Positions 1 through 64,000 of a stretch of DNA of 64,000 nt are shown here, piece after piece. The notes under the pieces are model-generated. The model made no database searches. It saw nothing but the letters and a program-made list of their open reading frames with translations, and was not told where the DNA came from. The position numbers and the translations under genes were made by a program. The stretch's first letter is position 1. Each line of letters begins with the position of its first letter. This stretch comes from an uncultured Apibacter sp. (GTDB lineage Bacteria > Bacteroidota > Bacteroidia > Flavobacteriales > Weeksellaceae). The DNA lies in assembly GCA_945280365.1 (NCBI GenBank), contig CALYQD010000006.1, positions 1 through 64,000 of the forward strand. The letters run 5' to 3'.

Positions 1-1209
1 CAATACATCAAAATATCCTTTTGTTCCTCCTTGAAGGGTAGCTTGTGGATTCCAATTTGAATATTGAATTGCTTTATAATTTCCCTGCATAGTGGAAAAC
101 TTTAATTGATTTTCAGAAGCCCCAAAAAGACCTATATTATGCTCTTTCGGTATAGATAACGAGGTAATATTATTAAAATTAAATATTATAATGTACAATT
201 TATCATTTTTTGACACATCTAAGGAAGTTAGTTGATTTGAATAACAACCTAACACTTCTAAGTTAACATTCTTTGATAAATCTAAGGAAGTTAGTTGATT
301 TGAAGAACAACCTAACCGTTTTAAGTTAACATTTTTTGATAGATCTAAGGAGGTTAGTTGATTTGAAGAACAATATAAGAATTCTAAGTTAACATTTTGG
401 GATACCTCTAAGGAAGTTAACTGATTGTCATCGCAACTTATATATATTAATTTAGGATTATCAGTCACTAACTTAGAAAGTTGATTTGATGAACAATTTA
501 ATTCTTGTAAGTTAACATTTTTTGATACATCTAAGGAGGTTAGTTGATTTGATGAACAATATAATATTTCTAAGTTAACATTTTTTGATACATCTAAGGA
601 GGTTAGTTGATTTGATTCACAACCTAACCGTTTTAAGTTAACATTCTTGGACATATCTAGTGAGGTTAACTGATTCTCCCTGCATTCTACTATCTCCAAA
701 TTTACATTTTTTGACAAATCTAATTCAGTAAGCTCATTATTATAACAACCTAATCGAATTAATTTAGTGTTATTACTAAGATCTAAGGATGAAAATTTAT
801 TGAAACCGCAAGACAGTGCTTCTAAGTTTTTAAAATATTTACCATCAAATTTTCCGGTATATTTTTTATATAAAATATTCATCTCAATTAAGACTTTTGT
901 ACCATTAGTTTCTTTCCAAATAAAAGAATCTGGAAAATGTTCTAATATCACGTTAAAATCACCTTTTATCGCTTTTGACATATCCTCCCACGTCAATCCC
1001 GACAATTCGTAATTCCATTTTTGAGTTTCCTTGGAATATTGCATAAGAAAATTCAATATCCCAAATACATCCATAGCATCATAATTTGAGTTTTCTGTTG
1101 CTACATAATTTGTTTTCAGATATTCTTGCTTATCAGAAACGTTTCCTGAAGCTAGTGCGATAGTATTAACTATACAATACACTATTACAAAAAGTAAAGT
1201 TTTTTTCAT
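1..1209 (-). CDS. LRR surface protein, 3' part outside window
   Basis: The reverse-strand frame from the ATG at 1209 stays open to base 1 (403 codons), so the C-terminus lies outside the window. It begins with a Sec-type signal peptide (MKKTLLFVIVYCIVNTIALA). Then comes a region of about 90 residues also found in the neighbouring gene at 1510-3360, followed by about a dozen 21-residue leucine-rich repeats of the form NLxxLxCxxNQLTSLDLSKN. The last visible residues match the post-repeat region of that neighbour, so a T9SS sorting domain probably follows; this is inferred. LRR proteins of this kind are secreted or surface-bound and usually bind protein or glycan ligands; no ligand can be deduced here. 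Confidence 0.85.
   Translation of the reverse strand, partial: MKKTLLFVIVYCIVNTIALASGNVSDKQEYLKTNYVATENSNYDAMDVFGILNFLMQYSKETQKWNYELSGLTWEDMSKAIKGDFNVILEHFPDSFIWKETNGTKVLIEMNILYKKYTGKFDGKYFKNLEALSCGFNKFSSLDLSNNTKLIRLGCYNNELTELDLSKNVNLEIVECRENQLTSLDMSKNVNLKRLGCESNQLTSLDVSKNVNLEILYCSSNQLTSLDVSKNVNLQELNCSSNQLSKLVTDNPKLIYISCDDNQLTSLEVSQNVNLEFLYCSSNQLTSLDLSKNVNLKRLGCSSNQLTSLDLSKNVNLEVLGCYSNQLTSLDVSKNDKLYIIIFNFNNITSLSIPKEHNIGLFGASENQLKFSTMQGNYKAIQYSNWNPQATLQGGTKGYFDVL
219..722 (-). repeat. 63-bp tandem LRR-coding repeats
   Basis: The motif ctaagg(a/t)(a/g)gtta recurs with an exact 63-bp period (for example at 219, 282, 345 and 408). Each period is one 21-residue LRR unit. Several units are nearly identical at DNA level, especially 219-408 and about 530-610. 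The repeats of the neighbouring LRR gene share the protein motif but are more diverged in DNA. Confidence 0.85.
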
Positions 1210-1453
1210 AAGAAATATTTTTTATTATTTTAGACCAATTTAAGATAACTTAACCTATTTAAAATATTTTTATAAAATAAATAATTTAATATCATTAACA
1301 TTCATTATCAAATTAACATCTACAATTTACCCTAAAAACCTTATTCTAATTGGTAAACTATTAATAATTCAATTTTTACTTTTACAATCATTTATGACAT
1401 AAATCATTCATCTCATTTTTTAGATATTTATTATTCTTAACTTTTTAACTAAC

Positions 1454-1487
1454 AAAAAAACCTGCATTAATAATATGCAGGTTTTTT
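1454..1487 (-). terminator. Intrinsic terminator of LRR gene
   Basis: Arms aacctgcat and atgcaggtt flank a short AT loop, and the reverse strand continues into a T-run. It lies just after the stop codon of the LRR gene at 1510-3360 and before the second LRR gene, so the two paralogues are probably separate transcripts. Confidence 0.75.
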
Positions 1488-1509
1488 AAGGATAGTATTT
1501 TTTAACTTT

Positions 1510-3360
1510 TTATTTTTTTATAACCTTTTGGGTTCCCGTTCCTTGTTCAGTCTTTATACTTATCATATAAATTCCTGAGGGTAAGTCTTGTAAATTTAAT
1601 TCGTTATTGTATACTGTGGGAATTCTTTTTACTTCTTTTCCTGTATAACTGTAAACATTTGCTGATTCTACTTTTGATGTGGTATTAACCTTCAATATAT
1701 CTACAACCGGATTAGGAGTAAGCTGCACTGATTCTAATGCTTTATGTTTGCCTTGGGAACCTACTAATTTGAAACCTTCAGGTATGGTTGTTTTAACATT
1801 CCTTGATGAAATCATTTCATCTTTTATTGTTACCTCATACTCAAATAAAAAGTCCGGAAATAGTTCATTGGTCATGAGACAAACTAATGTTTTTCCTGCA
1901 TTTTCAGGGCTTGCATAGAATTTACCATTTAACGCATACATATTTACTTCTTCATTGGTTGCTTTATCATACCAATTATATGTGGTAATTTTTCCATCAA
2001 TAAGATATTCGGAAGAAAGATCCAAAATTTCTAAATATCCTTTTGTTCCCCCATCTAAAGTGGCTTGCGGAGTTAAAGTAAGATTTTTAATTGAAATAAA
2101 ATTCCCTTGTAAAGTAGAAAATTTTAAGTGATTTGTAGCCCCAACTAGTTTAGATAATTTATTCATCTTCGGCAAAATCAATGAAATAAGTTGATTGGAA
2201 TAACAATATAATGAGGTTAAATTAACATTCTTAGACACATCCAAAGCTTCTATTAAATTAGAATAGCAATATAGATACACCAATTTAGTGTTTTTGGATA
2301 TATCTAATGTGCTGAGTTGATTTGAATAACAATATAAATCAATTAAATAAATATTTTTAGATACATCAATTGTTTTTAATTTATTCGAGAAGCAATACAA
2401 ATATTTTAAGTGTGTAACATTAGATAAATCTAATGAAGTGATCTGATTGTTATAACAATATAAATAAATTAAATTATAATTACTAGATAAATTTAAGGAA
2501 GTAAGCTGATTATTTTCACAATTCAAAGTTTCTAATCTAATGTTTTTAGATACATCTAATTCAGTTAAATTATTATAACTGGAATTTAAATACTCTAATT
2601 TAGTATTTGCTGACAAATCCAATTGACTTATTTTATTATTTTGACAATATAATTTTTCTAAATTTATATTATGGGTTAAGTCTAGCGTAGTAAATTGATT
2701 ATTAATACAATGTAAATATTCTAACTTTTTACTCTTCGATAAATCTAGTTCAGCCAATGCATTATTTTCACAATCCAATTTTGTCAAGTTTATAGTATTA
2801 GATACATTCAATTCCGTTAATTGATTATAATAACAATATAATATTCTTAATTTTGAATTCTTGGAAACATCTAATATTGTTAATTGATTATAAGAACAAT
2901 TTATATACTGTAAATTAAAATTTTTAGACACATCTATGTTGGTTAGTTTATTATTTTGACAATATAATTCCTCAAGATTTTTAAAATATTCACCATTAAA
3001 TACCCCATTAAATTTTCTCTGATTTATATATAATTTTACTAACACTTTATAACCATTGATTTCTTTCCATATAAATCTACCAATTAACTTATTAAAAATT
3101 ACTTCAGGTTCCCCATCTATTGCTCTGGTTATTTCGTCCCACGTAAGATCTGTCAATTCATAATTCCATTTTCGATCTTCTTCAGAATATTGCATTAAAA
3201 AATTCAAAATTCCATAAACATCCAAAGCATCGTAATTAGAAGTTGCAGAAGACACATAATTCTTTTTTAAATAATTTTGTTTATCTGAAATACTGCTTGA
3301 AGCTAATGCTACGGTATTAACTAAACAACATACTAAAATAAAAAATAAAGTTTTTTTCAT
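1510..3360 (-). CDS. T9SS-secreted LRR protein
   Basis: This 616-residue protein has a signal peptide (residues 1-20), a unique N-terminal region to about residue 110, and then about 14 LRR units of 21 residues with the consensus LxYLYCYNNQLTSLDxSKN. A beta-rich region follows at about 430-530. The last 75 residues form a type A T9SS sorting domain: PNPVVDILKV near 550, GxEVKR, a LPSGIYMISI-like motif and a basic end (KVIKK). By family knowledge the protein is exported across the outer membrane by the gliding/Por machinery and then anchored or released. It is a paralogue of the gene at 1-1209, with the same signal peptide and N-terminal region. The ligand is unknown. Confidence 0.9.
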   Translation of the reverse strand: MKKTLFFILVCCLVNTVALASSSISDKQNYLKKNYVSSATSNYDALDVYGILNFLMQYSEEDRKWNYELTDLTWDEITRAIDGEPEVIFNKLIGRFIWKEINGYKVLVKLYINQRKFNGVFNGEYFKNLEELYCQNNKLTNIDVSKNFNLQYINCSYNQLTILDVSKNSKLRILYCYYNQLTELNVSNTINLTKLDCENNALAELDLSKSKKLEYLHCINNQFTTLDLTHNINLEKLYCQNNKISQLDLSANTKLEYLNSSYNNLTELDVSKNIRLETLNCENNQLTSLNLSSNYNLIYLYCYNNQITSLDLSNVTHLKYLYCFSNKLKTIDVSKNIYLIDLYCYSNQLSTLDISKNTKLVYLYCYSNLIEALDVSKNVNLTSLYCYSNQLISLILPKMNKLSKLVGATNHLKFSTLQGNFISIKNLTLTPQATLDGGTKGYLEILDLSSEYLIDGKITTYNWYDKATNEEVNMYALNGKFYASPENAGKTLVCLMTNELFPDFLFEYEVTIKDEMISSRNVKTTIPEGFKLVGSQGKHKALESVQLTPNPVVDILKVNTTSKVESANVYSYTGKEVKRIPTVYNNELNLQDLPSGIYMISIKTEQGTGTQKVIKK

Positions 3361-4109
3361 GTTTTTATATATTATTAATTTTATTAATGCTAATTTAAAA
3401 TAATTTAATAAATATATAAAATATTATCAATATAATATTGAATATTAAATTAAACAATTAATACAAAATAAGTATTTTAAATATTTTAACTAGCTTTTAA
3501 TTAATAATCAAATTGACAAGTACATGAATTTACAATAAGATCTTAATTAACTAATAGATCAGAATAGAATTATTTTTTACCACCTAACGCGAGTACCTTA
3601 GCATTCAATTTTATTAAACATTTTTATATCATATAAAAAATATATATTACAGTAGTATTTTAACTTATTATTTTTAATGAAATAATGTTAAATTCAAGTA
3701 TATTATACTCTTAGTGAATATTGTAAATTATTTTTTTTATTAAAAAGAATAGAGAATATAAATTCGATAAAATCAGAACATTGAGACAATTATTTATTAT
3801 GAGCTATTGTAAAAATATGTAGAAAAACAATATTGCTTATTTATGTTATCCTGTAGTTAAAATAAACAATTTGTTTATTACTTAGATAAAAGTAATATCT
3901 AAATAATTTTAATTTGCAATTTGAATAACGACTGAAATATAATACAAACAAGATAATGATTTAATTCTTTTAACTGTAATTTATAAAAATAAAGTAAAAT
4001 GAAATTTGTGTAAGATCAATAGTATTTGTAATTATATAATTTTAACACCCATATTTCCTGAAAATTATCCTAAATAAAAAATAAAAAGTTAAGTATATAA
4101 CTTAATACT
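3361..4109. other. AT-rich gene-free stretch
   Basis: Every frame is closed by frequent stops. The first ~60 bases must contain the promoter of the LRR gene read leftward and resemble the region upstream of the other LRR gene at 1210-1300. I see no RNA gene, repeat array or recognisable protein remnant in the rest. Confidence 0.5.
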
Positions 4110-4581
4110 ATAGAATTAACCGTAGATGTGTATTTTTAGCTACAACATGCAAAAGCAACAGGTGTATTGTTTCAAAATTGGAAATACCCCAAACCCGATG
4201 AGATTATAATTATTTATATTACAGAAATTTCAGCTTACGAATCCAGATTATTTTATAAGCGAGCGCTTCCTTATATTTTAACATTGCTAAAATAAGTAAA
4301 CCCAGCTGATATTGAGTTGATTATTGTTTATAGTTTTGTTTATTTAAACCAAAATTAGGAAACTATATATTTGATAGCATCAGATAATAAAATTCCGATT
4401 ATTGGAGTGGTATAAAATCCTTTTTTAAAAAGTAAAAATTTAGTTCAGGAAATAGTAACCTTCATATATTAGCTATGAAAGTATACTATTTACTGAATCA
4501 GCCCATCATATAGAATCTATGATCAGTAATTTTAAAATTCCAACTTTGTTAAAATTATTAATTAAAGAAACTCGTTCATAA
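4110..4581 (+). pseudogene. nfi: Endonuclease V (nfi) pseudogene
   Basis: Conceptual translation gives TVDVYF, a one-base frameshift near 4140, HAKATGVLFQNW, YESRLFYKRALPYILTLLK, stop, VNPADIELIIVYSFVYLNQN, stop, IPIIGVV, stop, then ESMISNFKIPTLLKLLIKET. This follows the order of endonuclease V, the deaminated-base (inosine) repair nuclease: VDV, GVLF.W, FY.RELP, VDGYVYL, IPxIGV, and a C-terminal helix ending IPTLLKxLDKET. The catalytic glutamate of RELP is alanine here (RALP) and the aspartate of VDG is tyrosine (VYS). With three internal stops and at least one frameshift the gene is dead. The identification rests on remembered family motifs. Confidence 0.75.
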
Positions 4582-5157
4582 ATATTACATAGTACTATAA
4601 CTAATATTGTATGATTTGATAAATGCTTAAAAATAAATTTATATAAATAAATGAGCCCAACAGCCTTAGTAATAAAAAGAATTATAGATATAAAATCCTC
4701 TCATTTCTAAATGATTATATAGAGACTTAAAAGTTATGCCCTCTAAATAATAGCCGAATAGTCAAAAATTATAGATTATATTTTATAATTCCAATATCCA
4801 CTTTTAATAGTACTTATTTTTTACAGATATATAATAAGTATTAAAAATATAAATATATGAAAGCATAGTTCAGATAATTTATATACATTAATGACTTTAT
4901 TTAATGTCACACCATTAATTTTTTTTTGCAAGAAAAATAATTGAGATATTTTTTATAATTTGAATGAAATAACAGCATGATTTACCCTTGTATTTAATTT
5001 TTGTTTAGAAATTTTTCAAATTATAAAGGAACATTCATACTTCAGAAAAAAACATCTATTTATCGAATAATTACATATATAAATTATATATTTTAAAATG
5101 CTTTTTACATTGTCGAAATCATTATTTGAATTATGTGATTACACTTGATCAAGAAAT
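4582..5157. other. AT-rich gene-free stretch
   Basis: No open frame of note, no hairpin with a T-run, and no protein remnant that I could recognise. It lies between the dead endonuclease V gene and the left end of the integrated element and looks like decaying chromosomal DNA. Confidence 0.45.
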
Positions 5158-5198
5158 AAAAAAAGCCTAAATGCATATATGGTGCGGTTTTAGGCTTT
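5158..5198 (-). terminator. Displaced terminator of the original tRNA-Lys
   Basis: Arms aaagcctaaa (5162-5171) and tttaggcttt (5189-5198) form a stem, and the reverse strand continues into a T-run. It directly follows the 3' fragment of tRNA-Lys at 5199-5243. This is the layout expected if it was the terminator of the tRNA before the element pushed the two apart. Confidence 0.65.
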
Positions 5199-5243
5199 GT
5201 GACCCCGGAGAGGCTCGAACTCTCGACCCACTGATTAAGAGTC
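5199..5243 (-). repeat. attL: tRNA-Lys 3' fragment
   Basis: These 45 bases are identical to 14808-14852 and cover the 3' half of tRNA-Lys from the anticodon loop to the discriminator base. The 5' half is missing, so this is not a functional tRNA. It marks the left attachment junction of the element. Confidence 0.88.
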
Positions 5244-5426
5244 TCTAAATCACCAATTTGTTCTATTTTTATCATTTTTCATTTATTCATAAAAACCTGT
5301 AATATAGAACTTTGTTTACAATATTATTTTCTTATCTTTACTTCAATTTATAACTAATCGCCATAGTTGCATGCAAATTGCATGTACACTTTTAGATATA
5401 AAGTAATTGTAAATTAAGGATATTGT

Positions 5427-6325
5427 ATGTATAAGTATGCAAAAGATGGAGTATCAGCTTTAACAATATTGGATGTTAGAAGAAGTAAAATATCTGGATT
5501 ATATCCTGTGAAAATCCAAGTGAAAAACAAAAATACTATTCCACTGGTAAAGAATTATATGTAGATAATTGGGAAGTATTATCTAGTACAAAAAGTAAAT
5601 CTCTCCTTGAGGTGCGGAAGGATATTCAAAGTTCATTTGAGATTGTCAAAGAGGCTATACAAGACTTATGTTCTGAAGGAGGGTTTTCGTTTGACGCTCT
5701 AAGTAATAGATTGAATAAAGGTGTATCTGATACGCTAAATACATTATTCAAAAATAAAATTGAAATATTGCGAGCAAATGAACAAATAGGAACAGCTGTA
5801 TATTATCAAAACGTCCTTACAAGTATAGAGAAATTCAACGGTGGTAATATTCCTATAACATCTGTATCTACAGACTGGTTGAAATGGTATGAAAAATTTA
5901 TGTTGGATAAGGACAATAGTTACACAACAATTGGAATGCATAGCCGAGCCATTCGAACAATGATGAATGAAGCCAAAAAGGTAGATGTGATTAAAATAAA
6001 TCAATACCCATTCGGTAAAGGTAAATATGAAATACCAACGAACGAGAGTCGTAAAATGGCTCTGACTTTGCAACAGATAAAGCAAGTTATTTCGTACACA
6101 GACGGCAATGAAGCTACAGAAAGATATCGGGATCTATGGTTTTTCTCTTATCTCTGCAATGGCATCAATTTTACAGATATGTTGCAGTTGAGATATTCTA
6201 ATATCCACAATGGAGAAATTACTTTTAGGAGAGCAAAAACAATAAGAACATCCAAAGTAAAAATAGATACATGTTTGACAGCCCAAGATAAATATAAAGC
6301 ACTTCTCGATTATTTCAAGATTTAA
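5427..6325 (+). pseudogene. Tyrosine integrase, frameshifted and truncated
   Basis: The ATG at 5427 opens a typical Bacteroidetes integrase arm-binding domain (ALTILDVRRSKISGLYPVKI). A frameshift near 5535 breaks it; the next frame continues with YSTGKELYVDNWEVL and the SAM-like core-binding domain to residue ~150 of the second part. The catalytic domain starts (LWFFSYLCNGINFTDMLQLRYSNI) but stops at 6325, before the HxxR and tyrosine motifs. Family members are about 400 residues with all of these parts. The gene lies next to attL, the usual position for an integrase that served this element. As it stands it cannot encode a working recombinase. Confidence 0.8.
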
Positions 6326-6483
6326 TATTAACATCATATACCTGAGCAATTAGAAAAATTATTTATGCAAGTGGCATTTGTACAAATTGAAAATCGAGCA
6401 TGATAGCCCAATTATATGATTATTACCATGTAAATCTAAGAATGTAGTAATTGTAGAATATGCTCAGAAAAAAAGTATAGGTA

Positions 6484-6783
6484 ATGAAAAAGTATGAGTT
6501 TGATAAAAGAGTACAACTAAATGGAGGATGCGATCGGATAATCAACGATTGGAGAGTCATTGATATTCATTTAATCCCTGAGATCATGAACGAATTTCAT
6601 GAAATCGATTTCTATTGCAACAAAGGAAAAAAAGTAATCTTATTGCGGTTAAGAAATAGGACTGATGAAAATTACACAATATCAGAAAGTCCTGAGATTA
6701 CATATTGGATAGCTGAGTTACCAATAAACATTTTAGATGATCCTTTAATTGAAGAAATTTTATATAACTTTGAATTAATGTAG
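6484..6783 (+). CDS. Hypothetical protein, 99 aa
   Basis: An intact small acidic protein starting at an ATG directly after the dead integrase. I do not recognise the family. It has no signal peptide or membrane segment and shows a mixed alpha/beta pattern (LLRLRNR, ITYWIAELPINIL). It ends five bases before the next gene, and the two are probably co-transcribed. Position inside the element suggests cargo or an accessory gene; no function is proposed. Confidence 0.55.
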   Translation: MKKYEFDKRVQLNGGCDRIINDWRVIDIHLIPEIMNEFHEIDFYCNKGKKVILLRLRNRTDENYTISESPEITYWIAELPINILDDPLIEEILYNFELM

Positions 6784-6788
6784 ATATC

Positions 6789-7196
6789 ATGCCGCGTCGT
6801 AAAAAACAAATAATACCAATTAAAGACCTAGCTATATCTAGCGAGATCATCAAAGAGTTGGAGCAACATCCCGAACTAGCGGATTACGACATGGACACAC
6901 TGCAAATTACCATACTGAAGAAACACAAACCTCAAATCCAAAACTTAGACAAAGTCATTTCCAATCTAAAGCATTATTGGGCGATTAACGAAAAGCATAT
7001 CTCTATTATTAATGGAGAAGTAGTTATATTCAAAACAGACATTATCAAAATGATGAAAATCTCTCGTCCCACTTTAGATAAATGGATTAAGGATGGTAAT
7101 ATAACACCTCAATATTCCACATTCTTCAAAAAACACATTTTTCCTCCTAAGCTAATACTGGAACAGCTCGAAGCGTATAAGGAAGAAAATAAATAG
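6789..7196 (+). CDS. Predicted HTH DNA-binding protein
   Basis: A 135-residue protein with a basic start (MPRRKKQ). Residues about 85-105 carry a helix-turn-helix-like segment, FKTDIIKMMKISRPTLDKWI, of the kind seen in excisionase and MerR-like proteins. The C-terminus is a lysine/glutamate-rich helix. It is likely a regulator of the element; this is inference from one motif. The IS256-family element begins eight bases after its stop, so anything once downstream in the operon has been separated from it. Confidence 0.55.
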   Translation: MPRRKKQIIPIKDLAISSEIIKELEQHPELADYDMDTLQITILKKHKPQIQNLDKVISNLKHYWAINEKHISIINGEVVIFKTDIIKMMKISRPTLDKWIKDGNITPQYSTFFKKHIFPPKLILEQLEAYKEENK

Positions 7197-7203
7197 CGGA
7201 GAC

Positions 7204-7223
7204 TGTAAATTAAACTGTGTCAG
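7204..7223 (+). repeat. IS256-type left inverted repeat
   Basis: 20 bases perfectly complementary to 8675-8694. It starts eight bases after the stop codon of the upstream HTH gene. Confidence 0.85.
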
Positions 7224-7262
7224 TAAAGAATAAATTATTAACTATACTAACACAGTTTTTTT

Positions 7263-8479
7263 ATGAAAGAAGAATTCGATTTTGAGAGTATCAATAACAA
7301 AGCAATGGAACAACTTAAATCCAGTAAATCCTTGTTAGGTAAAGATGGAGCTTTTGCTCCGTTGTTGGAAAGTATCTTAAATGCAGCTTTAGAAGGCGAG
7401 ATGGATGCTCATATGGACGATTCTGAGCGTTCCTGTGGCAATCGTCGTAACGGTTATACACCCAAGCAGGTTCAAACTCCTCTTGATGAGGTTAGAGTTC
7501 AAAACCCTCGTGATCGTGACTCTACATTTGAACCTGAATTTATCAAAAAGCGTGAGCGTATTTTGGCAGACAATGTTGCAGACCGCATCATTGGTTTATA
7601 TACTTTGGGCAATAGTACTCGTGAAATTAGTGACTGGATGGAAGAAAATCAGGGTAATCGCGTTTCTGCTGACACTATCAGCTCTATAACCGACAGTGTT
7701 CTTCCTGAGATTCAAGCTTGGCGTAGCCGTCCCCTAGAAAATGTCTATACCATTGTTTGGATGGATGCGATTCACTACAAAGTTATGGATGAAAAGAATC
7801 GTCCTGTAACCAGAGCTATTTATAATATCATCGGCATTAAAATCCGGATGGAATAAAGATCTGCTGGGAGATGTATATCTCAAAAAGTGAAGGTGCTAAT
7901 TTTTGGCTCTCATGCCTGTCTGACATACAATCCCGTAGAGTAAAAGACATTCTTATAGCTTGTACTGATAATCTGACTGGTTTTTCTGATGCCATTAGAA
8001 ATGTTTTCCCTGAAACGACCGTCCACACATGTATCGTTCATCAAATACGAAACTCCATTAAAAATGTGGCCAATAAAAACCAAAAGATATTTATGAAAGA
8101 TCTCAAATTGGTTTATAAGGCAGTGAGTAAGGAACAGGCAGAAGTCGAACTGGACAACCTGGAGCTTAAATGGGGAGAAGACTATCCTATTGTCATCAAA
8201 TTCTGGCGGGATAACTGGGATAAGTTATCCGCTTACTTCCAGTACTCAGACGGCATTAGAAAGATGATTTATACCACGAATACTGTAGAGGGCTATCATC
8301 GCCAAATCAGGAAAGTAACCAAAAATAAAGGTGTATTTACCAGTGACACAGCTTTGGAGAAATTAGTCTATCTGGCTTACCGAAACATACGTAAAAAATG
8401 GACTATGCCTTTGGATAACTGGGGGAAAACAGCACAACAACTGACTATATTATATCCTGATAGTTTCAAATTATTTTAG
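7263..8479 (+). pseudogene. IS256-family transposase, frameshifted
   Basis: Two frames add up to one IS256/mutator-type transposase of about 400 residues. The first (7263-7856) carries the N-terminal region (LESILNAALEGEMDAHM) and the first catalytic aspartate in VWMDAIHYKV. The second (from about 7871) carries the second aspartate in IACTDNLTGF and the glutamate in YTTNTVEGYHRQIRK. All three DDE residues survive. The break lies at 7840-7875, where YNIIGI passes into an early stop and the sequence KDLLG...MYIS is split over frames. IS256 transposases are not known to use programmed frameshifting, so I read this as inactivation. Confidence 0.85.
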
Positions 8480-8674
8480 GCAAAACATACTATATTCATT
8501 TTATTTATTAGTTTTGTCAGACCAACAAAACAGTGGTGAGACTTTGTACCATTGAAACCAAAAACGATTAGAGGATCGACCCCTAACCGTTTTTACCAAC
8601 AAAATTCAGGTTCCTCATTACCCATTGAGATAGGAATGTGAAAAACCTGATATTTTAAAAGTGAAAGCAGAACG

Positions 8675-8694
8675 CTGACACAGTTTAATTTACA
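8675..8694 (-). repeat. IS256-type right inverted repeat
   Basis: 20 bases complementary to 7204-7223. Between the transposase stop (8479) and this end there is a stem-loop around 8559-8596 with arms aaaaacg and cgttttt, which could terminate transcription. Confidence 0.85.
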
Positions 8695-8906
8695 CTACCA
8701 AATAACGAAAAATACAAAGCTTTTTTAATTCCTTTACATTGATCTGTTTGTCTATCAGTTATCCTAAACTGACTGCCAATGTCCTCCCATTCTCAGAAAA
8801 GACAGTATGATACATTGGAAATTGTCTTTCATTTGTCTTCGATTCGCATCATTTGTCTTAGCTGTGTAAACGTTTTTGTAATTTGATAACCTGTTGTTTG
8901 TGGTTA

Positions 8907-8914
8907 TATATTTG
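8907..8914 (+). promoter_or_regulatory. Bacteroidetes -7 promoter element
   Basis: TATATTTG fits the TAnnTTTG consensus. A TTG at 8883-8885, 21 bases upstream, can act as the -33 element. The next ATG is at 8954, in the excisionase-like gene. Confidence 0.5.
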
Positions 8915-8953
8915 TGCAAAACAAAAGTATAAACCCTTTAAAATTTGCACAGT

Positions 8954-9292
8954 ATGTCAACAATTATTATCACTGAAGAAAACAAGCTACGAAGTATTGT
9001 ACAAGAAGAAGATTCTAAGTTGTTACCAACTAATCAGCTAACAAAAACTGAAATTGATACGATGACACTTGGTTCAGCATTTGCTTTTCTTGCTGAATAT
9101 GGTTATCCTATGCCAAAGGCTAAATTATACAAGCTGACCGCATACGAACATATTCCCTGCCGTAAGTTCGGACAGAAACTTGTATTCTCCAGAAAAGACT
9201 TGCTCCAATGGGCTAAAAGCTAGACTAAACCAAAAAACAACAGAGAAGAAATTGCTCTCAATCTAGCCCGAAATGCCCGACGTAAAAGATAA
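8954..9292 (+). pseudogene. Excisionase-like HTH protein with premature stop
   Basis: From the ATG at 8954 the protein has a MerR/excisionase-type winged helix: LGSAFAFLAEYGYPMPKAKLYKLTA, then IPCRKFGQKLVFSRKDLLQW. An in-frame TAG at 9221-9223 ends it after AKS. The same frame then reads on through TKPKNNREEIALNLARNARRKR to a TAA at 9290-9292, which is the basic tail this family normally has. The truncated form keeps the DNA-binding fold and might still bind DNA. In Bacteroidales elements such proteins control excision and mobilization genes just downstream, as here. Confidence 0.7.
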
Positions 9293-9363
9293 CCGGTCAT
9301 GAAAGAAAAAGAAACAGATCGTTTGTCGGCACAACCCTCTATAAAATAGTTTAGCGCCCCTCA

Positions 9364-10084
9364 ATGAGCGGAGATTATATAGAAGAACGTCGTCCGTGGA
9401 ATTACGAAACACTTCGACAGGATCATTCTAAAGATTTTATCTCTCAGATTGAGAAGTTCGATGGCTTTTGTTTTGTTCCTAGCCATGTCGACTATCAGTG
9501 AAGCATTGATAGATTATTGAATAAATATGATTCGATTGTTAATTTTCCTGCACAGGGAAAATGTCTGACAATACTGAATTTTCTCACTCATATTTTCAGA
9601 GAAAAAATAGAATTAGGATTGGATTATTTGCAGTTGCTCTACCTCAAACCATTGTCATATTACCCATCTTTTTGTTGGTATCTAAAGAACGAAATCAGGC
9701 AAAACAACATTTTTGAATTTCTTAAAAGCCATCTTTGCCGGAAACATGACATTCAATACCAATGAAGATTTTCGCAGTCAGTTTAATTACGATTGGGTGA
9801 ATAAGCTGATTGTATCAGTCGATGAAGTATTGCTAAAACACAGGGAGGATTCGGAACGGATAAATAATCTGAGTACTGCTATATCCCACAAAGACGAAGC
9901 TAAAGGGAAGGATCGCAACGAAGTAGAATTGTTTTCCAAGTTTATCCTTTGCTCCAACAATGATAACAATCCGATAATTATCGATCAGGGAGAAACACGC
10001 TATTGGATACGAAAAGTAAAACCATTTGAAAGAGAAGACAATCAGATCTTGAGTCGGCTCAAATCAGAGATACCTCAATTCTTA
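9364..10084 (+). pseudogene. SF3/VirE-type helicase remnant (DUF5906-like)
   Basis: Pieces of one protein appear in successive frames. They are MSGDYIEERRPWNYETLRQD to 9501, a middle part with TILNFLTHIFREK and LGLDYLQLLYLKPL, then NFLKAIFAGNMTFNTNEDF, VDEVLLKHREDSERINNLST, FILCSNNDNNPIIIDQGETR and LKSEIPQFL. This is the P4-type helicase/primase C-terminal region found on Bacteroidales plasmids and mobilizable elements. The Walker A loop falls at a frameshift near 9690-9720, so no ATPase can be made. After EIPQFL the frame runs into remnants of another gene, indicating a deletion. Confidence 0.65.
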
Positions 10085-10173
10085 TCAATGCACAAGGCTA
10101 TACCATTGTACGAGATCAACAGCTCCAATTAGTAGAACGATTTGACAACCTATTAAAGAAAATCGGCATATGA
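10081..10173 (+). pseudogene. Accessory Mob protein, C-terminal remnant
   Basis: The frame reads ILINAQGYTIVRDQQLQLVE then RFDNLLKKIGI and a stop at 10171-10173. This resembles the C-terminal end of MobA/MobC-type accessory mobilization proteins. The stop overlaps the ATG of the relaxase remnant (ATGA at 10170-10173), the translational coupling usual for a mob gene pair. The N-terminal part has been deleted. The match is by motif memory and is short. Confidence 0.5.
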
Positions 10174-10295
10174 TAGCTAAAATAATAAAAGGTAGAAACT
10201 TTAGCGGATGTATCGAGTATATACTCGATAAAGAAAAAGACACTAAGCTATTGGATGCACAGGAGCTAAGACTTAAAAACAAAGAATTACGAAAC
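10170..10295 (+). pseudogene. Relaxase N-terminal remnant (MobB-like)
   Basis: MIAKIIKGRNFSGCIEYILD followed by KEKDTKLLDAQELRLKNKEL matches the start of Bacteroidales MOBP-type relaxases, the enzymes that nick the transfer origin. Only about 42 codons remain; the tyrosine and histidine-triad regions are gone. The same reading frame then enters an unrelated HTH sequence, so a deletion joined two genes here. Confidence 0.65.
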
Positions 10296-10446
10296 ATGGA
10301 AACTTTGAATAAGAAAGAAAAAAAACACGCATCATGGTAACGCAGTTAAGCGTTTTCGCCATAATTTAGGAATTAAGCAGGATGCTTTGGCTTATCTGCC
10401 CACAATGGAGTATCGGACACATAAAATCACAGTACGAAATTTATAA
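10296..10446 (+). pseudogene. XRE-family regulator remnant
   Basis: METLNKKEKK, then HHGNAVKRFRHNLGIKQDAL and AYLP, is the first part of the helix-turn-helix of a common Bacteroidetes XRE repressor. The usual continuation after the recognition helix is missing; about 20 unrelated residues lead to a stop near 10446. It is joined in frame to the relaxase remnant upstream. It can hardly fold as a complete HTH domain. Confidence 0.55.
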
Positions 10447-10469
10447 ATATAAATATAAGATTTATTACT

Positions 10470-10477
10470 TATCTTTG
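10470..10477 (+). promoter_or_regulatory. -7 promoter element of MNT-HEPN gene
   Basis: TATCTTTG fits TAnnTTTG and lies 31 bases before the ATG at 10509. No clear -33 TTG was found at the usual distance. Confidence 0.4.
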
Positions 10478-10508
10478 TTTATAATGTATTTGTAAAGCAT
10501 TCGTTTAA

Positions 10509-11354
10509 ATGAAGAAATCAATATCATATTTGCCCAAACGAAAACAAGAAGACACGATATTCTTAGTGCCTGAGGTAAACAAACGATTGCCCGAGGCTCA
10601 AATGGTTATTTTGTATGGAAGCTATGCCACAGGTAAATTCGTAGAATATGACGAACGAGTGGAGTTTGGCATCCCAACTTCGTTTATGAGTGATTATGAT
10701 ATATTGGTGGTAACAAGTGGTGTTTCGGATAAGAAAGCCGGAAATATATTGGATAATATTGACGACCTATATTATAAAGAACCCAATACTCAAACCCCTG
10801 TACAGTTTATCAATGACGATATTAAGACATTGAACCGACAATTGGAAGAAGGCAGGTATTTCTATACCCAACTCAAGCAAGAGGGAATTGTATTGTATGA
10901 TAGTAGAAAATTCAAATTCGCCCGAAGACGCAAACTCAACTTCAAGGAAATACAGCAGCAGGCTCAGGAATATTTTGAAACAAAATTTGAGTTTGCCAAT
11001 GATTTATTAGAAGTGACTAAGTTTTGTTACTCACAAAGCAACTATAAATTAGCATCTTTCCAACTTCATCAAGCGACTGAAAACTATTACTTTAGCTTTT
11101 ACGTTGAGAAACAACAAGTAACATAACTTGGCTAAACTATCGGCATCTGTCAAACACCATTCGGAAGAGTTGGCACAAGTTTTTCCTCGAAACAATGCGG
11201 AAGAAAAACGCTTGTTCGAACTGCTAAAAGCTGCCTATATCGAAGCTCACTATTCTGGTAACGAAAGATGATATTGATGCCCTTAGAACTTCTTAGAAAT
11301 ATTACAAAGCGTATTTGTGAGGAGAAGATTGGGGAGTATGGGGAGAGGAAGTAA
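10509..11354 (+). pseudogene. MNT-HEPN protein, frameshifted
   Basis: The first 205 codons are open. They hold a minimal nucleotidyltransferase domain (LYGSYATGKF near residue 36 and SDYDILVV near 61, the GS...DxD signature), then the start of a HEPN domain (YKLASFQLHQATENYYFSFY). After the stop at 11126 the HEPN domain continues in other frames: LAKLSASVKHHSEELAQVF, EEKRLFELLKAAYIEAHYSG and finally RNITKRICEEKIGEY to 11354. MNT and HEPN domains often form toxin-antitoxin pairs in which the nucleotidyltransferase modifies the HEPN RNase; here they are fused in one chain. Frameshifts and a deletion in the HEPN half suggest it is inactive. Confidence 0.75.
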
Positions 11355-11423
11355 TATTATTGTAAGAAAAATAGTATCATAGCTTATAGCTTACCACAAA
11401 TAAATTATTCTAATTAATATGTT

Positions 11424-14400
11424 ATGACCATAAAAGAATATCTAAATAACCTGAACAATCATTTTAAAAGAGGAATAGCAACTGAACATACGTTCAGAGG
11501 CGATTTGCAACAGTTGTTAGAATCGATAGTGCCACAAATAAAGGCTACAAACGAACCTCGCCGTATTGGTTGTGGTGCACCCGATTATGTTATTACTCAC
11601 AAAGATATTCCCATTGGTTATATTGAAGCTAAGGATATAGACATCGACCTGAAAGCCAAGCAATACAGAGAACAATTTGACCGATACAGAAACGCCTTAG
11701 ATAACCTTATCATTACCGATTATCTGACCTTCGACCTCTATAAAAAAGGAGAATTTGTTACATCCGTACAAATAGGCGAAGTGCGTAACAACGATATAGT
11801 TAGTTTAGATAATAACTTCGACAAGTTTACTCAGCTCGTTCAAGACTTCTGTCGCTACGAAGGGCAAACAATCCGAAGTGCCAAACGATTGGCTGAATTG
11901 ATGGCTGCTAAAGCCAGGTTATTGGCTATGTCTCTAAGAAATGCTATTGAGCAGGACGAAAAAGAAAAGAAAACCTCTGAACTGTCAGCACAGTTAGATG
12001 CTTTCCGAAGGGTATTGCTAGACACATTGACCCCAAACGAATTTGCAGATATCTATGCACAAACAATTGCTTATGGAATGTTTGCTGCACGATTGCACGA
12101 TGATACATTAGAGTCTTTTTCACGAATGGAAGCGGCGACCCTGATACCTCATTCAAATCCTTTCTTGAGAAAAATGTTTCAAAAGATAGCCACTTTTGAC
12201 CTCGACACTCGTATTGCATGGATAGTAGATGCTTTGGCTGATGTATTCAAGCATACCGATGTTTCGGCTATCTTAAAGAATTTTGGTAAATCGACACAAC
12301 AACACGACCCCATAATTCATTTCTACGAAACATTTCTTGCAGCCTATGACCCTAAGTTACGAAAATCACGTGGGGTGTGGTATACGCCCGAACCTGTGGT
12401 TAACTTTATAGTACGGGCAGTAGATGATATTCTCAAAACAGATTTTGGAATAGCCGACGGCTTGGCAAGTCGAGAAACAGTGCAAGTAGAACGAGCCATA
12501 GACCAAAGCCGTGACGGGCGCACCAAAGACGGAGCAAAGAAAGAATTAAGAACATATCACAAAGTACAGATATTAGACCCCGCCACGGGTACAGGTACAT
12601 TCTTGTCGGAAGTAATAAAACAAATTTATACCCGATTCCAAAACAACAAAGGAATGTGGAACGGGTATGTACGAGAGCATCTCATCCCACGACTGAATGG
12701 CTTTGAGCTATTGATGGCGAGTTATGCCATGGCTCACCTCAAAATGGATTTGTTACTTGAAGAAACAGGTTACAAAGCTCAAGACGAGCAACGTTTTAAT
12801 ATTTTTCTCACAAACTCACTCGAAGAGAGCCATCCAGATATGGGTACGCTCTTTACCTCGTGGCTAAGTGATGAAGCCAATGCTGCTAACCGAGTGAAAC
12901 GTGACACACCTGTGATGTGCGTTATAGGAAATCCTCCGTATAGTGGAGAAAGTCAGAATCAAGGTAAATGGATAATGGGCTTGATGGAAGACTACAAGAA
13001 AGAGCCGAATACAAACCAACGCCTGAAAGAAAGAAATCCCAAATGGGTGAACGATGATTATGTAAAGTTTCTTCGCTATGCACAGCATTATGTAGAACGT
13101 AATGGGTCAGGGATAGTTGCTTATATCAATCCACACGGTTTTTTAGATAATCCAACTTTTAGGGGGATGCGTTGGAATCTGTTGAAGACTTACGATAAGA
13201 TATACACTATCGACCTGCACGGTAATGCTAAAAAGAAGGAGGTTTGCCCTGATGGATCAAAGGACGAAAATGTGTTCGACATCATGCAAGGGGTAGCAAT
13301 CACCTTGTTTGTGAAAACAGGACAGAAACACGTTAATGAGCTGGGCAAAGTATATCATTACGATCTTTGGGGTAAACGAGAAGACAAATATCAATATCTG
13401 TTTGAAAACAATATATCATCTGTTCCTTTTGTTGAATTGGAAAATCGTCCGCCAATGTATTTTATGGCTCAAAAAAATTTTGAAATAGACGGGAAGTACA
13501 GCAAAGGATTTTCAGTAAATGAATTGTTTTCAATTAATGGAGTAGGTATGACTACTGCACATGATGAATTTGTTATAGATGAAAATAAAACAACTTTAAT
13601 CAATAAATACAGAGAATTTCAGAAAAGTGAGCCTAATGCGAAAGAATTACATTCTAAATTTAATGTTAAAACAAAGAAAGGATGGAATATATTAGAAGGA
13701 TGGAACAATATTCAAAATAATGAGGTAGCTAAATATGTAAAACCTATATCTTATCGACCTTTTGATAATAGACATATTTTCTATGAAGATAAACTTGTTT
13801 GGCGAACAGTCAGAAAAGTTATGCGTCACTTTTTACAAGGAAAAAATGTAGGGTTGATTATTGGTCGTCAAGGACAGGTTGTTGGTTCGATGCAATGGAA
13901 TTTAATTTTTTCAACTCGTTATATTGCAGACTTAAATCTATATTATCGAGGAGGTGGTTGTATTTTCCCTCTCTACCTCTACCCTGACCCAGATAAACCC
14001 GATGCTTTTCAAGGTGAAAAGCGAGTGCCCAACTTGGATATGGAGATAGTGGAGCAAATAGAGAAAAAACTGAAACTTGCTTTTATTCCAGAAGAAAACA
14101 TAGTAGTCGATTTGGCTAAAGGATATAAAGGCACTTTTGCACCTATCCACTTGCTCGATTACATTTATGCAGTTCTCCACTCCCCAAACTATCGTGATAC
14201 CTATAAAGAATTTCTAAAGACCGACTTTCCTCGTGTACCATATCCAAAGGATATAGATAAGTTTTGGCAACTGGTAGAATTAGGCAAAGAAATAAGAGAA
14301 CTACACCTAATGGATAAAAAAGGAGCAGCCAATGTAAACTACCCAAATGAGGGAACAAACATCATAACTCACAGCATCGGGCAACGAGATTTTGAGCTGA

Positions 14401-14639
14401 CCAACAACGAAAAACATACAGGTAGGGTGTGGATAAACGATGAACAGTATTTCGACAATGTACCCGTTACTGCTTGGGAGTTTTACATAGGTGGATACCA
14501 ACCTGCTCAAAAATGGTTAAAAGACCGCAAAGACCGTGAACTATCGTTTGACGATATAGAACACTATCAGAATATTATTCATGCCCTTGTTGAAACTGAC
14601 AGGTTGATGAAAGAAATAGACAAAGTAGGGGTAACATAA
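11424..14639 (+). CDS. Single-chain restriction-modification enzyme (type ISP/IIG-like)
   Basis: An intact 1071-residue protein. Residues 1-130 form a PD-(D/E)xK nuclease domain with D54 (GAPDYVI), E68 and K70 (GYIEAK). A helical linker follows. An N6-adenine methyltransferase occupies about 310-620, with WYTPEPVVNFI, motif I DPATGTGTFL near 386 and the catalytic NPPY at 503-506. The C-terminal ~400 residues are the target-recognition part, ending with GGYQPAQKWLKDR as in the type ISP C-terminal family. Type ISP enzymes such as LlaGI also carry an SF2 helicase; I see none here, so it should act more like a type IIG enzyme. It is the only full-length large gene of the element. No partner gene is needed. 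Confidence 0.85.
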   Translation: MTIKEYLNNLNNHFKRGIATEHTFRGDLQQLLESIVPQIKATNEPRRIGCGAPDYVITHKDIPIGYIEAKDIDIDLKAKQYREQFDRYRNALDNLIITDYLTFDLYKKGEFVTSVQIGEVRNNDIVSLDNNFDKFTQLVQDFCRYEGQTIRSAKRLAELMAAKARLLAMSLRNAIEQDEKEKKTSELSAQLDAFRRVLLDTLTPNEFADIYAQTIAYGMFAARLHDDTLESFSRMEAATLIPHSNPFLRKMFQKIATFDLDTRIAWIVDALADVFKHTDVSAILKNFGKSTQQHDPIIHFYETFLAAYDPKLRKSRGVWYTPEPVVNFIVRAVDDILKTDFGIADGLASRETVQVERAIDQSRDGRTKDGAKKELRTYHKVQILDPATGTGTFLSEVIKQIYTRFQNNKGMWNGYVREHLIPRLNGFELLMASYAMAHLKMDLLLEETGYKAQDEQRFNIFLTNSLEESHPDMGTLFTSWLSDEANAANRVKRDTPVMCVIGNPPYSGESQNQGKWIMGLMEDYKKEPNTNQRLKERNPKWVNDDYVKFLRYAQHYVERNGSGIVAYINPHGFLDNPTFRGMRWNLLKTYDKIYTIDLHGNAKKKEVCPDGSKDENVFDIMQGVAITLFVKTGQKHVNELGKVYHYDLWGKREDKYQYLFENNISSVPFVELENRPPMYFMAQKNFEIDGKYSKGFSVNELFSINGVGMTTAHDEFVIDENKTTLINKYREFQKSEPNAKELHSKFNVKTKKGWNILEGWNNIQNNEVAKYVKPISYRPFDNRHIFYEDKLVWRTVRKVMRHFLQGKNVGLIIGRQGQVVGSMQWNLIFSTRYIADLNLYYRGGGCIFPLYLYPDPDKPDAFQGEKRVPNLDMEIVEQIEKKLKLAFIPEENIVVDLAKGYKGTFAPIHLLDYIYAVLHSPNYRDTYKEFLKTDFPRVPYPKDIDKFWQLVELGKEIRELHLMDKKGAANVNYPNEGTNIITHSIGQRDFELTNNEKHTGRVWINDEQYFDNVPVTAWEFYIGGYQPAQKWLKDRKDRELSFDDIEHYQNIIHALVETDRLMKEIDKVGVT

Positions 14640-14767
14640 GACAAAATAGGCTTACATTTTACATCCAGATATATATATAGTTTGAAATCAGAAAAGTAAA
14701 ATCTAAGAAAATTAATAAACAATACTCGCTCTTCTATTTTGTGTGCAAATTGTGTGCAAGGATAAAC

Positions 14768-14798
14768 AAAAAAGGATTACAAATATTTGTAATCCTTT
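14768..14798 (-). terminator. Hairpin next to the tRNA-Lys 3' end
   Basis: Arms aaaggattac and gtaatccttt with A/T runs on both sides, able to stop transcription from either strand. It lies just beyond the 3' end of the reconstituted tRNA-Lys, inside the element. The element thus appears to supply a replacement terminator. Confidence 0.6.
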
Positions 14799-14807
14799 GA
14801 TTTTCAA

Positions 14808-14852
14808 GTGACCCCGGAGAGGCTCGAACTCTCGACCCACTGATTAAGAGTC
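14808..14852 (-). repeat. attR within tRNA-Lys
   Basis: Second copy of the 45-bp direct repeat (identical to 5199-5243). It forms the 3' half of the intact tRNA-Lys(CTT), so insertion restored the tRNA gene. Confidence 0.88.
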
Positions 14853-14881
14853 AGTTGCTCTACCAACTGAGCTACGGAGTC
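14809..14881 (-). tRNA. tRNA-Lys (anticodon CTT)
   Basis: A complete cloverleaf of 73 nt on the reverse strand. The acceptor stem is gactccg/cggggtc with discriminator A and no encoded CCA. The D-arm is agctcagttggtagagc, the anticodon loop is ctCTTaa, and the T-arm is ctctccggg-type with gttcgag. It reads AAG codons. It is the integration site of the element to its left. Confidence 0.93.
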
Positions 14882-14927
14882 AAAAACAAGAAAAGCTTGA
14901 GGAACTCAAGCGAAAATTTACTATATG

Positions 14928-15000
14928 TGACCTGGCTGGGGCTCGAACCCAGGACCCCAACATTAAAAGTGTTGTGCTCTACCAACTGAGCTACCAGGTC
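14928..15000 (-). tRNA. tRNA-Lys (anticodon TTT), copy 1
   Basis: 73-nt cloverleaf with acceptor stem gacctgg/ccaggtc, D-loop with agctcagttggtagagc and anticodon loop ctTTTaa. It is identical to the copy at 15055-15127. It is 46 bases from tRNA-Lys(CTT); all three probably form one transcript read leftward. Confidence 0.93.
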
Positions 15001-15054
15001 TCCCTAATTTTAGTATTCTATATTGACTTTACCATCAATATATAACAATTAATG

Positions 15055-15127
15055 TGACCTGGCTGGGGCTCGAACCCAGGACCCCAACATTAAAAGTGTT
15101 GTGCTCTACCAACTGAGCTACCAGGTC
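15055..15127 (-). tRNA. tRNA-Lys (anticodon TTT), copy 2
   Basis: Exact duplicate of the tRNA at 14928-15000, separated by 54 AT-rich bases. It is the first gene of the tRNA-Lys cluster in the direction of transcription. It decodes AAA, which is very frequent in this AT-rich genome and may explain the duplicate. Confidence 0.93.
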
Positions 15128-15242
15128 TTTATTTTAGTACTCGCTAAGCATTTTCGTTTAGCGAGTGCAAATATAGTGACTTTTTTTGGGTATGCAAATA
15201 AATATAATAAAAAATCTCATATTTGTAAAAAATCCAAAAATT

Positions 15243-15761
15243 ATGAATATTACTTTGCTGGGTTATATGGGAAGTGGAAAATCCACTGTAGGAAAAAGTT
15301 TAGCAAACTCTCTACAACTTGACTTTATAGATTTGGACGAGTATATAAGCGCACAAGAAAAAAAGTCTATTCATGAAATTTTTTCCGAATACGGAGAAAT
15401 TTATTTCCGCAAAAAAGAAAATTTCTATTTAAAAGAACTGTTAGAAGAAGATCATAGGGTATTGAGCTTAGGAGGAGGTACTCCGGTATATCATAATAAT
15501 ATGAATTTGATAAATAAGAGAAGCCTATCCTTTTACTTAAAAATGAATCCTTCGGAATTAGCCTTAAGGCTGAGTAATGAAAAAGAACATCGTCCTCTTA
15601 TTTCTCATCTGGAAGATGAAGATTTATTAGAATTTATTGCTAAACACTTATTTGAGCGTTCTCCCTTTTACGAATTGTCTACTTATAAAATACAAGTCAA
15701 ACAAAAAAATCCGAATGAATTATGTGACGAAATTATCGACTTACTCCAACTTGAGAAATAA
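15243..15761 (+). CDS. aroK: Shikimate kinase
   Basis: Phosphorylates shikimate to shikimate 3-phosphate in aromatic amino acid synthesis; cytosolic. From the ATG at 15243 the protein begins MNITLLGYMGSGKSTVGK, with the P-loop GYMGSGKS. DLDEYI supplies the Mg and shikimate-binding aspartate, FRKKEN the substrate arginine, and LGGGTPVY the substrate loop. HRPLI (residues about 120) is the lid. At about 172 residues it has the family length. Upstream ATGs in the same frame would add 19 unconserved residues, so I prefer 15243. Confidence 0.92.
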   Translation: MNITLLGYMGSGKSTVGKSLANSLQLDFIDLDEYISAQEKKSIHEIFSEYGEIYFRKKENFYLKELLEEDHRVLSLGGGTPVYHNNMNLINKRSLSFYLKMNPSELALRLSNEKEHRPLISHLEDEDLLEFIAKHLFERSPFYELSTYKIQVKQKNPNELCDEIIDLLQLEK

Positions 15762-15774
15762 ACACATATTACAA

Positions 15775-16152
15775 TTATTCATCTTCCCATTCTAGAGTAT
15801 AATCATCCAAATCCCTCCTATCTTTTTTGGTAGGCCTTCCTACTCCTTTTTGGCGGTAATAATTTTGTGACTGAGCTCTGGTCTTCATCATTTCAATCTG
15901 TTCAGGATCTGTAAGGTCTTTAATATATAATGAAACCAATTTAGCTCCTACTCTATTAGGTGGTATTTGTATTACTTGAATTTTGTAATCAATTTGATTT
16001 TTTCTTATTTTATATGTTTCACCAACTAATATTTCCTTTGAAGGTTTTAAAGGAACATCTTCCAAAAAAACTCTATTTTTTTTACATTCTTCCGTAGCTA
16101 TTGCTCGTGTTTTATAAAAACGTACACACCATAGAAATTTATCTATTCTCAT
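15775..16152 (-). CDS. S4 RNA-binding protein (Hsp15-like)
   Basis: A 125-residue protein that opens with an S4 domain, MRIDKFLWCVRFYKTRAIA, the fold that binds structured RNA. The domain ends near residue 60 and a basic C-terminal tail follows (YYRQKGVGRPTKKDRRDLDD). Length and layout match Hsp15/HslR, which in E. coli recognises stalled 50S subunits carrying peptidyl-tRNA. Whether this homologue does the same is inferred. It converges with aroK, 13 bases between the stops, and is divergent from the lipoprotein gene at 16228. Confidence 0.85.
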   Translation of the reverse strand: MRIDKFLWCVRFYKTRAIATEECKKNRVFLEDVPLKPSKEILVGETYKIRKNQIDYKIQVIQIPPNRVGAKLVSLYIKDLTDPEQIEMMKTRAQSQNYYRQKGVGRPTKKDRRDLDDYTLEWEDE

Positions 16153-16227
16153 AGGGTTGATAAAATTAAATCTTTGAATTTTAAATTTAATTGTAAATTA
16201 GCAACTAATTTAACATATTTTAATTAC

Positions 16228-16926
16228 ATGATTAGAAAATCTTTTGTAGCCGGATATTTCTTTATTTTGTTATTTCTTGTTTCATGCAGTAGCGATGACA
16301 ATAATACTTCTTCTTTATCCATTGAGGAGCAAAATACGGCTGATGATACTGCTATTATAAATTTTTTGAATAGTTATTATTTTGATGATCTTGGAAAAGT
16401 AACTAAATTTTCAGATGCAGTAACTCCTCAAGACAAAGAACCTTTAAGTAAAAATGCAAAAAAATCATCCTTAGGATATTGGATTGTAACAAATCCAAAC
16501 GCGGATAAAGGCATAAACGATTCCCTAACGGCAGACGGAAAAAATAACATTCTAATTCATTATTCTCTTAAATATTTTATTGCTAGCGAAGGCGGAAATG
16601 GGTATTCTACCTTATATACTTCTTCAAGTTCTATAGATAATTCGGGCATTGCTCAAGAAGATCCTTTCTTTTATAAAAAACCTAAAAACGATACGATTAA
16701 GAGTGAAAATTATTATGTAATTAAAGGAATTGTAGACGGTTTAAAAGACTTTAAACCCACAAATAAATCTATAAATGACCTTTATAATGTTTTACAAGGA
16801 GTAATAATTGTTCCTTCACGATTAGCTTACGGTAGGGAAGAGAATTATACGAATAGTAAAAATGCTACTTTCATTCTAAATTTTGAATTATACAAAGTTT
16901 GTCCTAAAGATCAATCTTGTAATTAA
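16228..16926 (+). CDS. FKBP-type PPIase-like lipoprotein
   Basis: From the ATG at 16228 there is a lipoprotein signal with lipobox FLVSC and Cys20. An earlier ATG at 16174 would place 18 charged residues before the signal and is unlikely. The C-terminal half resembles the FKBP fold of GldI-type lipoproteins: VIKGIVDGLKDF, GVIIVPSRLAYGRE, NATFILNFELYKV. GldI is a gliding/T9SS-associated peptidyl-prolyl isomerase lipoprotein of Flavobacteriia. This protein has a longer variable N-terminal region, and I cannot say whether it is the GldI orthologue or a paralogue. It should sit in the periplasm, lipid-anchored. Confidence 0.75.
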   Translation: MIRKSFVAGYFFILLFLVSCSSDDNNTSSLSIEEQNTADDTAIINFLNSYYFDDLGKVTKFSDAVTPQDKEPLSKNAKKSSLGYWIVTNPNADKGINDSLTADGKNNILIHYSLKYFIASEGGNGYSTLYTSSSSIDNSGIAQEDPFFYKKPKNDTIKSENYYVIKGIVDGLKDFKPTNKSINDLYNVLQGVIIVPSRLAYGREENYTNSKNATFILNFELYKVCPKDQSCN

Positions 16927-17268
16927 AGTTTTTATAAAATCATTTATCATCAATTAATTCAATTTGTATTCTATAAATAAATTATTAATATTTATTAGCA
17001 ATATAAAGAATTGCAATTAATTTATATTTCGGAATTGATTTAAAAAAAAATCCATAGTAATTTAGCATATTTTTAGTTATAGAATGTAAATGCTAAATTA
17101 CGTATGAACATTAAACTTTTCTTTTGAATTTAATTGTCTTAAAATTTCTAAACATGCGCAAAAAACTGAAGATAAGTATTCTTGAACCGAAATTTATTAA
17201 AATATAGCTAACAAAAGTAAATAACGTCTTGGTTCCTATATCCCCTATTAACTATAGGCTTTAAAAAA
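16927..17268. other. Convergent intergenic region
   Basis: Space between two genes that converge. It holds the inverted repeat at 17057-17101 and otherwise AT-rich sequence without an open frame. No terminator with a T-run is obvious. Confidence 0.45.
17057..17101. repeat. Inverted repeat, 12-bp arms
   Basis: gtaatttagcat at 17057-17068 and its exact complement at 17090-17101, with a 21-base loop. It lies between convergent genes. There is no T-run, so it may be an RNA hairpin or simply a remnant; function unknown. Confidence 0.45.
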
Positions 17269-17829
17269 TTAGTAAATTTTAGGATTATATTTTTCAGGAA
17301 ATTTAGCCATTTCCGGTCTATAAAAACCTTCAATTTCATCAAAAATTTCATCAATGGTTTTATCATCAATATATATCATCTTATCTACGCCCGTTACTTT
17401 ATTTTTATAATCTGCATAGGCAAGGGCTATAGGAACATTTGCTTGTTTAGCAATATAATAAAAACCTTTTTTCCATTTTAAAGACCAAGAGCGTGTGGCT
17501 TCTGGAGTATTAATAAGAGCCATTGATTTTGAATTTTTTATAAGCTCTGCTGAATATTGTACTAAATTATTCCATTGGCTGCGGTCTACCCCTATACACC
17601 CCAATGCTTTAAAAAAGCCTCCATACCATGGTTTGGTATACGAATCTTTAATCATTACTTTATAAGGAATATTTAAACACCAAAAACTAGCTAAACAATA
17701 ATAGAAATCCCAATTAGAAGTATGGGGGGCACATATTAAAACACATTTTCTTAATTCATTAACAGAAACTTTATTTTTAAATTTCCATCCCATAACAAAC
17801 AGCATTAATCTTCCTAGTATTTTTTTCAT
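17269..17829 (-). CDS. PlsC-like acyltransferase
   Basis: Residues 36-41 are HTSNWD, the Hx4D catalytic motif of glycerolipid acyltransferases, which move an acyl chain onto lysophosphatidic acid or related lipids. Further on, INTPEATRSWSLKWKKGFYY corresponds to the FPEGTRS block that binds the phosphate of the substrate; phenylalanine is replaced by asparagine-threonine and glycine by alanine. At 186 residues it is one of the short membrane-associated members common in Bacteroidetes. Exact substrate unknown; phospholipid or aminolipid synthesis is plausible. Confidence 0.8.
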   Translation of the reverse strand: MKKILGRLMLFVMGWKFKNKVSVNELRKCVLICAPHTSNWDFYYCLASFWCLNIPYKVMIKDSYTKPWYGGFFKALGCIGVDRSQWNNLVQYSAELIKNSKSMALINTPEATRSWSLKWKKGFYYIAKQANVPIALAYADYKNKVTGVDKMIYIDDKTIDEIFDEIEGFYRPEMAKFPEKYNPKIY

Positions 17830-18339
17830 ATTTCGTTTTTAACTACAAAAATAATTAAAAAATTCAGCCAATGTTTTAGCTGAACATTTCACATGTATAT
17901 AATTTTCTTATTAACTGAACATTGACATTATGAAATCCATAATAACTAATACCATCTTAAAGAGAATTTGTACCATGATCTTTTATTTTTTCTTATTAAT
18001 TAAAAACACTATAATATGTATACAGGCATTATCTATAATTAATAAAACCCTGAGTTTTAATTATCAGAATCCCTATATTATATGAACACCCTAATTTTTT
18101 GCTAAATTAAAAATTTTCTCTGAATATAAATAAAATTTATCATAAATAATCTGAGTTAATTTTTTTTCTTCCCTCTCTAATCTTTTCTTTTATACTATTC
18201 GTTATTCTTTCATTGAATAATTATTTTTTTTTATAAAAAACATTCGATTTAATATTGATTATATACTTATTATTAAAAAACTTATGAATATAAGCACTTT
18301 ACATAAAATGTTATACTTTTGTAACTATATACTTATCCT
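17830..18339. other. Divergent intergenic region
   Basis: About 510 AT-rich bases between divergent genes. It must carry promoters for both. TACTTTTG at 18314-18321 is a candidate -7 element for the glycosyltransferase at 18340. I see no open frame, RNA fold or repeat. Confidence 0.45.
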
Positions 18340-19293
18340 ATGGCTCCAATTGTATCAGTTATTATGGCTGCTTACAATGCAGAAAAGCATATATCTGCAT
18401 CTATAGAATCGATAATTAATCAAACTTTTAATAATTTTGAATTATTAGTAATTAATGATGGTTCTACGGATAATACACAATCTATTGTTAAAGAATATTG
18501 TAAAAAAGATTCCCGTATCATCTTATTAAATAATGATAAAAATCTTTTTGTTATCAAATCTCGCAATAAAGGAATTGAAAAGGCAAAAGGTAAATATATT
18601 GCCATATTAGATTCTGACGATTTAGCATTACCAAATAGATTAGAATATCAAGTTAAATATCTGGAAAATAATCCGGATATATTTTTAATTGGCAGCAGTG
18701 CTTATATTATTGATGAAAATGATAAGGTAGAAAACAGCTTTATTGCTCCAACAGGATATGAGAAATTAAAAAATAATATTAATAAAAACAATCTTATCTA
18801 TCATTCTACAGTTATGTTTAGAAATGAGAACGTTTTTTACCGCGAGAAGATGATCTATTGTGAAGATTACGACCTTATATTACGTTTATTTTCTGAAAGA
18901 AAAAAGATTGATAATCTTTCAGATATTCTCATTTCTTATCGACAAACTTCCAATTCTTTGTCTAAAACTAAAAATAGATTGGTACAATGGCTATTTATCA
19001 ACAAAGCCCGTTTTTTTTATAATGAAAGACTCTCTACCGGTAAAGATTCCTATGAATCATTTGATCCGAAATCCTTTACTCAGATATATAATATAAATTA
19101 TCCTATCATAAAAGACGATTGCCTATTTGCTTTAAAAATCTGTTTATATAGACGAGATAGGGAAACTATGCGTTTTTTATTAAAAAAATATCAAAAAAAT
19201 TACCCCATTTCTTTATACTTTATATTTTATTATCTTGTATCAGAAAATAAAAGTATTTTCTCTATATTAGGTAAATTTTTTTCTAAGATCTAA
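18340..19293 (+). CDS. Family 2 glycosyltransferase
   Basis: Residues 1-100 form a GT-A fold: VSVIMAAYNAEKHISASIES, INDGSTDNT and the metal-binding ILDSDDLALP near 95, so a nucleotide-sugar donor is used. The rest (317 residues in total) is helical and ends in a hydrophobic, aromatic tail (YFIFYYLVSE) that may touch the membrane. It is followed four bases later by a second glycosyltransferase-like gene, so the two form an operon. A role in lipopolysaccharide or other surface glycan synthesis is likely but not provable here. Confidence 0.88.
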   Translation: MAPIVSVIMAAYNAEKHISASIESIINQTFNNFELLVINDGSTDNTQSIVKEYCKKDSRIILLNNDKNLFVIKSRNKGIEKAKGKYIAILDSDDLALPNRLEYQVKYLENNPDIFLIGSSAYIIDENDKVENSFIAPTGYEKLKNNINKNNLIYHSTVMFRNENVFYREKMIYCEDYDLILRLFSERKKIDNLSDILISYRQTSNSLSKTKNRLVQWLFINKARFFYNERLSTGKDSYESFDPKSFTQIYNINYPIIKDDCLFALKICLYRRDRETMRFLLKKYQKNYPISLYFIFYYLVSENKSIFSILGKFFSKI

Positions 19294-19297
19294 AATT

Positions 19298-20326
19298 ATG
19301 GATATAATCATAAAATCATTTAATCGTCCGTTCTATTTAGACAGATGCTTGTATAGCATTCAAAAATTTGTAGAAGGTGATTATACAATCACAGTCTTAG
19401 ATGATGGAACACCTGAAAAATATTTAACTAAAATAAAAACTAAATATCCGTCTATTAAAATTGTAAGATCTGAAAATTATGATGAAAAAACAGAAGCAAT
19501 ACAAGAAAATCTAAAAACCGGAGCAGATATTAATGGTTTTAAAATTCCTACTCAAATGTGGATTAATACAGTAAAAGATGCTTCTCCTTATTTTATAATT
19601 ACAGAAGACGACGTTTGGTTCATCCGAAAAATAAATGTTAATGAATTAAATGAAATAATGGGCAAAGAAGACATTTCATTACTAAGATTGGGATGGCTGG
19701 GAAATGAAAATTTTGTAAATCAATTTAAACAGGTAGATATTACTTCTGAGATGTTTGCAATTTATCCTGATCTTTTTACCCTCCCACCTTTCCTTATGGA
19801 ATGTTTTTTTTATAATAAATATAAATTTTTTAGCTTATTATACAAATTAGGATTAGTTACTAACAACACTAAAACAAAATATTGGATACTAAATTCCATA
19901 CTGATGGGAATTCATAAAAAAGAATTTTGGTTAGCAACATGGCAGAATATTAACGGAAAAGTCGATGAAAAAAAACAATTATTTAATGCTATTATGTATT
20001 ATCGAAAATATAAACATAATAAAACGATGATTGCGCAATTGAAGAAGGAAACGTTGAAAACAACTTTTTCATCTTCTGCTACTAATTCGTATCATAGCTA
20101 TGGTTTTAACTTCGATGTAAATCAGTTTAATCATGTCGTAAATGAAAAATGGTATAACGATCAGTTCGATCCATTAGAGAATTTTCCGAAGGATTTTTCT
20201 GAAAGTTATATTTTATCATTATTAGAAAATAAAAATAATGAAAAAATTAAACCCGAAGAATGGAAAAAATGGACAAACAAGTTCAAGGATCAATATCGAA
20301 ATCAGGGTTGTTCAGTTGACGAATAA
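19298..20326 (+). CDS. Glycosyltransferase-like protein
   Basis: Starts MDIIIKSFNRPFYLDRCLYS with a GT-A-type first strand, then ITVLDDGTPEKY and, near residue 107, FIITEDDVWF, which takes the place of the DxD metal site. It lacks strong similarity to its upstream neighbour and is more like the family that begins with IIKSFNRP. The C-terminal 150 residues are charged and unrecognised. It is co-transcribed with the gene at 18340. Acceptor and sugar are unknown. Confidence 0.7.
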   Translation: MDIIIKSFNRPFYLDRCLYSIQKFVEGDYTITVLDDGTPEKYLTKIKTKYPSIKIVRSENYDEKTEAIQENLKTGADINGFKIPTQMWINTVKDASPYFIITEDDVWFIRKINVNELNEIMGKEDISLLRLGWLGNENFVNQFKQVDITSEMFAIYPDLFTLPPFLMECFFYNKYKFFSLLYKLGLVTNNTKTKYWILNSILMGIHKKEFWLATWQNINGKVDEKKQLFNAIMYYRKYKHNKTMIAQLKKETLKTTFSSSATNSYHSYGFNFDVNQFNHVVNEKWYNDQFDPLENFPKDFSESYILSLLENKNNEKIKPEEWKKWTNKFKDQYRNQGCSVDE

Positions 20327-20455
20327 ATTGGAACTTATTTATAAATTTTCTAGTAAATTTATGAGTATACCTAAATAATTATATTATTTTACAATTATAT
20401 CACACAAAAATTTCATCCTCATTTATTTATAAAATAATTTAATATTTAAATAAAA

Positions 20456-20481
20456 AAATAAGCAGTTTTAACTGCTTATTT
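20456..20481 (-). terminator. Intrinsic terminator
   Basis: Arms aaataagcagtt and aactgcttattt with a two-base loop, followed on the reverse strand by a T-run. It lies downstream of the acidic protein gene at 20509-20745. Confidence 0.75.
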
Positions 20482-20508
20482 ATATATTATAAAAGAACCA
20501 AAGAAGAA

Positions 20509-20745
20509 TTAATCTTCATCATCTTCTTCATATCTTTCAATTTCTGCATCACAAAAATTAAAAGCTTGTTCTATCAGAGAATTTACTTCATTGGCAACTT
20601 CTTCTTCTTCTCCTTCCAAATCATCAAACCACTCTACCTCTTCTTCCTCTACATTTAAAATAAATCTTGGATATTCTGTATGCACAACAAATAAATCTTC
20701 CGGAAAATCCGAATTGTCTGCCATTAAAAATTTTGGTAACTTCAT
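20509..20745 (-). CDS. Acidic conserved hypothetical protein
   Basis: A 78-residue, strongly acidic protein (VEEEEVEWFDDLEGEEEEV and EERYEEDDED-type tail). It has one hydrophobic segment, LFVVHTEYPRFILNV, that could be a small beta sheet. No known domain comes to mind, though its compact length and composition look like a conserved flavobacterial protein. It lies 21 bases after the MerR-family gene and is probably co-transcribed with it. Function unknown. Confidence 0.65.
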   Translation of the reverse strand: MKLPKFLMADNSDFPEDLFVVHTEYPRFILNVEEEEVEWFDDLEGEEEEVANEVNSLIEQAFNFCDAEIERYEEDDED

Positions 20746-20766
20746 ATTATTATCTTTATTTAAATT

Positions 20767-21099
20767 TTAATCATCTAATAACTCCTTCAACTTAAGTAAT
20801 TCTTCCTTTACTAATTCCAAGCGTGAGATTATCTCTACTTTTTTCGGTAAATTTTTTTGTGTTTGTAAAACAACTTTTGCTCCTTCTAAGGTATATCCTT
20901 TTTCCTTAACTAAATAATAAATTATTTTAAGATTTTCAATATCTTTTGGAGTAAAAAAACGGTCTCCTTTTTTATTCTTTTTTGGTGAAATACTATCAAA
21001 TTCTTTCTCCCAGAATCTTATTAAAGAAGTATTAACATTAAAAGCTTGCGCTACTTCTCCAATAGAATAATATAATTTTTCAGGAAGCTGTACATTCAT
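20767..21099 (-). CDS. MerR-family transcriptional regulator
   Basis: A 110-residue protein with an N-terminal MerR winged helix: YSIGEVAQAFNVNTSLIRFW, then the wing (KKNKKGDRFFTPKDIENL) and a helix YYLVKEKGYTLEGAKVVL. A short leucine-rich coiled coil (RLELVKEELLKLKELL) ends the protein, as in dimerising MerR relatives without an effector domain. Its targets are not evident. It is divergent from the B12 riboswitch region, but a link is not implied. Confidence 0.88.
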   Translation of the reverse strand: MNVQLPEKLYYSIGEVAQAFNVNTSLIRFWEKEFDSISPKKNKKGDRFFTPKDIENLKIIYYLVKEKGYTLEGAKVVLQTQKNLPKKVEIISRLELVKEELLKLKELLDD

Positions 21100-21218
21100 T
21101 ATTCAAATCTAAGATTTTTTACTACAACTTTCTAAATTTTAATAAAAAAAACAATCTCTTTTAAAATATAATTTTATTACCTTAAAAGTGAGCTTTAGGG
21201 AGGCTACTAAAAAATATT

Positions 21219-21226
21219 TATATTTG
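21219..21226 (+). promoter_or_regulatory. -7 promoter element before B12 riboswitch
   Basis: TATATTTG fits TAnnTTTG. Transcription would begin around 21231, just where the riboswitch fold starts. Confidence 0.55.
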
Positions 21227-21231
21227 CCTGA

Positions 21232-21395
21232 ATTTGGTGACTGTTATTAAAAAAGCAGTCTTAAAAGGGAATTCGGTGAAAGTCCGAAACAGGCCCGCTG
21301 CTGTAATCTTCAAAAAAGGTTTTAAGATTATACCACTAAGTACGTTTTGCTTGGGAAGGTTCTTAAGATGAAGTAAGTCAGAAGACCTGCCAAAT
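21232..21395 (+). ncRNA. Cobalamin riboswitch
   Basis: Contains the conserved blocks of the B12 riboswitch in order: gggaattcggtgaaagtcc (21268-21286), the gcccgctgctgt block (21293-21304), ccacta (21333), ttgggaagg (21351-21359) and the B12 box aagtcagaagacctgcc (about 21375-21391). It lies 130 bases before a TonB-dependent receptor. When adenosylcobalamin is plentiful it should repress the receptor and the lipoprotein gene behind it. The expression platform between 21395 and 21528 was not resolved. Confidence 0.92.
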
Positions 21396-21527
21396 TTAAA
21401 TATAGTTTTAAAAGCTTTCGTGGAACAAGGCTGAAAACATTAAAAGCACATCTAATTTACTTTTCCTGTTTACTTTTTCCGGAAACTATATGGCTATATC
21501 AGTGATTTAAGATAATTTATCAAACAA

Positions 21528-23558
21528 ATGATAAATAATTATAAAAATATTTTATTTGCCTTACCAATAAGCTTGGTCTATTCATTTATTAATGCGCAGG
21601 AAAAAAAAGATAGCATTAGAATAACAGAATTGAAGGAGATTGTTACTATTGGAAAGAGGAATGATAAAGCAATAATCCCCTTTCAAGAATTGAAAGGAAA
21701 AGAATTGGAAAATATTAATAGTTTTTCTGTTGCAGATGCCGTACGTCTTTTTTCGGGAGTACAATTAAAAGATTATGGAGGAGTTGGAGGCATGAAAACA
21801 GTCAATATTCGAGGGATGGGGAGTGAACACGTAGGGGTCTTTTACGATGGAATACCAGTAGGAAATGCGCAAAACGGAATGGTAGATCTTGGTAAATTTT
21901 CGATGGATAATTTAGAATCTATCTCTATCTATAATGGACAAAAATGTCAAATATTTCAATCAGCAAAAGATTTCGGATCGGCCGGAACAATATATCTTAC
22001 CACTAAACGACCGGTTTTTATGGGTAATAAAAAAACGAATATAAATTCTACTTATCGCTCAGGATCATTTAACTTAATAAACCCATCCCTTGTATGGGAA
22101 GAAAAATTATCATCTGTACTTACCTCTTCTTTCAATATCGAATACATTAATTCTGACGGAAAATATAAATACCGGCAGAAAAAAGGTACATGGGATACCA
22201 TAGCCATAAGACAAAACGGAAATATCAGTGCTTTACGGACTGAAGCCGGGTTATTTGGTAAACTTACTAACGGTAAATGGAATTTGAAAGGATATTATTA
22301 CGATTCCAGCAGAAAAATCCCCGGAGCCGTTATAAAAAATTCTTACGAAAAATATCAGTTCGGTAAACAAGAGGATCGAAATTTCTTTATGCAAGGTTCA
22401 TTGGAAAAGCTGTTTAGTAAAAAATATAAAATAATGATAAATGCTAAATATGCTCATGATTTTACTCATTATGAAAATATTGAGATATATAAAGATTCTA
22501 AATGGGGAGACAAGTTTTCCTATCTTATAAATAATACCTATAAACAGGATGAATTTTATATTTCCACAGCTCAACAATATTCATTATTTTCTTTTTGGGA
22601 CATATCTATCTCCGCTGATTATCAACACAATAGTATGAAAGCTGATTTAGTGAATTTTGCTAATCCCATAAGAAATACAGAATTAGTAGCTTTTGCCACT
22701 GCTCTTCACTTTACCAAAATTAAATTACAAACGAGTTTACTAGGCACTTTTGTACAAGATAGGACAGATCACAAAAGTAACGTAATGGGCGCTTCTGATA
22801 AAAATGAGCTTACACCTGCATTCTTTTTTAATTACCAACCTTTCAAATCAAATGAATTAAGCTTCCATAGCTTTTATAAAAGAATATTCCGTATGCCGAC
22901 ATTTAATGATTTATATTATACAGATATTGGAAATTCTAACTTAAAGCCAGAATATACTAACCAATTCGATATAGGCGTCACTTATAATAAAAACTTTACT
23001 TCGGGAATAGTTTCTCATATAGGTTTTACCGTAGATGGATATTACAATACGGTTAAAGATAAGATTATAGCCTATCCGAAAGGACAACAGTTTCGTTGGA
23101 GCATGCGCAATATTGGTAAAACCCGTATACGAGGCATAGATATGTCCTCTCAAGTTTCTTTATTACTTAAAGATATTCTTTTCACTACTAAAGTTACCTA
23201 TACCTACGAAGATGCTCAAAACCTAACGTCTCCGGTACTAAATTATAAAAATCAGCTTCCTTACATACCTTGGAACAGTGGCACTCTTTTACTTGGGATT
23301 AATTACAAAGATTGGAATTTCAATTATAGTTTTACATACACCGGAGAACGATATAACTCTCCATCCAATACTAATGATAATTTAGTGAAAGCCTGGTATA
23401 CACATGATATACAACTTTCCAAAAAATTATATTTTAAAACCATACAAAGTAGAGCATCTCTGGAGATCAACAATATCTTTAATAAATATTATGACATAAT
23501 AGCCAATTATCCCATGCCGGGAAGAAACTATAAAATTAGCTTTAAATTTAACATATGA
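21528..23558 (+). CDS. btuB: TonB-dependent cobalamin receptor, BtuB-like
   Basis: A 676-residue outer-membrane receptor. After a signal peptide (to about residue 23) comes a plug domain: SVADAVRLFSGVQLKDYGG, VNIRGMGSEHVGVFYDGIPV and a FGSAGTIYL strand. A 22-strand barrel follows and ends in aromatic FKFNI, the outer-membrane insertion signal. No carboxypeptidase-like N-terminal extension is present. The B12 riboswitch in front makes corrinoids the likely substrate. Its stop overlaps the start of the next gene (ATGA), so the two are translated together. Confidence 0.9.
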   Translation: MINNYKNILFALPISLVYSFINAQEKKDSIRITELKEIVTIGKRNDKAIIPFQELKGKELENINSFSVADAVRLFSGVQLKDYGGVGGMKTVNIRGMGSEHVGVFYDGIPVGNAQNGMVDLGKFSMDNLESISIYNGQKCQIFQSAKDFGSAGTIYLTTKRPVFMGNKKTNINSTYRSGSFNLINPSLVWEEKLSSVLTSSFNIEYINSDGKYKYRQKKGTWDTIAIRQNGNISALRTEAGLFGKLTNGKWNLKGYYYDSSRKIPGAVIKNSYEKYQFGKQEDRNFFMQGSLEKLFSKKYKIMINAKYAHDFTHYENIEIYKDSKWGDKFSYLINNTYKQDEFYISTAQQYSLFSFWDISISADYQHNSMKADLVNFANPIRNTELVAFATALHFTKIKLQTSLLGTFVQDRTDHKSNVMGASDKNELTPAFFFNYQPFKSNELSFHSFYKRIFRMPTFNDLYYTDIGNSNLKPEYTNQFDIGVTYNKNFTSGIVSHIGFTVDGYYNTVKDKIIAYPKGQQFRWSMRNIGKTRIRGIDMSSQVSLLLKDILFTTKVTYTYEDAQNLTSPVLNYKNQLPYIPWNSGTLLLGINYKDWNFNYSFTYTGERYNSPSNTNDNLVKAWYTHDIQLSKKLYFKTIQSRASLEINNIFNKYYDIIANYPMPGRNYKISFKFNI

Positions 23559-24679
23559 ATAAACAATTAATTATGACATTAAGAAAATTTATATTTTCAT
23601 TTTTATTTATTATTACAACGTTCCTTATCTCTTGTAATAGTGACGACAGCTGGTCTGATAATAATATTGCACCGCAACCGGGAGCTAAAAAAGGGTTATA
23701 CATATTAAATGAGGGCAGTTTTCAACAAAACAATTCTTCATTATCCTATCTTAATTATGATACGGGTGAATTTTTCAATAAATATTTTGAAAAAATCAAT
23801 CCTAATCAAGGAGGATTAGGAGATACTGGAAATGATTTAAAAATTTATAAAGATAAATTGTATGCTGTTATCAATATGTCCAACTACGTTGAAATTATGG
23901 ATTCCAAAACTGCAAAACATTTGGGCAAAATAGCCATTCCAAATTGTCGTTATATTGCTTTTTCTGGAGATTATGCATATGTTACTTCTTATGCAAGTAA
24001 TACGCCCAACGGTAAAGGTTATGTAGCCAAAATTGATATAAACAGCCAAAAAATTGTAAATGAAATAACTGTCGGCTTTAATCCAGAAGAAATGACTATA
24101 GTTAATAACAAGCTTTATGTTGCCAATTCGGGTGGATATCATGCACCGGAATACGACAATACTGTAACAGTAATTGACTTAGATTCTTTTATTAAAATCC
24201 ATGAGATAGAGGTTGGCAAAAATTTGCATAGAATAAGAACGGATAAAAACAATCATATATGGGTTACTTCCAGAGGAGATTATAAGAACTTAAAGCCTTT
24301 TATAGCAGTCATTGATCCGTCCACAGATGAGATTATCAATAAGCTGGATATCAATATTTCAGATTTAACATTTTATAAAGAAAAACTTTATTTTTATGGA
24401 ACTGAATATACATCTGGAGCAACAGTAAATACCTATGGAATTATTGATATAGATACCCAAAAAATTATCTCGTCAGATCTAATAAATTCAATAAATAATT
24501 CAGAAATTATGTCTCCTTACGGTATTTTGGCGGATCCTTCTGACGGAAGTTTTTATATTACAGATGCACTGGATTATACTTCAAATGGTAAGCTTTATTA
24601 CTTTTCCAAAGACGGAAATTTACAATGGTGTAAACTAACCGGTTTAATTCCTGGACATTTGGCTCTTATAAACAAATAA
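23555..24679 (+). CDS. Surface lipoprotein, BtuG-like (DUF5074-type propeller)
   Basis: Lipoprotein signal with lipobox FLISC (Cys27), then a beta-propeller of repeated blades: GLYILNEGSF, DLKIYKDKLYAVINMSN, KIAIPNCRYIAFSGDYAYVT, YVANSGG, VTVIDLDSF. Bacteroides BtuG proteins are surface-exposed B12-binding propeller lipoproteins that pair with BtuB. Family type, riboswitch control and translational coupling to the receptor gene support the same role here. An ATG at 23573 would also give a signal peptide; the overlap with the receptor stop favours 23555. Confidence 0.82.
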   Translation: MNKQLIMTLRKFIFSFLFIITTFLISCNSDDSWSDNNIAPQPGAKKGLYILNEGSFQQNNSSLSYLNYDTGEFFNKYFEKINPNQGGLGDTGNDLKIYKDKLYAVINMSNYVEIMDSKTAKHLGKIAIPNCRYIAFSGDYAYVTSYASNTPNGKGYVAKIDINSQKIVNEITVGFNPEEMTIVNNKLYVANSGGYHAPEYDNTVTVIDLDSFIKIHEIEVGKNLHRIRTDKNNHIWVTSRGDYKNLKPFIAVIDPSTDEIINKLDINISDLTFYKEKLYFYGTEYTSGATVNTYGIIDIDTQKIISSDLINSINNSEIMSPYGILADPSDGSFYITDALDYTSNGKLYYFSKDGNLQWCKLTGLIPGHLALINK

Positions 24680-24853
24680 ATCATTATTTAAGAAATAATT
24701 GAATTAAATGAAAGAGTTGTTATAACAACTTTTTCATTTTGTAAATATATAAATGACTTGCTTAACTTTATAAATTCATCAAATTTAGCAAGATAAATAT
24801 TCCTTGATATCTATTTTATCATTTTTTTAATTTCACATTTTAATCAAAAATTG

Positions 24854-24861
24854 TAACTTTG
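24854..24861 (+). promoter_or_regulatory. -7 promoter element of nuoN
   Basis: TAACTTTG fits TAnnTTTG, 32 bases before the nuoN ATG. It indicates that nuoN has its own promoter and does not depend on the B12 operon. Confidence 0.5.
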
Positions 24862-24893
24862 GCTGCAAAACTTTAAAATATACTAAAAATATA

Positions 24894-26288
24894 ATGAGCA
24901 TTATCATCATTATTTTCGCAGCAGCCATCCTTAGTCTTTATTCAGGAGTTTTCGGACATGGAAAATATTCACAACCATTTGCAATTATAGGGCTACTTAT
25001 TGCTTTAATAACTTCTTTTTACGGAGATTTTCCTTTCTTCACAAGATACGCTTCTATGTTTACGTTTGACCAAACGGCAAAGATATTTACTCAAATATCG
25101 TTAATAACCACGTTATTAATCGTTTTCTTAGGAAAATATGCTTTCCGTCTTATAGACCATCATCAGGCAGAAGTGTATAGTTTATTGCTTTTTGCTTTAT
25201 GCGGTGGAATTGTATTATTCTCATATCAAAATTTAATTACCTTATTTTTAGGAATCGAAATATTATCTATACCGTTGTATGTTTTAGCTGGAAGTAATAA
25301 AAATGATTTGCGTTCAAATGAGGCATCTATTAAGTATTTTCTTTTAGGAGCTTTTGCCACAGGATTTTTACTATTCGGAATCACTTTAATCTATGGTATT
25401 ACCAGTTCATTTGATCTTCAAACTATACGTTTATATAGCATCCAAGCCACTCATTATCCAACCATTTACATAACCGGTATTATTTTGCTATTAATAGGAT
25501 TATTATTTAAAATATCTATAGTACCTTTTCATTTTTGGGCGCCGGATGTATACGAAGGATCTCCTTCATTAATCACAGCTTTTATGGCATCTGTGGTGAA
25601 AATTTCCGGGTTTGTAGCTTTATATAAATTAGTTGAAACAGCTTTCATTGGTCAATTAAACCAATGGCAATATATCATATTCTATGCAGCGATTTTAACT
25701 TTATTATCGGCAAATATTGTGGGTGTTTTACAAAAAAATGCAAAAAGAATGTTAGCTTACTCCAGTATTTCACATGCCGGATATCTATTACTTATTTATT
25801 TTAATACCGATGCTAATTCTATATATACTTTAGCATTTTACCTACTAGCTTATTCGCTTTCTACAGTAGGTGCTTTTATTAGCCTTATTTATATTGAAAG
25901 AATTTCTCACGGAATTACGGATATTAACGCTTTTAATGGTTTAGCAAAAAAACAACCTATTTTAGCCTTGGTAACCACTCTTTCTCTGCTTTCTATGGCA
26001 GGAATACCATTGACATCCGGTTTCATTGCCAAATTTACTTTATTTTCGCAAGCCTTATATACACAGCCTACTTTAGTTATTATTGCAATAATAGGTTCTG
26101 CAATTAGTATTGGCTATTACCTTAAATTAATAATAGCCATGTATTTCAAACCTGAATACGAGGAATTACAAAATGCTAAAAAAGCTCCATTTATTTATAA
26201 TGTTGTAGCTATTGTAATTGTTATTTTAATTATTCTTTTAGGAGTATATCCTGAACCTGTTTTTACCTGTTTAGCACTCACTAATTAA
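24894..26288 (+). CDS. nuoN: NADH-quinone oxidoreductase subunit N
   Basis: A 464-residue, nearly all-helical membrane protein of the complex I antiporter-like family. Typical NuoN blocks are GIEILSIPLYVLAGSNKND, SNEASIKYFLLGAFATGFLL, FHFWAPDVYEGSP (proton-channel helix) and KRMLAYSSISHAGYLL. Complex I moves electrons from NADH to quinone and pumps protons; NuoN is one of the three pump subunits. It normally ends a nuoA-N operon, but here no other nuo gene lies beside it. Confidence 0.93.
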   Translation: MSIIIIIFAAAILSLYSGVFGHGKYSQPFAIIGLLIALITSFYGDFPFFTRYASMFTFDQTAKIFTQISLITTLLIVFLGKYAFRLIDHHQAEVYSLLLFALCGGIVLFSYQNLITLFLGIEILSIPLYVLAGSNKNDLRSNEASIKYFLLGAFATGFLLFGITLIYGITSSFDLQTIRLYSIQATHYPTIYITGIILLLIGLLFKISIVPFHFWAPDVYEGSPSLITAFMASVVKISGFVALYKLVETAFIGQLNQWQYIIFYAAILTLLSANIVGVLQKNAKRMLAYSSISHAGYLLLIYFNTDANSIYTLAFYLLAYSLSTVGAFISLIYIERISHGITDINAFNGLAKKQPILALVTTLSLLSMAGIPLTSGFIAKFTLFSQALYTQPTLVIIAIIGSAISIGYYLKLIIAMYFKPEYEELQNAKKAPFIYNVVAIVIVILIILLGVYPEPVFTCLALTN

Positions 26289-26432
26289 TCGTTAGTAATA
26301 AAAATAGGTAAATATTTTTTACAGATTTTTTTAGGAGTTATTACATTTTTTATAGAGGTTTTGGTTTTGACTGATTACTAAATCGATTTAGTAAGCTGCC
26401 CTAATTTATATTTTAATAAAAGACAAGAAAAA

Positions 26433-26813
26433 ATGAAAATTAAAAAAATAGACCATTTTGTTATAACTACTAAAAACTTAGAGATGAGCATTGCATTTTA
26501 TAAGGATCTTCTCGGCATGAAACATGTAGAAAATAAGGGGCGACATGCATTTATATTTGGTAATCAGAAAATTAATATCCATTTAAAGAAGGGTGAGTTT
26601 CAACCTGCTGCTTTACATGTGGAATACGGAAGTCAAGACTTTTGTTTGATCGTAGAAGACGATATTGAGTTAGTAAAAGAAGAGATTGAAAAAAAGGAAT
26701 ATCCAATCATAGAAGGTATTGTAAAAAGACATGGGTCGCAAGGCGAAATTAAGAGTTTATATATAAGAGACCCTGACGGTAACCTTGTTGAATTATCAAA
26801 TTACTGTAACTAA
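26433..26813 (+). CDS. VOC-family protein
   Basis: A 126-residue protein with the vicinal-oxygen-chelate fold: KKIDHFVITTKNLEMSIAFY, KDLLGM, HVEYGSQDFCLIV and YIRDPDGNLVELSNY. The two metal-ligand positions of glyoxalase-like enzymes, H8 and the glutamate of VELSNY, are present. Members include glyoxalase I, dioxygenases and resistance proteins; the sequence closely follows the glyoxalase/virulence-factor subgroup, but the substrate cannot be read from it. It is a single-gene unit. Confidence 0.85.
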   Translation: MKIKKIDHFVITTKNLEMSIAFYKDLLGMKHVENKGRHAFIFGNQKINIHLKKGEFQPAALHVEYGSQDFCLIVEDDIELVKEEIEKKEYPIIEGIVKRHGSQGEIKSLYIRDPDGNLVELSNYCN

Positions 26814-26930
26814 GTATAAAATCCAAACGAAGCTTTTAATTAACTGTTGATTAATTAAAGCAAAAAAACTATCTATAAATAGATTCTTTGTTAAATAATC
26901 ATAAGAATTCTTATAAATTATAAAAGTATT

Positions 26931-26975
26931 ATTAAAGTGTAATAATCTTAAAATATAAGATTATTACACTTTAAT
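26931..26975. terminator. Bidirectional hairpin
   Basis: A perfect 20-bp stem: attaaagtgtaataatctta and its complement around a five-base loop. It lies between the convergent VOC gene and the agmatine deiminase gene and is likely the terminator for both. Confidence 0.6.
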
Positions 26976-26981
26976 TAAAAA

Positions 26982-27011
26982 ATAAAAGTCGAACATTAGT
27001 GCGACTTTTAT
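26982..27011. terminator. Second hairpin
   Basis: Arms ataaaagtcg and cgacttttat, only seven bases after the first hairpin. The A/T ends on both sides suit a terminator in either direction. Confidence 0.55.
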
Positions 27012-27100
27012 CCTTATATGATTCATTCGAATTATTTTTATTACATAAACACATTAAAAATTAGCTTTTAATTCATGTAATGACTCTTCATATACCGCGC

Positions 27101-28189
27101 TTATATTGCAGGCTCTTGTTGACTCAAGCAATGAAAACTTCCTAGTCCCCATATTATATCCGTTGAATCAATCCCAATCACATTTCTATCAGGAAAACAT
27201 TTTTTTATAATGGTAAGTGCTATTTCGTCATTTTCGCAATTAAAAATAGGTACAATTACAGATTTATTGGCTATATAAAAATTAGCATATGAAGCTGGTA
27301 ATCGACATCCATCATAATAGACAGGTTCCGGCATAGGCAGTTCAATTACATTCAATGGGGTACCATCTAAAAGCTTCATTGCTTTCAATTGCTTTAAGTT
27401 ATGCTGCAATAATTCATAATTTTCATCGTCTTTATTAGTTTCTACCACAGCAAGAACTGTATTCTCGTTTACAAAACGAACAGTATCATCAATATGTCCA
27501 TCTGTGTCATCGCCAACAATTCCTTCATCAACCCAAAGAACTTGTTCTACTCCATAATAATTTTTCAGATATTCTTCTATTTCCTCTTGAGTTAGATGAG
27601 GATTTCTATTTATATTCAAAAGACAAGATGTTGACGTTAGAACGGTGCCTTTACCGTTAAATTCAACTGATCCTCCTTCCATAACTATTCCCGGATTAAA
27701 TATTGGCAATCTCTCCTCTTTTGCTATATGTAACGGTATTTCATTATCAAGATCGTAAGGAGGATATTTATTTCCCCAAGCATTATAATTCCAATTAACT
27801 AAAGCTTTTTTATGTTCTAATGAATTGGGATTTATTACAAATGCAGGTCCATGGTCGCGACACCAAGCATCATTGGTTGGGTGTATGTAAAAATTGATTT
27901 TATCAAGATCTGCATTCGTTTTCTCAATATACCCCATAGCAAACTCTTTCATTTCAATGCTAACAACATTTATATTAACCTCCTCTCCTTTTGAAAGTTC
28001 AGCTATAAACTTCGCATAGGGCTTATAAATTTTTTCAATTTTTCCTGGCCAGGATAATTCTTTATGTGGCCAAGATAACCATGTAGATTTATGCGGATAA
28101 AATTCCGCAGGAAAAAAAAATCCCAATTCCTTAGGTGTTTTATTTTTAAACTTTTGAGGTGTATATTTCATATAATCTTTACCTGACAT
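27101..28189 (-). CDS. aguA: Agmatine deiminase (PAD family)
   Basis: A 362-residue member of the porphyromonas-type peptidylarginine deiminase family. It converts agmatine to N-carbamoylputrescine on the route to putrescine. The catalytic cysteine is in GLGSFHCLSQQEP (Cys354). Also visible are NDAWCRDHGPAF (aspartate and histidine at the active site) and VGDDTDGHIDDTVRF. The length is that of AguA; a true peptidylarginine deiminase of this family would have a signal peptide, which is absent. The start could also be the internal Met7. Confidence 0.88.
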   Translation of the reverse strand: MSGKDYMKYTPQKFKNKTPKELGFFFPAEFYPHKSTWLSWPHKELSWPGKIEKIYKPYAKFIAELSKGEEVNINVVSIEMKEFAMGYIEKTNADLDKINFYIHPTNDAWCRDHGPAFVINPNSLEHKKALVNWNYNAWGNKYPPYDLDNEIPLHIAKEERLPIFNPGIVMEGGSVEFNGKGTVLTSTSCLLNINRNPHLTQEEIEEYLKNYYGVEQVLWVDEGIVGDDTDGHIDDTVRFVNENTVLAVVETNKDDENYELLQHNLKQLKAMKLLDGTPLNVIELPMPEPVYYDGCRLPASYANFYIANKSVIVPIFNCENDEIALTIIKKCFPDRNVIGIDSTDIIWGLGSFHCLSQQEPAI

Positions 28190-28222
28190 ATGTTACATGT
28201 TTAATTCTTTAAATATTTATTT

Positions 28223-28230
28223 CAAAATTA
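28223..28230 (-). promoter_or_regulatory. -7 promoter element of aguA
   Basis: The reverse strand reads TAATTTTG (TAnnTTTG), 33 bases before the aguA start. Confidence 0.45.
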
Positions 28231-28251
28231 CTCAAATAAAAAAAATTAATC

Positions 28252-28259
28252 TATTTTTG
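28252..28259 (+). promoter_or_regulatory. -7 promoter element of GtrA-like gene
   Basis: TATTTTTG fits TAnnTTTG, 23 bases before the GTG at 28283. It supports that unusual start codon. It is back to back with the aguA promoter. Confidence 0.45.
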
Positions 28260-28282
28260 TAAAAAATTTTAATAAATTATAA

Positions 28283-28741
28283 GTGATCACTTCCATAAAA
28301 AAGCACAAAAAACAATTGATTTTGTTTTTTATAGCAGGAGCTTTAAGTGCAGTAATTGAAATTTTATTTATGAAAATTTTATGTTCCCCTAATATGCTGC
28401 CTAGTTTTTTTTCTTTTGAAAATAAATCCAACGCATATCCATTATCCAATCTATTATCTACCGGCGCAGGTATTTTAAGTAATTATTTTTTTAGTATTCG
28501 CTATGTTTTTGAACGGGGCAAACATTCCAAAAAAAAGGAATTTATGCTTTTTATTTCACTTTCCATAATTACTATGTTTATGAGTTGGGGAGCTTTCGCA
28601 ATATTTCATTATTTTATACATAAACCTATTAACCTATATTTTTATACTATGGGTGATATTGTTTTCTGTAAAGCCGCTGCAATTTTTGCAATTTCTTTAA
28701 TAAACTATATTGCAAAAAAGAAATTAGTCTTTTCAAATTAA
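28283..28741 (+). CDS. GtrA-family membrane protein
   Basis: A 152-residue protein with four hydrophobic helices: LILFFIAGALSAVIEILFM, LLSTGAGILSNYFFSIRYVF, FISLSIITMFMSWGAFAIF and AAAIFAISLINYIAKKKLVF. This is the GtrA pattern, with the signature NYFFSxRYVF and NY...KKxLVF. GtrA proteins help move polyprenyl-linked sugars across the inner membrane for surface glycans. The start appears to be GTG at 28283, since no ATG precedes the first helix. Confidence 0.83.
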   Translation: MITSIKKHKKQLILFFIAGALSAVIEILFMKILCSPNMLPSFFSFENKSNAYPLSNLLSTGAGILSNYFFSIRYVFERGKHSKKKEFMLFISLSIITMFMSWGAFAIFHYFIHKPINLYFYTMGDIVFCKAAAIFAISLINYIAKKKLVFSN

Positions 28742-28938
28742 CAATTTGATTATAATATACGCTTATTTTTTCAAAAAAATACAGCTTTTATAAACTTTGA
28801 TAAGTTTATTAATTAAATTAAATGTTCTTTTACAAACATCTTTCACTAAGAAATAACATTAGATAATTATTCTGTCTCGCTATATGATTAAGGACTTCTA
28901 AGTTATATAAAATTAAATTTAATACATGCTTATTTTAC

Positions 28939-29880
28939 TTAGATTTCAATACTAAGCTTCACATTATCTTTATTAATTTCCAGCAAGGACTTCCCCCCCA
29001 TTATAATAGCACGTGTATCAAAAACATGACCACTCGGAAAACCAAATGCCATGGGGATATTATACTTTTGAAATCTGGAAGATATAACACTATAAGCTTC
29101 CTCATCATAGGGATCATTATAAAATTTATTCTCATCTTTAGAATCCATTTTAGTGAATGCCCCTACTAACAACCCTTTAATTTTATTGAGTACTCCCGCC
29201 CTTTTCATTCCAATTATCATTCTATCAATATGGTAATAGTTTTCATGCCAATCTTCAATAAATAATATTTTATCTTCAAAATGATCCAAAGATCGACTTC
29301 CCAATAAGCTATATAAAATCGATAAATTTCCTCCGGTAATAATTCCTTCAACTTTTCCTTCCTTATTAAATGAATGAGTATCAATTTCATAATGCAATAC
29401 ATTGCCTTTCAATGCTTCAATCATTGTTGTATAGGTCTCTTCTGAATGACCTTCGGGCAAGGGTTTGCATACTGTAGCATGTAACGTGGGAATACCTCTC
29501 CTGTTAAAATGCTGATGAAAGACCGTATTATCTGAATATCCTATTAACCATTTAGGATTTTCTTTAAATTTATTTAATTTTAAAAAATCAACTATTTGTA
29601 CTCCTCCATATCCACCTCTTGCAAACCATATCGCCTTTGCTGTAGGATGATCCAGTGCCCATTGTAAATCCTCCAATCTTTCTTTAACTGTACCTGAATA
29701 ATTATATCCAAAGTAATAATGATTAAATGTATTTTTACCTATTTCATAGTTCCATCCTTGTGCGCTAATTAAATCTATTGCCGATTGAATATCTTCTTTT
29801 TTTACTGTTCCTGCCGGAGCTACAATTAATAATGTATCTCCCTCATTTATTGATTTCATAAATCTATGATATATATGCAT
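28939..29880 (-). CDS. ldcA: S66 LD-carboxypeptidase
   Basis: A 313-residue cytosolic serine peptidase of the LdcA/MccF family, which removes the terminal D-alanine of murein tetrapeptides during recycling. The nucleophilic serine is in WLIGYSDNTVF, the glutamate in ILFIEDW and the histidine in FGFPSGHVFD. APAGTVKKEDI and WFARGGYGG are family blocks. The ATG for Met8 (MKSINEGD) may be the real start, because MHIYHRF is outside the fold. MccF-type immunity activity is a minor alternative. Confidence 0.88.
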   Translation of the reverse strand: MHIYHRFMKSINEGDTLLIVAPAGTVKKEDIQSAIDLISAQGWNYEIGKNTFNHYYFGYNYSGTVKERLEDLQWALDHPTAKAIWFARGGYGGVQIVDFLKLNKFKENPKWLIGYSDNTVFHQHFNRRGIPTLHATVCKPLPEGHSEETYTTMIEALKGNVLHYEIDTHSFNKEGKVEGIITGGNLSILYSLLGSRSLDHFEDKILFIEDWHENYYHIDRMIIGMKRAGVLNKIKGLLVGAFTKMDSKDENKFYNDPYDEEAYSVISSRFQKYNIPMAFGFPSGHVFDTRAIIMGGKSLLEINKDNVKLSIEI

Positions 29881-29954
29881 GGCTCTTCTTTAAATTTAAA
29901 CGTATTTCCAACACTTACTTGATTATTATAGGTTTAAATACAAAATGCATGCAT

Positions 29955-30404
29955 TTATTGTTTATTATTAATAAGAAGTGAACTAAACCATTGTAAGAGA
30001 ATTCTATTTTCTTCATGGGATAAATTAGCTTCTTTATGCATCATTATATAACTGGACAATGGCATTGATTTATTTTCAATTACCCTATGTAATGCTGAGT
30101 TTATATGTTCTTTTTGATACTGATTATAATTACCATATTCTGAAAAATTAACATATTCTTTACCTTGATTGATATGTTCTTTAATATACCAAGAAATAGG
30201 AGCAATATTCGCATACCCAGGATAATTTATTTCATTAGAATGACAATCATAACATGCTTTTTTCAAAATCGCTTTCACTTCAGAAGGTGCCTTAGTAATA
30301 TAAGTATAATCCATTTCTTTTTTTACTGGAGGATTATCTTTATTTATTCGAATAAATTGTATTATAAAAAAAACTATGATAGCATATATTAAAATTTTTT
30401 TCAT
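29955..30404 (-). CDS. Haem-binding domain protein
   Basis: A 149-residue protein with an N-terminal membrane anchor (IYAIIVFFIIQFI) and one c-type haem motif, CYDCHSNE (CxxCH), near residue 53. The C-terminal part (PISWYIKEHINQGKEYVNFS, KSMPLSSYIMMHKEANLS) is typical of the small Bacteroidetes haem-binding domain family. It should face the periplasm as a one-haem electron carrier. The partner is unknown. The signal segment suggests anchoring rather than release. Confidence 0.85.
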   Translation of the reverse strand: MKKILIYAIIVFFIIQFIRINKDNPPVKKEMDYTYITKAPSEVKAILKKACYDCHSNEINYPGYANIAPISWYIKEHINQGKEYVNFSEYGNYNQYQKEHINSALHRVIENKSMPLSSYIMMHKEANLSHEENRILLQWFSSLLINNKQ

Positions 30405-30439
30405 GTGTATTTAGTCAATAAAATAAGAAATTTCTTAAA

Positions 30440-32059
30440 TTATAGTATCCATACCTCATTTATATTCCATAATGGTCTAACATCTATCATATTTGGATAT
30501 AAATAAGTGGGTTCAGCCGGTTTAAAAATATCGACATCTGCCTTATCCCAAACACCGTTGTTATTTTCATCAACCAAAATGCGAATCAAATATTTACCTG
30601 GATTCAAATTTTGAAAAGTAAAAGTATCCTCTGAACCATATATATTTTCCAGAATATCATATTTTTCATTTAAAAGTTGAAAGAAAAATTTTGAGCTTGG
30701 TTTATTTTTTAATTGAATTTTTAAATTTCCAAATTCATTCTGTCTTTTAGTTTTAATAATATATGATAACGTATCCTTGTTTTTTTGATCTAGAAAATCT
30801 TTACATGCACCATCTTTCAAGGTAACTTTATATTCTGTGTCGTAAGAAACCGGAAATTTAATGATAAGTTGTTTAGCGTTTAGAGAGTCTATTTGTGAAC
30901 TAAAATCTATAGGTTGTTTATTTTTAGATACTTCTATTTTATTTTTATCGATTAACTTAATAAAATTAGACGATTTTAACGTTAAATATGAGGAGGTAGG
31001 TGTAATTTCTTTTTCAACAGGTGACAAAGCTAGATCTGATTTCAGCGTATTATCGTATAATAGATTAATCGTATCAGCTTTTTGATTATTTTTTAATAAT
31101 AATTTTACTCTAAACTTCTTTTCTGTTTTCTTTATTTCATTACTATTAAAATAGAAATACAAACTATCAGAGAAAGGTTGGTGCTGTACTTTATAGGAAG
31201 TTATTGACGGATCTATAGGAGTCAATGATAACTTATCGGGATTTCCTTTTAATTTCACTTTTATAGAGCCTTGCCCATCTTGTTCAGCTCCTAAAACTTT
31301 ATATACTTCTTTTGCCGGAGAGAGAACAATATCGTATCTCATATCCTTCCCCGGAGAAATATATTCAGGATAAAACCCAATAATTTCCTTTTCGGTATCG
31401 GGAATTAGATTAGAATTTAAATCATTAAAGGCTAACAATCGAAATTTACCTTCATGAAGATGATCCAATTTAAAATTTCCTAAAGAATCAACTCTTGATA
31501 TATAATAAGGCTTATTTTTTAAATTAATTGAATCTTTACCTGATTTATCTTTATCAACTTTATATAATGAAATTATAATTGGTTCTACCAGCTCTCTTTT
31601 TAAACTTTGTTTAACATTTCCGTTAACTTGAAGACTGTCAATTTTATCTCCTGTTGAAAAAGTGAAAGAAAAGTTATCTAATTTATTTCCTTCGTTATTA
31701 TCTTGAATGCTTGATCCGAAATTTATAGTATATGTCGTATTCTCCAATAAAGGCTCAAAAAAACGAACGGTGACATATTTTCTTGCTGTGCTTAATGGTG
31801 TTATAGAGGGAGTAATTCTGGGAGATGGAGATATGATCACTTGTTGTGCTATATCTTTAAGTAGTACATATTCATCGAAATTTACAACAATTTCTTTAAT
31901 TGCTGGATTAACACGGGTCGCTAAGGTATCGGGCTTTGAGCTTATAAATTTAGGAGGGGTAATATCTTTCGCTCCTCCACTTGGTGAGCCTACCCTTGCA
32001 CATGAAACTATTAGGCTGCTTAGTACTAAAAATTTAATTATTTTATACATATAAAACAA
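30440..32059 (-). CDS. Ig-like domain lipoprotein
   Basis: A 539-residue protein with lipobox LIVSC (Cys20), then ARVGSPSGGAKDITPP, the start of a family conserved in Bacteroidetes. Residues ~35-135 form a bacterial Ig-like (Big_5) domain: PKFISSKPDTLATRV, NFDEYVLLKD, YTINFGSSIQDNNEGN. Later there is a second beta-sandwich and, near the end, FQNLNPGKYLIRILVDENNN, a carboxypeptidase-regulatory-like fold. It is probably on the periplasmic or outer face of the outer membrane. Function unknown. Confidence 0.8.
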   Translation of the reverse strand: MFYMYKIIKFLVLSSLIVSCARVGSPSGGAKDITPPKFISSKPDTLATRVNPAIKEIVVNFDEYVLLKDIAQQVIISPSPRITPSITPLSTARKYVTVRFFEPLLENTTYTINFGSSIQDNNEGNKLDNFSFTFSTGDKIDSLQVNGNVKQSLKRELVEPIIISLYKVDKDKSGKDSINLKNKPYYISRVDSLGNFKLDHLHEGKFRLLAFNDLNSNLIPDTEKEIIGFYPEYISPGKDMRYDIVLSPAKEVYKVLGAEQDGQGSIKVKLKGNPDKLSLTPIDPSITSYKVQHQPFSDSLYFYFNSNEIKKTEKKFRVKLLLKNNQKADTINLLYDNTLKSDLALSPVEKEITPTSSYLTLKSSNFIKLIDKNKIEVSKNKQPIDFSSQIDSLNAKQLIIKFPVSYDTEYKVTLKDGACKDFLDQKNKDTLSYIIKTKRQNEFGNLKIQLKNKPSSKFFFQLLNEKYDILENIYGSEDTFTFQNLNPGKYLIRILVDENNNGVWDKADVDIFKPAEPTYLYPNMIDVRPLWNINEVWIL

Positions 32060-32290
32060 AGTTTAGTATAGTGTTTACAAATATACTTATTGTAACCATT
32101 CTATTAGTTATTTCTTATTTTATCTTCATCTTATTTCCCGTTTATTATTGATTAAAGTAATCAAGATAGCAGTAATGAAAAAGATAATTATAAATTGATA
32201 TTAGGTTTTCTACTGTATTTCATCATTTAGATTTTATTCATGGAATAATTATTTAATTTATTTTACAGCTACGTTTATAATATATAAAAA

Positions 32291-33415
32291 TTATTCCATT
32301 TTAAAATCCTTTCCATAAATTGGATTTTCTTCTTCAAAAAGAGACGGATATTGATTTTTATAAAAGCTGACAATCATTTTTGAAACATTATTATAAGCAA
32401 TAATTCCTTCTTTTTGCGAATTTGATTTAAGATAAATATTATTGATATATGAAAATACATCAGATCCTCCCCTCGACATTCTTAAATAATATTTTTTTTC
32501 TTTCTCTCGGTCCATTTTCATTCCTTCGGAATAATTTTTTATAATTATATGTACATAGGCAGAATCATTCACGTATATTTCTCTCAATAAATAGTTTAGA
32601 GCTTTGTATTTAACACTATATTGAAAATCTTTATTAAGAGAAGACTCTCCCATATAAAAGGCGTAAAAATTAGCTTCGTCCTCCCTTGCTACTCCTGCCT
32701 GATGTCCCATTTCATGTGCTATAGTAAAGGGAACTGATGTATCTGGAATTCCTTTTGCTACCTGTGCTTCTCCGGTAAATGGGTTATAATAACCTAATAT
32801 ACCTAACTTATTCATAATGGGATTGAATAAAGATACTTTTACATTTTCTTTTTGTCTGGATATTCCATAAAAAGCATTTTGTTCTAGATTAATTTCTCTA
32901 ATCATTTTGTAACGATCTACAGTAAATTCTCCCTTTTTATTATTGGATACTTCTTCTTTTAACTTCAAACATTCATTAAATAAATGTTTCGCAACTATTT
33001 TATAATCGTTTAAAAAAAATTTTTCTTGAGGATTTTCAAATTGTATAAAGGTTTTAAAATTATATAATAGGCCAAAGGAAAACATAAACCATCCATACAA
33101 AATGTTTAAAAGAAACAAAATTTTAATAAAATAAGAGGTTATTTTATCCTTCCTTTTTTTAATAAAATTTATGAATGCAAGTAGAAGCCAAATTATGATA
33201 AGCGCCGACAAAAAAATATACAAATAATCTCCTATAGAAAAAGATGTGATTCCAAAAATTGTATTTAATATATGCTTAACTTTTATGACAAAATGAAAAT
33301 ACCAACTATTAGTTGATTTTAAACTCATTTTCAACACTTGAAATAGGAAAAATTGTAATAAAAGTGAAGACAATAAACCGCTTATACTTACTTTTATTTT
33401 TTTTTTAACTAACAT
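32291..33415 (-). CDS. DUF3810 membrane protein with HExxH
   Basis: A 374-residue protein with two to three transmembrane helices in the first 110 residues and a soluble domain with AHEMGHQAGVAREDEANFYA near residue 235. This is an HExxH zinc motif with a downstream glutamate, as in gluzincin metallopeptidases. The family is DUF3810, common in Bacteroidetes, and probably a membrane protease, although no substrate is known. It is two bases from the upstream permease gene and in the same operon. Confidence 0.83.
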   Translation of the reverse strand: MLVKKKIKVSISGLLSSLLLQFFLFQVLKMSLKSTNSWYFHFVIKVKHILNTIFGITSFSIGDYLYIFLSALIIIWLLLAFINFIKKRKDKITSYFIKILFLLNILYGWFMFSFGLLYNFKTFIQFENPQEKFFLNDYKIVAKHLFNECLKLKEEVSNNKKGEFTVDRYKMIREINLEQNAFYGISRQKENVKVSLFNPIMNKLGILGYYNPFTGEAQVAKGIPDTSVPFTIAHEMGHQAGVAREDEANFYAFYMGESSLNKDFQYSVKYKALNYLLREIYVNDSAYVHIIIKNYSEGMKMDREKEKKYYLRMSRGGSDVFSYINNIYLKSNSQKEGIIAYNNVSKMIVSFYKNQYPSLFEEENPIYGKDFKME

Positions 33416-33417
33416 GT

Positions 33418-34665
33418 TTATTGAAATTTTATAGATCTTATTGGAGTCATTTTAGAAATTATAAAGGAAGGTAACAACAATACGACTCCACTGATGACTA
33501 AGGTTGCCAAAGAAATTAAAAAAATATAACTGAAGTTTATATAAACAGGCACAGAGCTTACATAATAATTATCCGGATCTAACTTTACAACCTCAAAATA
33601 TTTTTGAATATATAGCAATGCAATAGCAATACAATTTCCTATCAGTAAACCGGGAATCATAATAAAAAGAGTATAATTTATAAATATACTTCTAATCTGT
33701 TTGTTGGAAGCTCCCAGGGTTTTCAACATTCCTATAGAATTTGTTCGCTCAATAATTAAGATAAGTAACACCATTATTATATTGATACCAACAACTATCA
33801 TCATTATAGACATAATAATAAATATGTTTGTGTCAAAAATTCGAATCCAATCATTTATCTGCGAAAAGGTAGTTGTAGCCTTTTCTGCATAATTATTAAA
33901 TCCGGCACATTCCTCTATTTCAGGAAAAACATGATCCAAATCCTCAATATCTTTAGTAAAAATATCATATCCTCCAATATCTTCAGGATTCCAATGATTT
34001 AATTTCTGTATATGTTGTATGTCTCCTATTAAAAAAACATCATCAATTTGCTTAATATCCGTTCTAAAAATACCTTTTACAATAAAACGTCTATATATTG
34101 GAGTTGTATTTTCTCTTACGAAAAACATTACAAAAGAAGAATCAATATCAAGTTTCATTTCTTTTGCTATTTTTTCAGACAATATTACATCATTACTTAT
34201 TGAATCTTTAGAATAGTTAGGAATATCTCCTTTAATCATAAATTCTTTAAATCGATTTCGATCAAAATCATCTGAAACTCCTTTTAATATTACTCCGGCA
34301 AAACTTGATTCCGTCCTAATAACTCCACTTCTTGTAGCATATGCTTGAACGTTGGAAACATCGGGATCTTCCTTTATTTTCTGTAATAAAACATTACTTT
34401 TATTTAATTTTGAACTATTAAAGGAATTGTTACTGTCGTAACTTCTAATAGTTACATGGCCGTTAAAATCGGCCATTTTTTGTTTAATTGCTTTTTTTGA
34501 GCCAAATCCTATAGCCATTGTTATAACAGAAACAATAATTCCTATGGCTATAGCTGTTTGACCTATACGAATTATAGTTTGAGATAGGTTGTTTTTATTG
34601 CTTTTAGATAAAGCAATTTTCTTAGATATAAACCAGGTAAAGTTCAACTCGAATATTTTTTTCAA
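33418..34665 (-). CDS. FtsX/LolE-type ABC permease
   Basis: A 415-residue protein with one N-terminal helix (IAIGIIVSVITMAIGFG), a large periplasmic MacB-like domain to about residue 265, and three C-terminal helices (NIFIIMSIMMIVVGINIIMV onward) with TNSIGMLKTLGASNKQIR. That is the LolC/LolE layout, used to extract lipoproteins from the inner membrane. The ATPase LolD is not adjacent, so it must be encoded elsewhere. Family knowledge leaves MacB- or FtsX-like roles open. Confidence 0.8.
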   Translation of the reverse strand: MKKIFELNFTWFISKKIALSKSNKNNLSQTIIRIGQTAIAIGIIVSVITMAIGFGSKKAIKQKMADFNGHVTIRSYDSNNSFNSSKLNKSNVLLQKIKEDPDVSNVQAYATRSGVIRTESSFAGVILKGVSDDFDRNRFKEFMIKGDIPNYSKDSISNDVILSEKIAKEMKLDIDSSFVMFFVRENTTPIYRRFIVKGIFRTDIKQIDDVFLIGDIQHIQKLNHWNPEDIGGYDIFTKDIEDLDHVFPEIEECAGFNNYAEKATTTFSQINDWIRIFDTNIFIIMSIMMIVVGINIIMVLLILIIERTNSIGMLKTLGASNKQIRSIFINYTLFIMIPGLLIGNCIAIALLYIQKYFEVVKLDPDNYYVSSVPVYINFSYIFLISLATLVISGVVLLLPSFIISKMTPIRSIKFQ

Positions 34666-34982
34666 ATATACTCAATTGTTTATTATTATTACCTTTTTTA
34701 CTCTATTTGATTATTTTTGAGAGCATTATATAATGCATTATTATTTTTTGATTATAAGAAATATTTCACACCTAGTGCCAACCTTACAATCGCCCTTAAA
34801 AATTTTAATTAATTATCTTATAAATTTTTATTATTGTAATAATATAATTTCAAAAAATATATTTTACATATTCTAATCTCAAAAATATACTATATATTTA
34901 ATTATCTATAAATAATTTAAATTAATTATCAACAAATACTCCTATAATTAGCTAAATTAGATTCGTTTGAATAAAAAAATAA
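34666..34982. other. AT-rich intergenic region
   Basis: About 317 bases with no open frame and no hairpin with a T-run. It contains the upstream region of the permease gene and the tail region of the DUF2461 gene. I see nothing else in it. Confidence 0.45.
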
Positions 34983-35636
34983 TCAATCGCGAGCAAATTC
35001 CTCAAGGTATTCATAGAAGGGTTGCATTAATGTATAGATATGTGTAGCATATGCTATAAAATCATTACTAAATAATTTTTCATGAGGTAGATTTTTGATA
35101 ACGTAAAAATTCTTTAATTTTAAATATTCGGCAGCAGGACTATCCTTATCAAAACCGTTAGGAACCCTTTTTAGCTTCGTATCATCTTGTGACAAATCCC
35201 CTATTTCTTTTTTAAATGTTTTTTCAGAAATGATATTTTGAAAGGACTCATAGTCTTCATAGATTCCTTTTCGTATATTTTTTAGCTGGCTAGATGTTAG
35301 ATCATAATACCCACAGGTCAGAAAACTATTTCCCGGCTGGATATGTATATAATAACCGCAACCCTTTTTTTCATTAAAAACTGCACCAAAGTGAGTTTTA
35401 TAAGGTGTTTTATCTTTAGAAAATCGAATATCTCTATAAATTCTAAATATGCACTTTTTGGGATTTAAATATTTTATTTGTAGATCTATTTGAGCCATTG
35501 ATTGAATAAGCTCAGATACTAAATGCTCAAAATCATTACGAGAATTTTCATACCAACTTTTATTTTCTGCAAACCATTCCCTATTATTATTTTTTTTTAA
35601 TTCCGATAAGAAATTTAAAGTTTCTTTTTGTAACAT
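34983..35636 (-). CDS. DUF2461-family protein
   Basis: A 217-residue soluble protein with family blocks LKKNNNREWFAENKSWYENS, FRIYRDIRFSKDKTPYKTHF (near residue 65) and GYYIHIQPGNSFLTCGYY. This is the DUF2461 family (also TIGR02453), widespread in Bacteroidetes and of unknown function. It stands between genes that do not share its pathway. Confidence 0.83.
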   Translation of the reverse strand: MLQKETLNFLSELKKNNNREWFAENKSWYENSRNDFEHLVSELIQSMAQIDLQIKYLNPKKCIFRIYRDIRFSKDKTPYKTHFGAVFNEKKGCGYYIHIQPGNSFLTCGYYDLTSSQLKNIRKGIYEDYESFQNIISEKTFKKEIGDLSQDDTKLKRVPNGFDKDSPAAEYLKLKNFYVIKNLPHEKLFSNDFIAYATHIYTLMQPFYEYLEEFARD

Positions 35637-35708
35637 AATATTCTTATTTACTAATGTTATAAATATAGAGTTTTACCTTATATTTAATTTTAATTTATGA
35701 TATATATT

Positions 35709-36770
35709 CTATTTATTTGCGTACCAATATTGATTCATCATATTAAATAATAAATCCTGATAAGCCCATCCTATGCTTTGAGCTGCAATACCCGTAAGGT
35801 TTATCTGGTTTTTTCTATGTGGTCTAACATTTCCTGTCATATTTGGCTTCATATTTAAATCAAATAAATAATAATCACTATTTTCATCTGATCGGCAGTC
35901 TATTCTAATAGGAGCTTTAGCTTTTACTAAAGATGCAGCTTTTTCACAATGAGAAAATAACTCTTTAATTTTTTTATTCTTAATCTCATCTTTATTTAAA
36001 ACTTCACTATTTTTCACCACAGCAACTGTTCCATTATAGGGGGCAATTCCATTGATATGATTAAATCTTCTAACCGGAGGAAGACTCCAATAATCTGACA
36101 TAATTTTATATTGGTTACCAAATCTATATTTTCCTGGAGGCATTACAGTAATCGTTAATTCCTTCCCAGATAAATATTTTTCAATGTAAAACGAATGATC
36201 TTCTGAATATGTTTTCTGATTTTGTTGGAGACATTCGCATAATTCTTTACCGGAATTTATTTTTATCACTCCCTGACTTCCCCTACCTCGAACCGGTTTC
36301 AATAATATGGGATATGAAAAATTAAAATTTAAGTTTATTTTTTTCACCTCGTTTAATAATAAAAAATCGGGAACAGGTATTCCATTATCTTTTAGTAATT
36401 CATTAGTGATAATTTTATTATCATACCTATCAACTCTATTAGGACACTGACCAATAAAACCTATATTTTTAGAAAAAAATTTTTCAATTGGATGTCCCTT
36501 ATATAATACTGTATTCAGCCATAGCAACTCTGCTCCTTTATTAATAGCATGATTTATACCTTCTTCGGTATCCGGAAATACCCAATCCATATCAACAGTA
36601 ATATTAGGAAATTTTACCGGAGTTATAATGGGAAAGGAATCTTTATATAAAGCAAAAGCTATATCTGCTCCACTGTCTGAATATCCGCCAGGTTTCATCG
36701 GCTTATAAATTCCATCCACTAATGGAGGATTATTTGCCTGATATAAGATGGCTATTTTTAAATTTTTCAT
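35709..36770 (-). CDS. ATP-grasp ligase-like protein
   Basis: A 353-residue protein with the ATP-grasp layout of D-Ala-D-Ala-ligase and carbamoyl-phosphate-synthase relatives. It has an N-terminal Rossmann-like part (FIGQCPNRVDRYDNKIITNE), the nucleotide lid PILLKPVRGRGSQGVIKINS, YIEKYLSGKELTITVMPPG and the Mg-binding end YLFDLNMKPNMTGN. ATP-grasp enzymes join a carboxylate to an amine or thiol via an acyl-phosphate. The substrate is not evident, and no biosynthetic neighbours give a hint. Confidence 0.75.
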   Translation of the reverse strand: MKNLKIAILYQANNPPLVDGIYKPMKPGGYSDSGADIAFALYKDSFPIITPVKFPNITVDMDWVFPDTEEGINHAINKGAELLWLNTVLYKGHPIEKFFSKNIGFIGQCPNRVDRYDNKIITNELLKDNGIPVPDFLLLNEVKKINLNFNFSYPILLKPVRGRGSQGVIKINSGKELCECLQQNQKTYSEDHSFYIEKYLSGKELTITVMPPGKYRFGNQYKIMSDYWSLPPVRRFNHINGIAPYNGTVAVVKNSEVLNKDEIKNKKIKELFSHCEKAASLVKAKAPIRIDCRSDENSDYYLFDLNMKPNMTGNVRPHRKNQINLTGIAAQSIGWAYQDLLFNMMNQYWYANK

Positions 36771-36907
36771 AATTATCTCTATTCATATTTTATTTGATTT
36801 TTAGAATTTTTCACATAGAACTCTAAATTTTAAAATATTTTTTTCATATAGATATCATTCTACATTAATATAGATATAATTGTCATTAAAAATATTGTAA
36901 AATATAA

Positions 36908-36938
36908 AAAAATCCTGAATCTAATTATCCAGGATTTT
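36908..36938 (-). terminator. Intrinsic terminator of guaA
   Basis: Arms aaaatcctg and caggatttt with a 12-base loop, then a T-run on the reverse strand. It starts 14 bases after the guaA stop. Confidence 0.7.
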
Positions 36939-36951
36939 ATATTAATAATTC

Positions 36952-38487
36952 TTATTCCCATTCAATTGTGGCAGGGGGTTTAGATGAAATATCATAAGCG
37001 ACCCTGTTGATACCTTTTACCTCGTTTATTATACGATTCGAAACTAATTCTAAAAATTCGTAAGAAAATTTAGACCAGGTAGCAGTCATAAAATCAGTGG
37101 TATTTGCAGAACGAATTACTGCCGTATATTCATAAGTTCTTTCATCTCCCATTACTCCAACGGATTTTACAGGCAATAGAACTACAAATGCCTGACTCAC
37201 TTTATTATATAAATCATGGTTACATAATTCTTCAATGAATATATCATCAGCTTCTTGTAGTATTTTTACTTTTTCTTCCGTTACTTCACCTATTACTCGA
37301 ATACCTAAACCAGGTCCCGGGAATGGATGGCGATATACCAACTCTTTAGGAATTCCTAATTCTATCCCTACTTTTCTAACTTCATCTTTAAATAATTCTC
37401 GCAAAGGCTCCAATAATTCTAATTTAAGCTCATCAGGTAGTCCACCTACATTATGATGAGATTTAATAACGGCTGAAGGACCTTTTACTGACTGGGATTC
37501 GATAACATCCGGATAAATAGTCCCTTGTGCCAAAAAATCAATATTTTCCAATTTAAAGGCTTCTTCTTCAAAAACCCTTATAAATTCATTGCCTATAATT
37601 TTTCTTTTCCTTTCGGGTTCATCTACTCCTTTAAGTTTAAAGAAGAATCTTTCTTCAGCATTGATTTTTTTTATGTTCATATTAAAATGCTCACCATAAA
37701 CTTGCATCACTTTCTCTGCTTCATTTTTGCGTAATAAACCCGTATCAACGAAAATACAGTTTAATTGATCTCCGATTGCTTTATGTATTAGAACTGCTGC
37801 AACAGATGAATCCACACCTCCCGAAAGACCAAGCATTACTTTTTTATTTCCTACTTTTTCTCTTATCTTTTTTACTTCAGTTTCAATGAAATTCGAAATT
37901 TCCCAATTTTTAGTACATCCACATATACTAAAAACAAAGTTTTTTAAAATTTGCTCTCCGTATTCAGTATGAGAAACCTCCGGATGGAATTGAACAGTAT
38001 ATATCTTTTTTAGATCGTTTGCCATACCTGCCATAGAATTAGTTGAAGTTCCGATAAGTTCAAAACCATCAGGCAACACCGTTACTTCATCAAAATGACT
38101 CATCCAAACTATGGAAGTTTGTGGAAGATTAGAAAGTAAAACGTTATCTTTAACAATTGTAAATTCAGATTTTCCATATTCACCTTTTGTTCCTTCAGAT
38201 ACAACACCTCCTAAAAGTTTAGCCGTTAGCTGCATCCCATAGCAGATACCCAAAATCGGTATATTTTGTTCAAATAATTGTTCTTCCACCAAATGAGCTT
38301 TCTCAGAATTTACCGAAGAAGGACCTCCCGAAAGTATTATCCCCTTGGGTTGATGAGATAGTATTTCATCTAGTGGAGCATAATAAGGCAAAATTTCCGT
38401 GTATACACCAAATTCTCGGATTCGCCGTCCAATCAATTGATTATATTGTGAACCAAAATCCAAAATGATAATTCCATTTTTCATCAA
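36952..38487 (-). CDS. guaA: GMP synthase (glutamine-hydrolysing)
   Basis: A 511-residue enzyme that turns XMP into GMP using ATP and glutamine. The class I amidotransferase domain (1-190) has [10 protein letters not shown] with the catalytic cysteine and [13 protein letters not shown] with histidine and glutamate. The ATP-pyrophosphatase domain has [13 protein letters not shown] near 221. The C-terminal dimerisation domain holds [11 protein letters not shown] and ends in the invariant KPPATIEWE. It is a monocistronic gene with its own terminator. Confidence 0.97.
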
Positions 38488-38996
38488 GTATCGTATATAT
38501 AAAATTGTATGTTTATGTCGACGTTTTATTAACTAGGAAATCTTATAATCTGTATACATTAATTGCAAATTTATTCTTGCAAATAAAAATCAAAATAATT
38601 ATTAAGAGTTTACATTACTTAATCTAAGCATCGACTTTAATTATAAATAAAGTTGTAACTTTTTAATCTTACAAATTTAAAAAATTTTCATATCGTTTTT
38701 TTATAATATGCTTGTATAGTTTTATAACATATTTTTATTTTTCAAATAAAAATTAACATAATTTATAAATATAAACTTATTTTTTCTTTTAAAAAAATGA
38801 CTTAGCTATTTTAACATTTTATAAATAAACTATTAATTTTTTTTTTAACGAAGCCTCTAGTAATCAGAATTAAATAAATAAATGTTTTTTTAATAAACTA
38901 TAATAATTTATTTCCTTTTTTCATAAATTATAAAAAATAATAATTTAACTGTTTTTTGTGTTATGTATGCTAAAAGTTTTTTAGTTTAATTACCTG
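38488..38996. other. AT-rich intergenic region
   Basis: About 509 bases between guaA and the response regulator, both on the reverse strand. It contains long A/T runs and no open frame. The guaA promoter must lie near 38490-38560; no purine riboswitch fold is evident. Confidence 0.45.
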
Positions 38997-40178
38997 TTAT
39001 TTACAAAAATTTTCCACATCTTCTTTAGTAATAGGATCAGCTCCTAAAATAATTAATCTTTCAACCACATTTCTAAGTTCTCTAATATTACCCGTCCACT
39101 CAAAGGTTTTTAATAAATCAATCGCTTCTATATCGAATCTCTTAGCTTTAGATCCGTATTCTTCTGCAATAATTTCCGAAAAATGTTCGATTAAGATAGG
39201 TATATCATCAATTCTATCTTTTAATGAAGGAACTTTAAGCTCTATAACTGATAATCGATGATATAAATCTTCTCTAAATCTACCATCCTTTATCTCATCT
39301 TTTAAATTTTTATTAGTAGCTGCAAGTACACGTACATCTACAGAAATTTCACTATCACTTCCTACTCTGGAGACTTTTCCTTCTTGTAGAGCTCGCAGTA
39401 CTTTAGCTTGAGCGGATAAGCTCATATCTCCTATCTCATCCAGAAAAAGAGTACCCTTATTAGCTAATTCAAATTTACCTTGCTTATCTTTTACTGCACC
39501 TGTAAAAGAGCCTTTCATATGGCCGAAAAGCTCGCTTTCAATTAATTCAGAAGGGATGGCCGCACAGTTAACCTCTACCATAGGCATAGCTGCTCTCTCA
39601 CTTTTTTCATGAATAGAATGGGCAACTAATTCTTTTCCTGTACCGTTTTGCCCTGTTATGAGAACTCTCGCATCAGTTAAAGCAATTTTTTCAATCATTT
39701 CTTTAATTTCTCTAAGTTTTTTAGAGTTACCGATCATCTCATATTTTTTGCTTACTTTTTTCTTCAAAATTTTATTCTGTGAAAAAAGTTTTTGATTTTC
39801 ACTTATAAGATTTTTCTTATCTAATGCATTTCGTACGGCACTCAACAATCTACCCAAATCGGGAGGTTTAGAGATATAATCGAATGCACCTTTCTTTATA
39901 CAATTTACCGCAATCTCAATAGTACCATGTCCTGAAATCATTATAAAAGGTAAAAGCGGCTTTTCTTCCATTACTTGACAAAGTAATTCTTCACCGTCCA
40001 TCTTAGGCATTTTAATATCACATATTACCAAGTCATACTCATTTTTATCAATTAATTGTTTAGCTTCTAATCCATCTTGAGCCTCGTCTATCTCAAATTT
40101 TTTATCCTCTTCTAAAAGTATGCTTTTTAATACTCTTCGTATAGTTTCCTCATCCTCAACAATTAAAATTTTAGTCAT
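38997..40178 (-). CDS. NtrC-type sigma-54 response regulator lacking Fis domain
   Basis: A 393-residue protein with a receiver domain (phospho-acceptor Asp54 in LVICDIKMPKMDG) and an AAA+ sigma-54-activator domain with Walker A GQNGTGKE near 165, ESELFGHMKGSFTGA and FLDEIGDMS. The GAFTGA loop that touches sigma-54 reads GSFTGA. It ends at TKEDVENFCK, straight after the R-finger/sensor region (GNIRELRNVVERLI), so the C-terminal Fis helix-turn-helix is missing. It may act from solution without DNA binding. Its histidine kinase is not adjacent. Confidence 0.87.
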   Translation of the reverse strand: MTKILIVEDEETIRRVLKSILLEEDKKFEIDEAQDGLEAKQLIDKNEYDLVICDIKMPKMDGEELLCQVMEEKPLLPFIMISGHGTIEIAVNCIKKGAFDYISKPPDLGRLLSAVRNALDKKNLISENQKLFSQNKILKKKVSKKYEMIGNSKKLREIKEMIEKIALTDARVLITGQNGTGKELVAHSIHEKSERAAMPMVEVNCAAIPSELIESELFGHMKGSFTGAVKDKQGKFELANKGTLFLDEIGDMSLSAQAKVLRALQEGKVSRVGSDSEISVDVRVLAATNKNLKDEIKDGRFREDLYHRLSVIELKVPSLKDRIDDIPILIEHFSEIIAEEYGSKAKRFDIEAIDLLKTFEWTGNIRELRNVVERLIILGADPITKEDVENFCK

Positions 40179-40308
40179 AAAATTAATTTATTTATATATA
40201 CAAAGATACTGTTTTTAGGTTAAAAATTGATTGCTATATAGTTAGTCATTTTGAACTCTAATTAATGAATTAATTTGGAATCTGCATTTTTAATATTAAT
40301 AATTATGT

Positions 40309-40316
40309 TAATTTTG
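40309..40316 (+). promoter_or_regulatory. -7 promoter element of ribA
   Basis: TAATTTTG fits TAnnTTTG, 13 bases before the ribA ATG. The leader would be very short. Confidence 0.45.
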
Positions 40317-40329
40317 CTTTTTGTAAATA

Positions 40330-40923
40330 ATGAAGATGAAAAGACAAGCGGAAGCAAAATTACCCACTGAATGGGGACAATATCAAATAATAGCTTACTC
40401 GGATAATGAAAATGACTGGATGCCTCATCTAGCTATGATAAGTGAGAATACCAACTTAAATCAAACCGTAAATATTCGTATTCATTCTGAGTGCATAACT
40501 GGAGATTTATTTCACTCTAAAAGATGTGACTGTGGAAAGCAGCTTGACGCAGCTATGAAATATATACATGAAAATGGAGGTATTCTTCTTTATTTAAGAC
40601 AAGAAGGAAGAAATATCGGCATCATCAATAAATTAAAGGCATATAATCTTCAAGACCAAGGACTCAATACCGCAGAGGCAAATATTGAATTGGGTTTTCC
40701 TGCAGATGCAAGAGATTTTAAAATTGCGGTGGAAATATTAGAAGATTTAGGAATCACTTCTATAAATTTATTAACTAATAATCCCGAAAAAATTTCCTAT
40801 ATAAGTGAAAGTTCAATTAAATTAGTAAAAAGAATACCTCTAGAAATAAATCCTGAAAAAGAAAATTTGGATTATTTGAAAACTAAAAAAGATTACTTTG
40901 GCCATTTACTGAATAATATTTAG
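40330..40923 (+). CDS. ribA: GTP cyclohydrolase II
   Basis: Opens the imidazole ring of GTP in the first step of riboflavin synthesis. It is 197 residues, the stand-alone RibA form without the RibB half. The zinc cysteines are in CITGDLFHSKRCDCGKQLDA. The GTP and catalytic regions are YLRQEGRNIGIINKLKAYNL (arginine nucleophile and the GRGI-like loop) and TNNPEKI near the C-terminus. It is not in a rib operon here. Confidence 0.9.
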   Translation: MKMKRQAEAKLPTEWGQYQIIAYSDNENDWMPHLAMISENTNLNQTVNIRIHSECITGDLFHSKRCDCGKQLDAAMKYIHENGGILLYLRQEGRNIGIINKLKAYNLQDQGLNTAEANIELGFPADARDFKIAVEILEDLGITSINLLTNNPEKISYISESSIKLVKRIPLEINPEKENLDYLKTKKDYFGHLLNNI

Positions 40924-41234
40924 CTATCTATTCCATTCAAAGACTTTCATTTCCTTATTTATTAAATAGATCTTAGAATATACACTAAGGCTTATTATCC
41001 CATTTTTGGGGGATTAATAATATAAGAAACTTATAATATATAAATTTTATTTGAAAATAATTTATATTATTCACTTCAATACAGATAAAAATTATTCTTT
41101 TTCCATATTTAAAGTAATCTTATTTTGTTTTTTACATCATTTATATAATATTCAATCTAAAAACATATTTATAAGATTTGATTAACGGTATGTATATTTA
41201 GATTAAATAATTTACTAACAAATAGATTTTTTTA
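40924..41234. other. AT-rich intergenic region
   Basis: About 310 AT-rich bases between ribA and the pepT promoter element. No open frame, terminator with a clear stem or RNA gene was seen. Confidence 0.4.
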
Positions 41235-41242
41235 TAAATTTG
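41235..41242 (+). promoter_or_regulatory. -7 promoter element of pepT
   Basis: TAAATTTG fits TAnnTTTG, 27 bases before the ATG at 41270. A TTG start at 41240 overlaps it and is therefore unlikely. Confidence 0.55.
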
Positions 41243-41269
41243 ATAAAATTATCACTATATCATAATCTA

Positions 41270-42514
41270 ATGTCAACAAATTTATCATCTCTTTGGAAAG
41301 ACAAACTTCTTAATCGATTTTTAAAATATGTAAGTTTTCACTCAACTAGTGAACCAGGTATTGATAAAATACCAAGTACTGAAAGACAGTGGAAAATAGC
41401 TAATTATTTATATGAAGAATTACTGTCTATAGGCTTGGAAAATGTTTCAATTGATGAAAATGGATATGTAATGGGCTATGTACCTTCTAATAGTTCTCAA
41501 GATTTGCCAACTGTCGGTTTTATATCTCATTATGATACTTCACCTGATTTTTCAGGCGAAAATGTAAACCCGCAAATATGGGAAAATTATGAGGGTGAAG
41601 ATTTAATTTTGAATAAAATTACAGGTTTCACATTAAGAGTTAACGAATTTCCGGAACTTAAAGATCACATCGGAGAAACAATAATAACTACAGACGGAAC
41701 AACTTTACTCGGCGCTGACGATAAAGCCGGAATAGCCGAAATTGTTACGGCTGCAGAATATTTGCTACAACACAATGATATTAAACATGGAAGAATAGCT
41801 GTAGGATTTACTCCTGATGAAGAAATTGGAAAAGGTGCCGATCTATTTAATGTTAAAAAGTTTGGCGCAAAATGGGCATATACTGTTGATGGTGGAGAAG
41901 TGGGAGAACTCGAATTTGAAAATTTCAATGCCGGCGCTGCTGTAATCACTATAACAGGAAAAAGCGTTCATCCCGGATCAGCTAAAGGCAAAATGATTAA
42001 TGCAGGATTACTTGCGGTTGAGTTTTCTAATTCATTACCTTTAGAAACGCCTGCAAACACAGAAGGATATGAAGGATTTTATCATTTGACAAAAATTACC
42101 GGAAATGTTGAAAAGGCTCAATTACAGTATATCATTCGTGATCATGATTTAAAAAAATATGAATCACGTAAGGAAAAAATGAAGAATATTATTAACCAGC
42201 TCAACTCTAAATATGGTGAAGGAATTTTCAAAATTGAGATTGAAGATCAATATTTTAACATGCGTGAAAAAATAGAAGATAAAATGTTTATCATTGATAT
42301 TGCAAAAAATGCCATGGAGAAAGCAGGTGTTGAATCAAATATAAAAGCTATTAGAGGAGGAACTGACGGTTCTAAACTTTCATATATGGGTTTACCTTGT
42401 CCAAATATTTTTGCGGGAGGACTTAATTTTCACGGTCCATATGAATTTATTCCTCTTGAATCAATGATTAAGGCTACAAAAGTTATTATTGAGATATCTC
42501 AAAATATATATTAG
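41270..42514 (+). CDS. pepT: Peptidase T
   Basis: Zinc aminopeptidase that removes the N-terminal residue from tripeptides in the cytosol (M20 family). Zn ligands are visible in FISHYDTSPDFSG, TLLGADDKAG and FTPDEEIGKGADLF; the substrate arginine/glycine block is AIRGGTDGSKLSYMGLPCPN and the last zinc histidine is in GLNFHGPYEF. From ATG 41270 it has 414 residues, the family length. It lies 20 bases before a secreted protease gene, perhaps co-transcribed. Confidence 0.92.
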   Translation: MSTNLSSLWKDKLLNRFLKYVSFHSTSEPGIDKIPSTERQWKIANYLYEELLSIGLENVSIDENGYVMGYVPSNSSQDLPTVGFISHYDTSPDFSGENVNPQIWENYEGEDLILNKITGFTLRVNEFPELKDHIGETIITTDGTTLLGADDKAGIAEIVTAAEYLLQHNDIKHGRIAVGFTPDEEIGKGADLFNVKKFGAKWAYTVDGGEVGELEFENFNAGAAVITITGKSVHPGSAKGKMINAGLLAVEFSNSLPLETPANTEGYEGFYHLTKITGNVEKAQLQYIIRDHDLKKYESRKEKMKNIINQLNSKYGEGIFKIEIEDQYFNMREKIEDKMFIIDIAKNAMEKAGVESNIKAIRGGTDGSKLSYMGLPCPNIFAGGLNFHGPYEFIPLESMIKATKVIIEISQNIY

Positions 42515-42534
42515 AAACTATTTTTAAAATCGAA

Positions 42535-44100
42535 ATGAAAAATTCATATTTTGTTCTTTTTTTTATATTATCACTGCTTTACATTAAAGGACAAACTCCT
42601 ACTAAAATCATCGTTAAATTAAAAGATAAATCTAATGGAGAAATAGGTCAAGCAAAAGGAATATCTAAAATAAATAAGCTCTTCTCATCCAATAAAATAG
42701 AGAAAATTATACTCAGTGAAAAAGATAATTCAAGCATATATACCGTTGAATTTTCAAGCGAAACCAATATTCAGAAAATTATAGATGAATATTATAAAAC
42801 AGGAGAGATTGAGTATGCAGAGCCAAACTATATTTATAAAACACAAGTCCACCAAATTAAACAAGCTGTGATTAGTCCTAATGATCCCAATTACAGATAT
42901 CAGTGGGGGTTAAATAATGATGGATTTATCTCTACTGCTTTAAGAAATTTTCACTCTAAAAACGGAGTAGATATTAATATAGAAAAAGCTTGGGAAATTG
43001 AAACAGGAAATGACTCAATTATAGTAGCAATAATAGATACCGGTTTAAATGTAAATCATCCTGAGATTAAAGATCGATTGTGGATCAAAAAGGGTAAAAA
43101 CTTTATTAAAAATGAGGATTCTAATGATTTATCTTCCAAAAATGATCATGCTATTAACGTAGCAGGAATTATTGGTGCTCATGCTAACAACAAATTAAGC
43201 TATACTGGGATAGATTGGAATTGTAAATTAATGATATTAAAAACCTTAGACAACAATGGAGAAGGTTATAATACTGATATTAGTGAAGCGATACATTATG
43301 CTGTTGACAATGGTGCCAGAGTTATAAATTTATCTTTGGGAGGGCACGAAAATTCTATTCTTATGAGTAAAGCTATTGAGAAAGCATTAAAAAACAATGT
43401 TGTTGTAGTCGCTGCTATGGGTAATGATAACAATGAAAAAATAAACTACCCCGCAGCTTATCCCGGGGTTATAGCAGTAGGTGCCATAAATGCTCAATCA
43501 AATCGTTCGAATCCATTTTATAATGTTCTACTTTCAGGTAGTAATTATGGTAAATACATATCTGTTGTAGCTCCTGGAGACGTTATTTTCGGCTTGGTAA
43601 ACAACGATCTTTTAAATGTAGTATATTACATGAGTGGAACTTCACAAGCTACACCTCATGTTTCCGGATTAGCTTCTTTGTTATTAGCCCAAAATTCAAA
43701 GAGGACTCCTTCTGAAATTAAATCAATTATTGAAAAAACGGCCGATGATCAAATGGGAGAGCCTTCTGAAGACACGCCAGGCTGGGATAAATACTATGGG
43801 TACGGAAGAATAAATGCCTATCGAGCACTTTCCAGTAACATTAAAAATGAAGATAATGAATCTAATAAAAATAATATAAAGGTGTATCCTAATCCTGCTA
43901 GACAGAGTTTTAGTTGTGATTTTCCAATTAATACGAAACAAATTACCATTTTTAATGAGTTAGGACAAGTAGTTATTTCAAAAAAGATTAATGGCTTGAT
44001 AAATGAAAATTTCTATATTCCTCATCCCGGAATTTATTACCTACATTTTAAACTTGAAAATGGAAAGAAAATAAATAAAAAAATCATTATTATAAAATAA
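42535..44100 (+). CDS. Secreted subtilisin-like protease with T9SS tail
   Basis: A 521-residue S8 peptidase. It has a signal peptide (to about 19) and an inhibitor-like prodomain to about 105. The catalytic domain has Asp in VAIIDTGLNVNHPEI, His in KNDHAINVAGIIGA and Ser in MSGTSQATPHVSGLA. The usual HGTHVAG reads HAINVAG, so the catalytic histidine is kept and the next three residues differ. The last 75 residues form a T9SS sorting domain (VYPNPARQSFSCDF, IFNELGQVV, PGIYYLHFKLENG, KKIIIIK). It should be exported and cell-attached or released, and degrade external proteins. Confidence 0.9.
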   Translation: MKNSYFVLFFILSLLYIKGQTPTKIIVKLKDKSNGEIGQAKGISKINKLFSSNKIEKIILSEKDNSSIYTVEFSSETNIQKIIDEYYKTGEIEYAEPNYIYKTQVHQIKQAVISPNDPNYRYQWGLNNDGFISTALRNFHSKNGVDINIEKAWEIETGNDSIIVAIIDTGLNVNHPEIKDRLWIKKGKNFIKNEDSNDLSSKNDHAINVAGIIGAHANNKLSYTGIDWNCKLMILKTLDNNGEGYNTDISEAIHYAVDNGARVINLSLGGHENSILMSKAIEKALKNNVVVVAAMGNDNNEKINYPAAYPGVIAVGAINAQSNRSNPFYNVLLSGSNYGKYISVVAPGDVIFGLVNNDLLNVVYYMSGTSQATPHVSGLASLLLAQNSKRTPSEIKSIIEKTADDQMGEPSEDTPGWDKYYGYGRINAYRALSSNIKNEDNESNKNNIKVYPNPARQSFSCDFPINTKQITIFNELGQVVISKKINGLINENFYIPHPGIYYLHFKLENGKKINKKIIIIK

Positions 44101-44162
44101 AATTGAAATAAACCACCTTAACTATAATTTCAACTTACAGTAATTCTGAAAGTCGCTTTTTT

Positions 44163-46106
44163 TTAATCAATTGGCAAGAAAAAACGCGCAGGATTTCTAA
44201 TAAATAGTTTTAAAGCCGAATATAAGATTTTTCCCATTTCTTTAGTAGGAACATTAACTGATTTCATAGCTACCCATAATGATAAAGAAAAACTTACCAA
44301 AAAATTGCATAATCCAATTCCAAATATACCTATAAAACCTAAAATAAAGTCCGTACAAGAAATATTAAAATTAAAATAGGAAAGTGCCATTGCATAATTA
44401 CCTCCTGAGAATGTAATGTGACGAATATCAAAAGGTATTCCTAGAAAATTGCCTATTAAAAAAGCGCTGCCTAAACATATACCTAAAAATACATTTCCTG
44501 AAATCCCTCCAATTTTATTATTGTACCAGTTAACCCAATTTCTTCTTCTTTTTTCTTTTATAAATCGTTTTAATAAGGGATGATTATAAAGTCTTTCCGG
44601 AATATTATGGTAACGAGTATAATTTTCTGTAATACCGGAAATTAAACCGGATATAAATAAGAAAATTCCAGCAATGGATGCAAACCAAAAAATTTTATAA
44701 TCCATATGTACTACTTCATCACGAAAATCTGTCGCTTTATGTAAATTTATTAATTCGATACCCGTAAAATAGGATAACAAATAATACAAACCTATGCCCA
44801 CAATAAATGCAGCAAATACATTTCCTATAAAAGCGATAAACTGACTTCTAAATATACGTGTAAATAACAACCCGAATTCTTTATAATCACTGGCAGATTT
44901 TTCATCCTGATTTAACGCATGTGCTAATGTTGCTGCAGTCATTGCCGGTTGTTTAGTTGCTAATGTCCAATGTATTAAATATATTGAGACAAAACCCCAA
45001 GAATAATTTAAGCTGTATAATAATGCTTGAATGAATGGTGTATAGGTATGCATGCCTATTTGTGCCTTTATAAAACACAATATGGCAACTAGAAATCCAC
45101 CTCCCATCGCCGAATAAAGCATTTGCATATATTCTTTTGAAGTATTAGTTATATATTTCTCTCCCGCTTGTCTATTATGCCACGTTACTAATGATGTTAC
45201 CACATAAAGAGTGCTTTGAAACGAATTCGTGACACTACTTTTTGTAGAATATATTCCCAATAATTTTTTAGTTAAATTAGCCATAGCCAAGGATAATGGC
45301 TTATTATCCAATAAATACAATGCATTTATTAGAATAAGTATACGATCAATTTGTTGTCTTAAACAGGTTACTTTTATTGTAATGGCCAATGATATTCCTT
45401 TACTTTCTTTTTGGTCGATAATATTATCTAGGTAGATTTTACATAATTTTATTTGTTCACATAAAACATTTATTTTATCTAAATCAATAAATTCATGGTC
45501 TTGTAATATTTTTATTAAGCGACTCGTTAATTTTTGAAAAGGATTTTCTTCTATATTCCTTATATAACTCATTTTAAATACTTCTGGATCAGCAGCTCCG
45601 CCCACTACTCTATCTATTAATATAAGGGCACCTTCTCTTATCTGTTTTTTTACATATCCGGAATTGCAAATGACAACATCGTCACTAAATAAAACCTCAT
45701 AAAACTTTTGCCAACGATCAAGAGGAATTAATTTCAAAAAATTGTGATTAACATTAGAATAAAGAACTTCATTTGCTAATGATAACAATGTTTGATCATC
45801 TGAGATTTGTGGTAATAATTTATTACCGATTTGCCTAAAAAATAAAGATATTAGTTTATCATTTGTAAATATTCCGAAATCCGTGATAAACTTCTGCATA
45901 TATATATTTCGGAATAAAGGAACAAGGCGCTCAATAAATTTTTCTTTAATGGAAGGATTTTTATAGAGCATTTGTGTGATATGATCTATAAAATCAATTG
46001 AATTATCAAAATTTTTTCTTCCGTATTTCAGTATGCTCAGTAGAATATTACGCTCTTCTCGTGTATCTAATATCTTTTTTAAATTATCTTCCATCTTTAT
46101 CTTCAA
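44163..46106 (-). CDS. SpcA/Gcr-family membrane protein
   Basis: A 647-residue protein belonging to the family named site-specific recombinase Gcr (PF10136). That name stems from an early report; the sequence shows at least six membrane helices in the C-terminal half (AMGGGFLVAILCFIK, FIQALLYSLNYSWGFVSIYL, FIAFIGNVFAAFIVGIGLYY) and no recombinase motif. The N-terminal half is helical and cytosolic. LATKQPAMTAATLAHAL is the conserved family block. Function is not known with confidence; I would not annotate it as a recombinase. Confidence 0.75.
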   Translation of the reverse strand: MKIKMEDNLKKILDTREERNILLSILKYGRKNFDNSIDFIDHITQMLYKNPSIKEKFIERLVPLFRNIYMQKFITDFGIFTNDKLISLFFRQIGNKLLPQISDDQTLLSLANEVLYSNVNHNFLKLIPLDRWQKFYEVLFSDDVVICNSGYVKKQIREGALILIDRVVGGAADPEVFKMSYIRNIEENPFQKLTSRLIKILQDHEFIDLDKINVLCEQIKLCKIYLDNIIDQKESKGISLAITIKVTCLRQQIDRILILINALYLLDNKPLSLAMANLTKKLLGIYSTKSSVTNSFQSTLYVVTSLVTWHNRQAGEKYITNTSKEYMQMLYSAMGGGFLVAILCFIKAQIGMHTYTPFIQALLYSLNYSWGFVSIYLIHWTLATKQPAMTAATLAHALNQDEKSASDYKEFGLLFTRIFRSQFIAFIGNVFAAFIVGIGLYYLLSYFTGIELINLHKATDFRDEVVHMDYKIFWFASIAGIFLFISGLISGITENYTRYHNIPERLYNHPLLKRFIKEKRRRNWVNWYNNKIGGISGNVFLGICLGSAFLIGNFLGIPFDIRHITFSGGNYAMALSYFNFNISCTDFILGFIGIFGIGLCNFLVSFSLSLWVAMKSVNVPTKEMGKILYSALKLFIRNPARFFLPID

Positions 46107-46240
46107 ACTAACTTATAAGACTCATTATACATTATTTTTTTATCATTCAACTTAAATAATGATTAATATTATACACCATTATATATTTTCTATAAATATA
46201 ATGTCGCATAATTTAAAATAAACGTATTGAATTTATAAAG

Positions 46241-46720
46241 TTAATATATCTTTTCCAATAAAGCTAAAATTTCTTTCAAACCTTGTATTTTCGCATGCAA
46301 GGTCGCCGTATTACCTCTAATATCTGCAATCGTATGATCGGCTCCCCTTTCTAATAATAATTTAACCATTGAAAGTCTATTAAAAGAAGCTGCATAAATT
46401 AATGCCGTAGCACCGCAATTATTCGTTTCATTAACATTTGCTCCAGCATTAATTAATTTGACTGCGATATTTTCAAACCCTTTAAAGCACACTCCCATCA
46501 AAGCCGTATTTCCGCTAGTATCTTTATCATCAATCATAGGATCTAACTCTAATATGAAATTAACTATATCTTCATATCCATAATAAGATGCTAAAAGTAA
46601 AGGATTGTATCCTCGGTTGTCTTTACTGTTTAATAAAGATATATCTTCTTTCAAAATTTTAGTAATTAAATCTAAATCATATTCTCTTATTGCTTGAAAT
46701 AAAATTTCCTTTGTTCCCAT
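46241..46720 (-). CDS. Ankyrin-repeat protein, catalase-linked
   Basis: A 159-residue cytosolic protein with four ankyrin repeats, for example GYNPLLLASYYGYEDIVNFI, GNTALMGVCFKGFENIAVKL and GATALIYAASFNRLSMVKLL. It starts 64 bases after the katA stop, with a terminator hairpin between. In Pseudomonas the small ankyrin gene ankB lies right after katB and is needed for full catalase activity. The same arrangement here suggests a protein partner for KatA; this is analogy. Confidence 0.85.
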   Translation of the reverse strand: MGTKEILFQAIREYDLDLITKILKEDISLLNSKDNRGYNPLLLASYYGYEDIVNFILELDPMIDDKDTSGNTALMGVCFKGFENIAVKLINAGANVNETNNCGATALIYAASFNRLSMVKLLLERGADHTIADIRGNTATLHAKIQGLKEILALLEKIY

Positions 46721-46741
46721 ATAAAATTTTATTAAAAAAAA

Positions 46742-46764
46742 TCTGCCGAATAGAATTCGGCAGA
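46742..46764 (-). terminator. Terminator/attenuator between katA and ankyrin gene
   Basis: Arms tctgccgaa and ttcggcaga with a five-base loop, then a T-run on the reverse strand running up to the ankyrin start codon. It should end most katA transcripts and let a minority read on. Confidence 0.75.
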
Positions 46765-46784
46765 CCTAAATAATTTATCATTAA

Positions 46785-48227
46785 TTATATAAATCCTAAT
46801 GCTTTTCTTACTCCATTCCCATACTCCGGATCTGCTTGATCAAACAATTTTAATTGCCTTTCTATAATTTCTCTTGACACCCCCTGCATGGCATCCTTAA
46901 TATTATTAAATAGTCTTTGCTTTTCTTGTTCTGTAAATAATCTGAAAAGATCTCCGGGCTGCTTAAAATCACCGTATGTATCATTTTCTTCATATCTCTC
47001 AGCATCTCCATGGATTTTATAAGGTGGCTCTTGAAACGAACGATCTTCTACTGGACCATTTTTAGAATTGGGTTCATAATAAGCGTCAGGATTTTCATTT
47101 AAATTTTCAAAAAATCGCATTTGTCCATCTTTATAATACGGATTGTTTTCTACTAAAGCATGATTAGCAGGTAATAATTCATAATGAGTACCTAATCGAT
47201 AACGATGTGCATCTGCATAAGAGAATATTCTTGCTTGTAGTACCTTATCCGGAGAAAAGGATATACCAGGGACTATATTTGAAGGTGAAAATGCTGCATT
47301 TTCAATATATTGAAAATAATTGCTGGGATTCTCATTCAATTCCATAATTCCTATTTCAATTAATGGATAATCAGCATGAGGCCAGACCTTAGTTAAATCA
47401 AAAGGATTATAAGGTGTCTTTAAAGCATCTTCTTCAGGCATAATTTGGGCATATACTGTCCATTTTGGGAAATCACCTTTTTCTATCGCTCCATATAGTT
47501 GTTCTTGATAAAACTCTCTTGTTTTTCCGGTTATTTCTTCAGCTTCTTTATTAGTTAAATTTTTTATTTCTTGCTGAGTTTTAAAATGAAGTTTAAACCA
47601 AAATCTTTCCCCTTTATCATTCCAGAACGAAAAAGTATGTGAACTAAATCCATGCATATGCATAGGACTTTTAGGGATACCTCTATCTGACATTAATATA
47701 GTAACTTGGTGTAAACTCTCGGGTGTTAATGACCAAAAGTCCCACATGGCTTCACTTGATCTTAAATTAGTTTTGGGGTGCCTTTTCTGAGTATGTATAA
47801 AATCAGGAAATTTGTACCCGTCTCTTATGAAGAATACGGGAGTATTATTTCCAACCATATCCCAATTTCCCTCTTCAGTATAAAATTTCAAGGCAAAACC
47901 TCTAACATCTCTATCAAGGTCTGAAGCACCAGACTCACCAGCAACAACTGAGAATCGAGCCAACATTCTGGTTTTTTTTCCTATTTCAGAAAAAATCTTT
48001 GCTCTTGTGTAGCGTGTAATATCATGAGTCACTGTAAAGGTCCCGAAAGCCCCCCAACCTTTAGCGTGAACTACTCTCTCAGGTATACGTTCTCTGTTTT
48101 GATTAGCTAATTTTTCAATTAACTGGTAATCTTGCATCAGAACCGGACCTCTTAATCCTGCCGTCAATGATTTTTGGTTATTAGCTATCGGATTACCGGC
48201 AGTAGTAGTCAACTTCTCGTTGCTCAT
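46785..48227 (-). CDS. katA: Catalase (monofunctional, small subunit)
   Basis: A 480-residue haem catalase, which turns hydrogen peroxide into water and oxygen. The catalytic histidine is in [14 protein letters not shown] near residue 57, the asparagine in [14 protein letters not shown], and the proximal tyrosine region is [14 protein letters not shown] (Tyr near 340). The clade 3 size (under 500 residues) suggests NADPH binding. No signal peptide, so cytosolic. Peroxide control by OxyR is expected, but no site was identified. Confidence 0.96.
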
Positions 48228-48756
48228 TCTAATTGTTCTAAATTATTTAATAAAGTTTTTTTATATGAGTGTTAATAAAACCTTTACTTAAAATCATTGA
48301 ATGATTTTAATATAGTATAAATATCTCTCATAATATAATATTTACATGCAATATAGCTATTACTATGCCAAATTGCAAATTATTATCTAATTTTATTTTT
48401 ATTTTAAAAAATTCACATTATGTATATAAAAAAATAAAGTTACTATAATTGATATATTATAATATATAACATATAAATTATATTGATTTTAAAAATAAAA
48501 TAGCAAATTACAATAATTAAAAAAAAATATTTATTTTATAATCATAAAAGTATATTTTTAAGATAAATAAATCTTTTAACGAAATGTTTGAGTTATATCT
48601 TTTATAATTGGTTAATAAATGGAAAATTATAAACAAATTTTCTTACTCAAATGTAATTTATTATTATATATTTTTGAAAAATGTATATACGCCATAAATT
48701 TATTTAATTAAATAAAAAATGAAGACTTAAGGCAGTAAATTTATTATATTAACAAC
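48228..48756. other. AT-rich intergenic region
   Basis: About 530 bases upstream of katA. The part next to the gene must hold its promoter. No TAnnTTTG element was obvious and no open frame or repeat was seen. Confidence 0.4.
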
Positions 48757-48788
48757 AAAAAAAAACGACTTTATAGGTCGTTTTTTGA
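48757..48788 (-). terminator. Intrinsic terminator of pcrA
   Basis: Arms aaaaaacgac and gtcgtttttt with a six to seven base loop, about 30 bases after the pcrA stop. Confidence 0.75.
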
Positions 48789-48819
48789 TTATATTTATTT
48801 CTAATTAGTTTGATCAATA

Positions 48820-51141
48820 TTATTCTATCACTTTTAGCTTAGCAAATTTTAATAAGAGCTTTTTATCCCCTTCATTTTCAAAATTAATAAGTGCCTTTGC
48901 ATTTTCAGGATCACCTTCAATTGATATAACTTTTCCCTTACCAAAACGATCATGCAATACATGATCACCAATTTTTAAATTAGCAATCGATCCGCCAACC
49001 GGATTTGTTAATTTTGCACTCGAAATTGGTTTTAAATTTTGTGGAGATTTTACTTGAGCATCGTTTTTTTGGTACTTAGGGTTAGGTCCTTTAGGGTAGC
49101 GAGGCACAAAATCATCTTCAAACAAATCCAAATTTAATCCAGAATTATTTCTAATGGAATTGGTAAAATTAATATTTAATACCTCCAAATGCTTTTCACT
49201 GATTTCTTCTAAAAATCTACTAGGTTCTCCATCAACTATTTTCCCCCACCTGAAACGGGTTGTAGCGTAAGTGAAATAGGCTTTTTCTTCTGCTCTTGTT
49301 AAAGCCACGTAAAATAATCTTCTTTCTTCTTCCAATTCTTGTCGAGTATTCAACGACATTTGAGAAGGAAACAAATTTTCTTCTAATCCAACAATGAAAA
49401 CAATGGGAAATTCTAATCCTTTTGCTAAATGGATAGTCATTAAAGAAACTTTATCTTCTTCTCCATCTTCCGAATCTAAATCAGAGGCTAAAGCTATATT
49501 TTCCAGAAAAAAATTCAAACTTGGATCACCTCCATCTAGCTGTCTTTGTTCATCAACAAAACCTTGTAAACTATTTAATAATTCCTGAATGTTTTCAACT
49601 CTGGATATTCCTTCAGGGGTATCGTCTTCTTTCAAAGTTTTTAATAATCCGGAAGTGACGGCTACTCGCATGGCAACTTCATATACATCTTCAGTTTTCA
49701 ATAATACTTGAAAACTCTTAATCATAGTCCAAAAATTGGCTAATTTATCGATTGTTGACTTGTTAATGCCTAATGAATTACCATAAAACTCTATCTGCTC
49801 TAAGATTTCATCTAAAGATTTTCCTTGTTGATCGGCTCCAACAATAAGTTTATTAATAGTAGTATCTCCAATTCCACGAGCAGGATAATTAATTATTCTT
49901 AACAGAGCTTCTTGATCTTTAGGATTTACTAAAATTCTTAGGTAGGCTAGAAGATCTTTAATTTCTTTTCTTTGATAAAATGAAAGTCCTCCGAATACCT
50001 TATAAGATATATTTTTTTTTCGCAATGCTTCTTCAATGGCTCTAGATTGTGCATTTGTTCGATAAAGTATAGCGAAATTTTTATTTTTTTTCTGTTGTGA
50101 CATTTTAAGTGAAAAAATCTCTGAAGCTACATAATTCGCCTCATCGGCATCGGATAGTGCTCTATAAACAGGGATTTTATCTCCTGATGGATTTTGTGTC
50201 CAAACATTTTTTTCTAATTGGTCGCGGTTTTTAGCTATTACTTCATTAGCTGCTTCAACAATTATTTGTGTAGATCGGTAATTTTGTTCAAGAGGGATAA
50301 TTTGGGCATCCGGGTAATCTTTTTTAAAATTAAGTATATTCCTGATATTAGCGCCCCGAAAAGCATAAATGGATTGCGCATCATCACCAACTACACAAAT
50401 GTTTTCGAATCTTGAAGCCAACGCTTTCACTATTAAATATTGTGAATGATTAGTGTCTTGATACTCATCTACCATAATATAACGAAAACGATCTTGATAT
50501 TTAGCCAATGATTCAGGGAAACGTGTAAGCAATTCATTGGTACGAAGCAACAGATCATCAAAATCCATGGCACCTGACTTAAAGCAACGTTCTACATATA
50601 CTTGGTAAATCTGTCCTATTTTGGGACGCATAGCAGCTGTATCGGCTTCTATTAATTCAGGATTATTAAAGTAGGCACGAACAGTTATCAGATTATTTTT
50701 ATAACTTGATATTCTTCCTAAAACTTGTTTAGGTTTATAAATATCCGTATCAAGCTGTAATTCGTTGATTATCTTTTTAATTACATTTAGACAATCTTGC
50801 TGATCATAAATTGTAAAGTTTGAAGGAAATCCTAACTTATTTGCTTCTGCACGTAAAATTCTTGCAAAAACAGAATGAAAAGTTCCCATCCATAAATTTT
50901 TAGCTTCAGTACCCCCAATTAATGACGATATCCTCTCTTTCATCTCACGAGCTGCCTTATTTGTAAAGGTTAAGGCTAGAATATTAAAAGAGTCAACACC
51001 TTTATCTATAAGATGGGCAATTCTATACGTTAAAACTCTTGTCTTTCCAGAACCTGCTCCCGCAATAATCATTAGAGGTCCTTCGGTTGTGCTAACTGCC
51101 TGTTTTTGAACTTCGTTTAAATCTGCAAATAAATCTTTCAT
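48820..51141 (-). CDS. pcrA: UvrD/PcrA-type DNA helicase
   Basis: A 773-residue SF1A 3'-5' helicase for repair and plasmid or replication-fork maintenance. Motif I is AGAGSGKTRVLTYRI, motif II MVDEYQDTNHSQY, motif III VVGDDAQSIYAFRGA, motif IV LEQNYRSTQ, motif V LMTIHLAKGLEFP and motif VI ALTRAEEKAY. A Tudor-like C-terminal domain (IGDHVLHDRFGKGKVISIEG) as in PcrA ends the protein and would bind RNA polymerase. Confidence 0.93.
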   Translation of the reverse strand: MKDLFADLNEVQKQAVSTTEGPLMIIAGAGSGKTRVLTYRIAHLIDKGVDSFNILALTFTNKAAREMKERISSLIGGTEAKNLWMGTFHSVFARILRAEANKLGFPSNFTIYDQQDCLNVIKKIINELQLDTDIYKPKQVLGRISSYKNNLITVRAYFNNPELIEADTAAMRPKIGQIYQVYVERCFKSGAMDFDDLLLRTNELLTRFPESLAKYQDRFRYIMVDEYQDTNHSQYLIVKALASRFENICVVGDDAQSIYAFRGANIRNILNFKKDYPDAQIIPLEQNYRSTQIIVEAANEVIAKNRDQLEKNVWTQNPSGDKIPVYRALSDADEANYVASEIFSLKMSQQKKNKNFAILYRTNAQSRAIEEALRKKNISYKVFGGLSFYQRKEIKDLLAYLRILVNPKDQEALLRIINYPARGIGDTTINKLIVGADQQGKSLDEILEQIEFYGNSLGINKSTIDKLANFWTMIKSFQVLLKTEDVYEVAMRVAVTSGLLKTLKEDDTPEGISRVENIQELLNSLQGFVDEQRQLDGGDPSLNFFLENIALASDLDSEDGEEDKVSLMTIHLAKGLEFPIVFIVGLEENLFPSQMSLNTRQELEEERRLFYVALTRAEEKAYFTYATTRFRWGKIVDGEPSRFLEEISEKHLEVLNINFTNSIRNNSGLNLDLFEDDFVPRYPKGPNPKYQKNDAQVKSPQNLKPISSAKLTNPVGGSIANLKIGDHVLHDRFGKGKVISIEGDPENAKALINFENEGDKKLLLKFAKLKVIE

Positions 51142-51853
51142 ACGAAAATCAAAGGTATGAATTTTTAAGAAAATTACTACAGTTTACTTAATGAAGAGGT
51201 TATTAATGGTTAAGTATTATTTCTGAATACGCTTATTTTAAATTAGACCTAACTATTAATTTATGAAAAGATTTAATTAGGTTCATATATATTTGAATTT
51301 TATTTTAAGAGGGTATTTACTTTACTATTGCAACTATTTTGATATACGACGAAAACGCTAATTCTATAATTTAAATGAAGTATCGTTTAAACCAAAATGC
51401 ACTTCGTTTTCTTTTATATCATAAATTAAAAAAAATCTTATATATCCTCTAATTGTATCATTATGTGTTATAATCGATTAGCTCTATTTTTTATTCTAAG
51501 GAAAATAACAAGATAATTTAGAATTCTAAATTATATATCAATTTAAAAAGGGATTTTATTAAAAAGTAAATAAGCTATTTCTCGTAAACTATTTATGAGA
51601 ATTAATTACTTAGGATGTATTACTAAAATCAAACTTTATTCCTTTTTGCTCATGTTTTGGAAATAAACCGAATTCCTTTTCTAACTTTCATTTTTTCAGT
51701 AGTGAAATATTAATCTAATCTTTTATGTAATAGCTGTCTTTTATAAACTTAATGTCAAATCAATATTTTTTAGATATTGCATTTTCGTTATAAAGTATTA
51801 TTCTTTTTTAGATTCTAAATATTATAAACAATTAGTGAGATGATATGTATGTT
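51142..51853. other. AT-rich intergenic region
   Basis: About 710 bases without a convincing gene. A -7 element of pcrA lies on the reverse strand at 51150-51157 (TACCTTTG). A reverse-strand run of ~36 codons ending near 51380 (KENEVHFGLNDTSFKL) looks protein-like but is too short to name. No RNA gene or repeat was recognised. Confidence 0.45.
51150..51157 (-). promoter_or_regulatory. -7 promoter element of pcrA
   Basis: Reverse strand TACCTTTG fits TAnnTTTG and lies only eight bases before the ATG, so the transcript would be nearly leaderless. Confidence 0.45.
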
Positions 51854-52438
51854 TTAATTTGTAATTATAATGCCTAACATTTTATAAAAATCTCTAAGAA
51901 TTTTAGCATTTCCCGGCCATGCAGGTGAAGTAACTAGATTACCATCAAGTACAGTATCTGTAGCATCCACTTTTTTATAAATGGCTCCAGCCAATTTTAC
52001 TTCGGGCGCCACTGCTTCATAGCATGTAACTGTTCTTCCTTTTATTACGCCAGCTGCCGTTAAAACCTGTATTCCATGACAGATTGCTGCAACGGGTTTT
52101 TGCTGTGTAAAGAAATATTGTGTAATATCAAGCACTTTATCATTTAAACGGATATATTCGGGAGCTCTTCCGCCTGTTATAAACAGCCCGTTGTATTCAT
52201 CAGGATTAATCTCTGAAAAAGTTTTATTGATTATAAAATTATGACCTCTTAACTCTTGATAAGTTTGAAATCCAACAAAATCGTGAATCGCAGTTACTAT
52301 GCTATCACCGGCTTTTTTATCCGGACATACTACATCTACTTCTACTCCTAAAGATAATAGTGACTGATATGGAACCATTATTTCGTAATCTTCAACAAAA
52401 TCTCCGGCTAACATTAAAATTTTCATATTCTTTTTCAT
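51854..52438 (-). CDS. DJ-1/PfpI-family protein
   Basis: A 194-residue flavodoxin-like protein of the DJ-1/ThiJ/PfpI superfamily. The nucleophile elbow is PVAAICHGIQVL with Cys120, and the conserved glutamate lies in VEDYEIMVPYQ. LFITGGRAPEYIRLND is typical of the PfpI/YhbO branch, which handles damaged proteins or glyoxal adducts; the true substrate is uncertain. The reverse-strand gene is followed 124 bases further on by the convergent-looking tail of its own transcript, and no operon partner is evident. Confidence 0.85.
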   Translation of the reverse strand: MKKNMKILMLAGDFVEDYEIMVPYQSLLSLGVEVDVVCPDKKAGDSIVTAIHDFVGFQTYQELRGHNFIINKTFSEINPDEYNGLFITGGRAPEYIRLNDKVLDITQYFFTQQKPVAAICHGIQVLTAAGVIKGRTVTCYEAVAPEVKLAGAIYKKVDATDTVLDGNLVTSPAWPGNAKILRDFYKMLGIIITN

Positions 52439-52521
52439 TTCATATAATCATTTATCTTACTAAAATAAGAATTTATTAAATTATTTATCTCTTAATCAAC
52501 ATATAATAACATAATATAAAA

Positions 52522-52546
52522 AATTCCCTGAAAAATTCAGGGAATT
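52522..52546 (-). terminator. Intrinsic terminator of pckA
   Basis: Arms aattccctgaa and ttcagggaatt with a three-base loop, then a T-rich stretch on the reverse strand. It is about 30 bases after the pckA stop. Confidence 0.75.
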
Positions 52547-52577
52547 CAAAGTTTATTATAATTAAGTGTTTTTAAAA

Positions 52578-54170
52578 TTACAATTTAGGTCCAGCTGCAA
52601 CTAATTTTTTTCCTTCTTCAGTATCAGTATATTGCTCAAAGTTTGCAATGTACTTAGCTGCTAAATCTTTTGCTTTTGTTTCCCATTCAGATACATTTGA
52701 ATAAGTTGTTCTAGGATCTAATATATCTGATACATTAGGTAATTTTGTTGGGAAAGTTAAGTTAAGATATGGAATTTTATTGGTTTGCGCTTTTTCAATA
52801 GAACCATCTATAATAGCATCTACAATTGCACGAGTATCTTTTAATGATATACGTTTACCTGTTCCATTCCATCCTGTATTTACTAAATATGCTTTCGCTC
52901 CATGCTGTTTCATTTTAGATACCAGAGTTTTTGAATATTGAGTTGGATGTAATGATAGGAATGCTTCTCCAAATGCTGGTGAAAATGATGGTAGAGGTTC
53001 TGTAATTCCTCTTTCTGTTCCTGCTAATTTAGAGGTGTATCCACATAAGAAATGATATTGTGCTTGTTCTTCATCTAAAATTGATACTGGAGGTAGTACT
53101 CCAAAGGCATCTGCTGATAAATAAATGATTTTTTTAGCATGCCCTGCTTTTGATGGAAGAACAATTTTATTAATGTAGTAAATAGGGTAAGAAACACGTG
53201 TATTTTCAGTGATGGATTTATCTTTAAAATCAACTTCTCCATTAGATTTTACAACTACGTTTTCTAGTAAGGCATCTCTTCTAATTGCTCTCCATATATC
53301 CGGCTCTTTCTCTTCAGAAAGATCAATAACTTTTGCATAGCAACCGCCTTCATAATTAAATACACCGTTGTCATCCCATCCGTGCTCATCATCTCCGATC
53401 AGATAACGTTTAGGGTCTGCTGATAAAGTTGTTTTTCCTGTTCCCGATAGACCAAAGTATATAGCTACATCTCCTGCTTCACCTACATTAGCTGAACAGT
53501 GCATAGAAGCCATACCTTTTAATGGTAAATAATAATTCATCATAGAGAACATTCCTTTTTTCATTTCTCCACCGTACCAAGTTCCTCCTATAATCTGAAC
53601 TTTTTGTGTTAAGTTAAACATAACAAAGTTTTCAGAATTAAGTCCTTGTTCTTTCCAGTTCGGATTGGTTACTTTAGAACCATTCATAATAAAGAAATCA
53701 GGTTCTCCATAATTTTCAAGTTCGTATTGGGATGGACGTATAAACATATTGGTAACAAAATGTGCCTGCCATGCCACTTCCATAACAAAACGAACTTTCA
53801 TTCTTGTATCTTTATTAGTTCCACAAAATGTGTCAACCACATATAGTTTTTTGTTGGAAAGTTGTTTTGCAACTAAACCTTTTAGATTATCAAAAATTTG
53901 TGGCGTTGTTGGAACATTAATTTTTCCATCCCACCATATAGTATTTTCGGTTACTGAATCTTTAACAATATATCTATCTTTAGGCGAACGTCCGGTAAAA
54001 ACTCCTGTTTTAACTGCTACGGCTCCCGATGTAGTCAATTCTCCTTTTTCATATCCCTCATTTTTAGGGTCCATTTCAGCTTGATAAAGTTGTTCATAGG
54101 TAGGATTGTGAACAATTTCTGTAATACCTGAGATTCCATGTTTCTCTAGTGATTTTATTAAGTCTTCCAT
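52578..54170 (-). CDS. pckA: Phosphoenolpyruvate carboxykinase (ATP)
   Basis: A 530-residue enzyme that converts oxaloacetate and ATP to phosphoenolpyruvate, or the reverse for CO2 fixation in fermenters. P-loop [14 protein letters not shown] near 240, metal site [10 protein letters not shown], substrate region [12 protein letters not shown] near 56, and [10 protein letters not shown] near 430 are all intact. The length is that of the ATP-dependent class. It is monocistronic. Confidence 0.96.
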
Positions 54171-54206
54171 AATTTAAAATAAATTAATTTTCTTTTTTTG
54201 TATATA

Positions 54207-54214
54207 CAAATCTA
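54207..54214 (-). promoter_or_regulatory. -7 promoter element of pckA
   Basis: Reverse strand TAGATTTG fits TAnnTTTG, 36 bases before the pckA ATG. Confidence 0.45.
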
Positions 54215-54378
54215 ATAATATAAATCAACATAATTTTTTCTATTATATATGATATAACTCACAAGTTGAAAATATATTTATATTCATTAAATAAAATATT
54301 TTTTCAACAAATAAACATATAAAGCAATATTTACTTGCTTTTACTAAAAAAAATATTCTAAATAATATTATTTTTATT

Positions 54379-55569
54379 TTATTTTCCTAAACTAACAAAA
54401 GCTAATCTTTTTAAAGTTAAAGCAGCTAGAATAAAATAAACGAAGCAAGTTAGCCACATTTGCATCCAAAGTTCTTTAATTTCAATAAGGCTAGCTCCGA
54501 ATTGTGTTATTTCTAAAAAACCTTTTACTGCCAGAGTAGACGGGAATAAATAAGAAACACCTTTTATCCAATCAGGAAAAGCCAATGTTGGCCAAGATAC
54601 TCCGCATAAAAATAAGGAGGGTATAGAAAAAATAGTAACTACCATGATAGCATCTTCTCTCTGCTTAAAAAAATTCATTAAGAAAATTCCTAAAAATGTT
54701 ACTGAAAATATAAATGGTATTAAAAAAATGAATATCTCAAAAGGATTTCCTCGTTGCGGAAAATTAAAAAGTCCCATAACTAAACCTACTTGTATTACCA
54801 TAAGAATCATAGATATTAACATATATGCTCCTGATCTTCCTAATAATACAGGAATAGCTCCCAACGGTCTTTTAATAAAAGGATATAATTTAATAAATGA
54901 TTTTCTTTCTCTTTGTGTCCCTCCTAATACACCCATTGCCGAAATTTGCAATGTCTGAATTGCTATTAAAAATACAACCGGCATTACGAATGTTGCATAT
55001 CCTGATCCAATATTGAATAATGGTACAGATATGGTTTCTATGGGTCTTCGGGAAGCAACTGCTTGTCTTTGAGATGCCCCACTGGCCATAAGTTTATTAA
55101 CTTCTATTTGAGCACTAAAGTTTCCAACGGAAGCCGTTACTGAAGTTAAAAACTGTTTATAATAAAGCATATAAGAAGCATCACAATATACAGCAATAGA
55201 AGGAACTTCTCCTCTTTGTAAATCTCTGGAAAAATCCTTAGGAAATAAAATAATTCCTTTTACTTTTCCCAAATTAAAAAGATTTTCCGCTTCTAGTAAG
55301 CTTGTAGCTGAATGATTTATTTTTACCTGTTGAGAGGAATTCAACATACGTGTTAACGTATGAGTCATTTGTGACTGATCTTGATCAACCACAGCAATTG
55401 GTATTTTTGTAACTACTTCATGGGAGTATATGTAGGAATATAAGAATCCAACAATAATAGGGCTTATAAGATAGGATGATTTTACAGCGGAATCGGATAA
55501 TATAAGACGAATCTCTCTTAGAAATGTTTTACCAATTACTGATATATATTCTAACAAAACTTTAAGCAT
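54379..55569 (-). CDS. ABC-2 type permease, second subunit
   Basis: A 396-residue ABC-2 membrane protein. After the first helix comes a large periplasmic domain (PIAVVDQDQSQMTHTLTRML, KVKGIILFPKDFSRDLQRGE) and then five helices, with FVMPVVFLIAIQTLQIS and FSIPSLFLCGVSWP. It resembles YbhS/YhhJ permeases that work with a membrane-fusion protein. It overlaps the previous permease gene by eight bases. It is the last gene of a four-gene operon read leftward. Confidence 0.87.
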   Translation of the reverse strand: MLKVLLEYISVIGKTFLREIRLILSDSAVKSSYLISPIIVGFLYSYIYSHEVVTKIPIAVVDQDQSQMTHTLTRMLNSSQQVKINHSATSLLEAENLFNLGKVKGIILFPKDFSRDLQRGEVPSIAVYCDASYMLYYKQFLTSVTASVGNFSAQIEVNKLMASGASQRQAVASRRPIETISVPLFNIGSGYATFVMPVVFLIAIQTLQISAMGVLGGTQRERKSFIKLYPFIKRPLGAIPVLLGRSGAYMLISMILMVIQVGLVMGLFNFPQRGNPFEIFIFLIPFIFSVTFLGIFLMNFFKQREDAIMVVTIFSIPSLFLCGVSWPTLAFPDWIKGVSYLFPSTLAVKGFLEITQFGASLIEIKELWMQMWLTCFVYFILAALTLKRLAFVSLGK

Positions 55570-56728
55570 AATATCCTCCTTTTTTTAATAATCGATTGTA
55601 ACGAGGCATTGAAATAAATCCTAATGCGCAGAATACCATAAAAGCTATTATATATCCGAAGTTTAAGCTTCCAATTTCTATACCTCTTATTGCATAATCA
55701 ATTATAAAACGTAAATAGGAAGTAAATGGAAAGGTATAACTTATGTATTGTATCACATCTGGTAATCCTTCTTTAGGAAAAGTATATCCTGTAAATGAAA
55801 ACGCTATAGCTGAATAAGAGCCACCTAACGTAAGTGCAGTACGTAAATCTTTATTAAAGCTAACGTAAAATAAACCTAATAGCTGGCAAACTAATACAAA
55901 AACTATAAAATAAATATTTACTATAAAAAAATTACCTCTTAAAGTAATTCCTATCTTATAATATAATAAACTATTCATAAAGAAGCCAACGATAGAAAAT
56001 AGAATGGTATATGGTAATGATTTAGCCCAAAATGAAATCCATACATTTCCTCTACTTGCAACGAATAATTCTCTTCCTTTCCTTTCTTTCAATACAGACC
56101 CTAATACATAAATTGATACTACTATCATAATAACCTGCAAAGCCATAGGCATTAGTGAAACAGTAAGATAATAAGAATAATTTGTATAAGGGTTAAATAA
56201 TATATGCTGTTTAGTACTTATAGGTGATGTCGCTGCTATAGCTTGTTTTTGAGTTAAACCCTGTTGGGTTAATCCGTTTATATGTGCTTGAGCAGCAAGC
56301 GTTCCTACTGTAGATTGAAAGGCTTTGTTAATGAGTCCTCCAGCTAATAAATAATTATTATTGTAGAAACATACTAACTGAGAACTTATGTTTCTATACA
56401 TATTTTTTTCAAAATTTACTGGAATGACAAGTAACGCAAAAGCTTGATCCGTCCTAATTAGTTTTTCTCCATCTTGCTGATTTTCAACTTCAGTTATAAT
56501 GTTTAATGAAGAAGTTGCATTTAACATTCTTCCTAATTTCCTAGAAGTGTTAGATTTATCTTGATCCAGTAAAACAACAGGAAATTTTCTTGGAACTCCT
56601 TGTTGTAATAAACTTGCATAATATAGAAATATTCCACAAGGTAGAATAACCGCCAAAAACAGTAATCTTGGACTAGTCAGTAGCCGTTGAAATTCTTTTA
56701 AAAATATAGGAAAAAAACCTTTTCGCAT
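55562..56728 (-). CDS. ABC-2 type permease, first subunit
   Basis: A 388-residue paralogue of the next gene with the same layout: helix one, a periplasmic domain (PVVLLDQDKSNTSRKLGRML, AFALLVIPVNFEKNMYR) and five C-terminal helices. It overlaps both neighbours by a base or more, so translation is coupled. Together the two permeases should form one heterodimeric pore. No ATP-binding domain is fused to either. Confidence 0.87.
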   Translation of the reverse strand: MRKGFFPIFLKEFQRLLTSPRLLFLAVILPCGIFLYYASLLQQGVPRKFPVVLLDQDKSNTSRKLGRMLNATSSLNIITEVENQQDGEKLIRTDQAFALLVIPVNFEKNMYRNISSQLVCFYNNNYLLAGGLINKAFQSTVGTLAAQAHINGLTQQGLTQKQAIAATSPISTKQHILFNPYTNYSYYLTVSLMPMALQVIMIVVSIYVLGSVLKERKGRELFVASRGNVWISFWAKSLPYTILFSIVGFFMNSLLYYKIGITLRGNFFIVNIYFIVFVLVCQLLGLFYVSFNKDLRTALTLGGSYSAIAFSFTGYTFPKEGLPDVIQYISYTFPFTSYLRFIIDYAIRGIEIGSLNFGYIIAFMVFCALGFISMPRYNRLLKKGGYYA

Positions 56729-57720
56729 TAGTTTTTCTTCAAAGATTTTTCATCTACTAAAGCACTCATACCAGGTCTCAATCCTTCAACTTTTTCTGTA
56801 GGATAGGCTTTAATTTCAAAGGTTTTCATATCAAAATCGCCTTGAGTCTTGGTAGCATTCCATGTGGCAAAATCACCTTGAGCAGCAATATAACGAACTT
56901 GTAATTTGATCTTTTTATTATTTAAAGCAGGAATTTGAGCTTCGAAAGTGGTTCCTTTACTAAAGCTTCCCATTAAATTTTCTTTAATATTAAAGACAAC
57001 CCAGACATCATTTAAATCTACAAGGTTAACAATAGGATATCCAGCACTAACCACCTCCCCTCTATTAGGAATTATTTTTAAAACTTCTGCGGTTGCGGGA
57101 GACAAAACTTTTGCTTCTTTTTTATAGGCCAGCACTTCTTCAATTGCTCCTTGCGCCTGATTTACTTGTGCCGATGCCGCTTCTTTATCTTCACTTCTAG
57201 ATCCGTTTAAGGCCATTTCATAATTTGCATAAGCTGCTTTTTCTTGCTCTCTAGATGCTTTACTTTGTGTATAGGCTTCATCCCTTTTTTGTGCAGAAAT
57301 AACTTTATCATTGTATAAATTCTGCATTCTTTGGTAAGTTTTTTCTGCTAATTCAGCAGAAGCTTTTGCCTGTTGCCATTGGTTTAAGGCTCCTTGGATC
57401 TGCTCATATCTGGTTCCTGTCTTCGCTTTCTTATCTTGAGCTTCTGCAGCAGCTTTTGCTGATTCAGCTTGTACTAATTTCGCATCTAACTCAGGTGTGC
57501 TTAAAACAGCTAATAAATCTCCTTCTTTCACCATATCTCCTTCTTTTATTAAAACTTGTTCCAATCTTCCAGCTATTTTAGGAGACACATTAATTTGAGT
57601 AGCATCTACTTGTCCTTGAATAGTTTCCTTTGCTGGTTTATTCATAAACCATATGGATAGTCCTATTATTGCTACTATTATAATAATACTTATGATTGAA
57701 CTTATAAGTTTACTTTTCAT
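56728..57720 (-). CDS. HlyD/EmrA-type membrane-fusion protein
   Basis: A 330-residue periplasmic adaptor. It has one N-terminal membrane anchor (ISIIIIVAIIGLSIWFM), a lipoyl-like domain (VSPKIAGRLEQVLIKEGDMV), a coiled-coil hairpin of about 100 residues rich in alanine and glutamine, and the beta-barrel (VWVVFNIKENLMG). It bridges the inner-membrane permeases and TolC-like protein coded beside it. Its stop overlaps the start of the next permease by one base. Confidence 0.9.
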   Translation of the reverse strand: MKSKLISSIISIIIIVAIIGLSIWFMNKPAKETIQGQVDATQINVSPKIAGRLEQVLIKEGDMVKEGDLLAVLSTPELDAKLVQAESAKAAAEAQDKKAKTGTRYEQIQGALNQWQQAKASAELAEKTYQRMQNLYNDKVISAQKRDEAYTQSKASREQEKAAYANYEMALNGSRSEDKEAASAQVNQAQGAIEEVLAYKKEAKVLSPATAEVLKIIPNRGEVVSAGYPIVNLVDLNDVWVVFNIKENLMGSFSKGTTFEAQIPALNNKKIKLQVRYIAAQGDFATWNATKTQGDFDMKTFEIKAYPTEKVEGLRPGMSALVDEKSLKKN

Positions 57721-57728
57721 ATAAATGA

Positions 57729-59102
57729 CTATTGATTCGTATATTTTATAAAATCTTGACTTAATCCGCTATATTCTAATAAAGATGCTAAATCAACTAC
57801 ATAATCATAACTGGCCTGTAATTTTTGTAGTTTTATCCCTGATAAATTAACTTCTGCATCTACTACATCCGTAGAGGTTTGTACTCCTTCAGAAAAACCT
57901 CTTGCTCTAACTCTTACTAATTCTTCTGCTTGTACAATCTGAACCTCCAAATTTTGTATCTGCTCTTCCTGCTTTTGTAAATCTTGAAATATTTTTTCAA
58001 TCATTGTACGAATATCTTTTTTCGCTTTCTCTTGTTGAAATTCAATACTCTCTTTAGTTGCCTTAGCGGCTTTTATCTCATTTTTATGTTGAAAACCGCT
58101 AAAAATATTATAAGACAACCCTACTCCTAAAGACCATGGTTTTTTATTTTTTTCCACTCCGCCTATCGGATTGTTATGTACTAAAATTGAATTACCTAAT
58201 GCTGATATTGTTGGATAATAAGTAGATTGCTTGGATTTTAGCCCTTGATTAGCTAAATCAATTTGTAGCTGAAGTTTCTGTAACTCAGGATAATTATCAA
58301 TAGCAAAATTCTGATAATATTCTAATGGCTGTAAAAGCGGAACAATAAAGAAAGGAGTAGATAATTCTTGACTTATCCCATCTATTCCTAAAGTATTTGC
58401 CAAAGCCAGTCGTGTCAATTCAGCGTCTTTTTGGGCAGCAAGATATTGACGATTTGCTTCAGAAACGGCTACATCTGCTTGAAGCTTTTCAACAGGAGCA
58501 ATCAATCCTTGTTCTTCCATTTTTGATGCATTATATAAATGCTTATTCATAGCGTCCAATACTTGCTTTCTTACTATAACAGCCTCCTCAGCAAGTTTTA
58601 CCTGAAAATATCGTTGAGCCAATTCTGAAATGAGCTTGTTTTTAGTACTTACTAATTCTTTATTTCCTATTTCAGCTTTTATTTTTGAAGCTTCTATTGC
58701 TGCATTAATTTTACCACCTGTAAAAATCGGCCAAGTAAATTTTACCCCTCCTAACAAAATATCTCTTTTTAGAAGCCTTACATCCCAATTACCCAATTCT
58801 TCGGGATCCGAAATATTCAAAATATTAGCAACTTCTGACCTTGCATTATTTAAATTGCTCCCAATCCTTTTATCCCTATATATCCCAACACCAAATACAT
58901 CTAATTGGGGATAACGTAATCCTTTAGAAGATTTAAAATCGAATTGATAAGCTTCTTCCTGTTTTTCGACAGCTTTAATCAGATTATTTTCTTTGTACAT
59001 AATAATCTGAGATTCAGAAAATGATAGCGATTGTGAACAGAGTTTTAAGGATAAACTAAATGATACCACTAATGTCAAGGAAATTCTGATATATCCTATC
59101 AT
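57729..59102 (-). CDS. TolC-family outer-membrane efflux protein
   Basis: A 457-residue outer-membrane factor. A signal peptide (to about 25) is followed by two repeats of the TolC helical hairpin: AAIEASKIKAEIGNKELVST with KLAEEAVIVRKQVLDAMNK, and KNEIKAAKATKESIEFQQEK with VEGVQTSTDVVDAEVNLSG-like ends. First gene of the efflux operon, eight bases from the fusion-protein gene. It gives the exit channel through the outer membrane. Confidence 0.9.
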   Translation of the reverse strand: MIGYIRISLTLVVSFSLSLKLCSQSLSFSESQIIMYKENNLIKAVEKQEEAYQFDFKSSKGLRYPQLDVFGVGIYRDKRIGSNLNNARSEVANILNISDPEELGNWDVRLLKRDILLGGVKFTWPIFTGGKINAAIEASKIKAEIGNKELVSTKNKLISELAQRYFQVKLAEEAVIVRKQVLDAMNKHLYNASKMEEQGLIAPVEKLQADVAVSEANRQYLAAQKDAELTRLALANTLGIDGISQELSTPFFIVPLLQPLEYYQNFAIDNYPELQKLQLQIDLANQGLKSKQSTYYPTISALGNSILVHNNPIGGVEKNKKPWSLGVGLSYNIFSGFQHKNEIKAAKATKESIEFQQEKAKKDIRTMIEKIFQDLQKQEEQIQNLEVQIVQAEELVRVRARGFSEGVQTSTDVVDAEVNLSGIKLQKLQASYDYVVDLASLLEYSGLSQDFIKYTNQ

Positions 59103-59122
59103 ATTTTTTGTATATTTAAGTG

Positions 59123-59130
59123 CAAAAATA
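59123..59130 (-). promoter_or_regulatory. -7 promoter element of efflux operon
   Basis: Reverse strand TATTTTTG fits TAnnTTTG, 20 bases before the ATG of the TolC-like gene. It would drive all four genes. Confidence 0.45.
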
Positions 59131-59219
59131 AAATATTTTTTAATATAATTTATTTTTTATTGAAGTATGCATTGCAAAGTTATTAACTTTGGATTTTAAA
59201 TATTTTAATAACAATACAT

Positions 59220-59945
59220 ATGAAATTCTTGAAAGAATTATTTTCAAAAAGTAAAAAACACGACCAAACTGAACAACATCAAGAAAAACAACCATTCCAA
59301 GCACTTATTGAACAATATGGAGGGCTTGGTTTTGAAAAGCAAATCGATTTAGATGGTGTTATTGACGATAAGCCCTGGGAAATTGATATGGATGCTCAGC
59401 AACTTGTTTTTGGCGGTGATTTATATTGTTCTTTTCAGCTATTGGGAACCTTTTCGCATTCGACCACGACTTGGCTTTGGGCTTGGGGCAATGAACAATC
59501 TGATCTTCCGCAAGGTGTTATTAAGCAGTCTCTTGAGCTTAAAAAATATGGTGAAGAGCACAATATTGATTTATTTAAAATTCGTAAATTTGAAACCTCT
59601 GAAGCGAATTTACACCTAATTGGACTTATTGCTAGTGGTATGTTTGATTCAAGTGGTTATTATGTTGCTGATTATGGTCAAGGTGCACTTGTGTTAACTT
59701 TTAATAATGAGAATATTAACCAAATTCATCAAGAAAACAACACTCATCACCGCATTGCTAGCGTAATCCCGCAATTAATTGCCAATTATGAAGTGAATCA
59801 CTATGCTGCAATAAAACACTATTTGCTAGCTAAAGATTATCAAATAACCTTTGATGATGGTTTAAAGCTGGTCGCAATTAAAGGTGAAAACCAAATTAGC
59901 GCAGAATTTGACAATTCATCGCGCTTAATTGGACTAGAAGGCTAA
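59220..59945 (+). CDS. DUF6882-type protein, probably transferred
   Basis: A 241-residue soluble protein that looks like the DUF6882 family: FEKQIDLDGVIDDKPWEIDM, CSFQLLGTFSHSTTTWLWAWG, NLHLIGLIASGMFDSSGYYV, YGQGALVLTF. Function is unknown; relatives are found near toxin-immunity loci in several bacteria, so an immunity-like role is possible. Its base composition (runs such as ctttgggcttggggca) and codons differ from the AT-rich neighbours. The downstream terminator is GC-rich, as in Gammaproteobacteria. The TAACTTTG at 59184-59191 could serve as a local promoter. Confidence 0.7.
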   Translation: MKFLKELFSKSKKHDQTEQHQEKQPFQALIEQYGGLGFEKQIDLDGVIDDKPWEIDMDAQQLVFGGDLYCSFQLLGTFSHSTTTWLWAWGNEQSDLPQGVIKQSLELKKYGEEHNIDLFKIRKFETSEANLHLIGLIASGMFDSSGYYVADYGQGALVLTFNNENINQIHQENNTHHRIASVIPQLIANYEVNHYAAIKHYLLAKDYQITFDDGLKLVAIKGENQISAEFDNSSRLIGLEG

Positions 59946-60112
59946 AAACGATTATTAGTGATAACACAGATAAAAGTTTATTAACAAAAGAACGTTATTA
60001 TTTTTAAAACATTGATGAATTACTCGCGTTAGTTAATTATCGATGGGGATTGATATTAAGTGATTTTGTACTGAGATATGAAATCCATATACCATATTAA
60101 GAACAATTAACC

Positions 60113-60135
60113 GCCGGATCCCCATCCGGCTTTTT
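60113..60135 (+). terminator. GC-rich intrinsic terminator
   Basis: gccggat and atccggc around a four-base loop, then ttttt. This strong proteobacterial-style terminator stands out from the AT-only hairpins of the rest of the window. It lies about 170 bases after the DUF6882-type gene. Confidence 0.8.
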
Positions 60136-60530
60136 GTAAAATTAATTATTAGCTACATATAGTTACATAGCCGTATTCCTCTCTCTGTTTTTGGTATCCA
60201 GTTAAACATATCACTAATCAAATCAGGTAAACCATTATTTCCTGCATTCATTTCCAATTTATCCCAACCGCAGCTTAGGCTATTTGCCTAATAAGTGGTG
60301 TAAGTGACATGAAATCAAATCATGCAAACCACCATTATTTGTATTCATTTCTAATCTATCCTAACCGTAATAGCCAATATGAGTAATAAACTGAGTAAGT
60401 ATTATGATAAGTTCGATATCGCGAAGCAACTTATCAAGTGAAAATTAAACCAGTTTTATAACGGAAGTTCACCAAAAGGTAGCGAAAACCTTAATAGATT
60501 TTATCATCTTCATCTCTACGATTTTACATA
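60136..60530 (-). pseudogene. Degraded gene with duplicated tail motif
   Basis: On the reverse strand, 60150-60276 reads CGWDKLEMNAGNNGLPDLIS then DMFNWIPKTE and ends in NYM before a stop. Upstream, 60311-60440 reads LDKLLRDIELI, HIGYYG, a stop, DRLEMNTNNGGLHDLIS, so a block like (G)WDxLEMNxxNGLxDLIS occurs twice. Further frames at 60440-60530 are broken. I could not name the family. It looks like the C-terminal end of a transferred gene, possibly a toxin or immunity protein, that was duplicated and then decayed. Confidence 0.5.
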
Positions 60531-60716
60531 AGAATAGTTAACTTGACTACACTAATCGTTGGCTTAATAATTGAGTATGTAAAACCGGAAATGAGCCATG
60601 ATAAAAAGGTTTAGGTTATTTCTCCTACTTGATCGCTGAAATAGCAGGTAGCAAATTGACAACATCATTTTAAAAAATTTAAAAATTATTTACAATTATA
60701 AAAATATTATAATATT

Positions 60717-61784
60717 ATGTCGAAACTATTTACCCCCCTACAACTGGGAAATATTATTTTAAAAAATAGAGTTGTAATGTCTCCTATGTGTCAATACTCA
60801 GCACATGATGGATTTGCAAATAATTGGCATCTTGTCCATTATGGTGCCCGAGCAGTAGGAGGAGTTGGCGCAATCATTCAAGAAGCTACTGCCGTTTCGC
60901 CACAAGGAAGAATTACATATAAAGATTTAGGGATTTGGAAAGATGAACATATTGTTGAATTAAGCAAAATAGTACATTTTATCCACGAAAACAATTGTTT
61001 AGCCGGCATACAACTAGCGCATGCTGGAAGAAAAGCAAGTACTCCTATTCCATGGAATCCTAGTGAAAAGCTGGAGGAGGGCTATAGTAAATGGGCAATA
61101 GTTTCACCCTCTCCCATTCCATTTAATATAAATTATCAAAAACCTAGGGAGCTTTCCGTTGATGAAATAAATATTATTATAAATGATTTTAAGGAAGGTG
61201 CCGAAAGAGCAGTTAAAGCAGGTTATGATATTATTGAAATCCATGCTGCTCATGGATATTTAATTCATGAGTTTTTATCACCGTTAAGTAATCAAAGAAA
61301 AGATGATTATGGAGGTAATTTTCAAAACAGAATTAGGTTTTTACTCAGAATCATTGAGTCGATTAAAAAAATCATTCCTAAAAAAGTCTCCTTATGGGTA
61401 CGAATTTCTGCTACTGATTGGGAAGAAGATGGATGGTCTGTAGATGAATCTACAGAATTAGCTGAAATAATTAAAAAATTAGGAGTTGATGTAATGGATG
61501 TTTCTTCAGGCGGGTTAATTCCTTATGCAAAAATACCAAACAAGCCAAATTACCAAGTTCCATTCGCTAATAAGATAAAAAATAATTCAGAAATAATTAC
61601 CGGAACTGTTGGGCTAATCACCAATGCAATTCAAGCAGAGGAAATTCTAGAAAATAGAGAAGCTGATTTAATTTTTGTAGGTAGAGAACTATTACGCAAT
61701 CCATATTTTGTGTTGGAGGCAGCAAATATATTAGAGAATACTATTGATTGGCCACCCCAGTATGAATTATCTAAATTCCGATAA
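60717..61784 (+). CDS. namA: NADPH dehydrogenase, old yellow enzyme family
   Basis: A 355-residue FMN-binding TIM-barrel ene-reductase of the YqjM/NamA branch. Visible are the flavin pocket NRVVMSPMCQYSAHDGF with the cysteine that tunes the flavin, GIQLAHAGRKAS with the substrate histidine, EIHAAHGYLIHEFLSPLSNQ and FVGRELLRNPYF. It reduces activated double bonds using NADPH; the physiological substrate is open. It marks the return to typical native base composition. Confidence 0.92.
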   Translation: MSKLFTPLQLGNIILKNRVVMSPMCQYSAHDGFANNWHLVHYGARAVGGVGAIIQEATAVSPQGRITYKDLGIWKDEHIVELSKIVHFIHENNCLAGIQLAHAGRKASTPIPWNPSEKLEEGYSKWAIVSPSPIPFNINYQKPRELSVDEINIIINDFKEGAERAVKAGYDIIEIHAAHGYLIHEFLSPLSNQRKDDYGGNFQNRIRFLLRIIESIKKIIPKKVSLWVRISATDWEEDGWSVDESTELAEIIKKLGVDVMDVSSGGLIPYAKIPNKPNYQVPFANKIKNNSEIITGTVGLITNAIQAEEILENREADLIFVGRELLRNPYFVLEAANILENTIDWPPQYELSKFR

Positions 61785-61877
61785 GCTTATTGAAAAATAA
61801 TTGTTTATTTACATCTTTTTTAATATACATGGTATTATTTTTGAAGCTAAAACAAGCTAAAGTAAAATTAAAATTCG

Positions 61878-61885
61878 TAACTTTG
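61878..61885 (+). promoter_or_regulatory. -7 promoter element of DUF1573 gene
   Basis: TAACTTTG fits TAnnTTTG and lies five bases before the ATG at 61891. Transcription would start at or next to the start codon. Confidence 0.5.
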
Positions 61886-61890
61886 CATTC

Positions 61891-62250
61891 ATGAAAAAAA
61901 CTGCTATATTATTTTTCTTATTTTTAGGATATTTTATTTCAGCTCAGTCTATTTCGTTTGAAAAAGACCAAATAGATTATGGAATTATAAAAAAGAATTC
62001 AGACGGTTATCAAACTTTTAAATTTACTAATGAGGGTGATAAACCTTTAATTATTTCTAATGTCAAATCTTCTTGCGAATGTTCTGTTCCTACTTGGACA
62101 AAATCACCAATTTTACCAGGAAAAAAAGGAGAAATAACTGTAAAATACAATACAAAAAATATAGGTAAGTTTTCAAAATCGATTGAAGTTTTTAGTAATG
62201 ATCCCAAAATTTCCAGAAAACTTTTAAAAATTAAAGGAGAAGTACAATAA
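61891..62250 (+). CDS. DUF1573 protein, first paralogue
   Basis: A 119-residue secreted protein with a signal peptide (AILFFLFLGYFISA) and one DUF1573 Ig-like domain: IDYGIIKKNSDGYQTFKFTN, PLIISNVKSSCECSVPTW and KKGEITVKYNTKNIGKF. It is periplasmic or surface-located; the family is widespread in Bacteroidetes and has no settled function. The CEC pair could bind metal or form a disulfide. It lies 33 bases before a paralogue and is probably in one transcript with it. Confidence 0.88.
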   Translation: MKKTAILFFLFLGYFISAQSISFEKDQIDYGIIKKNSDGYQTFKFTNEGDKPLIISNVKSSCECSVPTWTKSPILPGKKGEITVKYNTKNIGKFSKSIEVFSNDPKISRKLLKIKGEVQ

Positions 62251-62283
62251 TCTTATAAAAATAATAGTTAATATTAATCAAAT

Positions 62284-62688
62284 ATGAAAAAATTCATTCT
62301 AAGTTCAGCATTCCTATTGGGAGCATATTTTTTCAGCAATGCTCAGGAGATAAAAATTATCAATTATGAAAATAATACGGTAGATTATGGAACAATAGAT
62401 AAAGGTTCTGATGGCAAAAGAATTATTAAAATTCAAAATGTCGGAGATAAACCATTAATTATTTCCAATATTAGAACTTCATGTGGCTGCACTGTACCTC
62501 AATGGACAAATGAACCTATAGCTCCAGGAAAAAAAGGAGAAATTACAGTTACCTACAATACATCTATAGCCGGTAAATTTAACAGGAAGATTACTATTTT
62601 ATCTAACGACATAAATGAGTCCAGTTTCATAGTTAAAGTGGAAGGTACTGTCATAAATCCTGAAACTCCGGCTGCAGCTAACCCTTAA
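62284..62688 (+). CDS. DUF1573 protein, second paralogue
   Basis: A 134-residue protein with a signal peptide ending near FSNAQ and the same domain: VDYGTIDKGSDGKRIIKIQN, PLIISNIRTSCGCTVPQW and KKGEITVTYNTSIAGKF. Here the cysteine pair reads CGC. A short proline/alanine tail (NPETPAAANP) ends it. It arose by tandem duplication with the gene at 61891. Confidence 0.88.
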   Translation: MKKFILSSAFLLGAYFFSNAQEIKIINYENNTVDYGTIDKGSDGKRIIKIQNVGDKPLIISNIRTSCGCTVPQWTNEPIAPGKKGEITVTYNTSIAGKFNRKITILSNDINESSFIVKVEGTVINPETPAAANP

Positions 62689-62720
62689 AAATAGTGTTAA
62701 TTATTTATTATGCTAATACT

Positions 62721-62752
62721 AAGGACATTGCTTATGACAATGTCCTTTCTTT
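62721..62752 (+). terminator. Intrinsic terminator of DUF1573 pair
   Basis: Arms aaggacattg and caatgtcctt with a seven-base loop, followed by tcttttt. Confidence 0.78.
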
Positions 62753-62864
62753 TTAAAATTAAAAATTATTTTATTCCTGTGTACGTTTGTTTTTTGTAGT
62801 TTTGTGTTTTAACAAAAAGTTAATACACTAAATTCGTTTTTATCTCTAATATTCTCTAATTTAC

Positions 62865-63908
62865 ATGAAAAAGATCGTTAATATTTTTCTATTTTTAGTT
62901 TTTTTGATAATTGTAGCAGGCTGTATAATGCCATCATTTCTTTCTAAAAATATCGAAATTACTATTTCTAAAGATTTTAACAATCCTATCAGTGAAGTTT
63001 TTGCAGAATTTAATGAATTGGAGAAATATGCAGCTTGGGGGCTTTTAATCAATGACGATTCTCTCAATACAAGAATAAATTATTTTTCTCCTTATAAGGG
63101 AACCGGTAGCAGCTTAACTTGGAGCAATTCCAAAAATAATACTATTGGTAAAGGAGAATATAAAATATTAAAAAGTAAATTAAATAAATATATAAAATCT
63201 CAAATTATATTTGTAGAAACTGGAGTTGTTTGTATTGAAGATATTGATTTTGAATCTAACGAAAATATGACTACCGTTTCGATTCACTTGAAGACAGAAG
63301 ATTTTTCTTACTTTACCCGTATTTTTGCTTATTTATATTCTCATAAATTTAAAGAAAGTTTAGCTGAAAGTCTTGAAAAACTTACAAATTTATTAGAGGT
63401 TGTACATTCCCGTAAACAAATATCTGAGGGTGGTGGCATCAAGTATATTGACTTTCAAGGAATTCAACTTTTATGTATAAAAAGCGAAACATCATCCAAA
63501 TATTCCGATGTTTATAATGCCGCACATAAATCCTTACAGGATATTTCAAAATACCTAACAGATAGTTTAAAGTATTCAAGTAATGAAATTAAAAAACCTA
63601 TAATTTATTATACTACGGTGGATACTATAGCTAATAAGACTATATTTTATTCAGGCTATGCCATAGATGCAACAATAATTCCACCTAGTAGTGCAATGAA
63701 TTTTATTACACTTCCTAATGGAAAAGCAATTACAACTCCTATAAATGAAAAAGTTCACAATCTTTTTAATGCTCGCTATATATTAGAGGAATACGCTAAA
63801 GACAACGACGTTAAACTTAAAAATATTTATTGGGAGGAATATCAAGAATATCCATCATCCATTGACGATGATATTAAGGGTAAGGCCTTTTATTTAATTA
63901 CCGAATAA
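62865..63908 (+). CDS. SRPBCC and GyrI-like two-domain protein
   Basis: A 347-residue protein with a hydrophobic start (FLFLVFLIIVAGC), which may be a lipobox or an anchor. Residues 30-180 look like an SRPBCC hot-dog-like ligand domain (ISEVFAEFNELEKYAAWGLL, FSPYKGTGSSLTW). Residues 190-347 resemble the GyrI/AraC effector-binding fold (YNAAHKSLQDISKYLTDSLK, FITLPNGKAITT). Both bind small hydrophobic molecules in known families. Function unknown; the membrane or periplasmic placement is an inference from the N-terminus. Confidence 0.7.
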   Translation: MKKIVNIFLFLVFLIIVAGCIMPSFLSKNIEITISKDFNNPISEVFAEFNELEKYAAWGLLINDDSLNTRINYFSPYKGTGSSLTWSNSKNNTIGKGEYKILKSKLNKYIKSQIIFVETGVVCIEDIDFESNENMTTVSIHLKTEDFSYFTRIFAYLYSHKFKESLAESLEKLTNLLEVVHSRKQISEGGGIKYIDFQGIQLLCIKSETSSKYSDVYNAAHKSLQDISKYLTDSLKYSSNEIKKPIIYYTTVDTIANKTIFYSGYAIDATIIPPSSAMNFITLPNGKAITTPINEKVHNLFNARYILEEYAKDNDVKLKNIYWEEYQEYPSSIDDDIKGKAFYLITE

Positions 63909-63924
63909 ATGTAAAATTATATTT

Positions 63925-64000
63925 ATGAAAAGAGCTTTGATAAGTGTTTCAGACAAAACTAACATTATAGATTTTTCAATTTTTTTAAAATCTCAAGGCT
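63925..64000 (+). CDS. purH: PurH, start only
   Basis: The ATG at 63925 opens MKRALISVSDKTNIIDFSIF, the N-terminus of the bifunctional AICAR transformylase/IMP cyclohydrolase that completes IMP synthesis. Only 25 codons lie in the window. It starts 16 bases after the previous stop, so it may share a transcript with it. Confidence 0.85.
   Translation, partial: MKRALISVSDKTNIIDFSIFLKSQG

Follow-up and report, generated by a model that had tools for sequence, protein, structure and literature searches.

An endonuclease V-like pseudogene near the tRNA-Lys cluster of an uncultured Apibacter and its intact short relatives

Does the region at 4110-4581 hold the remains of an endonuclease V-type gene, and did the genome lose a repair function with it? 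The window (the whole stretch of DNA analysed, 64,000 nucleotides) comprises bases 1-64000 of contig C6 of a 2.57 Mb, 99.3% complete draft genome of 45 contigs. Gene distribution was surveyed in 99 related genomes (98 plus the source genome itself), including 8 other members of the genus, and separately in 395 genomes drawn from the phylum. 38 proteins of the family were extracted, of which 33 were used for the active-site count; one truncated, one contig-end-cut and one divergent protein and two without ATG start were left out. The tree was calculated from 38 rows; of 39 loci, it lacks one that was not recovered and two that were cut or truncated.

The reading frame from 4080 yields a recognisable endonuclease V-like protein interrupted by stops. 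In a whole-genome search, C6:4113-4454 was matched by an intact homologue from the same genome (E 2.0e-16, 39% identity), with two TAG and two TAA codons within one frame. By frameshift-aware alignment, window positions 4110-4575 were matched to residues 1-165 of an intact 166-aa protein from another genome of the genus (G007), with 83 of 165 columns identical. This alignment scored 335, and the maximum among base-shuffled controls of the region (n = 25) was 41. Identity to the G007 gene was 54% over aligned codons. Genome match and alignment score both bear out the earlier note, which had described an endonuclease V-type pseudogene. Relative to the G007 protein, the region is interrupted by three in-frame stops and three frame breaks, lacks an ATG and is short of approximately nine residues. 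The exchanges of RELP to RALP and VDG to VYS named in that note were confirmed by translation and alignment to G007, as were its three stops (4137, 4293 and 4413); its single frameshift was replaced by three frame breaks. The fourth stop of the single-frame genome search falls between the frame breaks at ~4347 and ~4380. Coordinates are listed in Table 1.

Table 1. Features of the window at and around the pseudogene.
Feature	Position	Strand	Remarks
LRR protein with Por_Secre_tail	1510-3360	-	left flank common to the intact G007 locus
Pseudogene of short endonuclease V-like protein, whole length	4110-4581	+	old stop TAA at 4579-4581
ATA in place of the ATG of intact genes	4110-4112	+	
In-frame stop 1	4137-4139	+	
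R-A-L-P for R-E-(L/M)-P of intact relatives	4260-4271	+	catalytic Glu lost
In-frame stop 2	4293-4295	+	
V-Y-S for V-D-G of G007	4326-4334	+	catalytic Asp lost
Out-of-frame stretch between two compensating frame breaks (~4347, ~4380)	4347-4382	+	borders approximate
In-frame stop 3	4413-4415	+	at invariant Lys position
C-terminal part past third frame break (~4458, approximate)	4458-4581	+	invariant last Asp is Ile
45-bp exact copy of 3' part of tRNA-Lys(CTT)	5199-5243		outer island repeat
Inserted island, 9.7 kb, between pseudogene and tRNA-Lys/aroK	5199-14852		bounded by repeat 5199-5243 and tRNA from 14808
Three tRNA-Lys genes	14808-15127	-	right flank common to the intact G007 locus
aroK (shikimate kinase; name is our own reading)	15186-15761	+	right flank common to G007

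For analysis of the active site, intact relatives and E. coli Nfi were put into one alignment. D6, Y43 (the wedge), E52, D74, K106 and D161 (G007 numbering) were the same residue in 33/33 proteins. In all 33 rows used, D6, E52 and D74 align with Nfi D35, E82 and D103, which gives the family the catalytic Asp/Glu/Asp, and the columns of the Lys and the wedge Tyr are likewise unchanged. According to PMC4842958, Asp52, Glu100 and Asp126 are the catalytic acidic residues of the mouse enzyme, and the strand-separating wedge holds an invariant Tyr. For T. maritima, PMC4650699 gives contacts of D43, residue 89, D110, K139 and H214. That the family has nothing equivalent to H214 of T. maritima was considered and rejected, as according to the same paper E. 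coli itself has Asp there; the family has an invariant Asp that aligns with an Asp of Nfi (D206 in our numbering, against D210 in PMC4650699). In one row not used for the count (L023), a His seems to stand at the H214-equivalent site (judged by eye). At the six invariant positions, the pseudogene has kept D6 and Y43, and the other four are Ala, Tyr, a stop and Ile. Neither the open frame nor the catalytic triad required of a functional endonuclease V is left in the window copy, where Ala has replaced Glu, Tyr the Asp and a stop the Lys. The loss of two catalytic residues had been proposed from the sequence before; this holds for Glu and the second Asp, and two further invariant positions, the Lys (now a stop) and the last Asp (now Ile), are lost as well.

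An intact 175-aa homologue is encoded elsewhere in the same genome (G000:C10:90599-91123, minus strand; C10 copy). In a 26-row alignment, every invariant family residue was present in this protein. Its structural model (mean pLDDT 90.7) has an RNase H-like fold, and the best Foldseek and VIA matches were endonuclease V structures. The closest comparisons were T. maritima endonuclease V (3hd0, with 2w35 in the same enzyme group; Z 18.1, rmsd 2.3, 164 residues aligned, nearly the whole length) and E. coli endonuclease V (4xpu, Z 16.9), with approximately 20% identity between the short family and its structural matches. The C10 protein scored 29.1 bits on PF04493 (cut-off 23.4), but only 23.5 and 21.4 bits on two NCBIfam equivalog models whose cut-offs are 300 and 230. 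Untruncated members of the short family have 165-188 aa, compared to 223 aa for E. coli Nfi, whose N-terminal segment, inner insertion and C-terminal tail are absent from them. The intact short proteins are compact and, judged from the model, have the endonuclease V fold, and they would presumably act as metal-dependent endonucleases on inosine-containing nucleic acid.

The position of the pseudogene was compared with that of the intact G007 gene (G007:C1:564644-565141), which has the same place and flanks and, unlike the window copy, an open frame with all invariant residues. In G007, two LRR genes are followed by the intact gene, tRNA-Lys(ctt), two tRNA-Lys(ttt), aroK and five further genes common to the window; except for the inserted island, gene order in the window is the same. 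The DNA of both genomes is collinear over the LRR start (69% over 407 columns), the pseudogene (66% over 308) and the tRNA part (98% over 45). In the tree, which was drawn with a midpoint root and has Nfi as a very long branch, the pseudogene groups with the G007 protein (support 99/95), then with G003 (99/92) and then with the intact C10 copy (98/89). Because G007 carries an intact gene at the same place, the window copy is the positional orthologue and direct counterpart of that gene and died in the lineage of the window; the C10 copy is an older, more distant branch. In G008, a genus member without family match, the site next to the tRNA-Lys cluster that holds the endonuclease V-like gene in G007 is taken by other genes, among them a VgrG-like one (assigned via a link to an L026 gene; L045:6707-9926).

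The island encodes an integrase-like piece, a Mutator-family transposase in two frames, a DUF5906 protein, a nucleotidyltransferase and a 1071-aa type ISP restriction-modification protein. It starts approximately 0.6 kb past the pseudogene, which was not broken by the insert. A second copy of the 45-bp repeat was not found in the 20 kb of the G007 locus examined.

The neighbours of the intact copies were inspected as well. Two MORN-type genes and a YwqJ-deaminase-like tail precede the C10 copy; the tail scored 22.1 bits, short of the Pfam cut-off (25.9). The G003 copy is preceded by a related MORN-type gene (36% over 137 columns; typed by similarity). Near it, a YwqJ-like tail, again below cut-off with 24.1 bits, was detected together with a VgrG-type gene and a DUF4280-EndoU protein. 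It is conceivable, if somewhat doubtful, that a related copy arrived in the toxin-gene region of C10, that the tRNA-Lys copy became redundant and that it then decayed. Such an arrival is compatible with simple death of the tRNA-Lys copy and would add to it; it accords with the separate branch and the neighbours of the C10 copy and with the comparable setting in G003. Against it, a replacement need not be invoked, as no copy was seen at all in 4/8 other genus members.

Several further observations concern these surroundings. By eye, a second similar-looking tail piece follows the C10 copy. Within L025:8849-12143 (G000 C10), deaminase-like toxin tail pieces (one stop-interrupted), MORN-type genes, the intact endonuclease V-like gene and then a KptA/Tpt1 gene were seen. 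Within L026:5746-15237 (G003), VgrG-type, DUF4280-EndoU, MORN-type, endonuclease V-like, YwqJ-like tail and RHS-repeat pieces stand in series. Outside the genus, a MORN-type gene lies directly upstream of an endonuclease V-like gene on the same strand in L089:5012-5817 (G150, gap of 5 bases) and L085:4996-5898 (G045, gap of 57 bases); these two MORN-type genes are 40% identical, and MORN_2 scored for L089 alone.

Among neighbourhoods of 35 loci, an ATG-started endonuclease V-like frame was found in 33 (not in L021 and L022), and the largest other gene family was common to five loci. The 30 loci whose near neighbours (60 in all) were searched comprised 28 from outside the genus as well as G002 and G006; C10, G003 and G007 were excluded on purpose, and very short frames in L089 were skipped. 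MORN_2 and ChrB_C had three matches each, among the 25 of 72 families listed. 20 of the 60 neighbours were rechecked singly: one was MORN_2 (L089), one T6SS_Tdi1_C (L020), and the rest were mixed. Nudix, phosphatase, MurB and peptidase genes were among ten further neighbours from gammaproteobacterial loci. The MORN_2 model matched in only 2/8 genomes, too few for a background rate. A toxin linkage as general rule was rejected, since neighbours are mixed and deaminase-like tails were seen only beside C10 and G003. The place of the intact C10 copy beside such tails is taken as a weak lead only. It seems very improbable that the short proteins of the genus travel with type VI/Rhs toxin cassettes and, by cleaving deaminated nucleic acid, give repair-type protection from toxins that deaminate nucleic acids, and that the arrival of a cassette-borne copy was followed by the death of the tRNA-Lys copy.

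The earlier note had read the pseudogene as loss of a deaminated-adenine repair enzyme in the course of genome reduction. Some results could be read that way: in the source genome, PF04493 finds the short C10 gene only and no canonical endonuclease V; the two proteins matched by the HhH-GPD profile presumably correspond to Nth and MutY and not to AlkA; genus members without match have genomes of 2.0-2.3 Mb and those with match 2.3-3.3 Mb; and the C10 copy may itself be weakly constrained. The short family is, however, patchily distributed. It was found in 11/98 other relatives (12/99 with the source genome counted), in 4/8 other genus members and in 21/395 phylum genomes (source genome counted); beyond Bacteroidota, the compact family also turned up in some records of other phyla. 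With no match in 87/98 other relatives, some of whose assemblies are incomplete, carriage is the exception, and genome reduction is not needed to explain the loss. In the profile search of 99 genomes, PF04493 matches occurred in 11 and always coincided with a short-family gene, and no canonical endonuclease V was seen in these. Uracil glycosylases of family V and endonuclease Q are named as alternative enzymes in PMC8438529.

Loss of the enzyme from the genome is not supported, given the C10 protein with its complete set of invariant residues. A second intact copy, which the earlier note had suggested to look for, exists and comes close to the intact orthologue that this note named as refuting; in the tree, it branches off further away than a direct orthologue would. 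Since G007 has kept an intact orthologue and the source genome a second intact copy, the case should not be read as loss of hypoxanthine repair, and that the genome was left without deaminated-adenine repair through genome reduction is considered very unlikely. The shifted mutation spectrum anticipated in that note was not seen in the pseudogene's own changes, where A:T to G:C transitions were counted at 10/168 and G:C to A:T at 16/64 sites, a weak test.

For relative-rate analysis, pseudogene-only and G007-only changes were counted over 153 codons. With G003 as outgroup, codon positions 1+2 showed 51 pseudogene-only versus 26 G007-only changes (p 0.004), and position 3 showed 26 versus 32 (p 0.43). 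With other outgroups, positions 1+2 gave 46 versus 21 (C10) and 47 versus 21 (Chryseolinea lacunae). With all positions pooled, neither G003 (77 versus 58, p 0.10) nor C10 (70 versus 49, p 0.054) was significant, and Chryseolinea (75 versus 42, p 0.002) gave the sole significant pooled test. Excess change at positions 1+2, and not at position 3, fits lost constraint at the protein level. Pairwise dN/dS was 0.21 for pseudogene and G007, 0.13 for G003 and G007, 0.12 for C10 and G007, and 0.36 for C10 and G003, two intact copies. Dead and living copies overlap at high dS (0.9 to 3.2 across these pairs, large synonymous distances for dating), so dN/dS does not separate them. Fast change, with possibly relaxed constraint, may also apply to the C10 copy. 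G+C content was 26% in the pseudogene, 26-30% in adjacent coding genes and 16-20% in non-coding flanks. Of 232 positions identical in three intact copies, the pseudogene has retained 184. Decay is incomplete, and the coding-like G+C and the unchanged positions speak against a very old death.

Although indels and stops can be errors in a draft of 45 contigs, a working gene broken merely by sequencing or assembly errors is extremely unlikely, as four changed invariant active-site positions and the excess at positions 1+2 over 153 codons are beyond what a few errors can give, and the frames of aroK and the genes that follow are uninterrupted.

Very probably, the short endonuclease V-like gene at the tRNA-Lys locus died in the lineage of the window and now drifts without constraint at the protein level. 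The ancestor common with G007 would have had an endonuclease V-like gene for ~166 aa between two LRR genes and the tRNA-Lys cluster. In the lineage of the window, start codon, frame and catalytic residues were lost. The loss was presumably tolerable owing to the second copy or to simple dispensability. The case is typical of the ordinary decay of one accessory gene copy.

A literature search on the compact endonuclease V-like family found no paper. In the case described here, the death of a gene is supported by its position, with the orthologue still intact in another genome of the genus and a second, intact copy present beside it in the source genome's gene set. The case also points to a compact group of endonuclease V-like proteins that has kept the full active site and scores low on standard models.
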